A program made the position numbers and the translations under genes. DNA of 48,523 nt. Source: a virus. The notes under the pieces are model-generated. The model saw nothing but the letters and a program-made list of their open reading frames with translations. It did not search any database and was not told the origin of the DNA. Shown here piece by piece: positions 1-48,523 of this stretch (positions are counted from its first letter, which is position 1; each line of letters starts with the position of its first letter). The stretch lies in the IMG/VR virus record IMGVR_UViG_3300032236_001626, positions 1-48,523 of that record. The stretch is one strand, 5' to 3'.

Positions 1-12
1 CTCTTCCGATCT
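1..12. other. Sequencing adapter remnant, left end
   Basis: The first 12 bases, CTCTTCCGATCT, equal the 3' end of the common Illumina TruSeq adapter. They are not phage sequence. The window's last five bases match the start of the reverse complement of the same adapter. Confidence 0.9.
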
Positions 13-24
13 GCTCTGCGTAGT
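13..24. repeat. cos: Left copy of 12-bp terminal direct repeat (cohesive end)
   Basis: GCTCTGCGTAGT directly follows the adapter remnant and recurs in the same orientation as the last 12 bases before the right-hand adapter. Filling in a 12-nt 5' cohesive end during library preparation would leave exactly this copy at each terminus. A primer artefact would be expected in inverted orientation. Confidence 0.65.
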
Positions 25-104
25 CGCATGGAAAGTGCCCGGGAAGGACCCATTGATATAGACACACGCTATAGTGCATAGCCCATGCCTATATACTAGA
101 CACA

Positions 105-779
105 TTATGTATTTGCTTGATCAATTAAAAAAGAAAGCTCATGTACCAGCCGATCAGGATAGAATTCCTGTACTTGCCTTCCTATCTGAGATAATACCCT
201 ATGGTTAAGTATGCTGCCATACTCACTAACTGTAATGAGGGGCTTAATAGGCACGTCATTACCATCATTGCTAACCCTCTGATGCCGTTGTACGAAGCCA
301 TAAGATGTGCCTGTTTTATACTCACCGCGTGCGAACACACGTACTGCACCACCGGCGATCATGAAAGCATATGGAATGATCTCCCTCTCACCCCGCTTTA
401 TCTCTACACTTACACCAACAACGGGATTCTTTTTAGCTTGGGTGAACTGCTTAATTTTCTGCTCGCCCTTGCGTGATATTTTTATTGACTGTGATGATGT
501 TTCCTGTTTAGGAGAAAAGGCATCTATTGGAATTGGCTTCCTTGATGCAAACAACTTACCTGTAAGGGTAGCGGTATTAGCACGCTTATAATCGATGCCA
601 GAAAGGTTTTTTTGAGATATATTATAAACTGCCTTTATTTCCTTACGTGCAGCAGTACGACCTTTTTCAAGGCTACGATTGATAGCCCTTGCACATGCAA
701 GCGCTATCTGCTTTTCAGAAAGCTCATAATTCAACCGTTTGAGTGCTTCGACTGCACTATCAGTTTTTATGTAGATCAT
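105..779 (-). CDS. Minor tail protein Z-like (gpZ, tail completion)
   Basis: A 224-aa protein, basic in its N-terminal half, with the pattern of prophage minor tail protein Z: an early stretch with ALxRAINRSLEKGRTAARKEI, then a YNISQKNL segment and a KPIPIDAF segment. In lambda, gpZ helps finish the tail tip for DNA entry. I prefer the ATG at 779, because the upstream alternative at 803 starts inside a perfect inverted repeat (781-801). It is the last leftward gene before the left cos end, next to the integrase and far from the other tail genes. The family call is from memory of the motif pattern. Confidence 0.6.
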   Translation of the reverse strand: MIYIKTDSAVEALKRLNYELSEKQIALACARAINRSLEKGRTAARKEIKAVYNISQKNLSGIDYKRANTATLTGKLFASRKPIPIDAFSPKQETSSQSIKISRKGEQKIKQFTQAKKNPVVGVSVEIKRGEREIIPYAFMIAGGAVRVFARGEYKTGTSYGFVQRHQRVSNDGNDVPIKPLITVSEYGSILNHRVLSQIGRQVQEFYPDRLVHELSFLIDQANT

Positions 780-780
780 A

Positions 781-801
781 GTACTGTGATATACACAGTA
801 C
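781..801. repeat. Perfect 8-bp inverted repeat between integrase and gpZ-like gene
   Basis: GTACTGTG and CACAGTAC flank the 5-bp spacer ATATA. It lies in the 105-bp gap (780-884) downstream of the serine integrase gene, which also holds the 10-bp palindrome TAACTAGTTA at 863-872. The gap may hold attP or a regulator site; neither is shown. Confidence 0.45.
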
Positions 802-884
802 AACTCGGGGGAGAGTATGATGCAATATTATATCGAAAATAACAAGCTAAAAAGCTGTTCCGTAACTAGTTATCCACAAAAATT

Positions 885-2459
885 TTAAGCTACCTTTATA
901 ATGCTGTTACTCCACGTTATAAACCTCATAATGTTCGATAGATTTCCCGTCTGGGGCACTTTGAAGGAATTGTTGTTAAAATTCGGGGATTGTTCAATCA
1001 TGAGCAATCCCTTTTCCTTTAGTGGCGCGGTTTGCAGCGCAAACAAAGGGTCTATGTATGGTGTTCGATAACTTCCGTCCTTGTAATATAGTTTGTTATC
1101 GAACACCATTGAAATGAAGGATTTCTTACTATACATATCAGCCTGATTATATATTTCCTTAACATTTGTCAGGTGATAAATGTGCTCCGAATGACGAGCC
1201 CACACATCTGCTATAGGCATATTCAGCTGGTCTATTTCATCATTGAGTAGAAAACGCTCAGATTCATACCTGGTTTTCCATTTGCGGTACGTTCCATCAT
1301 CAATGCCGCCGGTAATATACTTTTCTTCCAGACCGTCAATTTTCACCTCTAATGCGCGAAGATCACGGCGTTTCTGCACAATGGAATCTTCATTGACTTT
1401 TATATCTTCTTTCAGCGCTGCAATTACCTGCTGCTCCATGAATTCTATCTCATGGCTCTCAAAAGAAAAATGAGTTAATATATCGTCAAACTGGTTATGC
1501 AACTTTATTGCAGGATTGTTTTTCTTACAGGTAAGACACACATAATACCAGTAATGGGCATTCTTACCTTTACTACGGCTGGTTGTCATCATCCTTCCAC
1601 ATTCACAATACAATGAGCCCCGCAATGGCACTACCTCATTATCAGACTTGTTCCTTTGGCGGCCGCTCAGTATCGATTGTGCGGCATACCAGGTAGACTT
1701 GTCTATAATAGCATCATGCTGGCCATCCACAAACTTTTCCTGCTCATTGTAATACGCGGGCACCTTTATCATGCCGGCATACGCTGGATTAGATAGCATA
1801 CGCCTCATAGCGCTATTGCCGTCCATGGTCAACCCATCAGGCTTCAACTCCTTTCTAATTACTTCAAGTGATCTCCCTGATATAAACAACTGAAAGCATC
1901 GACGTACAATAGCTGCCTTATCCTCATTAACTACAATTATGGGCTTATTGTTGCCGTCCCGGGCATTTTTATAGCCGAACGGTGCCATATGCAAAAAGCG
2001 GCCCATTTTAGCCCCTTGGTGCAATCCTGCCTTTGTTCTTTCCTTGATGATGTTAAGTTCATTATTGCCATTCAGCAGCAGCTGTGTGCGCATATAAAAG
2101 AACATTGGGCTCTCAGGATGCAGCCCTATATATTCCAGTGCAGATAATACTATTATCTTATACTTTTTCTCTATTTTGTCCAATACCTGTAGCGCTTCAG
2201 CTACATTTCTGGAAAAGCGATCATACTTTTTTACGATCAGGTAATCTATGTCACGGTGATTCTGTTCAATGAATTTTTCCAGCTGCTGCCAGCTGCGTCG
2301 GTCAAAGTTCTTTGCACTCTGTCCATCATCCTCAAACAAGCCTATAAGTTCTATATCGCTACGCCTGCAATATTCAATGATAATATCCTTCTGGTCTGAT
2401 AATGACCAGTTAGATTGATCTTTCTCTGAAATACGCAGGTAACCTATTGCTTTGGGCAT
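885..2459 (-). CDS. int: Large serine recombinase (integrase)
   Basis: A 524-aa large serine recombinase, predicted to integrate and excise the phage genome between attP and attB. The N-terminal resolvase domain (about 1-150) starts with YLRIS, making Ser11 the likely nucleophile, followed by the conserved SLSDQ and YDRFSRN motifs. The recombinase domain (about 160-270) includes APFGYKN. A zinc-ribbon with CEC...CLTC (about 285-315) leads into a charged coiled-coil region with EVKIDGLEEKY. The length suits the large serine family. Its ATG overlaps the stop of the upstream 62-aa gene by one base. Its presence, with a repressor-like gene elsewhere, indicates a temperate phage. Confidence 0.93.
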   Translation of the reverse strand: MPKAIGYLRISEKDQSNWSLSDQKDIIIEYCRRSDIELIGLFEDDGQSAKNFDRRSWQQLEKFIEQNHRDIDYLIVKKYDRFSRNVAEALQVLDKIEKKYKIIVLSALEYIGLHPESPMFFYMRTQLLLNGNNELNIIKERTKAGLHQGAKMGRFLHMAPFGYKNARDGNNKPIIVVNEDKAAIVRRCFQLFISGRSLEVIRKELKPDGLTMDGNSAMRRMLSNPAYAGMIKVPAYYNEQEKFVDGQHDAIIDKSTWYAAQSILSGRQRNKSDNEVVPLRGSLYCECGRMMTTSRSKGKNAHYWYYVCLTCKKNNPAIKLHNQFDDILTHFSFESHEIEFMEQQVIAALKEDIKVNEDSIVQKRRDLRALEVKIDGLEEKYITGGIDDGTYRKWKTRYESERFLLNDEIDQLNMPIADVWARHSEHIYHLTNVKEIYNQADMYSKKSFISMVFDNKLYYKDGSYRTPYIDPLFALQTAPLKEKGLLMIEQSPNFNNNSFKVPQTGNLSNIMRFITWSNSIIKVA

Positions 2460-2647
2460 TATTTTACGATAACGTTTAAGTCGATGTGGTAATCTAGTAT
2501 GTAATCTATAGCGTCAAGAACACTATCAATAACTGGTGTGTGTTCGCTTTCTACAGCAATGCTTTTAACGCGATCGATGAATTGCGTTTGGTCAGTAGTT
2601 TTCATTATCTCTCGGCCTTCAGCTTCGTTAAAGATGGTGTAAGTCAT
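2459..2647 (-). CDS. Small acidic protein of unknown function
   Basis: A 62-aa acidic protein, mostly helical by composition, ending in DYHIDLNVIVK. I recognise no family. Its stop overlaps the integrase start by one base, suggesting translational coupling, so an excision or integration accessory role is possible but unsupported by motif. An internal ATG at codon 15 (position 2605) is an alternative start. Confidence 0.5.
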   Translation of the reverse strand: MTYTIFNEAEGREIMKTTDQTQFIDRVKSIAVESEHTPVIDSVLDAIDYILDYHIDLNVIVK

Positions 2648-2678
2648 AGCTTTTGTATTTACGTTATTGTATATTTGT

Positions 2679-2813
2679 TAGGGTTGATTTTGTTTGTTTT
2701 GCATTCAATATTTGTGATGCATACATCTTAGCCAATAAAATTAGCAATTCCTTTCGTTTTTCAGGAATTAAGGGTATTTCCTTTACAGAAGATGTCGGTA
2801 TTTTCTTTTGCAT
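2679..2813 (-). CDS. Small basic protein of unknown function
   Basis: A 44-aa open frame beginning with MQKKIPTSSV and ending in NANKQNQP, filling the gap between the 62-aa and 76-aa genes. It is Lys-rich with a leucine-rich central stretch that could form one amphipathic helix. Its position in a tightly packed leftward operon, 12 bp after the preceding stop, is the main support. Confidence 0.35.
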
Positions 2814-2825
2814 AAGGTGAATTAT

Positions 2826-3056
2826 TTATATATCGTCTTCAAAATCAGGGAGATCAGGTATGATTGCTATTTCAAATAGGGCAAACATTTCAGCCCAACG
2901 CTCTATTATCTTTTCACGCTCTGCAGGGCAACTGTATTTGTCATCACATAGCTTTTTACCACGTATCCATCTCTTACTCCTACAGTTCAGGCCATATTGA
3001 ACATTCCAATGTCCACCTACATATAATACCAACGTGCCTGATTTGCGTATTCTCAT
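2826..3056 (-). CDS. Hypothetical small protein after PRTRC ThiF
   Basis: A 76-aa protein with a basic, Cys/Trp-containing N-terminal half (three Cys, WIRGKKLC) and an acidic C-terminus rich in Asp. It starts 4 bp after the ThiF-like gene and is probably co-translated with it. The cysteines might bind metal, but I cannot see a full zinc motif. No family recognised. Confidence 0.55.
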   Translation of the reverse strand: MRIRKSGTLVLYVGGHWNVQYGLNCRSKRWIRGKKLCDDKYSCPAEREKIIERWAEMFALFEIAIIPDLPDFEDDI

Positions 3057-3060
3057 ATAA

Positions 3061-3891
3061 CTATCTTATAGGTATCGGGTTCATACTCATTGTTTCCAGA
3101 TTCAGGTATAACCCGTGATATCTTATTTTAGCCTCCCGGAACATCTTCCAAAGAAGATCCATTCCCATATTGGCCAGATTGGTGTTTATAAGCAGATCCT
3201 GCCGGCCCAATGCCTCAGCAAGTGAGCAGCTGGGCCCCTGTTCATTCATTTTACCTATGTTGAATATTGATGGATGTAGTTTATCTACTGTGGGCAATAT
3301 GCCGCGGCATGCAAACTCGCTATCCTTTGGCTGTTCTACAGACTGAAACGTTCCAATAACCACCTGTCCGCGGTCTTTCATATTTCCATAGTCCATCCAG
3401 TAGTAAGCCATTTGATATGGTTCACATCTGCCACGGTGATAATTGTAGGCCTTCTTGAGCATGTTTTCTTCTCTGATCACTGCTACTACAGTCTGCTTGA
3501 TCATCTTTCTGGCAGGGCCAGAATCAACGCAACTGATAGTGATATTGGCCGTTTTGTGCTTGAAACGCTCGTTGAATAGTTCAGGATATGCCTCCCACCT
3601 CAAACCAAAGAATCGGTTTATCCTGCTGATCAGGACCACACTCTTTGCGCTATCAATGTCGGCATCACTAAAAAGCTGCCGCCCCTTATTTGCTTCCGTC
3701 ACCAGATCAGGATCTATTGCCCTTACATGCAATCCGGGGTGTTCCAATGATCTCAGGGCACTGTCCATGCGGGCCAGTGTATTTAACACTTGGCTACCAG
3801 TACCACCACATCCTATTACATTAACTGTTACAGGGTGCTGTGGGTCTATCAGGTAAGGATGGGTATAATGTATCGCTTCTTTATTTTCCAT
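3061..3891 (-). CDS. PRTRC system ThiF family (E1-like) protein
   Basis: A 276-aa E1/ThiF/MoeB-fold protein. It has the glycine-rich nucleotide loop GCGGTG at 27-32, the acidic ribose-binding DPDLV at 60-64, the NKGRQ segment (68-72) that matches the E1 Asn/Arg motif, and CVDSGPAR at 121-128. Cys222 in GPSCSLAEAL is a candidate catalytic cysteine. E1-like enzymes adenylate the C-terminus of a ubiquitin-like partner; the partner here is probably the 73-aa PRTRC C protein encoded upstream. The start overlaps the PRTRC B gene by 11 bp. The assignment rests on motif pattern and cassette order. Confidence 0.85.
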   Translation of the reverse strand: MENKEAIHYTHPYLIDPQHPVTVNVIGCGGTGSQVLNTLARMDSALRSLEHPGLHVRAIDPDLVTEANKGRQLFSDADIDSAKSVVLISRINRFFGLRWEAYPELFNERFKHKTANITISCVDSGPARKMIKQTVVAVIREENMLKKAYNYHRGRCEPYQMAYYWMDYGNMKDRGQVVIGTFQSVEQPKDSEFACRGILPTVDKLHPSIFNIGKMNEQGPSCSLAEALGRQDLLINTNLANMGMDLLWKMFREAKIRYHGLYLNLETMSMNPIPIR

Positions 3892-4609
3892 TGACTATCT
3901 TGCTTATCAGGTCACCAAATGTTTTGTAGGTCTTATTTTGTACCAATTCCGATTTAGGGAATGGTTTACTACTCGCTATCTGCTGGGCCCATACTTTTTT
4001 GAGTGCCGTCTTGGTCATTGCACCAGATTCATGTGTCTGGTCAGCCATAAAGAATCCGCGCTCATATCTTTCAGCCTCCTGTGCATAGGTGGCCATCTGC
4101 TTATCACCCACTTTTGCTGTGCCAAGGCATACACTACCACCTATACCGGTATTAAAGAACGGAGCGTTATAAAGTTTCGTTTTCGCGGTTGGTCGGGTAT
4201 TATCAGCCAGGGCAAACATGTAAAGGGCATTATTCCGAAGCATATACAGTGTTGCAGGTACCCAGGCTTCTTTCGATTCCTTCATATTCATTGCGGTGTG
4301 CAGGTTCAGCATACGCTTCATAGCAGGCCTGTACCAAACTATTACGGTTTCCCCTATCTTGTTATCGCAATACAGCAGATGTTCAGATACTTCGCCTCCC
4401 ATGTTCATACTGATGGTGTTGCTCTTGGCATAGCTACGTGCTATATCCTTCAGCACATCATTGGCCATCGGTACGGCCTGCATCAGTTCGTATTTGTCGC
4501 CATTTCTCTTTATAGCACGTTGCTCGAGATAATAATCATTCGACCTATCGGCATAAATGATAATAACCGAATGTGGTGACATGATTGTATTGGTAAGGTC
4601 TCTTTTCAT
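3881..4609 (-). CDS. PRTRC system protein B (E2-like)
   Basis: A 242-aa protein matching PRTRC protein B by its VWYRPA (91-96), WVPAT, FALADNTRPT and APFFN motifs. The last is followed by GGSVCLG, where Cys161 sits as the active cysteine would in an E2-like conjugating enzyme. Comparative work places PRTRC B with prokaryotic E2-like families; the reaction has not been shown for this protein. It lies between the F and ThiF genes, in the order expected for the cassette, and overlaps the next start by 11 bp. Confidence 0.85.
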   Translation of the reverse strand: MKRDLTNTIMSPHSVIIIYADRSNDYYLEQRAIKRNGDKYELMQAVPMANDVLKDIARSYAKSNTISMNMGGEVSEHLLYCDNKIGETVIVWYRPAMKRMLNLHTAMNMKESKEAWVPATLYMLRNNALYMFALADNTRPTAKTKLYNAPFFNTGIGGSVCLGTAKVGDKQMATYAQEAERYERGFFMADQTHESGAMTKTALKKVWAQQIASSKPFPKSELVQNKTYKTFGDLISKIVNGK

Positions 4610-4610
4610 A

Positions 4611-5846
4611 TTATGTCAGTATGTCTATGAGTAAATTTGATTTCACTTCAGCCTTGGGCTTATAGAAGTAGTCACGGTACCGCGTATGGAAGATGCGCCA
4701 GCCATCATACATAAATTCAGACAACTCTACCGGAAAGATCCGCGCATTGACAGGTTGCATTTTCTGCCCTGGTTTAGTAACAGAGAACATTTGAGCATGT
4801 ACTCTGCCATAATTATCGTCATCCTTCCACTCTGCATTTGCCGCACGGGCCACTTCGTCATCCTTACCGTCATACCATACTATTTTGTAAGACCTGAAGG
4901 GTGTAACTGTATTTTTCGGATAGAATGAGGGTAAATAGGTATATGTGTTGATATTCTGGCCACCAGCTGCGAGGTCAAGGCCGCACCTTAACCACCATAT
5001 TATCGCCCGCTTACGTTTGCTATTGGCATTATATTCTACTATTCTGGCACGTAGGTCAGCCAGCTTCACAATCTTCTGCCGTTGTCTTATCAGCTTCAGA
5101 TATTGTACTGGTTCACCTATAGAATACAACTCATGATATTTACTGGAATCTTTTGTAGCCCATGCAGCGCCGTGACACTCAGATAGGTTAGCAATAGCAG
5201 TACTAAAATCTCCGTCATTATCCCACAGCGGTATTTTATTGTATTTACATACCATAGCCAACACATCAATTATGAGATCATGCAATTGCTCGTCTCTTGG
5301 TTTCAGTCCGGGCAAAAAATCCAGTTCTATCCATGCCGCCCTTATTAACTTTTGCGAATTATAAGGACGACATATGACAAAACAATACCTCGTTTTACCG
5401 TTGTCATCATATGTGTCTATCATCCAATTGTCCCCCTTCGCTAACGGTCCCAACTTTCTCAGCAGCCATTGTATTACATGTATGGGTGATGTTGCCGCGC
5501 TAAATTTTGGCTCTTTAAGTGCCTTATATTTCGGCTGGGCCTTCACTATCTCATATAGATCGCTGATACATTGCAACTGCTTCTGTTCGGTATCTATGAG
5601 GTCCAGCAGGCGTTCTTCGTTATCATCCTGCACAGTCCTGAAGCCAGATAACATCATCAATTCAAACATGCTTTTCGCACGTATATCCTTGGTCAAAAAA
5701 TGAAGTCCAAGCTGGCCGGGGGCAATAGCTTCAATTGTGGTCTGTCCACTTCCATTAGCTGCCTTTCGTCCTTTATCTGTCTGGCTAGCACTTTTGCCGG
5801 CGACTTTTCTGACAGTTTTATTGCTACGGGTATTTCGTACTTGCAT
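4611..5846 (-). CDS. PRTRC system protein F-like
   Basis: A 411-aa protein with a basic, low-complexity N-terminus (about 1-35, rich in Lys, Arg, Ser, Thr) followed by a globular region. Its motifs include IHVIQWLLRKLGPL, YDDNGKTRYCFVICRP and IIWWLRCGLDLAAGGQN. The length and its position between the C and B genes fit PRTRC protein F, whose function is unknown. It stops 1 bp before the B gene begins. I rely more on gene order than on a diagnostic motif. Confidence 0.7.
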   Translation of the reverse strand: MQVRNTRSNKTVRKVAGKSASQTDKGRKAANGSGQTTIEAIAPGQLGLHFLTKDIRAKSMFELMMLSGFRTVQDDNEERLLDLIDTEQKQLQCISDLYEIVKAQPKYKALKEPKFSAATSPIHVIQWLLRKLGPLAKGDNWMIDTYDDNGKTRYCFVICRPYNSQKLIRAAWIELDFLPGLKPRDEQLHDLIIDVLAMVCKYNKIPLWDNDGDFSTAIANLSECHGAAWATKDSSKYHELYSIGEPVQYLKLIRQRQKIVKLADLRARIVEYNANSKRKRAIIWWLRCGLDLAAGGQNINTYTYLPSFYPKNTVTPFRSYKIVWYDGKDDEVARAANAEWKDDDNYGRVHAQMFSVTKPGQKMQPVNARIFPVELSEFMYDGWRIFHTRYRDYFYKPKAEVKSNLLIDILT

Positions 5847-5887
5847 TTGAGTTTCCTCCGGCTTTTTAGATAGTCTGTGATCATATC

Positions 5888-6109
5888 TTACCCTAGTCTG
5901 CCCGCTTGGGTGGTGAATGTATAATTGGCTTTATCCTTCACGATTGTCGGGCCCTCTACATTGGCTGTGGTTAATTCGGGATGCGTAGCACCATAAAACT
6001 TGCATACCTCCAATGCAGAAAGTGAAGTATTCGGATCAGGCAGGTTGATGGTTTCTTTCCCTTTTTTGAAAATGAACACCCGCTCCAGGTTAGTTATTCT
6101 TATCGCCAT
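5888..6109 (-). CDS. PRTRC system protein C (ubiquitin-like)
   Basis: A 73-aa protein with the PRTRC protein C signature: RVFIFKKG, INLPDPN, YGATHPELTTANVEGP and a final YTFTTQAGRLG. The size and pattern suit a beta-grasp ubiquitin-like fold. The last residue is glycine, as an E1-like ThiF partner would require for C-terminal activation. It overlaps the E gene by 20 bp. The family is clear; modifier activity is inference from the neighbouring ThiF and E2-like genes. Confidence 0.88.
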   Translation of the reverse strand: MAIRITNLERVFIFKKGKETINLPDPNTSLSALEVCKFYGATHPELTTANVEGPTIVKDKANYTFTTQAGRLG

Positions 6110-6629
6110 CTTCTTCTGTTTTTTCGGTTAATGTTTCAGTTTCGTTATCAATGATCTCGCCAGGCGTTTCTTCTTCGCCTTCTATCTGGCTTCCTTCTGT
6201 GTCGTCTTCTTCCTCACCATCTTCTTCACTGAACGCAAAACCCTGTGCAGCAGTTGTGTTCTTCTTTTTCTCCTGCTTCTTTTCAGTTGTCTTGGGAACA
6301 GATTTAGACGGCGTAGCGGGTGCAGTGGCAGTCTTGGCGCTCTTTGCAGAATCTACAGCTTTCTGCTTTTCATTCTCTATATCAGCAAGATCCTTTTCAA
6401 AACCTTCGATATTGAGCAATACACCTGTTGCCCTTTTCAGTGGCTCACTGATGCTAGGCAAAAACTCCACGTCAAGTTCAGCCGGTGAGCCTGTCGCAAT
6501 GAGCGGTCTCAGGTTCGCTGTGCCTTCCGGTAATACCTGAATGGTCATTTCACCATTCTTCTCCAATATTTTCAGGGTGATATTGGTAGCACCGCCGCAT
6601 ATCTCTGATAACTTTCTGAAAAATTCCAT
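6090..6629 (-). CDS. PRTRC system protein E
   Basis: A 179-aa protein. The first 100 residues fit PRTRC protein E: MEFFRKLSEI, ITLKILEKNGEMTIQVLP, a PLIATGSPAELD segment and a helix ending LNIEGFEKDL. The remainder is low-complexity, Lys/Ala-rich then strongly acidic, and probably disordered. It is the first gene of the cassette, 27 bp downstream of the sliding-clamp gene. The role of protein E is unknown. Confidence 0.85.
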   Translation of the reverse strand: MEFFRKLSEICGGATNITLKILEKNGEMTIQVLPEGTANLRPLIATGSPAELDVEFLPSISEPLKRATGVLLNIEGFEKDLADIENEKQKAVDSAKSAKTATAPATPSKSVPKTTEKKQEKKKNTTAAQGFAFSEEDGEEEDDTEGSQIEGEEETPGEIIDNETETLTEKTEEDGDKNN

Positions 6630-6655
6630 GTTTTTTATATTTGTTTGTTGAGTAA

Positions 6656-7939
6656 TTAATTGACCATTTGGGTAATGAGAGATCGGTAAGACATATCGCT
6701 TTCAGTAGTGATCATGATGGCCTTTGTGTCACTGATTACATTCATTTGTAAGGACACATAGCTTATCTGACCCAGCAACTGTAGCATGTATTTAGGGGTA
6801 ATGATCACTTTATCTACCTCACCGGTATAAGTCGCAGGCACCTTAACCTTTATAGTTCGCCCATCAGCCTTACCCTCTATGATGATGTGGCCCTTTTCTT
6901 TCTTCAGGTGCACTGTCGAATTCTCTCCCGTCAGTTCCACCATCCGCATAGCATTGCGCAATTCTTCAGTCGCAAGGCTAAGGTTGGAACCGTCAGCTTT
7001 AGGGATGATAGATTTATAGTTCGGGTATTTTTCAGACTGAAGCGTGCCTATTATCTTCATGTTATTGCTCACAAAGCATAGGTGTGCATCATTCCAGCTG
7101 AGGCTTGTTTCCTTCATTCCTTTCAGGGCCTTGGCCACCTTAGTGTTCACAAGTAGGGAAACATCTTTGCCCTGTTCCACTGTAAAGGTCTTTTCCAGCA
7201 GCACATAGGAGTTCGTACTCACCACAGCTGCAACACCATCTTTGATTTTAAGCAATATCTTCTGCAGGGCCGGGAGGTTACCATCATTAGACACTGTATG
7301 TGCTGCTGCACCCATCCACGATATAAATTCACTGTCAATACCCACGCTGTTTTCAATAGAGAACTGTGGCAGCTCTGGAAAATCCGCTGGTTCTTCCAGT
7401 CCTGTCAGCTTAAATTCATCCGCATACGATGTCAGCACGGCATTTGTCTTAGGGGTTTTACCACCTCCCACCACCAGTTCAATAGTTAAGCTATCTGTGG
7501 TGATCAGCTGAAGGTGATGGTAGATGTAATCAAATGGCAACAGAAACGAATATTCCGCGTCGGCATCATTGATTATCTCCATATTGCCTATTACTGTTAC
7601 CAGCAGATCTGTAACGATCACCTCTGCATTTGTCTGCTTTACTTTCACAAGTATATTGTCCAGTATGCGCATAGCAGGGTGTTTAGCCACCACTTCCTTG
7701 GCTTTTTTCAGAATAGCCAGCAGATCAGGAATTTTAATTGTTATCTTTTTCATATTCATTTTGGTTAACGAAGTATTTAATTTACTGTATCGTGTTGCCT
7801 CACCTGGCACTTCTATACAATGGCTGCATAGGTCATATTCAAGCCACCAGCAGTTACCAAACTCAGGGTGATAACAAGCATCCATTTCATGGCACCCACA
7901 TAGGCGGCACTTTCTCGTAGCTACTGGTTGTTTGCCCAT
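6656..7939 (-). CDS. dnaN: DNA polymerase III beta sliding clamp with N-terminal zinc-binding domain
   Basis: A 427-aa protein in two parts. Residues 1-45 hold a zinc-binding pattern, CRLCGC...C...CWW...LCSHC. From Met61/Met63 onward it reads as a beta clamp: ILKKAKEVVAKHPAMRILDNI, LPFDYIYHHL, LLVNTKVAKALKGM, GTLQSEKYPNYKSIIP and a C-terminal IMITTESDMSYRSLITQMVN. The clamp would tether a polymerase, presumably the host's, because no polymerase gene is present. No stop separates the parts, but ATGs at 7759 and 7753 could start an unfused clamp. The first ATG overlaps the DUF3127 gene by 19 bp. Confidence 0.88.
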   Translation of the reverse strand: MGKQPVATRKCRLCGCHEMDACYHPEFGNCWWLEYDLCSHCIEVPGEATRYSKLNTSLTKMNMKKITIKIPDLLAILKKAKEVVAKHPAMRILDNILVKVKQTNAEVIVTDLLVTVIGNMEIINDADAEYSFLLPFDYIYHHLQLITTDSLTIELVVGGGKTPKTNAVLTSYADEFKLTGLEEPADFPELPQFSIENSVGIDSEFISWMGAAAHTVSNDGNLPALQKILLKIKDGVAAVVSTNSYVLLEKTFTVEQGKDVSLLVNTKVAKALKGMKETSLSWNDAHLCFVSNNMKIIGTLQSEKYPNYKSIIPKADGSNLSLATEELRNAMRMVELTGENSTVHLKKEKGHIIIEGKADGRTIKVKVPATYTGEVDKVIITPKYMLQLLGQISYVSLQMNVISDTKAIMITTESDMSYRSLITQMVN

Positions 7940-8310
7940 TCCGATTCGCTTTGATGCGGTACATCCCTTACTTCAAGGCTCTCTATCCTGTAAGCGCTGA
8001 GGTTGGTATAAATGATAGGCTGCTGATTCAATGTGCCTTCCTTTTTAGTACCGGCAATGGTAAAGTATACCCTTACTCTGTCACCGATCGCATGCATATC
8101 CACTAGGTCGCAGCGATGGTTCACCAGCTGAAATAACCCATAGTTTTCATAGATGTTATCCTGATAGGCATAAGTTAAGTCCACAACAAACAACCGTGTG
8201 CTGAATTTCTCAGTGATGTTCTTTTCAGGATATACCTCTCTCAGGATGCCTTCTATCTGGTGGCTGTTGTCTCTGGTTATGAATTGCGGATCTACTTGTT
8301 TCTTGCTCAT
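7921..8310 (-). CDS. DUF3127-like OB-fold protein (probable ssDNA binding)
   Basis: A 129-aa protein with the DUF3127 pattern: an early Q-I-x-G-I-L strand, RLFVVDLTYAY, then a dimer-like GDRVRVYFTIAG strand and YTNLSAYRIESLEV. DUF3127 proteins are widespread in Bacteroidota and predicted to adopt an OB fold. The position among replication genes suggests single-strand DNA binding. The C-terminal tail is polar and probably flexible, as in SSB proteins. Confidence 0.75.
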   Translation of the reverse strand: MSKKQVDPQFITRDNSHQIEGILREVYPEKNITEKFSTRLFVVDLTYAYQDNIYENYGLFQLVNHRCDLVDMHAIGDRVRVYFTIAGTKKEGTLNQQPIIYTNLSAYRIESLEVRDVPHQSESEWANNQ

Positions 8311-8327
8311 ACAAATAATTATGATAT

Positions 8328-8732
8328 TTAGAATAAGCCACCTTGCAATTCATCCGATGTCAAAGGCCTTACCTTCACCAGTATTCCCAGATCATCACGC
8401 AGATAAGCCATTTTCTGGTGGTAGTCCTTCATGATGAACAGTTCAGATGTTATATCTTGCTGGCCATACCTGGTAATCTCACTGAGTTTCTTGCGCTCAC
8501 TTTTCTTTTGCTTGATCTCGTCTTTCCTTGGCTTCACATAAGATTTCAGATCATCTTCCTTCATGTCGATCTCATTTACCAGATCGTCCAGTACTTTACG
8601 GGTTTCGGTGAGCTCTGTCTCCGTAAGTATTTTTGTATATGTTTCCTTTATCGTGTCAAAATTGTCACGCATCCGATGCAACCTTTCTTCAGGTGTCGCG
8701 TCCGGCATAAATTGTTTGTCCTGTTCTTGCAT
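8328..8732 (-). CDS. Coiled-coil protein of unknown function, early operon
   Basis: A 134-aa, highly charged, helical protein. The segment from about residue 30 to 90 (RKVLDDLVNEIDMKEDDLK...KKSERKKL) has strong coiled-coil character. It ends with a short hydrophobic, Gly-containing stretch (DDLGILVKVRPL). No catalytic motif or family recognised. It lies between the DUF3127 gene and the 66-aa gene, with 15-20 bp gaps. Confidence 0.6.
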   Translation of the reverse strand: MQEQDKQFMPDATPEERLHRMRDNFDTIKETYTKILTETELTETRKVLDDLVNEIDMKEDDLKSYVKPRKDEIKQKKSERKKLSEITRYGQQDITSELFIMKDYHQKMAYLRDDLGILVKVRPLTSDELQGGLF

Positions 8733-8748
8733 AAAAAAATATTAGTTA

Positions 8749-8949
8749 TTAATTCAATGTTTTTCTACTCCATTCCTTATGTTCCCTGTATCGCTCTATG
8801 ATGGGAGCCACATCACTGCCGGGCACCACCATGATCGTCATTTTCAGTTCTGGCACATACACCGGTACCTTATGAGCCTGAGATACAGTTTTCAGGCGCT
8901 TCTTTTTAGTTACCATGTGCCCGCTGCCTACCTGTGGCTTATCGATCAT
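8749..8949 (-). CDS. Small basic protein coupled to DGR target 1
   Basis: A 66-aa basic protein with MVTKKKRLKT and a beta-rich centre (VPVYVPELKMTIMVVPG). I chose the ATG at 8949 because it overlaps the stop of the preceding DGR target gene as ATGA, the usual sign of translational coupling. A start at 8967 would add six residues. No family recognised. Confidence 0.55.
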   Translation of the reverse strand: MIDKPQVGSGHMVTKKKRLKTVSQAHKVPVYVPELKMTIMVVPGSDVAPIIERYREHKEWSRKTLN

Positions 8950-9488
8950 TGGTTTTCTTGCACCCATAGCTCAAATTCTAACTGCACCAACAATTCAAGT
9001 TCATTCAGGAAGTGCTTAGCCACATGCTTTGCAGTAGGCTCATCCTTGTAGTAATCCCACGGGCGGACACCGAGATTCGCACCCGAACCGTCGCAGCCGC
9101 AATCGCCGAACGACAGGCCGAAGCCCGCAGGGTTGGAACTATCTGCTACCATATTTACCCATATGCGCCACTTCTGTTGCTTAGCGTCATACATCTTTGC
9201 CAACCATCCACCATTCATCACGCGGTTGATCAGCTTGCAGCGCTTGGTCTGCATTTCGATTCGGCTTTCCAGGCTGTTATCATTTTCCGGTTTGTGGATA
9301 TATTCATTAATATCCACAGCTGCTGCCATACATACATCAGCAAAAGTGGTGATGTCCCTGTAATCTTTCGTAACAGCTGCCTTTACCGGTTGTTGCCCGG
9401 CAAGTATCATCAATACTTTTTGCAGTTCAGGTGATGCAGCCTTAACAGCGGCATCGAAATTGTCTTTAATGATTTCAAGCTTTTGCAT
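8946..9488 (-). CDS. DGR target protein 1 (variable protein)
   Basis: A 180-aa protein, one of three paralogues carrying a DGR variable repeat. The shared architecture is TFADVC (about 48-53), a helical segment with MNGGWLAKM, a QQKWRIWVNM strand, then NPAGFGLSF. The VR encodes about residues 119-141, followed by a helical tail of about 35 residues. This resembles a family of Bacteroidota phage proteins (TFEDAC...GFGFS...F..LY pattern) that I recall as DGR targets of unknown function. It sits downstream of the DnaC-like gene, 3 kb from the template repeat, with no signal peptide or tail-fibre feature. Confidence 0.8.
   Translation of the reverse strand: MQKLEIIKDNFDAAVKAASPELQKVLMILAGQQPVKAAVTKDYRDITTFADVCMAAAVDINEYIHKPENDNSLESRIEMQTKRCKLINRVMNGGWLAKMYDAKQQKWRIWVNMVADSSNPAGFGLSFGDCGCDGSGANLGVRPWDYYKDEPTAKHVAKHFLNELELLVQLEFELWVQENQ
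9064..9132 (-). repeat. DGR variable repeat VR1
   Basis: A 69-bp segment that differs from the template repeat at 13 positions. All 13 are template adenines and all 13 became G. Four of the 17 template adenines are unchanged. The GC-rich continuation at the coding-strand 3' end (GTCCGCCCG) is shared by the VRs but replaced by other sequence in the TR, as expected for an initiation-of-mutagenic-homing site. Confidence 0.9.
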
Positions 9489-9517
9489 AACGTTTGTTTT
9501 ATATGTTTTTAACTATT

Positions 9518-10450
9518 TTATCCTAATCTCCTATCCGGAGCGATGAATTCAATGATGTTGAACCTTTCCATGATCCTGCTCCATATCCTGGGACCATACC
9601 TTTCCTGCAATAGTTTCGCACTAAGGTTGGTGCTGATGTGGGTCATATGCCATGCAAGCGATGTGTTAGAATACCTTCCGGCTATCACGTCAGCCAGTAT
9701 GTCTATCTTGTTTCCGTAGATGTTTTTTTCTACATCTGTACCTAGATCATCAATGCACAACCCAATGTCCTCATGGTAAAAAGTATCTATGTATGGCGAT
9801 ATCTTCCTGTGAATACCGCTGTATTGTTTGATTACCTTGTGCACTTCCTCTACATCTTTGCGCATGGCTATCTGATTCACAAACTCTGCGGCGTTCACAA
9901 CATCATAGCATCCGCGTTTATTATTGCTGAAAGCCTTCAGTATCTCAGTCTTACCAACACCCACACTCCCGGCTATAAGCAATCCCTTATTAAGTTTCCA
10001 GTTAAAGTGAACCATACCCGTGCCGCTTTCATCTGGCTTGCATAACCTCTCAAATCCTTCATGATTCGTGAAGTAGTAACAAAGCGCTTTTATGATATCC
10101 CTGTTATGTTCATCAACCTTGAACATCTTCCGGCCATCCCTCCCATCAATGTAGGCGCTGTAGCCTATCTGCTTTGCACGGGTGACGATCAGGTAGTCAT
10201 ACATCATCTGTGGCGACCAGGGAGCAAGAAATATATCCTTTCGGCGATTCCATTCATCGCGCTCCATGCGATCTTTTTCACGGTAGTACTTTTCGCGCTT
10301 AGCATTATTCAGTGTTGCTTCTACCTCTTCGCCACTGAGTTCAATGTTATCCCAAGGGTTTTTGCTCCCAGAATCCGCCACCACCGGACTGTAAGATTCC
10401 CTTTCCAGTAACTCCCCGATCAGTATTGGCGTTGGTTTTGTTTCCTGCAT
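9518..10450 (-). CDS. DnaC-like ATPase (probable helicase loader)
   Basis: A 310-aa protein with an AAA+ ATPase core. Walker A is GSVGVGKT at 161-168 and Walker B lies in LCIDDLG, followed by a segment with THISTNLS (sensor 1-like) and RYGPRIWSRI. This layout fits phage helicase loaders of the DnaC/IstB type that deliver host DnaB to the origin. The N-terminal 75 residues are charged and may bind the partner. The gene overlaps the upstream initiator-like gene by 104 bp in another frame; both frames look plausible there. Confidence 0.82.
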   Translation of the reverse strand: MQETKPTPILIGELLERESYSPVVADSGSKNPWDNIELSGEEVEATLNNAKREKYYREKDRMERDEWNRRKDIFLAPWSPQMMYDYLIVTRAKQIGYSAYIDGRDGRKMFKVDEHNRDIIKALCYYFTNHEGFERLCKPDESGTGMVHFNWKLNKGLLIAGSVGVGKTEILKAFSNNKRGCYDVVNAAEFVNQIAMRKDVEEVHKVIKQYSGIHRKISPYIDTFYHEDIGLCIDDLGTDVEKNIYGNKIDILADVIAGRYSNTSLAWHMTHISTNLSAKLLQERYGPRIWSRIMERFNIIEFIAPDRRLG

Positions 10451-11186
10451 AGTTTACCAGATTTTTCCAGCCACTCGCTATGGCCTCGTTTATAATTGCA
10501 ATTGCATTTTTCTCGTCACCTGATGTCTTTACCCATAGCTGTTCAAGTGCCAGCTGTTCCATCTGCAGAGTAAAGCTGAAAACATGTTTTTCACGCTTGT
10601 ACTTTTTCCAGCTATTCCACGATTCAGCAAATTCCTTGCTATCCCAAGGGTATTTTACTTTCTGACTTGATAGAGTATCGATACCCTTTGTATAGTCTAT
10701 CGATAGACTAGAAGTATCTATATCAGTATTATTAAGATTATTATTACTATTTAATATTGATTCTTTAGTAACAGATATATCTTCTTCTTCTTCTTTTTCT
10801 TCAAGACTATGTATAGTCTTTACATAGTCTATAGTATAGTCACCCCATAGACTATGCTTTTTAAGTTCAGATATATACCTTTGATGTGGTTTATTCTTAA
10901 TGTTTTCCTCAATCAACTGGCCATATTGGAACAAACAGAAATTTTTTATCCACCACTTCTTACCTCCCTTCACTTCTTTCACCTGTATCTTGAATGCTTC
11001 CAGCACCTCAGCCTTTTCCAATTGCAGGCCTAAAAGTTCACAGGCAAATTCAATATCTTCATCCCACACGCCCACACAGTCGCAGTTATCAAGTATATAC
11101 AGCCAAAACAGCTTCATATCCTTGCTCAACTTCCTGAACCACTTATTCTTAGTCCACTTATCGGTATCAGTAAATCTCTTGGCCAT
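10347..11186 (-). CDS. Phage replication initiator-like protein (O-like)
   Basis: A 279-aa protein whose N-terminus (KWFRKLSKDMKLFWLYIL...CVGVWDEDIEFACELLG) resembles the winged-helix start of replisome-organiser proteins from Bacteroidota phages. The middle (about 125-180) is low-complexity and rich in Glu, Asn, Ser. The C-terminus (WNSWKKYKREKH...AIINEAIASGWKNL) is the pattern that often interacts with a loader. The DNA of the linker carries iteron-like palindromes (10693-10856), paralleling lambda ori inside gene O. The next gene is the DnaC-like ATPase. Confidence 0.75.
   Translation of the reverse strand: MAKRFTDTDKWTKNKWFRKLSKDMKLFWLYILDNCDCVGVWDEDIEFACELLGLQLEKAEVLEAFKIQVKEVKGGKKWWIKNFCLFQYGQLIEENIKNKPHQRYISELKKHSLWGDYTIDYVKTIHSLEEKEEEEDISVTKESILNSNNNLNNTDIDTSSLSIDYTKGIDTLSSQKVKYPWDSKEFAESWNSWKKYKREKHVFSFTLQMEQLALEQLWVKTSGDEKNAIAIINEAIASGWKNLVNYAGNKTNANTDRGVTGKGILQSGGGGFWEQKPLG
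10693..10856. other. ori: Candidate replication origin: iterons inside the initiator gene
   Basis: The segment holds an 18-bp perfect palindrome (10693-10710), two 8-bp arms around a 2-bp spacer (10803-10820), further ATAGTC copies at 10824 and about 10835, and CATAGACTATG at 10846-10856. All share the core ATAGTCTAT or its complement. A strongly AT-rich stretch (about 10716-10790) lies between the clusters and could be the unwinding element. Origin function is inference by analogy with lambda. Confidence 0.55.
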
Positions 11187-11494
11187 TACGTGAATACAAA
11201 TCGTTTATCTTGTTTCTTGATCGTCGTTACTATCGGTAGTTGTTCTTTGGGTACCAGTTCCATGGCCATCGTCAGATACTTAGATCCTGAGAAGGCTACA
11301 TGCATCTTGTCACCAATTTTAATCTGCATCCATAAGCATTGGTGGTAGCCGCTGTTCGGATATTTCGATTGTTCTATCCGGTAATCGTGTATTTCTATTT
11401 CTTGGTCCAGAAGATCTTCCATGTCTTTCTTCTTTCCCACAAAGGGTTGTGCGTCTGCTGGCAGTTGTATTTTCAGGTCGTTCCATTTGTTCAT
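11186..11494 (-). CDS. Small beta-rich protein after the DGR reverse transcriptase
   Basis: A 102-aa protein with alternating hydrophobic strands (EIEIHDYRIEQSKY, CLWMQIKIGDKMHVAFSG). It does not look like the helical Avd accessory protein. Such small beta-rich proteins after DGR reverse transcriptases may be a recurring neighbour in Bacteroidota, which I cannot confirm here. Its start lies 176 bp inside the open frame of the reverse transcriptase. In the shared stretch this frame looks more protein-like than the Arg-rich RT tail. Its stop overlaps the initiator gene start by one base. Confidence 0.6.
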   Translation of the reverse strand: MNKWNDLKIQLPADAQPFVGKKKDMEDLLDQEIEIHDYRIEQSKYPNSGYHQCLWMQIKIGDKMHVAFSGSKYLTMAMELVPKEQLPIVTTIKKQDKRFVFT

Positions 11495-12512
11495 AGAGTA
11501 GTAGTGTCTTTTTCAGGTGCCGGCAGTTACCATGGCTTAGGAAACCATTGTATGAGGCAATAGCGTAAGGATTAGTAGATTTTTTAAGTTTGCGGGCACA
11601 GCTCTGCTTGATGCGTTTGCGCACCCTGATATGGGTATGCCTGAATACGTAGCCTACAAAGTCAAGGCCGCGCACATCAACAGGAAATACCTGGTGATTG
11701 TTTTTTACTTCCAGACGAAGCACGTCCTTTAGGTAACTGGTGATGTCGGTAAGAAGCTGGTGAAGGCTTTCTTTATCCGGTGACAGTATCACCAGATCAT
11801 CCGCATAGCGGAAATAGTATTTTACTCGCTTTACTTCTTTAAGCCAATGATCAAACCCAGTCAGGTAGAAGTTGGCCAGGTACTGGCTCAGGTAATTCCC
11901 TATGGGCAATCCCGGTGCACTGTCAATGATCACGTCAAGTAACCATAGCAGATCGTTATCCTTTATCTTACGGCGAAGCAGTTGCTTCAATATGTCATGA
12001 TCAACGTTAGGATAGAATTTCCTGATGTCCAGCTTCAGGCAATATTGTGTGCCTGGCACATCCCTCAGCGCTCGTTTCACAGCATAGAAGGCGCCGTGTA
12101 TGCCTTTTCCCTTTACACAGCTATAAGTATCAGCAGTGAACATTTTAGTAAAGACATTTTCAAGATAATTGAGTATCGCATGATCTATTATCCTGTGTGG
12201 GTAATAAGAACATCTGTAAACGTCTCTCTCTTTGGGCTCGAATATTTTGATAATATCATATTCACGGCTAATGTATTTTTTATACAACAGCATGTTGCGA
12301 ATTCTCAGGATATTAGCGGCACGTTTCTTATCGTGCCGCCTTATCCCATAATTATTGCCTTTACCCTTACGAGCCTTTTTATCGGCCAGTTCCAGGTTTT
12401 CGACACTGCAGATGCTTTCGTATATTTTGCCTATTCGTTTCAAGCCTATGTCTTTTGGGTCAGCTTCGCTTTCGCTACCACAGCCCCGATTCACATCGTT
12501 ATTTTTTACCAA
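11319..12512 (-). CDS. DGR reverse transcriptase
   Basis: A 397-aa reverse transcriptase of the retron/DGR/group II type. Visible motifs are LDIRKFYPNVDH (161-172), GLPIGNYLSQ (201-210), where the Ser-Gln replacing Ser-Pro is a DGR signature, and the catalytic YADD at 236-239 followed by a thumb with FVGYVF. It copies the template repeat into error-prone cDNA. No ATG is available: an in-frame TAA precedes TTG at 12512, and GTG at 12494 is the next option. The last 58 codons overlap the downstream gene and look non-native. Confidence 0.93.
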   Translation of the reverse strand: MVKNNDVNRGCGSESEADPKDIGLKRIGKIYESICSVENLELADKKARKGKGNNYGIRRHDKKRAANILRIRNMLLYKKYISREYDIIKIFEPKERDVYRCSYYPHRIIDHAILNYLENVFTKMFTADTYSCVKGKGIHGAFYAVKRALRDVPGTQYCLKLDIRKFYPNVDHDILKQLLRRKIKDNDLLWLLDVIIDSAPGLPIGNYLSQYLANFYLTGFDHWLKEVKRVKYYFRYADDLVILSPDKESLHQLLTDITSYLKDVLRLEVKNNHQVFPVDVRGLDFVGYVFRHTHIRVRKRIKQSCARKLKKSTNPYAIASYNGFLSHGNCRHLKKTLLLYEQMERPENTTASRRTTLCGKEERHGRSSGPRNRNTRLPDRTIEISEQRLPPMLMDAD

Positions 12513-12550
12513 GAGGTAAGGCCTGCATTACTTCATTTCTTTATCATAGA

Positions 12551-12619
12551 TGGACACTGAGATTCGCATTCGAATTGTCGTAGTTGCAATCGTTGAACGA
12601 CAGGCTGAAGCCTGCAGGG
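12551..12619 (-). repeat. DGR template repeat (TR)
   Basis: A 69-bp segment between target gene 2 and the reverse transcriptase, 38 bp upstream of the RT start. Read on the minus strand it has 17 adenines and would encode FNDCNYDNSNANL, the AAY-rich pattern typical of a template. Every difference from the three VRs is at one of these adenines. The order VR, TR, RT matches classical DGRs. It lies outside any predicted CDS and is presumably transcribed as the template RNA. Confidence 0.93.
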
Positions 12620-12653
12620 AACCCAGCTATAGTAATGCACAACCTGTATTAGC

Positions 12654-13094
12654 TTATTCCAGCATCCAGAGCGCCACAAACTTCATCAGCTGCTCCCACT
12701 CTTCTTTGAACTGTTCAAAAGCAAATTCTCCCCTCTCATAGTCGGAAAATTGCGGGCGGACACCGAGATTCGCATCCGAACTGCCGCAGTCGCAACCGCA
12801 GAACGACAGGCCGAAGCCCGCAGGGTTGACCTCTGTTTTCTCAGTAGGGTTAACATGAGCCCATATACCATACTTCTCCTGTCTGGTATCGGCAACGTCC
12901 AGCTTATCAGGGCCATTCACAGCCTTAGCTATCAGCATAGTACGGCGTAAGTAGGCAAGTGCCAATTCTTCGCTGTTAGTGGTCTTTCCGTTAGCATCTG
13001 TTTGCACTGATGGTACGGCGTAATTGCTCTGGTCCTTTCCCTGATCAGCGCATACATCGGCGAACGTACGTAACGTCCTGTAGTCGTTTTGCAT
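12654..13094 (-). CDS. DGR target protein 2 (variable protein)
   Basis: A 146-aa paralogue of the other two variable proteins with a shorter N-terminus: TFADVC at about 10-15, EKYGIWAHV, then NPAGFGLSF. Its VR encodes about residues 90-112, followed by a 33-residue helical tail (FAFEQFKEEWEQLMKFVALW). The stop lies 35 bp before the template repeat, so this is the classical cis target of the retroelement. No signal peptide or membrane segment is seen, which suggests a cytoplasmic product. The biological role is unknown. Confidence 0.82.
   Translation of the reverse strand: MQNDYRTLRTFADVCADQGKDQSNYAVPSVQTDANGKTTNSEELALAYLRRTMLIAKAVNGPDKLDVADTRQEKYGIWAHVNPTEKTEVNPAGFGLSFCGCDCGSSDANLGVRPQFSDYERGEFAFEQFKEEWEQLMKFVALWMLE
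12757..12825 (-). repeat. DGR variable repeat VR2
   Basis: A 69-bp segment nearest the template. It differs from the TR at 12 positions, all template adenines: 11 became G and one became T. In the protein it changes the template Asn/Asp/Tyr codons to the series CGCDCGSSD. Confidence 0.92.
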
Positions 13095-13131
13095 GTGTTT
13101 TATTTATTTTGTTTTAGATAAAAAATGTTTA

Positions 13132-13812
13132 CTAATCTATTTCCCTATCGGCTACAGCTTGTGCCTCATCCTCGTCAATTTCAACAGTGCAGCCATTCAC
13201 CCACAGCTGCATCAGGAATATTTCCCATGCATTCAGGGTTTCAGTCAATGGACTTATGTGCTTACCACGAGAGGAAACAGCAAATATTTTGTTGTCCTTC
13301 TTATCCATGTGTAAGGTGATATCATGGTTTTTCTGTCGGCTACCCAAATAGGAATTACTGTTGCTACTACGCTCACCCAGGTATATGTAGTTACCATAAG
13401 TTTCTTCCTTGATGTCCAGATCAGCCCTAACATCATCACCATACTGGCTTTCAATGTATTTGTGCACTATTTCCGATAGCTTCCAGTGCTTCTTTTCTAT
13501 CTGTTGCAGCACCTTTGCCACATGTTCATTGATCGCAGTAGCGGCTGTAGCAAATGATGTCTTATTTAGTTGCTGCTCTATGATCTGGCACACCATTCCG
13601 GTGTAACTGTCAATGTTGAGTTTGCTAAGGTCGATATCCATCTTGTTGCCGATGGCCTCCTTCACTTTTTTGCCAAAATCGCTATACTCCCTGAACAGGT
13701 CTTTGAGTATTTCATCGATTGTCTTACTGATGTGGGTTTCTACCATTTTTTCAATGGCACAGCTAGCTACTAATTCATTTACCTTTTCTTGTATGATGTT
13801 TTCCAGTTGCAT
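13132..13812 (-). CDS. Protein of unknown function between two DGR targets
   Basis: A 226-aa protein. The N-terminal 125 residues are helical and charged. The C-terminal part is beta-rich (YGNYIYLGER, HDITLHMDKKDNKIFAVSS) and ends acidic. I recognise no family, and it carries no variable repeat. It lies between target genes 3 and 2 with gaps of about 26-38 bp, so it is probably co-expressed with the retroelement. Too large and beta-rich to be Avd; a partner or chaperone of the variable proteins is conceivable but unsupported. Confidence 0.55.
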   Translation of the reverse strand: MQLENIIQEKVNELVASCAIEKMVETHISKTIDEILKDLFREYSDFGKKVKEAIGNKMDIDLSKLNIDSYTGMVCQIIEQQLNKTSFATAATAINEHVAKVLQQIEKKHWKLSEIVHKYIESQYGDDVRADLDIKEETYGNYIYLGERSSNSNSYLGSRQKNHDITLHMDKKDNKIFAVSSRGKHISPLTETLNAWEIFLMQLWVNGCTVEIDEDEAQAVADREID

Positions 13813-13838
13813 ATCAATATCTCCTTCTACAGATGTTT

Positions 13839-14354
13839 TTATTTATGTGTTTTAGATAATTGGTAATTCTGTGCGAAGGCGGTGTACTCAGCTAGGAATG
13901 TTTTGCCCACGTATGCAGCTATCTCCTGGCTGATATATTGCGGGCGGACACCGAGAAACGCAAACGAATCGACGCAGATGCAAACGACGAACGACAGGCC
14001 GAAGCCCGCAGGGAGTTTCTTATCAGGTATAACAGTGAAATAAGGCTCCCACTTACGCTGATCAGTATCAGCAATGATGATCACCTTACCACCATTAAAT
14101 ACGGGTTCAAATAACATCAGGCGTTCAAGGCACTTATCTGCCTTCTGTTTGTAGGTGCCTTTCACTGGTATTGTATAGTCCTTTTCATTTACACCGGCCT
14201 CGCGGCACACATCTGCAAATGTTTTAACGCGCTCAGTGATGGCGATTGTGAATAGGTCCTTACCAAAGACGCTTTCCAGTACCTTCTTACCGGCAGCTGT
14301 AGCAGTCTTATACTGCTTTTTAGCATTGTCTTCAAGTTGTTGTTGTGTTGCCAT
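13839..14354 (-). CDS. DGR target protein 3 (variable protein)
   Basis: A 171-aa paralogue: TFADVC at about 46-51, a helical linker with FNGGKVIII, DQRKWEPYFTV, then PAGFGLSF. The VR encodes about residues 114-136 and is followed by the conserved tail IAAYVGKTFLAEYTAF. I chose ATG at 14354 because the 11 upstream codons do not match the paralogues. It is the first target in transcription order, about 1.3 kb upstream of the template. Its variable residues are hydrophobic (VV-C-I-C-V-D-S-F-A-F), unlike the other two. Confidence 0.8.
   Translation of the reverse strand: MATQQQLEDNAKKQYKTATAAGKKVLESVFGKDLFTIAITERVKTFADVCREAGVNEKDYTIPVKGTYKQKADKCLERLMLFEPVFNGGKVIIIADTDQRKWEPYFTVIPDKKLPAGFGLSFVVCICVDSFAFLGVRPQYISQEIAAYVGKTFLAEYTAFAQNYQLSKTHK
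13945..14013 (-). repeat. DGR variable repeat VR3
   Basis: A 69-bp segment with 15 differences from the TR, all at template adenines: 8 became T and 7 became G. Only 2 of 17 template adenines are unchanged, making it the most altered copy and the only one dominated by A-to-T. Confidence 0.92.
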
Positions 14355-14454
14355 TTTGTTTTTATTAGGCATGCAAATCCCCTGCACCCATTACAGGTAG
14401 TTGTTCACATTGGTTATTAAAAAATTGATTACTTATTTGTACCTAGTCAGGCCA

Positions 14455-14622
14455 CTATCCGGATAACCATCTGATCAGCCACCTGCCCGACCATTGATGT
14501 AAGCTGTCACGCATCATATCTATGCGCTCTGTCAACGATAAGCATGGTGTACACTTATTGGCATGGTACCAAAACTGTACATATGTTTCATGCTTTTGTT
14601 GTCTATTTCTTCCAGTTGGCAT
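14455..14622 (-). CDS. Small basic protein of unknown function
   Basis: A 55-aa open frame starting MPTGRNRQQKHETYVQFWYH and ending RWLIRWLSG, rich in Arg, His and Trp, with two cysteines in CTPC. A purine-rich stretch, GGGGGAG, lies just ahead of the ATG, a good ribosome-binding candidate in a genome that mostly lacks them. It helps fill the gap between target gene 3 and the HTH gene. No family recognised. Confidence 0.45.
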   Translation of the reverse strand: MPTGRNRQQKHETYVQFWYHANKCTPCLSLTERIDMMRDSLHQWSGRWLIRWLSG

Positions 14623-14654
14623 ATCTCCCCCGAGTTATACTGTCCGTTAAAAAA

Positions 14655-14813
14655 TCAATTAAGTTTCGATGTTTCCAGTAGTAGCCACTTCAGCACCGGC
14701 AGGTTATTCCTGTCCGTATCATCTATACCATAAGCATCAGCCAGGTCTACAAGCTGTGGGATAAAGTTGATTTCCCATTTCATCGGTTGCGGTATATAGA
14801 TGATTCCTTCCAT
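14655..14813 (-). CDS. Small protein of unknown function
   Basis: A 52-aa open frame starting MEGIIYIPQPMKWEINFIPQ and ending LLLETSKLN. The start lies 2 bp after the stop of the 191-aa gene, so the two are probably co-translated. Its composition is protein-like (balanced, with LVDLADAYGIDD). No family recognised. Confidence 0.5.
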   Translation of the reverse strand: MEGIIYIPQPMKWEINFIPQLVDLADAYGIDDTDRNNLPVLKWLLLETSKLN

Positions 14814-14815
14814 GG

Positions 14816-15391
14816 CTAAAACTCTATTTTGCTTTTTGCTTCCAGTGCTTCCTCATTGATTTCAGAATAAGAACTTACTATTGAAAGCAACCTCAATAAT
14901 AAATCCGGATCACTGCCATTTCCTTTTAATATCTTCATTAAGGTAGCTTCGCAGCGACGGGCTTTTAACCCTATTTCAGTAACATCTTGTTTCTTTATTA
15001 TACGGTTTTCTATATTTTTCTTAGCGGCGGCCAATGCTTCATTGACATCCAATGCAGGAATCTCAATTTGCCCGTCGAACATTTGAACTTGATCTTTACG
15101 CCATTGAGCATTAGCGTTTATTGCCGCGTAGCTATTGAAGATGTTAAGTAGCCTAAGCCCGAATTCAGGATTGTATTTAACACTACTCATGTGCGCCCAT
15201 ACATGGCTATAAGATTTACCCGATTTTTTGCAGATGTCTCTAACATCATCCGTGGTAATATCACGTCTTGATATTTTTTGTTTGATAATGGCAAGACCTT
15301 CCTGGATATCAGATTTCACTTCCTCGATCTCCCTTTCCGCATCACTAATGCGTGTTAGGCTTTGTTGTACTGGTATCTCTAATATTTCCAT
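14816..15391 (-). CDS. Early regulator-like protein with two similar helical modules
   Basis: A 191-aa helical protein, first gene of the leftward early operon, divergent from the repressor candidate. Two segments align with each other: about 35-95 (DITTDDVRDICKKSG...LRLLNIFNSYAAIN) and about 125-183 (KKQDVTEIGLKARRC...LRLLSIVSSYSEIN). Each could contain a helix-turn-helix-like unit, so DNA binding is plausible. Function unknown; Cro- or antirepressor-like roles fit the position only. Confidence 0.6.
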   Translation of the reverse strand: MEILEIPVQQSLTRISDAEREIEEVKSDIQEGLAIIKQKISRRDITTDDVRDICKKSGKSYSHVWAHMSSVKYNPEFGLRLLNIFNSYAAINANAQWRKDQVQMFDGQIEIPALDVNEALAAAKKNIENRIIKKQDVTEIGLKARRCEATLMKILKGNGSDPDLLLRLLSIVSSYSEINEEALEAKSKIEF

Positions 15392-15473
15392 TTTATGCTT
15401 CTTTTAACTATATTTGGCAACTAAATTGACTTGTCATAGAAACACCTACTTATTTCCTTGACAACACAAAGGT

Positions 15474-15508
15474 TTGCAAAATAATTTGCATTGCAAAGTA
15501 TTTTGCAA
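15474..15508. promoter_or_regulatory. 35-bp palindromic operator candidate at the divergent switch
   Basis: Two 17-bp arms around a single T match at 16 of 17 positions; each arm begins TTGCAAAATA. The element lies between the leftward early operon (start 15391) and the rightward HTH gene (ATG 15527). Within it, TAATTTG and its mirror resemble the Bacteroidota -7 element TAnnTTTG with one base missing, so repressor and polymerase may compete there. Confidence 0.65.
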
Positions 15509-15526
15509 CATAAATTTATCAATAAT

Positions 15527-16090
15527 ATGATGAATGTAAAAGATTTACTAAAACACTATGACATAAAAGAATCTGAATTATCAGCATTCATGGGCATTCC
15601 AAGGGGTAGAATCTCCATGTGGAAAGGCGCACCTAGGAAAATAGAAGATGCCAAAATATATGAAGAAACTGCAAATTTCTTTGCTAGCATGCCTATAGAA
15701 GACGTCAAAATAGCTATCAAGAATTACCGCATAATTGCTGGAAATATAGAGCCGTTGAAAGGTTATCAGCAAACAATAACTTCAGGAAAGGTCAATGAAA
15801 AAAATGTAAATTATGAACGCAAATCCGATGTTAATGGCGTGAATTCATTAACAGGAGGAAAGGACGAAGATTCAGACGATTTGGTAAATTTAGGGTTCAC
15901 CAAAATAGATACCCTTATGTTAAACCGGATGCTATCAATTATCGAAAATGCCAACGCAAACATTTCTAAATCAGAGGATAATGTAAAAATCATGGCAGAA
16001 TCAAACCTTGTCTTGGCAAAGGCCATTGACCGTCTTGTACCTGGCACCCTTCAAAACATTGAAGGCGCGGGAAAAGCCGCGGAAAGATAA
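15527..16090 (+). CDS. Repressor-like HTH protein
   Basis: A 187-aa protein. The N-terminus (KDLLKHYDIKESELSAFMGIPRGRISMWK) reads as a Cro/CI-type helix-turn-helix. The middle is polar and probably flexible; the C-terminal helix (DTLMLNRMLSIIENANANI) may mediate oligomerisation. I chose ATG at 15527 (15530 is also possible), because the upstream TTG at 15491 lies inside the palindrome. Transcribed away from the early operon, it is the best candidate for the lysogeny repressor. No peptidase domain is present, so LexA-like self-cleavage is unlikely. Confidence 0.7.
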   Translation: MMNVKDLLKHYDIKESELSAFMGIPRGRISMWKGAPRKIEDAKIYEETANFFASMPIEDVKIAIKNYRIIAGNIEPLKGYQQTITSGKVNEKNVNYERKSDVNGVNSLTGGKDEDSDDLVNLGFTKIDTLMLNRMLSIIENANANISKSEDNVKIMAESNLVLAKAIDRLVPGTLQNIEGAGKAAER

Positions 16091-16183
16091 TATCATTTTA
16101 CCCTGTTGGCAGTAAAGGAGTTATTCTTTCCGGGCAAACAAAGTAATATTACCTAAGCCCAATTACCTAAATATCTCATCACC

Positions 16184-16582
16184 ATGAAAATATTAAATTG
16201 TTTTAAATATTGCATGATTTTGATATCATGTTCTGTTGCATTTTTAAGTAATGCACAGACTTCTAAAAAGTCTGCTCCTAAAATAAATCAGGAGCAATTT
16301 GAACGGATAATGCAAGATGCAGCCTTTGAGAAATCTTGGGATTTTGTGAAACAAAAAATGAATTATCCAAAATCGATAAAGTTCTCCGATGTGTATGATT
16401 ATGGAGATGGATTGGGCGACAGTTCCTATTGTATTCTAGGCCACTTTACATTAAAAGGAAAATACAATGAAACAATAGGTCGTTACTACTATTGTTATCT
16501 GAAAATTATTGATTTTAAGAAACAGATATGGGAGTTGCAAAAGATGGAAATTAGCCCTTTCCCTTTTAAAAATGGAGACTAA
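16184..16582 (+). CDS. Secreted protein of unknown function (possible lysogenic-conversion gene)
   Basis: A 132-aa protein with a signal peptide: a short basic start, a hydrophobic core (CMILISCSVAFLS) and an AQ cleavage region at about residue 24. The mature part is Lys/Tyr-rich with KSIKFSDVYDYGDGLGDSSYCILGHF. It is in the same rightward operon as the repressor candidate, so it could be expressed in the lysogen. Its AT-rich composition differs from the neighbouring late genes. No family recognised. Confidence 0.6.
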   Translation: MKILNCFKYCMILISCSVAFLSNAQTSKKSAPKINQEQFERIMQDAAFEKSWDFVKQKMNYPKSIKFSDVYDYGDGLGDSSYCILGHFTLKGKYNETIGRYYYCYLKIIDFKKQIWELQKMEISPFPFKNGD

Positions 16583-16591
16583 CTATATATC

Positions 16592-16741
16592 GTGAAAAGA
16601 AAACAGAAAGACCATGATCATGACTGGCACAAAACGCCACACGATCGCATGCAGGATATCTTCATTGGCCGTCTGGCCATAGCCGGCATTCTTATTGGTC
16701 TTTACCTCATTGTTCACTTTGCTCACAAGCTGTTCCACTAG
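16592..16741 (+). CDS. Small membrane protein (GTG start)
   Basis: A 49-aa open frame starting at GTG, nine bases after the preceding stop. The first 23 residues are charged and His/Asp-rich (KRKQKDHDHDWHK); residues about 24-45 form a transmembrane segment (IGRLAIAGILIGLYLIVHF). It overlaps the 3' end of the convergent HNH gene by 35 bp. A superinfection-exclusion or similar role is only a guess from its lysogenic-operon position. Confidence 0.5.
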   Translation: MKRKQKDHDHDWHKTPHDRMQDIFIGRLAIAGILIGLYLIVHFAHKLFH

Positions 16742-17144
16742 CATTCACTTTATGCCGGCTATAAGATAACCCCAGCTCTATAGCCTCCCTGCTGTTTTCT
16801 GTTATCCACCCATGGCAGTGATGGCACACGGCCAGCCACTTCGGTGTATGAAGTAGTAATATTCCCTCTCTGCCCTCCATATGGTGCACTTCCGTCGCCT
16901 TTTGTGTGCATCCGGGTAGTTGTGCTTCACACGTCTCGTGTTGTGGTAGCCACGCGGCTCGTATCTTCTTATACAGCTCATTATCCAGTGCTTTGCGCTG
17001 GCTCACCTTCTTTATCGGTGTACGTTGCCGGGCTATAGGTTCTTTTGCTCTTGGTATAGGCTTGCCATAAGCCTGTTTCCAGTGCCCATGGCATAACCCC
17101 TTACTGAATACCGGATGATTGCATTTCGCGCATGTTTTAGCCAT
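16707..17144 (-). CDS. HNH-type endonuclease-like zinc protein
   Basis: A 145-aa protein with an N-terminal CAKC...CHGHW zinc-type motif, a basic linker, and a C-terminal HNH-like core: CEAQLPGC, EVHHMEGR and CHHCHGWITEN. This resembles NinG-like or HNH recombination nucleases of phages. I chose ATG at 17144; the upstream start at 17171 would run into the 17164-17187 hairpin. It sits downstream of the lysis genes and converges on the rightward operon. Confidence 0.7.
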   Translation of the reverse strand: MAKTCAKCNHPVFSKGLCHGHWKQAYGKPIPRAKEPIARQRTPIKKVSQRKALDNELYKKIRAAWLPQHETCEAQLPGCTQKATEVHHMEGREGILLLHTPKWLAVCHHCHGWITENSREAIELGLSYSRHKVNASGTACEQSEQ

Positions 17145-17163
17145 ATAGTTTTTATTAGTCAAG

Positions 17164-17187
17164 AAAGCCACCGCTTACGGTGGCTTT
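17164..17187. terminator. Hairpin terminator between HNH and lysis genes
   Basis: A perfect 10-bp stem (AAAGCCACCG / CGGTGGCTTT) with a 4-nt loop, followed by TTTTAT on the plus strand and TTTCTT on the minus strand. It could end both the rightward repressor operon and the leftward lysis operon. A second, longer imperfect hairpin lies at 17197-17240. Confidence 0.65.
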
Positions 17188-17196
17188 TATCATAGT

Positions 17197-17240
17197 AGGT
17201 AAGATTATGGCTGCAGGTTTCAACCTGTCAGCACTTACCT
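17197..17240. repeat. Imperfect nested hairpin downstream of lysis genes
   Basis: Outer arms AGGTAAG / CTTACCT (17197-17203, 17234-17240) enclose inner arms GCTGCAGGTT / AACCTG-T-CAGC around a 2-nt loop. It has no clear T-tract. It may stabilise the 3' end of the lysis transcript. Confidence 0.4.
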
Positions 17241-17259
17241 TTACAGCTGCACCTATGAA

Positions 17260-17502
17260 TTATTTTACTGCTCTTATTATCCACCCCTTTAGGAACTTTG
17301 CCTGGCTAGGCTTCTTCTGTACCAGATTCAGGTAGAATTTCACCTTTTCCACTTTATAGTTAGCCAAGAACAATTGCACACTCAGGCTATCGCTTTTATG
17401 CTTGTAGTATTGCACACTATCGCAGCTGGTCGCTTGCTTTTTTTCTTGGGCTAAAACAGTGCTACTAACCAGGAGTAGCAAAATGATTATTAACTTTCTC
17501 AT
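17260..17502 (-). CDS. Secreted protein with endolysin-tail-like C-terminus
   Basis: An 80-aa protein with a signal peptide (basic start, hydrophobic LIIILLLLVSSTVL, cleavage near AQ at about 19) and a short mature part. The last 25 residues (FYLNLVQKKPSQAKFLKGWIIR) resemble the end of the PG_binding_3 domain that normally terminates GH108 endolysins. The preceding gene encodes a GH108 enzyme that seems to lack this end. The start overlaps that gene by 4 bp. It may be a displaced domain fragment or a secreted lysis partner. Confidence 0.55.
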   Translation of the reverse strand: MRKLIIILLLLVSSTVLAQEKKQATSCDSVQYYKHKSDSLSVQLFLANYKVEKVKFYLNLVQKKPSQAKFLKGWIIRAVK

Positions 17503-17909
17503 GATATCACATCGTTTTCGTTATTCAATGAATCTAGCGTCATTCCATCTACATGGCCGGTTTCAGTGATTCCAAGCGCTCTTTGTGCCAGTTTCACAGC
17601 AGGAACTATACCTGTGTTTACAGCAAAGTCAATAATGCTATTGATCTCTTCTTGTGATTCGATGGAATCAGCGTTAAGTTTCTTCCAGAATATATCCTCA
17701 TACAATTCACCTACGGGCTCGTCAAGTTCCGGGGAGTGCTGACCATTTTTCAAACCCAATGTGGCTATTATTGCCCATCCCCTCCACTTCGGGAAGTACT
17801 TCTGAGTAATACCGGCATAAGTGCGGCCACCCAGATCTCCTGAAGTTTCCGTAAGAATATTGCCCTCATGCTCGAGTATTATCGGTAAAGCCTTTTTAAA
17901 GTCAGCCAT
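17499..17909 (-). CDS. Endolysin, GH108 N-acetylmuramidase (short)
   Basis: A 136-aa protein with the GH108 pattern: LEHEG at 12-16, where Glu15 is the likely catalytic acid, then GDLGGRTYAGIT, and a second half with NSIIDFAVNTGIVPAVKLAQRALG, matching the start of a PG_binding_3 domain. It would cleave peptidoglycan glycan strands. GH108 endolysins are usually about 170-180 aa; this one stops early in the binding domain and the missing end appears in the next gene. No signal peptide, so a holin is needed. Confidence 0.85.
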   Translation of the reverse strand: MADFKKALPIILEHEGNILTETSGDLGGRTYAGITQKYFPKWRGWAIIATLGLKNGQHSPELDEPVGELYEDIFWKKLNADSIESQEEINSIIDFAVNTGIVPAVKLAQRALGITETGHVDGMTLDSLNNENDVIS

Positions 17910-17916
17910 AAAAAAT

Positions 17917-18177
17917 TTATTTCCCTTGTACTTTGTGTATGATCTCCATCATGTTGATGGATGCCCGGGTAAGGTCCTTACCTGCTGTGCTCATGATGTA
18001 TTCCCACTCAGCACGTAAGCGCATGTATTGGGTAGAACTGGTTTCCTTAATGGCTTCCAACTCCCTGCTGATCATATCAGCTTCCCTGATGGTAAATGCA
18101 GAAACTTTCACTGCAAACAAGCGGAAGCCAAAAAAAGATATCACCGCACCGGCAATAAATGAAATGATAATGTCCAT
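17917..18177 (-). CDS. Small membrane-anchored lysis-module protein
   Basis: An 86-aa protein with an N-terminal transmembrane segment (IIISFIAGAVISFFGFRLFAV) and a helical, charged remainder. A spanin-like or holin-accessory role is possible. It starts 7 bp before the endolysin gene and is likely co-expressed. No family recognised. Confidence 0.55.
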   Translation of the reverse strand: MDIIISFIAGAVISFFGFRLFAVKVSAFTIREADMISRELEAIKETSSTQYMRLRAEWEYIMSTAGKDLTRASINMMEIIHKVQGK

Positions 18178-18195
18178 AACATAGTATTTGAGAGG

Positions 18196-18882
18196 TTAAT
18201 GAATAATTGTATGCAGCAGCAGGCCACCTATCAGGCCGGCAGCAATAGCCTCAATGATGGGTATCGTCTTAGGTTGTTCTTTCACCACCAGCACGCTTTC
18301 AAGGCCTGTGATCTTAGCATTACGGTTATCAGAGTAGGCACTCACCATATGCACTGCTGGCTGAAATGGATGGGTTATTTTTTTGATAAAACTTTTTTTA
18401 GGTGAATACTCAGTAAGGTGTAGCGGCACGATTGGAGTATCATTAACTGCTATTGTTAATTTCCCCGTTGTGCTATCTTGCTTGATAACCTCATGAAAAT
18501 TGTTGAATGAATCTTTATGATCAGCAATGGCGATAGTATCACCACGGTGCACACGTTTCAACGAATCGGTAAAGGATATTTGCAACTCCACATAAGCATC
18601 CTGTGCCCCTTCCAGTTCACTTTCCTTCAGACCTAGTTTTGTTTCTCGATCCTTGATCACGGCATCATCTGTAGCCATTATCTCAGCTATGGTGCCTTCC
18701 TGTGCCTGTATCTTCGCAGCCTGCTGGCCGTTCTTCAGCTTGAAGGATATCAGAGTATCATCCTTAGCCTTCGCATTGTTTTCTACCACCATTCGCGATG
18801 TGCGTTCAGCTGTGCAGGTCCTTAACGACAAAAACCACCCGGTAGCAAATACCAGGCATGCGGCTATCAGATACTTATTCAT
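18196..18882 (-). CDS. Membrane protein with two terminal transmembrane helices, spanin candidate
   Basis: A 228-aa protein. It has an N-terminal hydrophobic helix (about 3-20), a long charged coiled-coil region (about 35-110, AKIQAQEGTIAEI...KESELEGAQDAYVELQ), a beta-like region, and a C-terminal hydrophobic helix (IIEAIAAGLIGGLLLHTII). The anchored coiled coil is reminiscent of an inner-membrane spanin, but length and topology differ from lambda Rz. It overlaps the holin-like gene by 8 bp. Confidence 0.5.
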   Translation of the reverse strand: MNKYLIAACLVFATGWFLSLRTCTAERTSRMVVENNAKAKDDTLISFKLKNGQQAAKIQAQEGTIAEIMATDDAVIKDRETKLGLKESELEGAQDAYVELQISFTDSLKRVHRGDTIAIADHKDSFNNFHEVIKQDSTTGKLTIAVNDTPIVPLHLTEYSPKKSFIKKITHPFQPAVHMVSAYSDNRNAKITGLESVLVVKEQPKTIPIIEAIAAGLIGGLLLHTIIH

Positions 18883-19258
18883 TGGTTTCGGGTTTAGTGT
18901 CAGGTTTCATAAACCCTTTGAATTTATCCATCAGGCTGCCTATCTGCTCAGGTGTACTGATTCGCCATCCTATGATCACAGCTACAGTGAGCATCGCAAA
19001 CGCAACATGGTCAATTTCCTTACCCGTATGAGTTGAGTAGATGAACACATAAATGATCGTAACAGCAAAGGCCATAATGCCTATACGCTTGCTCGATAGT
19101 TTACCCAGTGAGCCATCGGCATTCTTTTCACTGAATATTTCCCTTAGTCCAGCGGTGAAGGCCTTAAAGTAGATGATCAGCATTACTGATACTACCAGGG
19201 CCAGTACCGCCCAAAACAGCAAATGCGTGTTGGATAAATAATTAAGATAATGTTGCAT
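18875..19258 (-). CDS. Holin-like membrane protein
   Basis: A 127-aa protein with three hydrophobic segments: about 10-32 (LLFWAVLALVVSVMLIIYF), 60-75 (IGIMAFAVTIIYVFIY) and 83-98 (HVAFAMLTVAVIIGW). The tail is charged. Size, topology and position upstream of the endolysin make it the best holin candidate. I chose ATG at 19258; the start at 19297 lies inside the preceding gene. Confidence 0.55.
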   Translation of the reverse strand: MQHYLNYLSNTHLLFWAVLALVVSVMLIIYFKAFTAGLREIFSEKNADGSLGKLSSKRIGIMAFAVTIIYVFIYSTHTGKEIDHVAFAMLTVAVIIGWRISTPEQIGSLMDKFKGFMKPDTKPETNE

Positions 19259-19262
19259 AGCA

Positions 19263-19499
19263 TTACGATTTTTCAAGTTCATATACACGGCCATCAATGC
19301 CGTCTATCCTTTTTTCGTGATTGTCAAGCCTGGCTTTATGCTCCATCATGCCAGATGAAAAATCACGCAGATTTCTGCTGATCATGCGCACGTAGCTAAC
19401 TATTACACCTAGGAAAAAAAGCATCAATGAGCCTATGAGGCCTATGAAACTGGCTATGATCACATTTATAGTAGATGTCGAGATATCCAAAAGCAGCAT
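19263..19499 (-). CDS. Small membrane protein with C-terminal coiled coil (XhlA-like)
   Basis: A 78-aa protein with one transmembrane segment (INVIIASFIGLIGSLMLFFLGVIVSYV) and a C-terminal heptad region (ARLDNHEKRIDGIDGRVYELEKS). The layout is like haemolysin XhlA-type lysis accessory proteins, but reversed, as XhlA has its membrane segment at the C-terminus. I chose ATG at 19499, which leaves the 14-bp hairpin (19503-19537) outside the gene. Confidence 0.5.
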   Translation of the reverse strand: MLLLDISTSTINVIIASFIGLIGSLMLFFLGVIVSYVRMISRNLRDFSSGMMEHKARLDNHEKRIDGIDGRVYELEKS

Positions 19500-19502
19500 G
19501 GT

Positions 19503-19537
19503 GGCATGTTTAAACAAAAATGATGTTTAAACATGCC
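19503..19537. terminator. Hairpin between collar fibre and lysis module
   Basis: A perfect 14-bp stem (arms 19503-19516 and 19524-19537) with a 7-nt loop. It lacks a clear T-tract on the minus strand, so it may process or stabilise the transcript rather than terminate it. It directly adjoins one copy of a 20-bp interspersed repeat (19540-19559). Confidence 0.5.
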
Positions 19538-19560
19538 GCCATTCCCGTCTATTGCCTTTA

Positions 19561-20697
19561 CTAGTACACTATTAGTGGTAACTTACCTACGTTGATAGGC
19601 CTTGTTTCATTGCCACCCGTGTTAGTATTGGATATGGTGATGCTGGTTGAGTTCACAGTTACACCCGTGGTATTACTATTCACCGTGCTGAATGGCCCCG
19701 ATGCCCCAAAATCGGTATCTGATCCATGATCTATAACTGATACCAGTGTATCTGTCCCACTTTTCTTTATCTGGTCACCTGTTATCGAGTGGGTATGCCC
19801 CGGATCAGTTATACCATGGGTATGTGCCGTTTGATTGATACCGTGCGTGTGACTGGCAAATCCATCAGCTTCTTTGCTTCCTGGCGTACTTCCAAGCAAT
19901 GCACTATTCCTGTCAGCATCTATCACAGCGCCCAGATCCAGTGCGCGATCAAATAAGCCACGATCATCAGGCACCTTAAAAGTAGTGCTTCCGTCACCTT
20001 GACTGAAATAGGACTTATATGGATAAGGAGCCAGTGAGCCACCCGGGTTACTTACCCAATCCGAATCCACAACGGTTAGTGAGTTAGCCACAGCCCATGC
20101 CCATAATCTTGGATAATCGGCCCTGTTATAGGTACTGCCGTCACGCTTCAGCATTCCGGTCTTTTGCACATAGCCAAACATCTGGTCACCCACCGCATAG
20201 TAGCTACCCTCAAAATGCAATATCTGCCATGTAGTGCCGGTATTGCACAGGGTAATTGATTCACCATTATGCAAGTACACGCTTGCTGGCGTAGCGCCAT
20301 TCACATCGGTGAAAGTATCACCACTATGACAAGCTATGGTAACAGGTTTGGTATAAGCGCCTTTCTGCCTTTTTATATTGGCCAGTGCCCCTGTCGGGTA
20401 TGCAGAGCATTGCGGTAAGGTGCCGGTGAAATAGTTGTTCGCATCCTGATTCATGATCACCAGGTTACGCAGCAGGTTAGCATTGGTAAAAGTCTGCGAC
20501 GTTCCACCTGATACGGCCAGAGTTACAATACTTTCAAACCCTGCCATCTTCGCATAGATGTAGGCTGTGTTATCTGCCAGCTGCTTTGTTGCCGCGTTCA
20601 AATTACCTGTCGAACCACCCAGAAGCAGATCGGTCGTATCCAGCGTTGCAATCGCACCATTTATTGGTCCCGAACTACTCGGAGTATAATTTGTCAT
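19561..20697 (-). CDS. Tail fibre with phage collar domain
   Basis: A 378-aa protein. The N-terminus has ATLDTTDLLLGGSTGNLN and an AxxTAYIYAKMAG helix. A tail-collar domain lies near 190-250 (FGYVQKTGMLKRDGSTYNRADYPRLWAW, then TTFKVPDDRGLFDRALD). Near the end are three HTHG/HTHS repeats and the terminal GGNETRPINVGKLPLIVY, all typical of collar-domain fibres whose His residues may bind metal. It probably forms a distal receptor-binding fibre. It carries no variable repeat, so it is not a DGR target. Confidence 0.82.
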   Translation of the reverse strand: MTNYTPSSSGPINGAIATLDTTDLLLGGSTGNLNAATKQLADNTAYIYAKMAGFESIVTLAVSGGTSQTFTNANLLRNLVIMNQDANNYFTGTLPQCSAYPTGALANIKRQKGAYTKPVTIACHSGDTFTDVNGATPASVYLHNGESITLCNTGTTWQILHFEGSYYAVGDQMFGYVQKTGMLKRDGSTYNRADYPRLWAWAVANSLTVVDSDWVSNPGGSLAPYPYKSYFSQGDGSTTFKVPDDRGLFDRALDLGAVIDADRNSALLGSTPGSKEADGFASHTHGINQTAHTHGITDPGHTHSITGDQIKKSGTDTLVSVIDHGSDTDFGASGPFSTVNSNTTGVTVNSTSITISNTNTGGNETRPINVGKLPLIVY

Positions 20698-20724
20698 AGA
20701 AAAACTGTTAACCCTGATTAAGAA

Positions 20725-21180
20725 TTATGATACCGTCAATGTCCATGTACCTGAAATAGAAAAACCACTGTTCTTAATGATCGCAGTACTCAGTACCTTA
20801 CGCGCCACCAGCACATTCGATGATGTGAACAAACCAAATTCCCATATGGTCATGCCATTTGCTTCACTCGTGTTTATCTTATAGCCAAAGGTTACCGTGT
20901 TGGTAGTATAGGTGTTCACAGTGCCCCCCGTGTTCAGGTTTTTTACAAATGCACCTGTCAGCCCCGTATCCGCATTGGTTGCAGCAGTATTGCTGGTACC
21001 CACTGCTATTTGTGTCACAGCTGCTGCACTGCCATCACCTCCCAGCAGCAGTACGGCCGCATGCCGGCCAAGGTCCACCACAAGGTTATTATCCACATAT
21101 TCATGCACTACTTTGCCGGTAGCATCATCTATGCATTTCATGGCAAATATCCCTTTCAGTTTCAATGCGTCGTTATTCAT
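20725..21180 (-). CDS. Beta-rich virion protein, probable baseplate or fibre component
   Basis: A 151-aa protein, mainly beta, with small-residue-rich loops (GGDGSAAAVTQIAVGTSNTAATNADTGL is an extended region) and KFTFGYKI-like and SISGTWTLTVS strands. Its position between gpI and the collar fibre suggests a structural tail protein. No definite family recognised. Confidence 0.55.
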   Translation of the reverse strand: MNNDALKLKGIFAMKCIDDATGKVVHEYVDNNLVVDLGRHAAVLLLGGDGSAAAVTQIAVGTSNTAATNADTGLTGAFVKNLNTGGTVNTYTTNTVTFGYKINTSEANGMTIWEFGLFTSSNVLVARKVLSTAIIKNSGFSISGTWTLTVS

Positions 21181-21187
21181 AATATAC

Positions 21188-21859
21188 TTATATTATTTGT
21201 ATAAAAATGGTGTCAGAATCTTGGCTGCAGTTACGGCTACCATCCGCCTTTACTGTACCATCTGCTCGTAAAATTCCCACTGTACTCATACTGTCAGAGC
21301 TCAGTGTTTCATCTGCATCTATCAACAGGTTACCTTCCGACATCGTAAGGCCTGTTGTTTCTGTAAAATTGAAATTGGTATATAGGATGCCTTCAAACTC
21401 ACTCCGGGCATTCTTATACAGGTTAATAAGGGTTGTCGCATTAGCTATCTGTGCCGGATCAGGCATCAGCACCCCCGTATCTATGGTCACTCTGAATACA
21501 GCCCATCCGGTATCAGGATCATCACCAATACTCTCTTCCAATACAGCGCCGGTAAGGCCAGCCTGTGCCATCACCTGTTCCACCGCCCATGGTGTGCCTT
21601 TATACTTGTGCAACTCTATGGCCCGTTTTATCAGGTCACGTTGCGCATCTTCATCAGCTGCAAAATCCCATCCTTTTATACCCAGCACATCAAATTCCTG
21701 TGCCAGGTATGGCAGCACTTCCGCATTCACCGTATCCACGAAGTAGATAAGCGCCTGGCTTACATCGATACGCCTCAATGTTTGCTGCATAAGGATATCA
21801 AACGCATATATGTGCGGTTGATACTTTATACTATCAGCTATGATTACGTTCTTATCCAC
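21188..21859 (-). CDS. Baseplate protein gpI (P2-like)
   Basis: A 223-aa protein whose N-terminal half follows the P2 gpI pattern: DILMQQTLRRIDVSQALIYFVDTVNAEVLPYLAQEFDVLGIKGWDFA and LHKYKGTPWAVEQVMAQAGL. In P2-type phages gpI sits with gpJ in the baseplate wedge. It begins immediately after the gpJ-like gene with no gap. The C-terminal 60 residues are beta-rich and end with IFIQII. Confidence 0.82.
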   Translation of the reverse strand: MDKNVIIADSIKYQPHIYAFDILMQQTLRRIDVSQALIYFVDTVNAEVLPYLAQEFDVLGIKGWDFAADEDAQRDLIKRAIELHKYKGTPWAVEQVMAQAGLTGAVLEESIGDDPDTGWAVFRVTIDTGVLMPDPAQIANATTLINLYKNARSEFEGILYTNFNFTETTGLTMSEGNLLIDADETLSSDSMSTVGILRADGTVKADGSRNCSQDSDTIFIQII

Positions 21860-22975
21860 TTACGATTCATTTACTATTGCCGATACATTCACGGTTACAC
21901 CGGTGCAGTTGGCAAACTGCGTATCATCAATATTGATATCCGTCAATCCGTCAAAATCCACACTATACATACCCGCCACGCTCATACATTGCCCTTTCAG
22001 CTGGTCCACTACCACATCCACACCTAGCGCACCAAGGCCACCCGTCCATAAGTTCACAAATGCATTCAGGTTAGCGCCCACTTGTGCAGATATCGCGGAA
22101 CTGTTGAACCCTGATTTTATGGTCAGGTTAGCGGTGATGCTGTAGTTAACTGCTGTAGGTGCTTCAGCTATTACAGTATCATTTAATGGGCGTTTTTTCT
22201 TGTCGCTGCATATCGCTTCCACTTGATCCAGTAACGCTGTATCGGGTATTACACCACCTGCCAGTAGCACATATAATGCCACAGTGCCGGGCACAGGCCT
22301 TGTAATGCTCACATCTATTATCGATGGGCTGGCCGTCTTGGCAAAGAACTTATAAGCATCCTCTGGGCCCGCCACACTGAATGTGGCATTGGCTAGCGGT
22401 ATTCTCGCGCGTAGCTGGTCATCACTTTCGGCATCACTACCACCGGTAGAAGTATCTGTATTGGAAGCTGACGTAGCATATGGCTGAGGGTCAACGATCA
22501 AATTGATCATGCCCGATAGATAACCATTACCTATTATTCCCGCTGTCAGGCAGGTACAGTCCACGGTTCCTGATGGTGATCCTGATGTAATAGGCAGGTC
22601 CACATTTGTGGCGAATAGCACAAGCCCGTCTTGGCTCTTTACTCTGGTTCCTGCTGGTATCACCTGATCAGGCGCCCCGGCGACGGCAAAGAATTTGATA
22701 GCCACTACAGCAGCTCCGGGATCTTCTCTGAACACTCCATACTTTGCGGCTAGTTCATCCAGTGCCGCACCGCTGGCAAAAGCCAGTAAGTTTTGATTGG
22801 CTGCATAGTTGATTTGTGTACGTAGCTTCGCTACACGCAATGCAAGTGCGTTAGCCATAAGCATTTCAGGGTCAGCATTACCCAACTTACGGTTGGCAAT
22901 GGTTTCATAATCCGAAATACAATCGGCAAGCGCCGTTTCCAGGCTATCATCTACAAATACAACAGGTACAGACAT
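21860..22975 (-). CDS. Baseplate assembly protein gpJ (P2-like)
   Basis: A 371-aa member of the gpJ/Baseplate_J family: ANALALRVAKLRTQINYAANQNLLAFASGAALDELAA near the start, an AVAGAPDQVIPAGTRV segment and SDDQLRARIPLA near the centre. It forms the baseplate wedge with gpI and gpW. The start is 5 bp downstream of the preceding stop. The upstream genes gpW and fibre are separated from it, unlike the P2 order V-W-J-I. Confidence 0.88.
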   Translation of the reverse strand: MSVPVVFVDDSLETALADCISDYETIANRKLGNADPEMLMANALALRVAKLRTQINYAANQNLLAFASGAALDELAAKYGVFREDPGAAVVAIKFFAVAGAPDQVIPAGTRVKSQDGLVLFATNVDLPITSGSPSGTVDCTCLTAGIIGNGYLSGMINLIVDPQPYATSASNTDTSTGGSDAESDDQLRARIPLANATFSVAGPEDAYKFFAKTASPSIIDVSITRPVPGTVALYVLLAGGVIPDTALLDQVEAICSDKKKRPLNDTVIAEAPTAVNYSITANLTIKSGFNSSAISAQVGANLNAFVNLWTGGLGALGVDVVVDQLKGQCMSVAGMYSVDFDGLTDINIDDTQFANCTGVTVNVSAIVNES

Positions 22976-22980
22976 ATCAG

Positions 22981-23337
22981 TTATTCAGTTTCAGGTAATA
23001 CAAGTGACAGCACAGCGATACCGGTTACAGATACGCCATCCAGCCATGTCATGTCAAATTCTTTGTATTTAATTTCTTTGGTTTCCTCAGTATAGTCCTC
23101 CTGGGCCTTCATGTACTCGCGCTCCTTTTCTTTGGGCACCATTTCTTCACCAACAGGAATGAACTTTTTGGCTATCTCATTCCTGTTGGCCATGATCTCT
23201 TTGGCTTCATCCAGAAATGGTTTTGCCCACCGTGCTATTTTCAAGGCAATGGCAGGCGTAGGGTGTGCGTTACTCAGTTTCACGCATGCTTCTGCAATGG
23301 TTTGCAGTTCTCCGATTGTTAGATTCTTAGTGTTCAT
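22981..23337 (-). CDS. Hypothetical protein between fibre and gpJ
   Basis: A 118-aa, mostly helical, charged protein: QTIAEACVKLSNAHPTPAIALKIARWAKPFL, then a Glu/Lys-rich stretch and a C-terminal WLDGVSVTGIAVLSLVLPE. I chose ATG at 23337, which gives a standard MNTKNLTIGE start; the alternative at 23376 begins in non-conserved sequence next to the fibre stop. No family recognised. Confidence 0.6.
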   Translation of the reverse strand: MNTKNLTIGELQTIAEACVKLSNAHPTPAIALKIARWAKPFLDEAKEIMANRNEIAKKFIPVGEEMVPKEKEREYMKAQEDYTEETKEIKYKEFDMTWLDGVSVTGIAVLSLVLPETE

Positions 23338-23382
23338 ATTGTATTGAGAGGTTAAAAAATGTTTCTTGACTACCATCGTTCA

Positions 23383-26300
23383 CTATTTAGCTGCTACCGT
23401 CCATGCAGTACCATTATAAAATGCCAGCACAGTATTACTTCCACCACCTGCAGATATGGTTGTACCCCACGTATTCACAGTTGCATCGGTCACAGTGATT
23501 ATAGTTCCTGCTGATGGTGTAGCTGGTAAGTTGGCATAGGTCACAGCACCTACCTTTGTATCACCCAGAGCACCTATGTTGGCTATCAGTGTACCGGAAG
23601 CATTATATATGGCCATCGGGTTTGTGGTCGCCACGTTTACTGTCCAAGTATCACCTATAGAATGCCCAAGAGTATTAGCAAAAAATGCCGATACACCATT
23701 ATTCATCAGCTTTGATGCAGGTGATAATCCCAATGATACCTGTGTAGTGAATGACCCACCGTCATAGTTCCATTTGAACGAATCGCACATGTTACTGGTC
23801 TTGATCACAAGGCCGGTGCCTGTTCCACCCGTAGTATTATAGTTAGTACTCTGTGTCAATCCGGAACCAGGTGTGAGTACTTGCAAACCGGTTACGGCAC
23901 CACTAGATACTGACGTTACTTTTAAGGTAGGGTTCACACTGCCACCCGATACAGTCACCACATCATTAACCACATATCCGGTACCTGCCGTGTTAACCGA
24001 CACAGCTGCCATGCCTGATATACCATCAATTACGATGCTGTATACATGGTTAGCAGAAAAGCTACCTGAAAAGGTACCGGTAGTCGATAGGTCATTCATG
24101 CCACTCACATTGCTGGCATATACTGGCGGCAATATGGTCTGTTGTGATTTTACTTGTACCTGGCTGAAGAGTGAATCATTGGTAGCAGTACCAAACAGCA
24201 TTTGCCCCATAAATACGCTTCTCGCCTTTCCTGATGAATAGAAGGCAGCACCAAAGTCCTGAGTAGCATAGAAGGCACGATAGTCTATCTGTGAGCTGTT
24301 AGTTATACCACTATCACAGAATACACCCGATATACCGGTGGCGGTTCCTGTCTGCTTTAGTTCCTGGTTAGTGTTATACATGAATAATGCACCGGTACCG
24401 GAACTAGGCCTGAATGAGCCCGCGTTATTAGCACCACCACCGCCAGACATACCGGATACCACGATATTGGTAGTTCCTGATGTATGGTTCACATAGCTGG
24501 TGCTACCTTTCCAGCACCCATGTGCAAACTGTATGATATTCTGTGCCGTGCTGCCTGAGTTAGGGCCATATATGGTTGATGCTGCATTGGTAGATACAGA
24601 ATATAATGCCATTGTAGCCCAGCCTGTAAGGCCTGCTGATGTCAGTGAGCTGTTAGTATTGGCAAATGATGTGCCGAAACTGATGAACGGAATATTTGAA
24701 CCATATACACCAGCTGTACCAACACCCATGTATATACCTTGGGTGAACGTTGTCGAATCATTGAATGATCCTAAAGACAGCGACACTTCATTATTGGTAT
24801 AGGATGAATTACCTACCATGAACGGCGTATTTCCTGCCAATCCGGTTACAGTAATAGCATTTGTTTTGGACCAGGTACGTGCCCAGCTGTTGGTAAGCGT
24901 ATGGCCTGTAGTTGCACCAAAGGTCACCGTAATACCGGTAGATCCTATGGACTGCGATGACCCTGTAATAGGTATCTGGGTTACAGCGGCACTGCCTGTT
25001 TGCTGATACTTGAAGGTATCTTGCAGCACAGTTACATTCACGGTAAAGCCTGATCCACTTCCACTTGTTTTAGTGGTGGCCACGCTGCTGGCTATAGAAT
25101 AGCCACTACCTATGGTATTGATGGTATAACCGGTTACGGCACCGCCCGATACGGAGGTAACGGTATAGGTGGCCAATACACTACCACCGTTTATGGTACC
25201 TGTGTCACCTACTATGTAGGAACTTCCACCCGCACCCAATGTAGTAGTGCCTGCGCCATTCACGCCATCTATGGTGAAAGTAAATACGGCCGTAGCTGTA
25301 TTCAGTGTGCCGGCATTGGTATATCCTGTGCCCACTGTGCAATCGTTCAGGCCTGATCCTGTAAAGGTCACACCTGAATAGTAGAACTTAATGGTTCCGT
25401 GCATATACGCCCCTGGTGATGACGTATTGATACCGGTATGTCCATTAGCATATTGAGAATAAACAGTAGTATAACTACCATTTATCAAAAAGTCTGTGTT
25501 AAGGCTACCTATGGTAAAAATGGAGGTGGATGAATAACCCGCCATGTATGTCCTTGCATTGGCCGAAGTGGCAATGGCTGCTGTCGTAGATAACCATCCC
25601 GATCCACCATAGTTAACAGCTGGTGAGAACTGCACTGCTATAGAGGTAGCAGCTGTGGTATTTTGCAGATATACCCTGTCTGTTGGCGCACTGGCTATAC
25701 CATTGGCCTGAAAGTTCTGTACATTGCCCCAATTGCTACTCCATCCGGGTATACCCGATAGCACCTGCAGAGCTGTGCCATTAGAACCTACACCCAATCT
25801 GGTCAGCACTCCGCTTGAATTTCTATAATAGATATCTCCGGTACCATCAGAGCCCAAAGTCATAGTAGCACCACCAATGATAGCGCCTGTTCCCCATGTG
25901 CCGGTAGTTACAGTACCAAGTGTGGTGAGTGATGTTTGCCCGGTATAACCTGTACTGATGGATATGGTATTGCCGGTTATATTGATGCCGGTACCGGCTG
26001 TAAGGTCGGTGGCTCCATTCAGCTGTGTAAATGGTATGGCAGTAGTACCCACGGTTACTGTTCCTGATGGGTTACACAACCATAATGAGTTTGCATTAGC
26101 GGTACCCACATTACCAACAGGTATAAATGCTCCGGAAAATTCAGCGGTTGCATCCATGTCAGTTGCCCTGGTCAGCACAAGCGCTACACCTGTAGCACCT
26201 GCAGTAGTCACCAGGTACAAACCATTATTAGCAGCAGTGGCTTCATTCTTTACCAGCACATAATCATTCAGCGCCAGCACATGGCCATCTATGGTCACTG

Positions 26301-27138
26301 CTCCGGTAGCTGAATAGGTAATGGTAGCACCCACACCGGCTGTACCGTTATTGTAAGTATTCGTCGCCAGGGCTCCTGTTGTAGCCACAGTAGCAGTTTG
26401 CTTTATCTGTAGGCCCTGCATCGCAGAATCCACATAATACTTTGTCGCTGCGTCCTGTGGGTTGGTAGGATTGCTAAGGCTCGTAAGTTTATGAGAGTTA
26501 ATAGACAGGTCACCAGTCGGTGGAGCAAATGCACTTAATGAGTTGGTAACAATGGATATAGAAGATGCCGCCGTTACAAGCCCTTTGGCATTAACGGTTA
26601 TTTGTGCAATAGATCCCGCAGAGCCAAATGTACCCACATTACTGTTAACAGTAGCCAGTGTGGTGCCAAGGCTTCCGGCTGTGCTGGTAACATCACCGGT
26701 CATAGCAGGGAACTGGCTGGCTTGCAGGGTGCCTGTAGCAATCGATAGATCAGCTGCTACATTTCCCCATGTCGGTATACCAGCCCTTACGCCTATATAT
26801 TGACCAGATGTGCCTATACCCAAACGGCATAGCTTACCAGATGATCCCCTGAAATACATATCACCGGTAGCGTCTGAACCAATATTGAATGCAATACCAC
26901 CGTTCCATGAAAAGCGCTGCGTGGTACCATCAGTATCATAAAGTTTCCTGTTGACAAAATCAATAGACAACGCGCCATCATTAGGGCTGTCAGCGCCATC
27001 AGTCAGCGTACCGGATGCGCGAACATCCATAGTCGCCATATTTTCCAACGCCTGTTTAAGGATGTTGCCCCTTATCAGTGGATCAACATTGTTGAATATG
27101 TTAGCGTCTATATAGCTTATTATAGCTGTCTTATTCAT
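23383..27138 (-). CDS. Large tail fibre protein
   Basis: A 1251-aa protein, Gly/Thr/Ser/Asn-rich and beta-dominated. The N-terminus (1-60) may attach to the baseplate. Two copies of a GSDxTGDxYxRxSSG...GIPxW unit occur at about 85-125 and 420-460. A conserved fibre module (about 245-375) contains VLVKNEATAANNGLYLVTTAG. A larger module with GGSV...VTSVSxGAVTG...GSGY appears twice, at about 610-770 and 1025-1190. Binding to the host surface is the likely role. Unusually it lies between gpW and gpJ. Confidence 0.8.
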   Translation of the reverse strand: MNKTAIISYIDANIFNNVDPLIRGNILKQALENMATMDVRASGTLTDGADSPNDGALSIDFVNRKLYDTDGTTQRFSWNGGIAFNIGSDATGDMYFRGSSGKLCRLGIGTSGQYIGVRAGIPTWGNVAADLSIATGTLQASQFPAMTGDVTSTAGSLGTTLATVNSNVGTFGSAGSIAQITVNAKGLVTAASSISIVTNSLSAFAPPTGDLSINSHKLTSLSNPTNPQDAATKYYVDSAMQGLQIKQTATVATTGALATNTYNNGTAGVGATITYSATGAVTIDGHVLALNDYVLVKNEATAANNGLYLVTTAGATGVALVLTRATDMDATAEFSGAFIPVGNVGTANANSLWLCNPSGTVTVGTTAIPFTQLNGATDLTAGTGINITGNTISISTGYTGQTSLTTLGTVTTGTWGTGAIIGGATMTLGSDGTGDIYYRNSSGVLTRLGVGSNGTALQVLSGIPGWSSNWGNVQNFQANGIASAPTDRVYLQNTTAATSIAVQFSPAVNYGGSGWLSTTAAIATSANARTYMAGYSSTSIFTIGSLNTDFLINGSYTTVYSQYANGHTGINTSSPGAYMHGTIKFYYSGVTFTGSGLNDCTVGTGYTNAGTLNTATAVFTFTIDGVNGAGTTTLGAGGSSYIVGDTGTINGGSVLATYTVTSVSGGAVTGYTINTIGSGYSIASSVATTKTSGSGSGFTVNVTVLQDTFKYQQTGSAAVTQIPITGSSQSIGSTGITVTFGATTGHTLTNSWARTWSKTNAITVTGLAGNTPFMVGNSSYTNNEVSLSLGSFNDSTTFTQGIYMGVGTAGVYGSNIPFISFGTSFANTNSSLTSAGLTGWATMALYSVSTNAASTIYGPNSGSTAQNIIQFAHGCWKGSTSYVNHTSGTTNIVVSGMSGGGGANNAGSFRPSSGTGALFMYNTNQELKQTGTATGISGVFCDSGITNSSQIDYRAFYATQDFGAAFYSSGKARSVFMGQMLFGTATNDSLFSQVQVKSQQTILPPVYASNVSGMNDLSTTGTFSGSFSANHVYSIVIDGISGMAAVSVNTAGTGYVVNDVVTVSGGSVNPTLKVTSVSSGAVTGLQVLTPGSGLTQSTNYNTTGGTGTGLVIKTSNMCDSFKWNYDGGSFTTQVSLGLSPASKLMNNGVSAFFANTLGHSIGDTWTVNVATTNPMAIYNASGTLIANIGALGDTKVGAVTYANLPATPSAGTIITVTDATVNTWGTTISAGGGSNTVLAFYNGTAWTVAAK

Positions 27139-27149
27139 CTGTCTTTATT

Positions 27150-27473
27150 TTAGCCCACTAAAAAATCTCTGCTGTCAAAATCTCTGCTGTCAAAATCTGC
27201 GATCCTCACCTGCAGTGCTATTGATATCCCCACATCCCTTACATCCTTATTCGCATATACTATGATATGGTCCTTTCCATACGCCCAGATACCTACATCG
27301 CCAAATGTATCTTGCGCCCATGCGGCCATACCTGCTATGGTATTGATGCCGGGTGATGACGTAGCTACACCATTTACCGTAACGGTCAGTCCGTAGCTAT
27401 AACCTTCACGCAGAAAAGGCACAGCGGCATCGGCTATTAGTGTTCCGGTTATGCCATTGAATGTGCCTATCAT
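27150..27473 (-). CDS. Small virion protein next to gpW
   Basis: A 107-aa protein with beta-rich segments (YSYGLTVTVNGVA, DHIIVYANKDVRDVGISIALQVRIAD) and a C-terminal peptide repeat, DFDSRDFDSRDF, encoded by two tandem 15-bp copies at 27166-27195. It overlaps the gpW-like gene by 4 bp and lies just before the fibre gene, suggesting a baseplate or fibre-connecting part. No family recognised. Confidence 0.55.
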   Translation of the reverse strand: MIGTFNGITGTLIADAAVPFLREGYSYGLTVTVNGVATSSPGINTIAGMAAWAQDTFGDVGIWAYGKDHIIVYANKDVRDVGISIALQVRIADFDSRDFDSRDFLVG

Positions 27474-27817
27474 TTAGTTAGTTTTAGTGTGGTGTTATTA
27501 CCGGCTACAGAAAGTGATATATATACAGCTATTTGCCCGCTTGCGATCGTGTATTTCACATTTCCCACCTTCACTTCAGGTACCCATATCGTCAGTGCAT
27601 CAATAACTTCTTTTTTGATATTGGCAGCAGATGTGATGGCGTTGCCGTCTATCTGTTTTGCCCAATCACAACCAAAAAGCGGCCGGCATGGGTCACTTCC
27701 CAGCGGCGTGTTCAGCACTATGTAACAACGTTGCCTGTATACGTCAATTCCTTGCAGTATTACCCCTGGCTCCTGTATGCTCATGCACCATAAACCAGAT
27801 GTAGCACCTACTGACAT
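27470..27817 (-). CDS. Baseplate wedge protein gpW (gp25-like)
   Basis: A 115-aa protein with the gp25/gpW pattern: VYRQRCYIVLNTPLGSDPCRPLFGCD, then KEVIDALTIWVPEVKVGNVKYTI. gp25-like proteins start sheath assembly from the baseplate. Its place between gpV and the fibre matches the P2/T4 logic. Confidence 0.85.
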   Translation of the reverse strand: MSVGATSGLWCMSIQEPGVILQGIDVYRQRCYIVLNTPLGSDPCRPLFGCDWAKQIDGNAITSAANIKKEVIDALTIWVPEVKVGNVKYTIASGQIAVYISLSVAGNNTTLKLTK

Positions 27818-27868
27818 AGTAGTAAAATTGCTTTTAAAACAGGTCGTGTTCCCCGCCTATTGCCTTTT

Positions 27869-28375
27869 TTAAGATTGGATAAAAGCGTCAAGCCTGCTCA
27901 GTAGGTCGGTGATCGTTACACCGGATGGGCCAGCCACGCTGGTATTGAGAGGACCGGGATCAGTATTGCCTATTGGTGTGGCAAAGATCATTTCTGTCAT
28001 CACGGTCAGCATATCTTTCATCAGCTGGTATAGGCTCTCATTGTTATTGTTAATGCGCCACTTATTGGCGTTTTTGTCATACTCCATAATACCCCCGTCG
28101 CTGAATTTCATCCGCCACTTTCCCACAGCTGCATCCGCATCAGGTTCATCCGCATCACTGCTGATGGCACCCACTATTACACCGGTTTTGCAGAATTCGT
28201 CCACCGCACACACCACCTGTTCATTTTCTTCCAGTGGCCAGTTCTCATCATCATTCATGGCCCGTCGCTTGGCTATTGGTAGCCAGTCGGTCACTATATC
28301 ATCATAGGTAGGTAGCTTCACACGGGCATACCCGGGCTTTGTGTCAGTCACCAATCCATATACTAGGTGCATCAT
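27869..28375 (-). CDS. Baseplate spike protein gpV
   Basis: A 168-aa protein. The N-terminus (MHLVYGLVTDTKPGYARVKLPTYDD) forms the OB-fold start of gpV, and WLPIAKRRAMNDDENWPLEENEQVVCAVDEF follows the family pattern. The C-terminus is shorter than in P2 gpV and lacks a His-x-His metal apex. It forms the membrane-piercing spike under the hub. It begins 1 bp after the gpD stop. Confidence 0.82.
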   Translation of the reverse strand: MMHLVYGLVTDTKPGYARVKLPTYDDIVTDWLPIAKRRAMNDDENWPLEENEQVVCAVDEFCKTGVIVGAISSDADEPDADAAVGKWRMKFSDGGIMEYDKNANKWRINNNNESLYQLMKDMLTVMTEMIFATPIGNTDPGPLNTSVAGPSGVTITDLLSRLDAFIQS

Positions 28376-28376
28376 A

Positions 28377-29723
28377 TTATACCAGTGTTTTTAAGTAGGT
28401 AATCAGAGTATTGATGTCATCTATTACCCCGGCGCTGTTAGATGCTATTATGGGTATGTTCGCAGCCAGTGCACCGCTCAGGCTATTGTATAGGTCCGTG
28501 TACTGATCACTTACAGAGCTGGCCTCTACCATGCGTTGCTTCTGCTGCATGCTCTTCACATCCTTATCTATGATGGCGTAGTGGTTCATGTTCAGCATTC
28601 CCGTTGATATGGTATTGCTATTAATAGCAGCTATCAGTTGTTTCAGGTTGGCAATGATATCGCTGGCCTCAGCGCTGATGCTGGCCTGTGGGGTATAGCC
28701 ATATTCCGTTCCTGTAGGGTTTCCGGTAGGCTTATTGGCCAGTATCTTCTTATAAGTGGCACCTGTTATATAACTTCCGTCTTTGGAAATGGTGTGTCGG
28801 CTCTGTGCTATAAAGTAATTACCCGCGTACACTCCCCATTCATCACCGGTGATCACAGCATTATTACCACTCACTATATATATGCTGCCGGGTATTGCGC
28901 CGCTGATCTCTATCTGGTCAAGGTTCTTTTTATACATACGGCCATCAGCTATATATATACCCTGCTGTTCATTGTCCACATGGTGTTGCAGGCGCATCAC
29001 ATCGGCGCTGGTCAGCGCACCCGCTTCCACCAGGCTTTCATACTTTGTTTTGGTTTTCGGGTTGTGGTACCTGTTTTGCCCTCTCACGTATATGCCCGCC
29101 ACCTTATCCACTATAGTATAGCCATTCACCATGTCGGTAAACCTCACTGCAGCGCCGCCGCTCTTCTTGCTCAGCTCAGGCAGATAGGTAAACACCAATA
29201 TATTCCCTCTCAGGTTGAACATGTACCCGTATTCCTCTGCCAGCCTGTGCAAAAATCCGATATCGGTTTCATGAAACTGTGTTACCCGGGCTATCGAATA
29301 GTTATGAATAATGCCTTGTACCTTATAGTTATACTTGGCAGCTATCTTATCTACTATTTCCTTAAGCGTTTTTCCTTCATGGGCAAAACTGCTTTTGGTC
29401 CGCACACCATCTTTTACTCCGGCACCTAGTGCATTGATATTACAAAAGTTGCCACTTACCTTATCTCCGCTGAAGCGTACCTCATCTACAGTGAAGTCAC
29501 CACAGGGTAGGGTACCTTCAGCAGTGATGATACTGGCACTTATCTTGTCGCCCTTTTTAGGGTTCCACTTGCTTTTCCATTTGTGAGTATCATCCTTTAC
29601 CTGTATGCTCAGTTCATCCGCTTCTCCCACGGTCTTATCTACATAGGTAAAAGCGGTCACCTCCGCCGATATCTCGCGGGTGATGTCCTTACCTTCATAT
29701 ATTACCTGGTACTTAGCACTCAT
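28377..29723 (-). CDS. Tail hub protein gpD (late control D family)
   Basis: A 448-aa protein of the gpD/VgrG-like hub family: AFTYVDKTVGEADELSIQVKD near the start, then THKWKSKWNPKKGDKI, TLKEIVDKIAAKYNY and VTQFHETDIGFLHRLAEEYGYMF. It joins tube to spike. A helical C-terminal part (about 345-448) is an extension relative to P2 gpD. The gap at 29724-29811 holds a host-type hairpin repeat. Confidence 0.87.
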   Translation of the reverse strand: MSAKYQVIYEGKDITREISAEVTAFTYVDKTVGEADELSIQVKDDTHKWKSKWNPKKGDKISASIITAEGTLPCGDFTVDEVRFSGDKVSGNFCNINALGAGVKDGVRTKSSFAHEGKTLKEIVDKIAAKYNYKVQGIIHNYSIARVTQFHETDIGFLHRLAEEYGYMFNLRGNILVFTYLPELSKKSGGAAVRFTDMVNGYTIVDKVAGIYVRGQNRYHNPKTKTKYESLVEAGALTSADVMRLQHHVDNEQQGIYIADGRMYKKNLDQIEISGAIPGSIYIVSGNNAVITGDEWGVYAGNYFIAQSRHTISKDGSYITGATYKKILANKPTGNPTGTEYGYTPQASISAEASDIIANLKQLIAAINSNTISTGMLNMNHYAIIDKDVKSMQQKQRMVEASSVSDQYTDLYNSLSGALAANIPIIASNSAGVIDDINTLITYLKTLV

Positions 29724-29758
29724 AAAAATTACACTTAGAATTTACTATTGTCAACCCA

Positions 29759-29784
29759 TGTCACCCTTTAGGGTCGGGGTGACA
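29759..29784. repeat. Host-type REP-like hairpin between gpX and gpD
   Basis: TGTCACCC and GGGTGACA form an 8-bp perfect stem around 10 bases. The sequence type is common between genes in Bacteroidota chromosomes, from memory. It is followed by the repetitive ACTGAAAGCTGATGACTG-like stretch also seen at 35930, 38820 and 39275. Confidence 0.6.
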
Positions 29785-29811
29785 ACTGAAAGCTGATGAC
29801 TGTCAACTGAA

Positions 29812-30030
29812 CTATTGCTTCCATGGTGGAAGGCCCTGTGTTGATTCCTTAACAGTTGTATTACCTACTATCGGCACTACCAGCACCATACCGCCTGTCA
29901 ACCGGTCATCAATGCTCACGGTTGGGTTGGCATCGATGATCAGGTTCATAAGCGTAGCATCGCCATACGCCCTGAAGGCCAGCTGATCCCAGCGCTCACC
30001 ATCATATGTAGTTACTGTGGTATTGGCCAT
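29812..30030 (-). CDS. Tail protein X (gpX, LysM-like)
   Basis: A 72-aa protein with the gpX pattern: TVTTYDGERWDQLAFRAYGD, LIIDANP and a closing GMVLVVPI strand. The LysM-like fold is thought to help the hub contact peptidoglycan. The ATG at 30030 overlaps the preceding stop as TAATG, so I prefer it to the start at 30063. Confidence 0.85.
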   Translation of the reverse strand: MANTTVTTYDGERWDQLAFRAYGDATLMNLIIDANPTVSIDDRLTGGMVLVVPIVGNTTVKESTQGLPPWKQ

Positions 30031-30893
30031 TAGTTTCCGGTTATAAGGTTTGACATTCTGCACACGCTCCGTGCCTGTAGCTGGAAGCTGTTACGGATAA
30101 GAACAACCATTTTACTTTGAAATATCGTGTGCGCGGCACTGAAGCCCGCAAAATCCAGTATAGGATCAATGACAGACAGAGCGCTTAACGCACTTTGCAC
30201 ATCACTGATATTAGTTGTAAGGTCCTGCATATCAGCAAAACCTTCGCCCCAGCTGCTATACTGCATGCCCATCAGCTGTAGTTCGGTAGTGGCATTAGCA
30301 AGGTGCCCACTCAGTATATCACTTACTAGTGGAGTGATGCCACTATACACCAGGCTATTGATACGGTTAGCCCATTTCTTTGCGCTATTGAAATACCCTA
30401 ACCATACCTGCCATTGTTTTGGCTGGTATGGTGCTGGTGGATTGATCACTGGTACTGCTGTATCAGTCAGTCCGAATGCCTGTTTTACTGCACTATCCTG
30501 TTTAGCGGCCAGTAGCCCATCGCTGGGTACTTCCAGTAGCCCTACAGTTACATTCGCATAGAACATGTTCCCGTAAGGATCCATTTCCAGCGCATCGATA
30601 GTGTAATTTTGCACCAGCCATAGGCCTTCATTGTCACCATTACCCCATACCAGAGCACAGGGAGTAGCATTATCAATATTGGCAAGTATCTGAGCGATCG
30701 CATTTTTTACGATGATGAAACGCTGGTGTAGCTTCATACCAAGGTTCATGGTACGCAGTTCCCTTCCCGTTTGGTCAGGCTTAGGCACACCGGTCAGCAG
30801 CTGGTATTGTGCGATCACAGCAGCACCCGACTTACTCACCGAATCAAATCCGGTAAGTGGTTCAAATACTATATTTCCAAGCTGACAAAACAT
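30030..30893 (-). CDS. Tail protein with N-terminal gpU-like domain
   Basis: A 287-aa protein. The first 130 residues follow the P2 gpU layout (MFCQLGNIVFEPL start, TELRTMNLGMKLHQRF-like strand, PCALVWGNGDNEGLWLVQNYTIDALEMDPYGN). Residues 150-287 are an extra helical region with NPPAPYQPKQWQVW. gpU caps the tail at the hub end. It is placed directly before gpX as in P2. The extension is unlike P2 gpU, which is only about 160 aa. Confidence 0.72.
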   Translation of the reverse strand: MFCQLGNIVFEPLTGFDSVSKSGAAVIAQYQLLTGVPKPDQTGRELRTMNLGMKLHQRFIIVKNAIAQILANIDNATPCALVWGNGDNEGLWLVQNYTIDALEMDPYGNMFYANVTVGLLEVPSDGLLAAKQDSAVKQAFGLTDTAVPVINPPAPYQPKQWQVWLGYFNSAKKWANRINSLVYSGITPLVSDILSGHLANATTELQLMGMQYSSWGEGFADMQDLTTNISDVQSALSALSVIDPILDFAGFSAAHTIFQSKMVVLIRNSFQLQARSVCRMSNLITGN

Positions 30894-30929
30894 TTACTAT
30901 TTTTTATAATTGAGCCATTCGGCAATTGG

Positions 30930-31151
30930 TCATTCTAATGTCAATCCACTTTGTGTGGGTATTGCTTCTGTCACCGGGCTTCCAGCCGATGCACTCAGCA
31001 GGCTGGCGCCATCATATACTACCGTCGCACCTTGCACAAATGATACCATAGCATCGGCAAACGCATTGATACTATTCATCTGTGCTTCAGATGGCGTTCC
31101 CGACAGGTTGGCCGTCATCGCATTCACTATGATCATTCTATCCAGTGCCAT
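30930..31151 (-). CDS. Small protein of unknown function after the tape measure
   Basis: A 73-aa protein: RMIIVNAMTANLSGTPSEAQMNSINAFADAMVSFV, then a Ser/Ala-rich tail. It starts 2 bp after the tape-measure stop and may be a tail-assembly accessory or a minor virion part. The gap after it (30894-30929) has an ATTGAGCCATTCGGCAATTG repeat seen again at 45100. Confidence 0.5.
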   Translation of the reverse strand: MALDRMIIVNAMTANLSGTPSEAQMNSINAFADAMVSFVQGATVVYDGASLLSASAGSPVTEAIPTQSGLTLE

Positions 31152-31153
31152 AC

Positions 31154-33517
31154 TTAAAAACTCAGTCTGCCTCGTTGTGAAATATAATCGTCCATCATTT
31201 TCTTGAAGTTGGTACGCATCGCATTGGTGATCAGCGTAGCATCTGCCTGGGTAGCGCTGCCATTAAGATGTATCACAGGGGCAAAAGTGATGTTCATACC
31301 CACTCCACCGCCTCCGGTACCCGACTGCTGCATCATCGGTATTGGTGTAGATTTATGCATGGCACCGCGAAGGCCACCCAGAGCATTATCCCACGCATGA
31401 ATGAGCGCTGTCGGCCTGATGCTGTCAGCTATCGTTTCTATCAGCTTCACCTTATGTATGTCACGCAGCGCACCTTCCTTAGCCGGTGAGAATGGCAGGT
31501 AGTTCCTGATCTTCTGCGCCACCATCTTCATGGTATCACCTACCTTGCTCACTTTATTCATAATGCCACCGACAATACTATCAATTATGTGTTTTCCAGC
31601 TTCAAAAAATTTAGTTCCAAAACCCCATACCCACTTGAAAATAGATATGAATGGAGTCTTTACATTCTCCCATAGGTTGCTAAAGAATTGGACTATTGGT
31701 TTCCAGTGTTGGTAAATTTGACCCACAGGTGTCATATTCAAAACAACCCAGGTGATTCCTTTCCAAGCTGCTTCAAATATACTCTTGACCCCATCCCATA
31801 GCCACGAAAAGAATTTAGCTATTGGTGTCCATGCAGCTATAATTATGCGCTTTATTAGTCGAAATGAAAATACAAATATAGATTGTACAAGTTCCCACAA
31901 CCCGCTGAAGAAATTACTCACCTGCTTCCAGTACTTGAAGATCAGTGCAACCGGATTGAAATAGATGAATATGCTGTTCTTATACCAGTCCCACGCCCGG
32001 CTGAAGATGTTTTTTATTCCATCCCACAGACCTATAAAGAAACTTTTGATGCTATTCCACGTATTAACTACAATATTTTTCACTCCTTGCCACAGGTTCA
32101 CAAAGAATGCTTTGATTTCATCCCAATAGGTATAGATAAGCACCGCAGCAGCTACAGCCGCTGCCGCAATAAGAATGAACGGATTCATGGCCATGGTAAT
32201 ATTCAGGATGGCCATCACAGCGTTAATACCCTGAATGATCTTGATGATACCCATCAACCCTATCGCAGCACTGGAAATAGCTATAAACGTCGCTGCCAGC
32301 TTGGCCAGCTTCGGATGTTCATCCATAAACTTACCTACTGCCACCACCACATTATTCAGTATACCCAATATTTGCTTATATGGAGCGGCGATAGCTGATC
32401 CCAGGCTGGCCCAGCTATTCGTGATATTACTCTGCATTATCTTTTCCTGCATGCGCTGGCCGGCCATCAGTGCTTTTACTTTTTCGTCAAGTGATGCTTG
32501 TTGGTCTATCTTCCTTTTCATTTCCGGGTATGCGTTCAGGCCCTCATTAGCCAGGAACTGCATAAAGTCAGTACTAAGGCCTTGCTTCCCGCTGAAGGGT
32601 TGCAGAATAGCTTCTATGGCAGCAGGATGCATGCCCCGTAGCTTACCCAGCTGATTCACAAAATTATCAATGCCTAAGAACCTGCCACCCTTATCAAAGA
32701 ATTCAAGATGCTTATGGAACATGGCTGCCACCTCATTGGCTTTCTTCACCTTGTCGCCGCTGGCTATTCCATCCAGTATACGCCTGAAGTTAGTACCCAC
32801 ACTTTGCCCGCTAAAACCTCTTGACATGAAAACGGCACCTAACGCACCCATCTGCTTGCTAGCTTCAAGACCCTGGGTATGCAGATTAGCTAATCCCAAA
32901 CCTGTTTTACTAAAAAATTGATTCATTTCATCGACAGCCTCTTGCCCGGTCTTGCCCACACCACTATCATGTATGCGGGCCACAAGGTCCATCACACCAT
33001 ACATCTCCTTTGCCGCTACGCCCATATCAGTTTTCATATGGGCGGCAAACTCTGCAGTTGCAGCAGGCAGCATATTATCAAAGTAGATGGCCAGCTTCGC
33101 ACTCTGCTCACCTATACCACCTAGTATATCTTCAGGCTTCAGCCTGTTTTGCTTCATTATCCGTTCCATATCCAGGTACGCAGCTGTGGTACCGGTATAG
33201 GTAGCACTCAATTGCTTACCATAAGCAAACATCTTATTGTACATGTCATCATCCAGTATACCACCCTTACCCATCAGCGATGCTTTCAGGTAGTTACCGG
33301 CTTGCTCCATATCTCCGAATGCATCGGCACCTTTTTCAAGAAAATCAAAACCCTTCTTAGCGGCAAACATTTCACTCACACCTTCACCCACCTTGGACAC
33401 ACCTTGACCGAATGCCTGTAGCTTCGCTTCAGTGCGCGAAAAGAAGTCATCCACAACCTGTGAGGCCTGATTCTTTGCTGAGAGCACTAACGCTATTCCA
33501 ATGTTTTTGTCCGCCAT
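31154..33517 (-). CDS. Tail tape measure protein
   Basis: A 787-aa protein. The N-terminal 380 residues match the TP901-like core (GIALVLSAKNQASQVVDDFFSR, MGALGAVFMSRGFSGQSVGTNFRRIL). Residues about 405-475 are hydrophobic (MGIIKIIQGINAVMAILNITMAMNPFILIAAAAVAAAVL). About 475-650 carries Trp-rich repeats of an FFxxLWxxVKxIF type. The length suggests a tail of roughly 115-120 nm at 1.5 A per residue, which is inference. It overlaps the HNH gene stop by one base. Confidence 0.87.
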   Translation of the reverse strand: MADKNIGIALVLSAKNQASQVVDDFFSRTEAKLQAFGQGVSKVGEGVSEMFAAKKGFDFLEKGADAFGDMEQAGNYLKASLMGKGGILDDDMYNKMFAYGKQLSATYTGTTAAYLDMERIMKQNRLKPEDILGGIGEQSAKLAIYFDNMLPAATAEFAAHMKTDMGVAAKEMYGVMDLVARIHDSGVGKTGQEAVDEMNQFFSKTGLGLANLHTQGLEASKQMGALGAVFMSRGFSGQSVGTNFRRILDGIASGDKVKKANEVAAMFHKHLEFFDKGGRFLGIDNFVNQLGKLRGMHPAAIEAILQPFSGKQGLSTDFMQFLANEGLNAYPEMKRKIDQQASLDEKVKALMAGQRMQEKIMQSNITNSWASLGSAIAAPYKQILGILNNVVVAVGKFMDEHPKLAKLAATFIAISSAAIGLMGIIKIIQGINAVMAILNITMAMNPFILIAAAAVAAAVLIYTYWDEIKAFFVNLWQGVKNIVVNTWNSIKSFFIGLWDGIKNIFSRAWDWYKNSIFIYFNPVALIFKYWKQVSNFFSGLWELVQSIFVFSFRLIKRIIIAAWTPIAKFFSWLWDGVKSIFEAAWKGITWVVLNMTPVGQIYQHWKPIVQFFSNLWENVKTPFISIFKWVWGFGTKFFEAGKHIIDSIVGGIMNKVSKVGDTMKMVAQKIRNYLPFSPAKEGALRDIHKVKLIETIADSIRPTALIHAWDNALGGLRGAMHKSTPIPMMQQSGTGGGGVGMNITFAPVIHLNGSATQADATLITNAMRTNFKKMMDDYISQRGRLSF

Positions 33518-34101
33518 TAAATTTTAATTAAGCTGTGAGTCTCATTTATTACCTTATGCTCGTAACCCATTTCTTTCAAAAGAACTCTATGCCTTTTACC
33601 CATAAAGATCTTTTGTACATAGTGCCAGTTCAAATTATATAGATCGGCTATTTCTGTAAAAGACTTACCCGCATATCTAGATTCAATTATCTGTAATAGC
33701 AATTCTTTCGTTACACTATGTGCTTTTTTTGAAAGTTTACTATTGTAAGAATGTATAATATTGTCTGAAGCACTGACCCATTCTAAGTTGTCCGGTGAAT
33801 TGTTAGTTTTGTTACCATCTTTATGATTTACCTGATCATCATTTTGTTGCTCTCCAATAAAGGTTATTGCCATGAAATAATGGAGAGTGTTACAATTTCT
33901 TATGCCATCTTTATATAGCGTTACCATATAATATCCCGCATTTCCCATGAATACACTCTTATATTTACCAGCAACAGAACAGATAGTGTCATTACTGCGT
34001 TTTACAGTTCGTGGTATAGAATACACTCGACCCATATTGCTAATCTCATACAAACCCTCAAAACCTAATATTGGCTTCCAAATTTCTGTTTGCTGTGACA
34101 T
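33517..34101 (-). CDS. HNH homing endonuclease (NUMOD4)
   Basis: A 194-aa protein with three parts: NUMOD4 (EIWKPILGFEGLYEISNMGRVYS), an HNH core (VNHKDGNKTNNSPDNLEWVSASDN) and a C-terminal helix-turn-helix-like DNA-binding part (ESRYAGKSFTEIADLYNLNWHYVQKIF). It is free-standing, not within an intron. It lies between the tail chaperone and tape measure, an AT-richer island within the late genes. I chose ATG at 34101; 34110 is TTG. Confidence 0.9.
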   Translation of the reverse strand: MSQQTEIWKPILGFEGLYEISNMGRVYSIPRTVKRSNDTICSVAGKYKSVFMGNAGYYMVTLYKDGIRNCNTLHYFMAITFIGEQQNDDQVNHKDGNKTNNSPDNLEWVSASDNIIHSYNSKLSKKAHSVTKELLLQIIESRYAGKSFTEIADLYNLNWHYVQKIFMGKRHRVLLKEMGYEHKVINETHSLIKI

Positions 34102-34111
34102 ATCAAGCAAT

Positions 34112-34647
34112 TTACTGTTTTTGATTCCATGGGCAACCGCTGTAACTGGTCAGCTTTTCCCACAGTTTTAATCCTTCATCATACCATTTCTGCAATTCCC
34201 TTCCCTTCCATGTTTCCACTTCCAGCGGGCTTATGCTATAGAAGTGGGCCACAAAAGCTACCTGCTCCGGTGACCCTCCTAAAAATTTAGCTTCGCTGCA
34301 GCAGCTTCCAGCCTGTTGGTATCAGCAGATTTCCATGCAGCAAGATCCTCAGCCACAAACGGTACCTTATTGCCGTCCTTGTCTGTTATCACGGTGCCCT
34401 GTGCTATATAAGCAGCCAGTAGCATATTCTTATCCTTACCGGCTATTGTAGCCGCCTTATCAGAATCCTTTTTGGTCAGTTCGCGCATGATGGCGGTACG
34501 GTTACCACGCAGTTTGATGCGCTTCACGATATCACCATTATCGTCGATCCTGGTTTCAGTTTCAAGGGCCTTCTCACCCTCATTGTCGTAATAATAGCCA
34601 TCAGCATCAGGCTGAGTAGGATATACAATTTCTTCAGTAGTGTTCAT
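34112..34647 (-). CDS. Tail assembly chaperone gpE+E' (predicted -1 frameshift product)
   Basis: The gpE frame stops at 34279, but the -1 frame continues without a stop to 34112. The extension (QVAFVAHFYSISPLEVETW, then LQKWYDEGLKLWEKL) matches the gpE' pattern of P2-like tail chaperones. The slip site AAATTTT at 34282-34288 lies in the correct phase (A AAT TTT) directly before the gpE stop. The long form would bind the tape measure. The fused product is inferred; the short form is the separate entry. Confidence 0.7.
34279..34647 (-). CDS. Tail assembly chaperone gpE (short form)
   Basis: A 122-aa protein, acidic start (TTEEIVYPTQPDADGYYYDNEGEKALE), then KRIKLRGNRTAIMRELTKKD and a helical C-terminus with RLEAAAAKLNF. 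The region is typical of gpE/gp41-type tail chaperones that hold the tape measure before tube assembly. It precedes the slip site that produces the longer form. Confidence 0.72.
   Translation of the reverse strand: MNTTEEIVYPTQPDADGYYYDNEGEKALETETRIDDNGDIVKRIKLRGNRTAIMRELTKKDSDKAATIAGKDKNMLLAAYIAQGTVITDKDGNKVPFVAEDLAAWKSADTNRLEAAAAKLNF
34282..34288 (-). promoter_or_regulatory. -1 ribosomal frameshift slippery heptamer
   Basis: Minus-strand AAATTTT is read as A AAT TTT, an X XXY YYZ heptamer, with the gpE stop TAG following immediately. A GGAGGG stretch lies just downstream. The site position at the end of gpE matches P2-type tail-chaperone frameshifting. Confidence 0.7.
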
Positions 34648-34714
34648 AATATGTGTTTTGAGGTTATTTAACTTTTATCTTTTCACTTTTGCCTTTTGAC
34701 TTATCTAAAGCCAA

Positions 34715-34743
34715 AAGATGCGGCGGTGATTCCGCCGCATCTT
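34715..34743 (-). terminator. Hairpin terminator upstream of gpE
   Basis: A perfect 12-bp, GC-rich stem (AAGATGCGGCGG / CCGCCGCATCTT) with a 5-nt loop, followed on the minus strand by TTTTGG. It lies between two leftward tail genes, so it may lower transcription of gpE and the tape measure relative to tube and sheath. Confidence 0.65.
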
Positions 34744-34769
34744 AAATAGCTGTTGATTTTTATGAATGC

Positions 34770-35297
34770 TTATGCACCAATGCTGTCCAGCGTTTCGCGG
34801 GTAGCATCTTCCACGGCCTTCACCGCTTCAGCTACCTGTGCCGCCATGATCCAGCTGCCGGTTGCACTCAGGTTAAATGTCTGTCCTGTCAGTTCTCCGA
34901 TCAGCTTACCGCTTTCAGCGATAACGTTCGCAGCCTGGTCACCGTTATCCAGTTTCGCAAAACTTGCTTTGATCTGGTCTTTCAGTGATAATGGTTCAGC
35001 AGGCGCCGTTTTTGTAGGATCTTCTGCTGGCTCAGTAGGCGCTACGGTTGCAGCTACTACCTCTACCGGAGTAGCATAGGCGTCTGAGCTCTCTGTTCCT
35101 TCAGTAACGACTACCTCAGTGTATGTACCAGCTTCCAAACCAGTGATGGTAAGGTTACCTGATTCATCTGCAGTGCCTGAAGCAGTGCCCTGTGTGCCAT
35201 TGTTAGAAAAAGATACTTCATAGTTGCTGCCTGCCGTGAGGCCAGCAATAATCAGTCCCGCTACTATAGCAGTGATTGCCGTGATTGTTGGTTTCAT
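34770..35297 (-). CDS. Ig-like virion protein next to tail tube
   Basis: A 175-aa protein. A hydrophobic N-terminal stretch (ITAIVAGLIIAGLTAGSNY) could be a signal or membrane segment, followed by an Ig-like beta region (LTITGLEAGTYTEVVVTEGTES) and a helical, Ala-rich C-terminus with LSLKDQIKASFAKLD. Located between the tube and gpE. Possibly a tail surface decoration; no definite family. Confidence 0.55.
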   Translation of the reverse strand: MKPTITAITAIVAGLIIAGLTAGSNYEVSFSNNGTQGTASGTADESGNLTITGLEAGTYTEVVVTEGTESSDAYATPVEVVAATVAPTEPAEDPTKTAPAEPLSLKDQIKASFAKLDNGDQAANVIAESGKLIGELTGQTFNLSATGSWIMAAQVAEAVKAVEDATRETLDSIGA

Positions 35298-35338
35298 ATA
35301 TGGTAAGTTTTAGTACCCGTTGTTAAAAAAGTAGGAAC

Positions 35339-35376
35339 ACTTGGCATCACATTGCCGCATTCCCACACATTATCGC
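35339..35376. repeat. 38-bp interspersed repeat, copy 1
   Basis: This segment matches 43674-43711 at 35 of 38 positions in the same orientation. Both lie just upstream of leftward structural genes' spacers (next to tail tube and gpW-like genes). It contains an internal CACATTnnCGCATT pattern. Confidence 0.75.
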
Positions 35377-35381
35377 ATTAA

Positions 35382-35903
35382 TTATATACCCAGATTGCTC
35401 CTGTATTCCGCCATCAGGTCCACACCATCTACGATGTAAATCTGTGCAAACAGATCGATGTCGAATATCACTTCATTGTCAATGATCAGCTTGTAAGCAG
35501 TCACGTTAAATTCAGTTTCGATATCCGGGTTGTCCTGGTGTTTCAGCACTATTGCAGGTAAGTTGATGCTCAGGCCACGGATGATGGCCACAACAGGCAC
35601 ACTGCCTGTACGGCTACCGTTCTCCCATACATCACTATTCGCCCTGATCATGATATCATTAGAGCTGTAGAAATTCGCAGCTATCTTCATAACATCAGCA
35701 TCGATAGAATTCCACTTTACCTTCATGTTCATCTTATCGAGCCCTGTGGTCAGGTCAAATGCGCCTATACCACTCAGTGGCTTATGCTCCGCCAGCTTTG
35801 GCTTTGGATTAGGGAGCGTTACTTCCTGTCCTTGCCCTGCATACGAATCGCCGCCCATGTATACGTTGGCATTGTATAACGTACTGATTTTAGTCCCTGC
35901 CAT
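35382..35903 (-). CDS. Major tail tube protein (P2 FII-like)
   Basis: A 173-aa protein following the FII pattern: NANVYMGGDSYAGQGQEVTLPNPKPKLAEHKPLSGIGAFDLTTGLDKM, an IRGLSINLPAI strand, and ITEFNVTAYKLIIDNEVIFDID-like end. It forms the inner tube of the contractile tail, downstream of the sheath as in P2. Confidence 0.87.
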   Translation of the reverse strand: MAGTKISTLYNANVYMGGDSYAGQGQEVTLPNPKPKLAEHKPLSGIGAFDLTTGLDKMNMKVKWNSIDADVMKIAANFYSSNDIMIRANSDVWENGSRTGSVPVVAIIRGLSINLPAIVLKHQDNPDIETEFNVTAYKLIIDNEVIFDIDLFAQIYIVDGVDLMAEYRSNLGI

Positions 35904-35964
35904 GATATTATTTTTTATTAATTGTTGTTATTATTACTGAAAACTGAAGGCCGATTACTGACAA

Positions 35965-37437
35965 CTATAAGTTGTTGAACAGGCTTATATCCAGTATGTT
36001 GTAGAAGATGATATCTTCCGCTGGAGTGGTCACCATGTAGATCCTTCTGAATTTAATGATACCGGCTGCCAGATCACTAGGATTATTATCTGCTTTGTTG
36101 TACACGATCGTGCTACCTGGCAGTAATGCACCTTTCTGTATCAGTGGTTTCAGGAAGTTGTTACCTGCAGTGCAGATGATATCTATCAATGCGGCGGTAA
36201 TTCCCTTATCCACATATGGCAGGGCTGCTGATTCCATCGCATCACTCACCATACCATCAGTACGGTACACATTATCAAAGGTGGTCACAGCGCTACCGGC
36301 TGGGAAGCTGGCATTTCTGTTACCCCATGTTTTATAGCCAAGGCCATAGCCTGTCAGGTAAGTCAATATGCCTTGTGCATTCAGCAGGTTGGCATCGCTA
36401 TTTGGATCAGTAAAGCTGGTAGAAATAACCATGTCCACATCTACCACTCCAGGTATCTGCTGGTTACTTACGCTCTGCCAGAATCCCACATTGCCATCAT
36501 TGGCTACATACATACCTGCCAGGTACGCACTATATGGGTAAGCCACATTACTGTTGGTAAATGCGTCGTAACTCTTCAGGTACGGGAACAAAGGACGTGT
36601 TTGCGGTGCACTGGTATTCCATTGGCCACTACCACGCAATGCAAGTGCAGCGCTTTTGGTAGTACCTGCAGGTGCATCACTCAGCCATATGCCACGGTAG
36701 CTTCCTGCCAGTATTTCCATTGCCGCTTCTACACCGGTAAGGGTGGCATAAGTAGGTGTAGCTATGATCTTTACCTTAAAGCCATAAGTACCGGCAACAA
36801 GGTCCAGCAGCTTACTTCCAGTGCGCGTGCTGCCACTAACGGTGCCTATGATATGTGCCCCGGTAACACCTGAAACATTCAGGTAGTCGCCTACAAAGTT
36901 CAGTTGTACACCTTTATAGGTACCAGTGATGTCCACGAAGTTGCCATAGGCATCCATCGTGTAATCCACGCCATAAGTATAGGTGCCACCAGCTGCCACG
37001 TTTACGCCCGTGCTGTCACTATGCTTATATATCTTCACCAGGTCCAGCGTTGCAGCTATCCATGTTTTGGCCAGTGCTATGGCACCGGTAGTCGCATTAG
37101 GTGTGCCCAGCAGCGGTGATCCTGTCGTGTAAGACGATTTATGATACGTTGGATCGTACACATTCACCACGATCACAGGGCAACTACCATCACTACCTGT
37201 TGTGCTGGCTCCCTGCACCACCGAACGGATGATGCCAAGGCTCTTAGCAATATTATTGTCAGGAGTAGCGGCACCGAACTGTGAATCATCGGTATCATTA
37301 TTACACAACACATTCTGTTGAGTAGGTCCCACCGGAGACACGCCTATGAGCGCTATAACACAGCTCTGATTTATTGAAATGGTACCGCCGGTTGTCGGTA
37401 ACGTGATTGTCCTAACTCCGTGAAAAAATGATGACAT
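35965..37437 (-). CDS. Tail sheath protein
   Basis: A 490-aa sheath subunit (Mu gpL/P2 FI-like). It begins with HGVRTITLPTTGGTISINQSCVIALIGVSPVGP, has a central SDAPAGTTKSAALALRGSG region, and a C-terminal domain with YVDKGITAALIDIICTAGNNFLKPL and AAGIIKFRRIYMVTTPAEDIIFYNILDI. The sheath contracts to drive the tube into the cell. Two stretches of beta-rich insertion (about 110-220) are larger than in P2. Confidence 0.88.
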   Translation of the reverse strand: MSSFFHGVRTITLPTTGGTISINQSCVIALIGVSPVGPTQQNVLCNNDTDDSQFGAATPDNNIAKSLGIIRSVVQGASTTGSDGSCPVIVVNVYDPTYHKSSYTTGSPLLGTPNATTGAIALAKTWIAATLDLVKIYKHSDSTGVNVAAGGTYTYGVDYTMDAYGNFVDITGTYKGVQLNFVGDYLNVSGVTGAHIIGTVSGSTRTGSKLLDLVAGTYGFKVKIIATPTYATLTGVEAAMEILAGSYRGIWLSDAPAGTTKSAALALRGSGQWNTSAPQTRPLFPYLKSYDAFTNSNVAYPYSAYLAGMYVANDGNVGFWQSVSNQQIPGVVDVDMVISTSFTDPNSDANLLNAQGILTYLTGYGLGYKTWGNRNASFPAGSAVTTFDNVYRTDGMVSDAMESAALPYVDKGITAALIDIICTAGNNFLKPLIQKGALLPGSTIVYNKADNNPSDLAAGIIKFRRIYMVTTPAEDIIFYNILDISLFNNL

Positions 37438-37468
37438 AATAATATTTTTAAATGGTTGTAGTAACGGA

Positions 37469-37888
37469 TTACTTTGTCTCAGTTGTGGTTACAGGTGCTA
37501 CGGCTACTTCTACAGCTTGCAGATGACCCAGAGCCACATAGTTCTTTACTTGGTCATCATCTGCTGGCAGATCATATTCATGCTCAAACACCAGCATAGT
37601 ATCGTTAACTACAGGCGTTTCCAATGGCACACGCATTTTCGGCGCTATCCTGGCAGCTGCCACTTGTGCATCCAGTATCACTTCAGGCAGTGTAATGCCC
37701 TTGGTTTTATTCTGTGCCTTCATGGTCTGTTTCAATGCTTTGCGCATCATGGTATCATGTTGCGCATTTGCCTCTGTAGCAGCTTTCACATCAGCAGCAT
37801 CAGGAACATTCATTTTCACTTTTCCTTTCTCTATGACCGGAATAGCGATATGCCCCGGTGTATGCTGCGTCCATTTATACTTTGCCAT
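37469..37888 (-). CDS. Small protein before the tail sheath
   Basis: A 139-aa protein: MAKYKWTQHTPGHIAIPVIEKGKVKMNVPD start, a helical AQHDTMMRKALKQTMKAQNKTKG segment, and a Val/Thr-rich C-terminus. Its place between gp37-like and sheath parallels small Mu genes of unknown role (gp38-type), but I cannot match the family. Confidence 0.55.
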   Translation of the reverse strand: MAKYKWTQHTPGHIAIPVIEKGKVKMNVPDAADVKAATEANAQHDTMMRKALKQTMKAQNKTKGITLPEVILDAQVAAARIAPKMRVPLETPVVNDTMLVFEHEYDLPADDDQVKNYVALGHLQAVEVAVAPVTTTETK

Positions 37889-37922
37889 AAAATGAATATT
37901 TTGATTTTTTTACTTTTAATTC

Positions 37923-38465
37923 TTAAAGTGGTCCGTTTCCGTTTGCATACAAGCTGCTATCTACTTCTACCAGTGGCCCGCTGCCTGGCAACGGTTGTTC
38001 TGTATCATCGATTACCTGCTGTGCCATAGTCCTGAATGAGAACTCTATAAAAGGGTTAAGCTGGCCGTCTACTATATTCCAGTCGCCATAATTGCTTATC
38101 CACATTCTGGTTCTGGCGTTGGCCGGTTCATAGCCCATCAGCGAATCCTTCACACAACCTATCAACCTGTAGCCGCCGCTATCGCCCTTCATCATGTTAC
38201 ACTGCAGGTAGCAGATCACCTTTATGGTTTCCTCCTGCACGATGCTCGATGTGCTCATTGGCTCCTGAAAGATGCTATCCACATACTGAACATTCACAAG
38301 GCTCTTTTCGTAGTCCTGTAGTAGTTCCACCTGATTTTCAGGCATCTGCCTGGCATTGAAAACAGTATCTAAAAGAGCTCCACCATCACTTATGTTATTG
38401 GCTCCGAAATAGCTGTTAAGTACACCTACCAGCTCAACTTCCAAAGCGTCATAATCAAAAGCCAT
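37923..38465 (-). CDS. Gp37-like tail completion protein (Mu type)
   Basis: A 180-aa protein with VELVGVLNSYF, a helical LLQDYEKSLVNVQYV segment, and VICYLQCNMMKGDSGGYRLIGCVKDSLMGYEPANARTRMWISNYG, then PFIEFSFRTM. This matches the pattern of the Mu gp37 family, acting at the head-to-tail junction. Starts 1 bp after the previous stop. Confidence 0.68.
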   Translation of the reverse strand: MAFDYDALEVELVGVLNSYFGANNISDGGALLDTVFNARQMPENQVELLQDYEKSLVNVQYVDSIFQEPMSTSSIVQEETIKVICYLQCNMMKGDSGGYRLIGCVKDSLMGYEPANARTRMWISNYGDWNIVDGQLNPFIEFSFRTMAQQVIDDTEQPLPGSGPLVEVDSSLYANGNGPL

Positions 38466-38466
38466 A

Positions 38467-38817
38467 TTAAGAAGGTTTTAACCTCATTCTTACCTCTGTG
38501 CACATGCCATCACTCAGTGCGTTGGCTATAATGCCCACATAGGCTATATTCGTTCCTCTCACGTTTACCGTGATGTTTGCCTTTCCATTGGCATTGATAA
38601 AGTCTTTCAGACCGGGGAAATCACTATCAGTGTATTCTATCGTCCATTTATCAACACCATACTTGTTATCAGCCAGCTTAGCTTCACCGCTCATGTCTTT
38701 ATACTTCACCTGGGCGGTTATCGGGTCAGCGTTGGCAGGTGTCCATGTCGCGCTATAAGCAAATACATTATCTGTAATACCCACCGCCACCTTAGCTACC
38801 TGATCAAAAAACGCCAT
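38467..38817 (-). CDS. Head-tail connector candidate
   Basis: A 116-aa beta-rich protein (FAYSATWTPANADPITAQVKYKDMSGEAKL, FPGLKDFINANGKANITVNVRGTNI, VRMRLKPS). Size and place between decoration and tail genes suit a head completion/stopper protein. I chose ATG at 38817, since the longer frame to 38931 overlaps the preceding gene by 79 bp. Confidence 0.6.
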   Translation of the reverse strand: MAFFDQVAKVAVGITDNVFAYSATWTPANADPITAQVKYKDMSGEAKLADNKYGVDKWTIEYTDSDFPGLKDFINANGKANITVNVRGTNIAYVGIIANALSDGMCTEVRMRLKPS

Positions 38818-38852
38818 AGACTGATTACTGAAAGCTGATAACTGATTACTGC

Positions 38853-39242
38853 TTATCCTTTCTTCAACAGCAGGCCGCAAGTGTTGATGCTGTTCACAAC
38901 AACCGGTGCAGTATAGCACCATCCTGCCCATACATTGCCTGAAGAGGTTACCGTCAGGTAACCATCTGCTGTGTCCAGGTACAGCTTATCACCCACTGCA
39001 GGCGCATCACCCGTTTTCAGCGTCATGTTACCATAAGCACCTTCCAGCAATAACACCATGTTGCCAGCTGTGCCGGCAGCAAATGAACTTTCCGGAACAC
39101 CTACAATGTCATTACCTAAAAGTATAGGTAGGCCAGGCGTAGCTATTGTGCTGTTAGAAGGTACCGATCCGCCGCTATTGCAGCCACCTGCAGGAATTGC
39201 TATCAGTATACTATCGCCACTGGCTATTCTGTTCTGTGCCAT
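38853..39242 (-). CDS. Capsid decoration protein (DUF2190-like)
   Basis: A 129-aa beta-rich protein with the DUF2190 pattern: ILIAIPAGG, GLPILLGNDIVGVP, NMVLLLEGAYGNMTLKTGDAPAVGDKLYLDTADGYLTV, then WAGWCYTA. DUF2190 proteins decorate the capsid surface near the capsid gene, as here. Confidence 0.75.
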   Translation of the reverse strand: MAQNRIASGDSILIAIPAGGCNSGGSVPSNSTIATPGLPILLGNDIVGVPESSFAAGTAGNMVLLLEGAYGNMTLKTGDAPAVGDKLYLDTADGYLTVTSSGNVWAGWCYTAPVVVNSINTCGLLLKKG

Positions 39243-39303
39243 AAAAAATATTTAAAGAGTTATTTGATTTTTGAAAAATTGATTACTGAAAACAGATAAC
39301 TGC

Positions 39304-39771
39304 TTATCTGAACAACATGTACGGGTTGATAGTAAGCACCTCCGTACCACTACCGGTAAACGTCACCATGTAATTAGTAAATGGATTTCCGGTGATCGTC
39401 TTGCTATACACCTGCTTAGCTACGTTAGTTACAGTGAACGAATCAATACAAGCATATGATGGTGTAGTTACAGTACTAGGCTCAGCGCTTGCCCATAGCT
39501 TTACCTTTCCAGCGCCCGTTCCTGATGTCAAAACAATGTTTGCCTGGAACGTGATACTCTGGAATAAGAAATTATTGATGCCGGGACCAACTTTAGCCCT
39601 GATGCTATCAGCACCCGTATTGGTTACAGTTTGCACAGGTGCCGAGTATGAAGGTCCGGCACCTGTAAAATCACCACTAATAGGTGCAGGGGGTGCAGGA
39701 TTTTTAAGCTGTGCTGATGCGAAACTTACAGTGAATGCCATCAGTGCTGAAATCAATACGATCTTTTTCAT
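39304..39771 (-). CDS. Secreted protein within the head operon
   Basis: A 155-aa protein with a signal peptide: MKK, hydrophobic IVLISALMAFTVSFA, cleavage AQ at about 20-21. The mature part is beta-rich (FLFQSITFQANIVLTSGTGAGKVKLWAS, TNVAKQVYSKTITG). It lies between the decoration and capsid genes. Export would be odd for a capsid part; it may be a host-surface effector or a captured host gene. No family recognised. Confidence 0.6.
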   Translation of the reverse strand: MKKIVLISALMAFTVSFASAQLKNPAPPAPISGDFTGAGPSYSAPVQTVTNTGADSIRAKVGPGINNFLFQSITFQANIVLTSGTGAGKVKLWASAEPSTVTTPSYACIDSFTVTNVAKQVYSKTITGNPFTNYMVTFTGSGTEVLTINPYMLFR

Positions 39772-39802
39772 CTTGAATTATTTGTGTTTTTCTACCGCCA
39801 AA

Positions 39803-39821
39803 CCCCGCTTTAAGGGCGGGG
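39803..39821 (-). terminator. Weak hairpin after the capsid gene
   Basis: CCCCGC and GCGGGG form a 6-bp GC stem with a 7-nt loop; TTTGG follows on the minus strand. It may attenuate transcription after the capsid gene. Confidence 0.4.
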
Positions 39822-39848
39822 CAATTGGCATCAATATGTTGTATTCGA

Positions 39849-41984
39849 TTAGTCTCCCGAAACCGCTGCACCAGGGTTTTTGTACCAGCCCTGCCAGCCC
39901 CACATGGCGCATGCAAAGTCAAGACGTGCCTTGATCACCAGCTTATCGGTTTTCTTATCGATATAGCTTTCGGTAAACAATCCTTCCTGACCAGTCAGGT
40001 AGCTATGCACCATACCATCTACAGTAGTTGTTCCGATATCAGCGATCATGTACCATGCCAGCGGATCAGCCAGATATACATTCACATCAGGTACCAGGCT
40101 AGACCACATGTTTACAGCCTGAACGGTTGTAGGATATATGGTACGCAGATACTTTTGCGCTGTTGTCTCCAATTCTGGTGGTACCAACACAAACTTTGGT
40201 TGTATATCCAGTTCATTACCCTGTGGCGATTTCTGACGGCGCATTGCAGTACGTCCGGCGCTCAGTGCAGCATCAGTGATAGAACTTACACCGCCACCCG
40301 CTGCCAGGTTACCATGTGCAGCATGGAAAAGTGATTTACCATCAGGCGTATTTACGTTGCTGGTGATCATACCCCATACCTTTTTACTCTGGAACTGCTT
40401 GGCACCGATGCCTATAGCACGCGGTATATTGGTCAGTACGCTCAGATCATCATTGATGATGGTCTTACGGGTGATACCAAATGAACGGGCAAATGTCTGA
40501 AGCTGGATGGTCGCCTTTTCATCGCTCATCATGTTAGCCTCTTTGTATTCACCGTCTTCGCCCAACTCTTCAAAGGTCACAGCGGCGTCAAACTTAACGC
40601 CTGTTTTGGTCCTGAAGTCATCAGCTGCTACTTGACGGCTATACTGCATCCACTCCGGTACAGTTGGCTCATAGTTCATACGCAGGAAGCGTTTCACAGT
40701 CGATGTGAACAGATCAGGAAGATCAGTTGTATCGAGTGCGCGTTTAGCTACCTCTGCAGAGCTCATGGACATAACTCCCGGCACACCGTTCAGTGTCAGT
40801 ATAGACCTTGCAATGTCGATGAACGACATGTGCTTGTAGTCATGTGCCTTCACATCCATGGCGCGGGTCTTGGTAGCCTCGTCCATAGCATAGAATTTCT
40901 GCACACTACCTGGCTGTGCACGATGCATCATACCCTCTGTCATTGCAGATATAATATGTGTGCGCTCGTCGCCTTTAGCAGCTGCACCACCAGCACCGCT
41001 ACGACCGGCAATATTTGGGTCATTTTCTACCATCTTGTCATGTATTTTGGCCTTAGCCTGGTCTACGGTCAGTGACCTGTTACCATCTTTCATGGCTATC
41101 AGTTCATCTGCGAATTCTTCACCCATCTTGGCATTCCTCACAGCCGTGCGTATTTCTACACAGCGCTTCTGTTCATTTTCCAATGCACGGGTAATATCTT
41201 CCTCAGTAATAACCTTTGGTGCTGCCTGCTGTGCAGTTATGGCCGCTCTGATAGCATCCATGCTTAATGGCTGGCCATTATCGCTACGCTCAATGAGCTC
41301 GTCAGCGAATGTTTCAGAAAGGGATGCAGTACGTACAGCATCACGTATGTCTTTGCAGCGTTTACGCTCAGCGGTGATTGCTGCCTGTTTCTGCTCCTCT
41401 ATTTGTTCTGGTGTCATATCAGACCGGTTTTGATTATAATTAAGAATTTTAATGTCGTTGGCATTCTTTTCATCTTCAGCTCTCACACTGCTCATAAAAT
41501 CAGCAGGCACAGGGGCCAGAGATATTTCAAATGGTTCCCAATCCACCGCACGATAAGTTGGTGTTTTCTTAGGATCCTTATCAGGTACGCGCTCATAGCT
41601 CCATATACGGTAACCGGCGCTTATACCCTTAATGTTTCCGCTAACTATATCTTTCCATATATCAGCTTTACCATCTTGCTCAGAGAACTTTACAACAGCG
41701 CGACATTCACCATCTGCTACACTCCAACTGAGTACACTACCGTATTGGTTCAGTATGCTGTAATTCGAATGCGCATCGAGCAATGGAACTACACCACCAT
41801 CCAGACGATCAGCCCTTATGCTTTTCTTATCGCAAACAAGAACTTCAAAGAAACTTTCATCAGCCCAATAAGGTGAGCGGTATACAGGATTTTCAGTAGC
41901 AAAAACAACAGGGAACGTTTTCTCCGTCGGGTTGATGCCCGCCGTGTCTATCGTTGCCCTTGTGAATATGATGCCTGCTTTCAT
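39849..41984 (-). CDS. Prohead protease fused to major capsid protein
   Basis: A 711-aa fusion. Residues 1-165 are a HK97-type prohead protease: His72 in LLDAHSN and Ser122 in KGISAGY are the likely catalytic pair. Residues about 195-330 are a charged scaffold-like region with two similar copies (ERKRCKDIRDAVRT...ADELI and EQKRCVEIRTAVRN...ADELI). From about 360 the sequence reads as a Mu gpT-like capsid protein (IARSILTLNGVPG, FARSFGITRKTIINDDLSVL, LDFACAMWGWQGWYKNPG). The protease presumably cuts itself off. Preceded by a terminator at 42041-42071. Confidence 0.87.
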   Translation of the reverse strand: MKAGIIFTRATIDTAGINPTEKTFPVVFATENPVYRSPYWADESFFEVLVCDKKSIRADRLDGGVVPLLDAHSNYSILNQYGSVLSWSVADGECRAVVKFSEQDGKADIWKDIVSGNIKGISAGYRIWSYERVPDKDPKKTPTYRAVDWEPFEISLAPVPADFMSSVRAEDEKNANDIKILNYNQNRSDMTPEQIEEQKQAAITAERKRCKDIRDAVRTASLSETFADELIERSDNGQPLSMDAIRAAITAQQAAPKVITEEDITRALENEQKRCVEIRTAVRNAKMGEEFADELIAMKDGNRSLTVDQAKAKIHDKMVENDPNIAGRSGAGGAAAKGDERTHIISAMTEGMMHRAQPGSVQKFYAMDEATKTRAMDVKAHDYKHMSFIDIARSILTLNGVPGVMSMSSAEVAKRALDTTDLPDLFTSTVKRFLRMNYEPTVPEWMQYSRQVAADDFRTKTGVKFDAAVTFEELGEDGEYKEANMMSDEKATIQLQTFARSFGITRKTIINDDLSVLTNIPRAIGIGAKQFQSKKVWGMITSNVNTPDGKSLFHAAHGNLAAGGGVSSITDAALSAGRTAMRRQKSPQGNELDIQPKFVLVPPELETTAQKYLRTIYPTTVQAVNMWSSLVPDVNVYLADPLAWYMIADIGTTTVDGMVHSYLTGQEGLFTESYIDKKTDKLVIKARLDFACAMWGWQGWYKNPGAAVSGD

Positions 41985-42016
41985 TGTTCCTCAAAAATCA
42001 TAAATACATCATGGCG

Positions 42017-42037
42017 CATTCCCGCCTATTGCCTTTT
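42017..42037. repeat. 21-bp interspersed repeat, copy near capsid gene
   Basis: CATTCCCGCCTATTGCC is followed by TTTT. Near-identical copies lie at 27849-27870 and 19540-19559, all in intergenic positions just downstream or upstream of leftward late genes. Confidence 0.7.
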
Positions 42038-42040
42038 GCA

Positions 42041-42071
42041 TAAAAAAAAACCGCGCTGAGAACAGCGCGGT
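42041..42071 (-). terminator. Rho-independent terminator between portal and capsid
   Basis: A perfect 9-bp stem (ACCGCGCTG / CAGCGCGGT) with a 4-nt loop, followed on the minus strand by nine T. This is the most convincing terminator in the window, lying inside the head gene block. Transcription past it would need read-through, or a new promoter must serve the capsid gene. Confidence 0.85.
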
Positions 42072-42112
42072 CTAACAACCCTAACACTATGAAAAAACTA
42101 CTTACTGCTATT

Positions 42113-42136
42113 TGTCACCCTGAGCCTGTCGAAGGG
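42113..42136. repeat. Host-type REP element after portal
   Basis: TGTCACCCTGAGCCTGTCG continues into AAGGG, a sequence I recall as one of the commonest intergenic repeats in Bacteroidota chromosomes. Its edge abuts the portal stop codon at 42137. Confidence 0.65.
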
Positions 42137-43651
42137 CTACTTACCCGTCGCTGTCAATTTACCCGCATCAGCTGGCACCGCGTCAAGATCAGCAGACCAT
42201 TCAGCATGAATGCCGGCATCTTCAAAACGCTTCTTATCTTCAACTATCTGCTTGAATACTTCATCAGGATCATCACCGTTTTCACGTATCATTTGCTGCC
42301 AACTCTTGCGGCCCATGCGCGTTTCATTCTTTATGGCCCCCATTTCCTTTGCAGGATCTATCATGTCCTTACGCGGTGTGGTCCATGTTACGTTAATGCC
42401 GGCAGGTAATGACACTAAACCGCCCGGGCACGTCAGCAATGCTTCAAAAAACCATTTTACCACACCATCACAAAAGATGGGTATCACAGTCATCCACTGT
42501 AGATCTTCTATGGTCTGTTGAAAGTCTATACGCCCCGCTCTGTAGCTGCTGAAATTGACATTACTAAGGTCTCCTGTCAATACCTCATACATAACCTCAT
42601 ATCCCGCTGCTATTGCCCTATACTTGCTCTTTCTGTAGTCCTCTGCACCGGGCGCTGTAGGTGGTGTGCTGAATTTTATATCTTCACCTGGGTACAGGTG
42701 TGATATTGTGCCGGGTTCCAGCATTTCAAGATCTTCGCCATCGTCATAGTCTTTACGATCCAGGCTGATGTTGTCTATCTTATCAGGATCATTGGTAACC
42801 CTGAAAGCTGCAAAGCTGGCCTGTGTCTTTTTGGCCATCAGTTCAGCATCCTCATATTCATCAAGGTCCCGTTCAGAAATGATCGTAGTGGCAGCAGCTG
42901 GCACACCCCTGTTCTGTCCGGGAAAATCAACATGCAGCACATGTATGATATCATCAGCAAGAACCCTAACCGGCTGTGTATACCACTCACTCGGGTGACG
43001 TTGAAAAAGCCAGTAAGCTACACGCTTTCCGCGCTTATCATACTCTATGCCGTTCATGGTCCATCCGCCATTTGGTAGCACCTGGAAGTTGATGTAGTCG
43101 GCCAGGTATTCCATTTCCAGCACCTGCAGCTGTATCCCTATTGGCGATTCCGATAGTGGCACACGCCTGCGCAATACCAGCACCTCGCCATCACGCCTGA
43201 ATGTTTTAGTAATTAACTTGGTCAGGCCATAAAAGTTAAGACGGCTATAGAAATCACATGTAGTTTGTTCAGCCCAGCTACGCCAGAAATTTTTTATAGT
43301 ATTTATTGCAGGATGCTTATCACTTTTACTATTCTCATCATAACCAATCCTGAAACCAGCGGTGATACCGGTCCCCACAACACCATTACCGGTGCTATTG
43401 ATGGCCCGTTTGCCGGTAAAGGTGTTTTGATACATATACCGTGCACGTTGCCTCAGCAGCGTCGCATCGGCGCCTATATCCTTATTAGGGCTCAGATTGT
43501 TCAGCGGAAAGCTGCCTGTACGGCTGCTACGGCTGGCACCCTCATATTTACGGTTCATTAACTCCCCACGGTGGCGATTGGCCATGCGCCTCACAGCAAT
43601 TGCAGGTGCAACTACCATTATAGCCTTATCTATCATTCTTCCAAAGTCCAT
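42137..43651 (-). CDS. Portal protein (lambda type)
   Basis: A 504-aa portal of the lambda family. It has the lambda-like YENRKYEGA-type N-terminus (RKYEGASRSSRTGSF), RARYMYQNTFTGKRAINSTGNGVVGTGI, a QLQVLEMEYLADYINF segment and WMTVIPIFCDGVVKWFFEALL. It forms the dodecameric ring where DNA enters the head. Next to gpW as in lambda; no separate head protease follows because it is fused to the capsid gene. Confidence 0.9.
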   Translation of the reverse strand: MDFGRMIDKAIMVVAPAIAVRRMANRHRGELMNRKYEGASRSSRTGSFPLNNLSPNKDIGADATLLRQRARYMYQNTFTGKRAINSTGNGVVGTGITAGFRIGYDENSKSDKHPAINTIKNFWRSWAEQTTCDFYSRLNFYGLTKLITKTFRRDGEVLVLRRRVPLSESPIGIQLQVLEMEYLADYINFQVLPNGGWTMNGIEYDKRGKRVAYWLFQRHPSEWYTQPVRVLADDIIHVLHVDFPGQNRGVPAAATTIISERDLDEYEDAELMAKKTQASFAAFRVTNDPDKIDNISLDRKDYDDGEDLEMLEPGTISHLYPGEDIKFSTPPTAPGAEDYRKSKYRAIAAGYEVMYEVLTGDLSNVNFSSYRAGRIDFQQTIEDLQWMTVIPIFCDGVVKWFFEALLTCPGGLVSLPAGINVTWTTPRKDMIDPAKEMGAIKNETRMGRKSWQQMIRENGDDPDEVFKQIVEDKKRFEDAGIHAEWSADLDAVPADAGKLTATGK

Positions 43652-43673
43652 ATCTCTTTTACCTTAAATTATT

Positions 43674-43711
43674 ACTTGGAATCACATTGTCGCATTCCCC
43701 CACATTATCGC
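43674..43711. repeat. 38-bp interspersed repeat, copy 2
   Basis: Matches 35339-35376 at 35 of 38 positions. It lies between the gpW-like gene and the portal gene. See copy 1. Confidence 0.75.
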
Positions 43712-43712
43712 T

Positions 43713-43922
43713 TTACCCGCGCAACCCTTTTCTATAAATACCCTTCCATTTCCGCTTCGGAGCATTGGCTAACCCAAGATCCTGCTCCATTTCCGCCTTC
43801 AATGAATTCATCTCTGCCAATGTTCTGAAATGCACCTCCTTATCGCTATATTTTACAAACGTTGCACCCAATGCTATAGCAGAGCACAATTCAGTGTATT
43901 GTTCGGTCGTATAAGTAGCCAT
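43713..43922 (-). CDS. gpW-like head-tail joining protein
   Basis: A 69-aa protein matching lambda gpW in size and pattern: YTELCSAIALGATFVKYSDKEVHFRTLAEMNSLKAEMEQDLG and a basic end. In lambda, gpW plugs the portal after packaging. It is placed directly upstream of the portal as in lambda. Confidence 0.85.
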   Translation of the reverse strand: MATYTTEQYTELCSAIALGATFVKYSDKEVHFRTLAEMNSLKAEMEQDLGLANAPKRKWKGIYRKGLRG

Positions 43923-43928
43923 GATCAG

Positions 43929-44306
43929 TTATTTTATCTTCATGGATAGCTCCACAGATGTTATTTCAAGATTCGTCTGCAATTTACCCGCTATCTCACG
44001 TATGTTAGCTATTTCTAGGGCAATCGACGGGTAAACACCCTTACTGAAATCCAGTTTTTCAATACCTTCACGCATGCTGTCTTTGTGATAGCCAAACCGT
44101 TCTGCTATCACCGCATAGGTCATTTCGCAGTCCTTCCACAGCAGCCAGTGCAGCATCCTTCGCTTATCAGTATTTTTATCCTTTCCGCCTCGCCTGTCGG
44201 TGTTGTTATGAAAAAATTCCTCAGTCACATCCCACTTCACACACGCAGCATCGATCAGCATCTGATCAAGTGATTTCTTTTCAAGTTGGTATTTAATTAC
44301 AGCCAT
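43929..44306 (-). CDS. HTH protein, DnaA domain IV-like
   Basis: A 125-aa protein. A central segment (DKRRMLHWLLWKDCEMTYAVIAERFGYHKDSMREGIEKL) reads like the helix-turn-helix of DnaA domain IV. The rest is helical. It may regulate or help packaging. I chose ATG at 44306; the frame upstream to 44387 translates a host-type repeat (PAPTVQK) and looks non-native. Confidence 0.6.
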   Translation of the reverse strand: MAVIKYQLEKKSLDQMLIDAACVKWDVTEEFFHNNTDRRGGKDKNTDKRRMLHWLLWKDCEMTYAVIAERFGYHKDSMREGIEKLDFSKGVYPSIALEIANIREIAGKLQTNLEITSVELSMKIK

Positions 44307-44399
44307 AAAACGGGTATTTGAAGTAAGTAATTTTTGTACTGTAGGGGCTGGGTTCACCCCTGCCCGATAACACCGGCCACACCACACACTTTTTGCTTT

Positions 44400-44690
44400 T
44401 CACTTTTGCCCTTTGCCTTCCTCAGGTGGCATATACTTCGATCGCTGCACACTCAGTTTATACCACGGGTCGGGCATCACCCGCCCAACAGCGGTATAAA
44501 TCCGCTCTTTGTTGTCCGTTACATAGGCCCTCAGGCTCTTATCCAGCTTGTTATTGTCACTCATCCACACCAGGTATTCAGCCGGCACCTCCACCATCGG
44601 TTTGCCCTTATATTTGCCGTAAGGCATCAGATCAGTGTCCTTCAGTACCTTGAAATTCACATTGAACGCCACTTTTTTATTATCATCCAT
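44400..44690 (-). CDS. DUF3820-like protein
   Basis: A 96-aa protein with the DUF3820 core: DTDLMPYGKYKGKPMVEVPAEYLVWMSDN. This domain occurs beside exonucleases and in phages. I chose ATG at 44690; the frame from 44744 overlaps the preceding gene. The end GKGQK and the following CTTTTGCTTTTCACTTTTGCC stretch form a host-type repeat, so the C-terminus may be altered. Confidence 0.65.
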   Translation of the reverse strand: MDDNKKVAFNVNFKVLKDTDLMPYGKYKGKPMVEVPAEYLVWMSDNNKLDKSLRAYVTDNKERIYTAVGRVMPDPWYKLSVQRSKYMPPEEGKGQK

Positions 44691-44703
44691 AGTAAAACTG
44701 ATA

Positions 44704-45099
44704 TTATGCGTGAGATGATGGTACATTAACTTGCTTGCCATCAAAAAATAGTTGTCGTGCCTTGTCTTTTATCATTTTAGATGCTACTAGGTACCCATAT
44801 GTGGTAAGTATGTACCCAACACCATCAATCTCAATAATGCTGGCATGACATCTGGAATTTTTGCCAAATAGACTATCGCTGCGAAATGCCTTTTCACCTG
44901 TCCATTCTATTTTATTAAATGCTGTTATGAATTCCTGAAGCGTCGAATAGCAAAATTTTTCGCAGCAGTTATGGACCATTTCCCTATGCGTAGATGATTC
45001 TACATATGCGGTACCAAGTGTTATTACATTTAGTATAATACTGGCTATCCTTTCACGCAACATTTCATTATTTCTTTTCATACTATTGATGTTTTTCAT
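44704..45099 (-). CDS. Protein of unknown function after TerL
   Basis: A 131-aa protein. It is helical at first (NNEMLRERIASIILNVI), then beta-rich (CHASIIEIDGVGYILTTYGYLVASKMIKDKARQLFFDGK). I chose ATG at 45099 over 45192 because the latter overlaps TerL and reads through a GAGCCATT repeat. No family recognised. Confidence 0.5.
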   Translation of the reverse strand: MKNINSMKRNNEMLRERIASIILNVITLGTAYVESSTHREMVHNCCEKFCYSTLQEFITAFNKIEWTGEKAFRSDSLFGKNSRCHASIIEIDGVGYILTTYGYLVASKMIKDKARQLFFDGKQVNVPSSHA

Positions 45100-45133
45100 T
45101 GAGCCATTGAGCCATTTCGCAATTGAGCATTCA

Positions 45134-47266
45134 CTACTTCCTTCTATTCCAAAAATCACCGCCCTTTCGCTTCTTACCCTCTTTTTTCTCACTCACCGTC
45201 GGCCCATCAGGCTGCTCACGTTCTTCCAGTTTCTTATCCTCAGCATTATTGCCATTTGTTGTGGCGCTCATAATACCTCCCTCTCCTTTGGAGAGGGCCG
45301 GGGTGAGGCCTCCCGTCTCCTTATCCCACCGTGCATCATTCCACCTGTCAAATCCCAGCATAAAGGCCGCTGCCATGGCGTATATACGGCAGTCTAGTGG
45401 CTCATTTCGCTCATACTTCTTATTCCACTTATACTTTATCGCATTGGTCTGTTTATTACGTACTGGTGATCGCTCTTCAGCTGTCATACCACGGAAATAA
45501 TGCTCGGGCATTGGTAACAGGTGACAAAACCCTTTCGGCACCTCTCCATCCTCTTTTATTTCCAGTCGCAGCCATCCATAAAGCAGTTCTTTCAGGTAGC
45601 TGGTGCCCACCGGCCACACCTTACCGCGCTTCACATTCTTTCCCTGTTCAGTCTTGGTAGTTATCTTAGGGGCGCTGTACGGCATTTCAAGGTTTTCACG
45701 TCCCTGTATCGGCACCACACGCTTTATACCATGTTTCCGGGCGAAGGTGTGCACATGATCACTCGCATAGTTCGCATCTATACACATTTTCCTGATGCCT
45801 ATTCGCCCTCTCTTGTCAGCCTGAGCCCCGTCGAAGGCCTCAAATTCCCAAGTTTCATTTAAGATATCACTCAACTGCTCCCATACGTCTTCTTTGGTAG
45901 GGTCACCCATCAGCACACGGTAGTCTATCTGCTGGCTAATGCGACCTTTCTGCCAGCCTACAATATCTATTTCCAATCGATTGCCTTGCACGTCAACACC
46001 TGCAGTAATGAATGCCGTAGACTGCCATACCTGGTTACGTTCGATTTGGTTTTCCTGGGCCCGCTCAAATAGTTGCTGCCAAGGCGGTGCAATTCCCTTT
46101 TCTTTGAATGGCATCCCAAGTATCGTATTGATGAATGCTTTCTTTCGCGGCTCGTCATTTTCGCACTTATCCCATTCTTCAGCCATTTCCGTCCAGCTAT
46201 ACCATCCATCAGGGCTATATAACGCACTCAGCCAGAACCCTATCACCTCCGGTCTGCTCTTCTCAGGATATTTTGCCAGCCACCTGGCCCGCCCTTCATC
46301 AGGATGGCCGGGTATATACTCGCTCTTATCCTCCTGTAGCATGAAAGTCTTATGGTGATTGTATATTTTCTTTTCACAGTGAATGCACTTATAGTGCACA
46401 TCCTTATAAACACCCTTTTCCCATATCAGCTGTGCAAATTCCAGCGTTTGCAGTTGCATGCAGTGTGGGCACGGCACCCAGTATTCATTCTGATCAGTAT
46501 CTTCATACTCACCCTGTATCACACTGGCACCATCTATCGTCGGTGTCGATGGTATGAATAGCTTCTTTCTGCTGCCAAACGTCAGCATCCTTCGTTCTAG
46601 CAGCGCCAGCGGGCTACCTTCACCATCCACATCACCAGGATAACGGTCCGCTTCATCCGCCACGGCCACACGTGCCGGCACACTCGCCAGGCTGGCCGCA
46701 CTATTTGCACCACCAAAGAACGCCGTACCACCGGGCACATCCTTTTGCGATAGAGTATTGCCGCCGTCCTTACTTCGTTTCTTACCCACCTTGGCCTGTA
46801 GCGTAGCGCAATCCTCTATCATAGGGTCCACGGTCTGCTTCACCTTGCGCTCCATCGTCTGTATGGTAGGCATCAGGTAGAAGATCGGGCATGGCACCAT
46901 GTCCATGTAGTAACCCACTATGTTAAACCCCGCCTCACTGGCACCTATCTGGCTGGCCTTCATAAAAGGTACCCGCATATAAGTGCTCCGGGCGCTCATG
47001 CAGTCCATCGGCTTACGCAGGTAGGGTGTTCTGTTCACCCTATACGGGCCAGCCTCAGCGCTTCCTTTAGTATTCAATATCCTGTGCTTCTCCGCCCACT
47101 GCGTCACCGTTAATATCGGCTCAGGCTTCAAACCCTTCAGAAAACCACCTATCAGAATAAACGCATAGCTTGCCCCGTTGCTAGTGTGGTGCGCATACAC
47201 AAACCACAATACAGTCAACAGGCACAGAAACCACCGCCAAAACCGCTTATTACTCAGGTACCACAT
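45134..47266 (-). CDS. terL: Terminase large subunit, lambda GpA family
   Basis: A 710-aa packaging ATPase-nuclease. After a hydrophobic start come PILTVTQWAEKHRILNTKGS, the phosphate-binding loop region MKASQIGASEAG (about 85-96), the Walker B-like VAVADEADRYPGD, a zinc-like CPHC...CIHC part, and the nuclease-fold TAGVDVQGNRLEIDIVGW. GpA-type terminases cut cos ends. The C-terminal tail includes GGLTPALSKGEGGI, encoded by a host-type repeat (about 45274-45325), and EAFDGAQAD is encoded by another. Confidence 0.92.
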   Translation of the reverse strand: MWYLSNKRFWRWFLCLLTVLWFVYAHHTSNGASYAFILIGGFLKGLKPEPILTVTQWAEKHRILNTKGSAEAGPYRVNRTPYLRKPMDCMSARSTYMRVPFMKASQIGASEAGFNIVGYYMDMVPCPIFYLMPTIQTMERKVKQTVDPMIEDCATLQAKVGKKRSKDGGNTLSQKDVPGGTAFFGGANSAASLASVPARVAVADEADRYPGDVDGEGSPLALLERRMLTFGSRKKLFIPSTPTIDGASVIQGEYEDTDQNEYWVPCPHCMQLQTLEFAQLIWEKGVYKDVHYKCIHCEKKIYNHHKTFMLQEDKSEYIPGHPDEGRARWLAKYPEKSRPEVIGFWLSALYSPDGWYSWTEMAEEWDKCENDEPRKKAFINTILGMPFKEKGIAPPWQQLFERAQENQIERNQVWQSTAFITAGVDVQGNRLEIDIVGWQKGRISQQIDYRVLMGDPTKEDVWEQLSDILNETWEFEAFDGAQADKRGRIGIRKMCIDANYASDHVHTFARKHGIKRVVPIQGRENLEMPYSAPKITTKTEQGKNVKRGKVWPVGTSYLKELLYGWLRLEIKEDGEVPKGFCHLLPMPEHYFRGMTAEERSPVRNKQTNAIKYKWNKKYERNEPLDCRIYAMAAAFMLGFDRWNDARWDKETGGLTPALSKGEGGIMSATTNGNNAEDKKLEEREQPDGPTVSEKKEGKKRKGGDFWNRRK
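45274..45325. repeat. Host-type REP sequence inside terL
   Basis: Within the C-terminal coding part of TerL, CTCTCCTTTGGAGAGG with the adjacent GGGTGAGGCC matches a palindromic repeat common in Bacteroidota chromosomes. It is read in frame as GGLTPALSKGEGG. A second, shorter REP-like segment lies at about 45812-45842. Confidence 0.6.
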
Positions 47267-47277
47267 TTGATGTTACT

Positions 47278-47688
47278 TTATTCAAACATTTTTTGTTGTC
47301 TCACAATTTCCATTCTCTCTCTGCCTCTCGCTAGATTATAGAACTCTTCCTCTTTTTCCCAACATATATAGTGACGATTCAACGCGCGACATGCTTCTAT
47401 TGTCGTACCGCTTCCTACACAATTATCAATTACCACAAACCCTTCGTTGGTATATGTTTTTATCAGCCATTCGAATAACTCAACAGGCTTTTCAGTTGGA
47501 TGAACAGTAGCATTATCAGAATTGCCAAACAGCGCACCATTCCAATTACTTATCCTTAACACACTAGTGGGATACCTGGAACCATCATCACTATATTCCA
47601 TGGCATTTATGGCTCCATATCCTTCGTATCTGGTCTCATACTTCAGGTAAAAGACCTCAATCGTTTGTTCCCTTTTACGCTCACCCAC
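47278..47688 (-). CDS. Orphan C-terminal half of a DNA methyltransferase
   Basis: A 136-aa protein matching the C-terminal half of beta-class N4/N6 DNA methyltransferases: TEKPVELFEWLIKTYTN (motif X region) and VIDNCVGSGTTIEACRALNRHYICWEKEEEF (SAM-binding motif I; Asn replaces the usual Pro of DPF). The catalytic motif IV (DPPY type) is absent. It overlaps terS by 8 bp with a GTG start. Probably inactive as methylase, a remnant, or dependent on a partner. Confidence 0.75.
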   Translation of the reverse strand: MGERKREQTIEVFYLKYETRYEGYGAINAMEYSDDGSRYPTSVLRISNWNGALFGNSDNATVHPTEKPVELFEWLIKTYTNEGFVVIDNCVGSGTTIEACRALNRHYICWEKEEEFYNLARGRERMEIVRQQKMFE

Positions 47689-48379
47689 GCTCAGACATTT
47701 GTTGGTTTTTTAATGCAGTTTCAATGATATCACCCATCCGTTCCAACATATCGCTTATAATATCCTCCATCACAATTATTGCCTCGTTGCGGTCCTTCGC
47801 ACCCCTTACATCGTCAATGCACTTGTTAGGCAGGCGCTCTATTTCCTTTCTCAGTTCCATCCCGGCTACCTGCAGCTGCTTTTCCACATCACTCTTTCTT
47901 ATCAGCAGGCCGGCCAGTTCATCGGCCCGCATCTTCTTATATCGTGCTTCGTTATACTCCTTAACCCTTACCGCCTCTATCAGGTCCACCTTCACACCTG
48001 GCGTAAAATCGTTCAGGTCGGTAAACAGATCCATCTGGTCAGCAAACACATTGTTCACTCGCGGTATAAAAGGTGTCACATATCCCGGGTCACCATTGGG
48101 TGTGTCGTCTTCAGCAGGTATGGCTACCGGTGGCGGCGCTGGTGCAGCTGCTGGCCGGGGCTGTATACCTCCCTTCGGAGTGAACACCTTGCCCTTAGCC
48201 TCCATTTGCTTCCGGTAAGGAATGCCCCATTCCTCTTCAGCGATCTCATACTTGAATTTCTGTAAGTCAACATCCCATCCGTTTTTTATCTTGCCGGCAT
48301 TTCTGGCATCACTGATCGTGGCTTTAGCCATTCCGGTCATCGCTGCATATTCTCCTAAGCCAACAAGTGTAACCGCCAT
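47681..48379 (-). CDS. terS: Terminase small subunit
   Basis: A 232-aa protein with an N-terminal HTH (LGEYAAMTGMAKATISDARNAGKI), a Pro/Ala-rich linker (about 75-105), and a C-terminal coiled-coil region (VKEYNEARYKKMRADELAGLLIRK...). It fits TerS of lambda-type phages, which binds cosB repeats and recruits the large subunit. Such repeats occur just upstream (48421-48472). It is the first gene next to the right cos end, as Nu1 is in lambda. Confidence 0.8.
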   Translation of the reverse strand: MAVTLVGLGEYAAMTGMAKATISDARNAGKIKNGWDVDLQKFKYEIAEEEWGIPYRKQMEAKGKVFTPKGGIQPRPAAAPAPPPVAIPAEDDTPNGDPGYVTPFIPRVNNVFADQMDLFTDLNDFTPGVKVDLIEAVRVKEYNEARYKKMRADELAGLLIRKSDVEKQLQVAGMELRKEIERLPNKCIDDVRGAKDRNEAIIVMEDIISDMLERMGDIIETALKNQQMSERG

Positions 48380-48420
48380 AATACTTTAATAATTACATTA
48401 CTATCTGCCATCCCGTCACT

Positions 48421-48472
48421 CCGAACACCCTCCCGAACACCCTCCCGAACACTTCCCGAACACCCCGTTCGG
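48421..48472. repeat. cosB-like repeat cluster
   Basis: Four direct copies of CCGAACAC at 48421, 48433, 48445 and 48456 (spacing 12, 12, 11) are followed by the inverted half GTTCGG at 48467-48472. They lie between terS and the terminal repeat, matching the arrangement cosN, cosB, Nu1 of lambda. Probable TerS binding sites. Confidence 0.65.
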
Positions 48473-48487
48473 ATAAAAAAGGCACTG

Positions 48488-48497
48488 TCGCTAGCGA
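48488..48497. repeat. 10-bp palindrome near right terminus
   Basis: TCGCTAGCGA is a perfect palindrome 9 bp before the terminal repeat; it could be part of the cos nicking or binding site. Confidence 0.4.
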
Positions 48498-48506
48498 TTT
48501 CTTGGG

Positions 48507-48518
48507 GCTCTGCGTAGT
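48507..48518. repeat. cos: Right copy of 12-bp terminal direct repeat (cohesive end)
   Basis: GCTCTGCGTAGT, identical to 13-24, directly precedes the adapter remnant. See the left copy. Confidence 0.65.
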
Positions 48519-48523
48519 AGATC
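48519..48523. other. Sequencing adapter remnant, right end
   Basis: AGATC equals the start of the reverse-complemented Illumina adapter, mirroring the 12-base remnant at the left end. Short, so less certain alone, but consistent with the left end. Confidence 0.65.

Follow-up and report, generated by a model that had tools for sequence, protein, structure and literature searches.

The DNA that we analyzed, hereafter the window, is a virus record of 48,523 bp. It encodes an integrase, TerL, portal, head protease, tail sheath, tape measure, baseplate and tail collar fibre, and the record is that of a temperate contractile-tailed phage. A diversity-generating retroelement (DGR) sits in the early part of this genome, beside a divergently oriented transcriptional regulator (15491-16090), and its neighbors include a DnaC-like helicase loader, SSB and further DNA-metabolism genes. 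Along the minus strand, the order is T3, a 226-aa protein, T2, the template repeat (TR), a structured RNA, the reverse transcriptase (RT), a protein of about 100 aa, a 279-aa protein, the helicase loader, and T1. T1, T2 and T3 are the target genes, and the helicase loader (9518..10450) marks the early or replication setting. The neighbors of the RT were assigned to no named family in Pfam and phrog searches. Relatives of the element in named genomes are mostly from Flavobacterium, Sphingobacterium and Prolixibacteraceae, from which we infer that the phage very likely infects Bacteroidota.

Several other features of the window were observed. The 226-aa protein between T2 and T3 (13132-13812) matches phrog_2600 (E = 9e-32), and in several relatives the two targets are adjacent. 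Repeats of 30-44 nt, up to 90% alike, are located at 19516-19559, 27824-27867 and 41993-42036; at 35339-35380 and 43674-43715; and at 34671-34702 and 44388-44419. They lie mostly between late genes and are perhaps shared promoters or regulatory elements. There are HNH endonuclease genes at 33517-34110 and 16707-17171, one of them between tail genes.

The TR (12551..12619, minus strand) is 69 nt long and has 17 adenines on the coding strand. VR1 (9064..9132, minus strand) is inside T1 and differs from the TR at 13 positions, VR2 (12757..12825, minus strand) is inside T2 and differs at 12, and VR3 (13945..14013, minus strand) is inside T3 and differs at 15. An earlier note on this DNA had described one template with three 69-nt variable copies, differing only at template adenines. 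Our recomputation gave exactly the same coordinates and the same counts, with 40 of 40 differences on the 17 adenines of the coding (minus) strand. The chance of every difference in one VR landing on adenines is 6e-11, 7e-10 and 2e-13 for the VRs with 13, 12 and 15 differences, respectively. A scan for TR/VR pairs between positions 8000 and 15000 returned three pairs, and none of 40 dinucleotide-preserving shuffles gave any. Searching the whole record recovered the TR and exactly three copies, with no further one, and an exact search of viral contigs with the core of the TR found no other record carrying the same core. The VRs lie inside open target genes, and the TR is close to the RT. Pairwise comparison of the three VRs showed 6, 10 and 12 differing sites, and here too every site is a template adenine. 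Positions 7, 14, 62 and 69 of the TR are A in the template and G in all three VRs. These four positions are a fixed edge difference and not random variation, so only 13 of the 17 template adenines are truly variable.

The RT gene (11319..12443, minus strand) matches RVT_1 and phrog_1423 (E = 1e-111). The earlier note had read it as a DGR RT from its YADD and GxxxSQ motifs and had made that reading depend on placement in the DGR clade. Both motifs are present, the latter as GLPIGNYLSQ, and the placement was borne out: among solved RTs the best match was the Bordetella bRT (E = 6e-33), followed by a group II intron RT (5e-15). A tree restricted to DGR-type RTs, which places the window RT among them and offers no contrast with other RT clades, grouped the RTs of loci with small targets into one clade of 25 (support 95), with long-branch warnings for rows outside that clade. 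This clade includes one locus in which the RT is fused to the candidate accessory protein described below, and that locus has the same kind of target. The RT most likely starts at a TTG at 12443 and not at 12512, because homologues start there and the preceding stretch is a structured RNA. The extension to 12512 would thus be RNA and not protein.

Using the window RT as query, we retrieved 80 viral loci and 12 genome loci. In nearly all of them the TR is just upstream of the RT and the VRs are further upstream. Within the DNA examined, two VRs were present in 59 of 76 loci, three in 10, and one in 7. Several targets per RT are therefore the rule in this lineage and not a peculiarity of the window, and they have already been published in other phages (PMC8008677, PMC10743442, PMC12629997). 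The proposal that one RT drives three paralogous targets held up as the best reading of the window. Among 145 distinct TR/VR pairs, 2332 of 2612 mismatches were at template adenines; the repeat finder tolerated a few edge mismatches, and the remaining mismatches include positions past the true repeat ends.

Near-identical contigs from relatives allowed us to compare recent changes. Between L017 and L020, 12 of 12 VR changes were at template adenines, compared with one change in 6612 positions outside, and the TR was unchanged. The corresponding numbers were 8 of 9 compared with 0 in 5664 for L020 and L021, and 11 of 11 compared with 14 in 10864 for L045 and L047. The TR was constant among near-identical contigs (one difference in all comparisons of the L026 contig, none elsewhere), and the flanks hardly changed. 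VR variation in relatives thus falls almost only at template adenines, as adenine-directed mutagenic homing predicts and contrary to the non-adenine variation that the earlier note had named as refuting it, and this population-type evidence indicates that the DGR machinery works in nature in relatives. It also bears on the possibility that the window cassette is a relic, its VRs diversified in the past and its DGR now inactive. Only a single genome of this type is at hand, which leaves some room for such a relic. However, the RT is intact with its motifs, the RNA is intact, close relatives are active, and no VR mismatch is found outside template adenines, where drift would have added some. We consider a relic very improbable, and we have little doubt that the window contains a genuine DGR that directs adenine mutagenesis from one TR onto three targets.

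The pattern of errors differed between codon contexts. Among changed second adenines in the 145 pairs, A-to-C changes made up 5.7% in AAC codons versus 26.3% in AAT codons (P = 6e-7), and AAC and AAT changes have the same amino-acid outcomes. GAC and GAT codons showed no difference in A-to-C changes. The rarity of A-to-C in the AAC context would be the opposite of the pattern of the bRT of BPP-1, which has more G misincorporation in NAC contexts (PMC12875486). We treat this as a lead only, because the sequences are related to each other and GAC and GAT are alike.

The fixed sites at the 3' edge are conserved across the family. In the window, the TR adenines at 12558 and 12551 (minus strand; TR positions 62 and 69) are replaced by G in all three VRs, and fixed A/G sites are also found at the 5' edge of the window repeats. 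The two 3'-edge sites are seven bases apart, and were A in the TR and G in the VR in 123 of 123 and 119 of 119 of the pairs with A in the TR. No mismatch was found between them in 132 pairs. In the IMH of BPP-1, five mismatches set the direction of transfer (PMC3240598). By analogy, the 3'-edge A/G differences are probably tags of the IMH*/IMH type, separating the recipient VR from the donor TR.

A conserved structured RNA lies between the TR and the RT (12441..12537, minus strand), as identified by covariation, by an independent model and by comparison with Rfam. Over its approximately 97 bases, 95.4% of cells were paired and there were changes on both sides in 9 of 11 pairs. Covariation was 0.568, compared with 0.187 after shuffling and at most 0.10 after sliding. 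A model trained on 36 relatives, a set that excluded the window and its closest relative, matched positions 12441-12536 of the window (63.9 bits, E = 7.5e-12). With lower scores, it also matched the TR-RT gap of the crAss-like phages cr52_1, cr55_1 and LMMB, of the archaeal virus vir525 and of a Cloacimonadota locus. Rfam RT-17 (RF03020) matched the window at 12448-12523, below its cut-off, and passed the curated cut-off between the TR and the RT of one relative (L044). Judged from these positions, the RT-17 RNA, which Rfam describes by name only, is the 3' domain of the DGR template RNA.

The gene after the RT (11186..11494, minus strand) overlaps the 3' end of the RT gene and encodes a protein of 102 aa, predicted to be OB-like. 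In about 85 of 92 loci, a homologue starts close to or within the 3' end of the RT gene; in most loci the start precedes the RT stop codon by anything from a few bases to some tens. Six of 395 Bacteroidia genomes carry this protein, every time beside an RT. Among 50,697 phage records, only ANMV-1 and vir525 had a match, each directly after a DGR RT. The RT and this protein are fused in one frame in two cases (L103 and L108/L110), and these loci also have TR/VR pairs. In L097 and L099, the ORF that follows the RT is not a homologue. We found no convincing match in Pfam and no sequence match in the PDB. The AlphaFold2 model (pLDDT 92.6) is beta-rich with an OB-like strand order; in an OB fold, five strands form a barrel and a helix separates strands 3 and 4. 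Foldseek matches to the model were weak (all E ≥ 0.18), and several of the top ones are proteins that we take to be OB domains.

These properties make the protein a candidate new DGR accessory factor, which we regard as the probable reading. It could also be a bystander that travels with the RT. Phage replication modules often encode small OB-like proteins, and crAss-like phages, Versailles and LoVEphage have related RTs with no clear homologue, as expected of a bystander. Against this, all homologues found adjoin a DGR RT, including those in archaeal viruses with tail-type targets, the protein is fused to the RT in two cases, and its gene start overlaps the RT end in most loci. A bystander therefore seems unlikely. 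As an accessory factor, the protein may stand in for Avd, as its linkage and fusion to the RT suggest. An Avd model had no match in the window, although its control matched in no genome. The known DGR accessories are Avd, HRDC and MSL proteins (PMC10053308), and a literature search, which did not cover the main DGR classification (Wu et al.), returned no text tying the RT-17 RNA or an OB-type protein to DGRs.

Three individual loci were also observed. On a Prolixibacteraceae contig (that of L087), a second DGR (L111) lies about 40 kb away from the first, with a target of about 480 aa and its own copy of the candidate accessory protein. In L110 (5632-5742 plus the downstream RT ORF), an RT with YCDD is fused to the accessory domain and lies beside a TR; the very long target ORF extends 1932 aa to the edge of the locus and has its VR at the end. 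In cr52_1 (L098, 4495-5733), the annotated tail target crosses two in-frame TAG codons, which suggests TAG recoding.

The targets form one family of small proteins, and phrog_11581 covers 91 of its 97 members. T1 (8946..9488, 180 aa), T2 (12654..13094, 146 aa) and T3 (13839..14354, 171 aa) are all on the minus strand and were defined by phrog matches (phrog_11581 for T1) and family alignments. The T3 frame is open to 14387, and its start is probably 14354, because of the nearest homologue, in L005. In each target, the VR starts after about 90 residues and about 24-39 residues follow it, so that the VR is not at the very C terminus. An AlphaFold2 model of T2 (pLDDT 88.3) had no confident match in the PDB, in a comparison that held no positive control fold. 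In profile comparisons with lectin-type DGR targets, only the VR peptide aligned. We considered a new fold for T1-T3 but do not claim one, because a reduced lectin-like domain is equally likely: in Versailles and LoVEphage, the homologues receive the same full-length VR as a tail protein does. The weak similarity of T3 to a Pfam hemolysin family (E = 0.05, under the cut-off) was taken as chance. T2 as a tblastn query gave no match in phage records, where the search required a more typical member of the family.

Bacteroides phages Versailles and LoVEphage encode full-length homologues of T1-T3. In these phages, one TR rewrites a tail gene beside the RT and also a distant small gene, which sits among replication or methyltransferase/tRNA-ligase genes. 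These arrangements help in weighing whether T1-T3 could be small virion or receptor-binding proteins, in which case the DGR would be real and its diversification would be ordinary host-range switching. Tail proteins make up most phage DGR targets (PMC8144416), the VR peptide is similar to its counterpart in lectin-type tail targets, and the small homologue in Versailles was annotated as a tail protein by HHpred. However, T1-T3 are encoded in the early or replication region, outside the tail module and far from it; in relatives, the surroundings of the cassette contain no recurrent tail gene; and in Versailles and LoVEphage the tail target next to the RT is a separate gene. In the window's lineage, only small early-type targets appear to be within reach of the cassette. 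We consider a virion role rather unlikely and, on balance, favor the interpretation that the targets act as hypervariable binders inside the host cell and not as tail fibres.

The element shares features with several known DGRs. Like that of BPP-1 (bRT, Avd, mtd), it has an RT of the same family, adenine-only TR/VR differences, a structured RNA after the TR, and fixed 3'-edge mismatches that can set direction (PMC3240598). Unlike BPP-1, which has one tail-protein target, the window has three small early-region targets, and its VRs lie 103-118 nt upstream of the stop codon. Within 60 nt after the VRs, no BPP-1-like hairpin was found, and an OB-like protein follows the RT in the window, where no Avd was seen. 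Among named phages, the nearest RTs (41-54% identity) are those of cr55_1, cr52_1 and LMMB, which also share the TR-RT spacer RNA. In contrast to the window, these crAss-like DGRs have a long lectin-type tail target beside the RT and no accessory homologue. ANMV-1 (PMC4372165) has a homologue of the approximately 100-aa protein directly after the RT, annotated as hypothetical only, but it is an archaeal virus whose lectin-type target, AdtA, is near tail fibres.

A second, distal target was described in Quimbyvirus by Benler et al. (PMC8008677), and in a 2025 study, four prophage species had their second VR close to counter-defence genes (PMC12629997). As in the window, one TR writes several genes in Quimbyvirus, LoVEphage and Versailles (PMC8008677, PMC12629997), and the distal target is a full-length T1-T3 homologue in a replication or DNA-modification region. 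These phages differ from the window in having a tail target next to the RT, a longer VR (about 115 nt) and no clear accessory homologue. The number of targets in the window is thus ordinary; the class of target, its location and the RT-linked protein are what is less ordinary.

We propose that a transcript with putative boundaries, carrying the TR and the downstream structured RNA, would be bound by the RT, most likely joined by the approximately 100-aa protein. While copying the TR, the RT would make errors at adenines, and the resulting cDNA would replace the VR of T1, T2 or T3. The two fixed TR-A/VR-G differences at the 3' edge would probably mark the VR as recipient and the TR as donor. 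The products would be three small paralogous proteins, presumably expressed early, with a randomised peptide near the C terminus. Taken as a whole, the element may represent a DGR lineage that has moved off tail fibres to diversify small early intracellular proteins, binders of host or defence factors, with an OB-like accessory protein, not recognised before and also present in archaeal viruses, that takes the place of Avd. We offer this combined interpretation tentatively, as a possibility somewhat short of even.

For bench work, the family supplies a compact RNA and a large number of small target proteins. A non-Avd accessory protein coupled or fused to the RT would provide a second route to study how DGR RTs choose template and primer, and the fate of the cDNA. 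If the targets act inside the cell, then phages would aim targeted hypermutation at host factors or defences, beyond receptor change. An intracellular role was proposed earlier for single distal targets (PMC8008677, PMC12629997); here, if true, it would be all that the element does.
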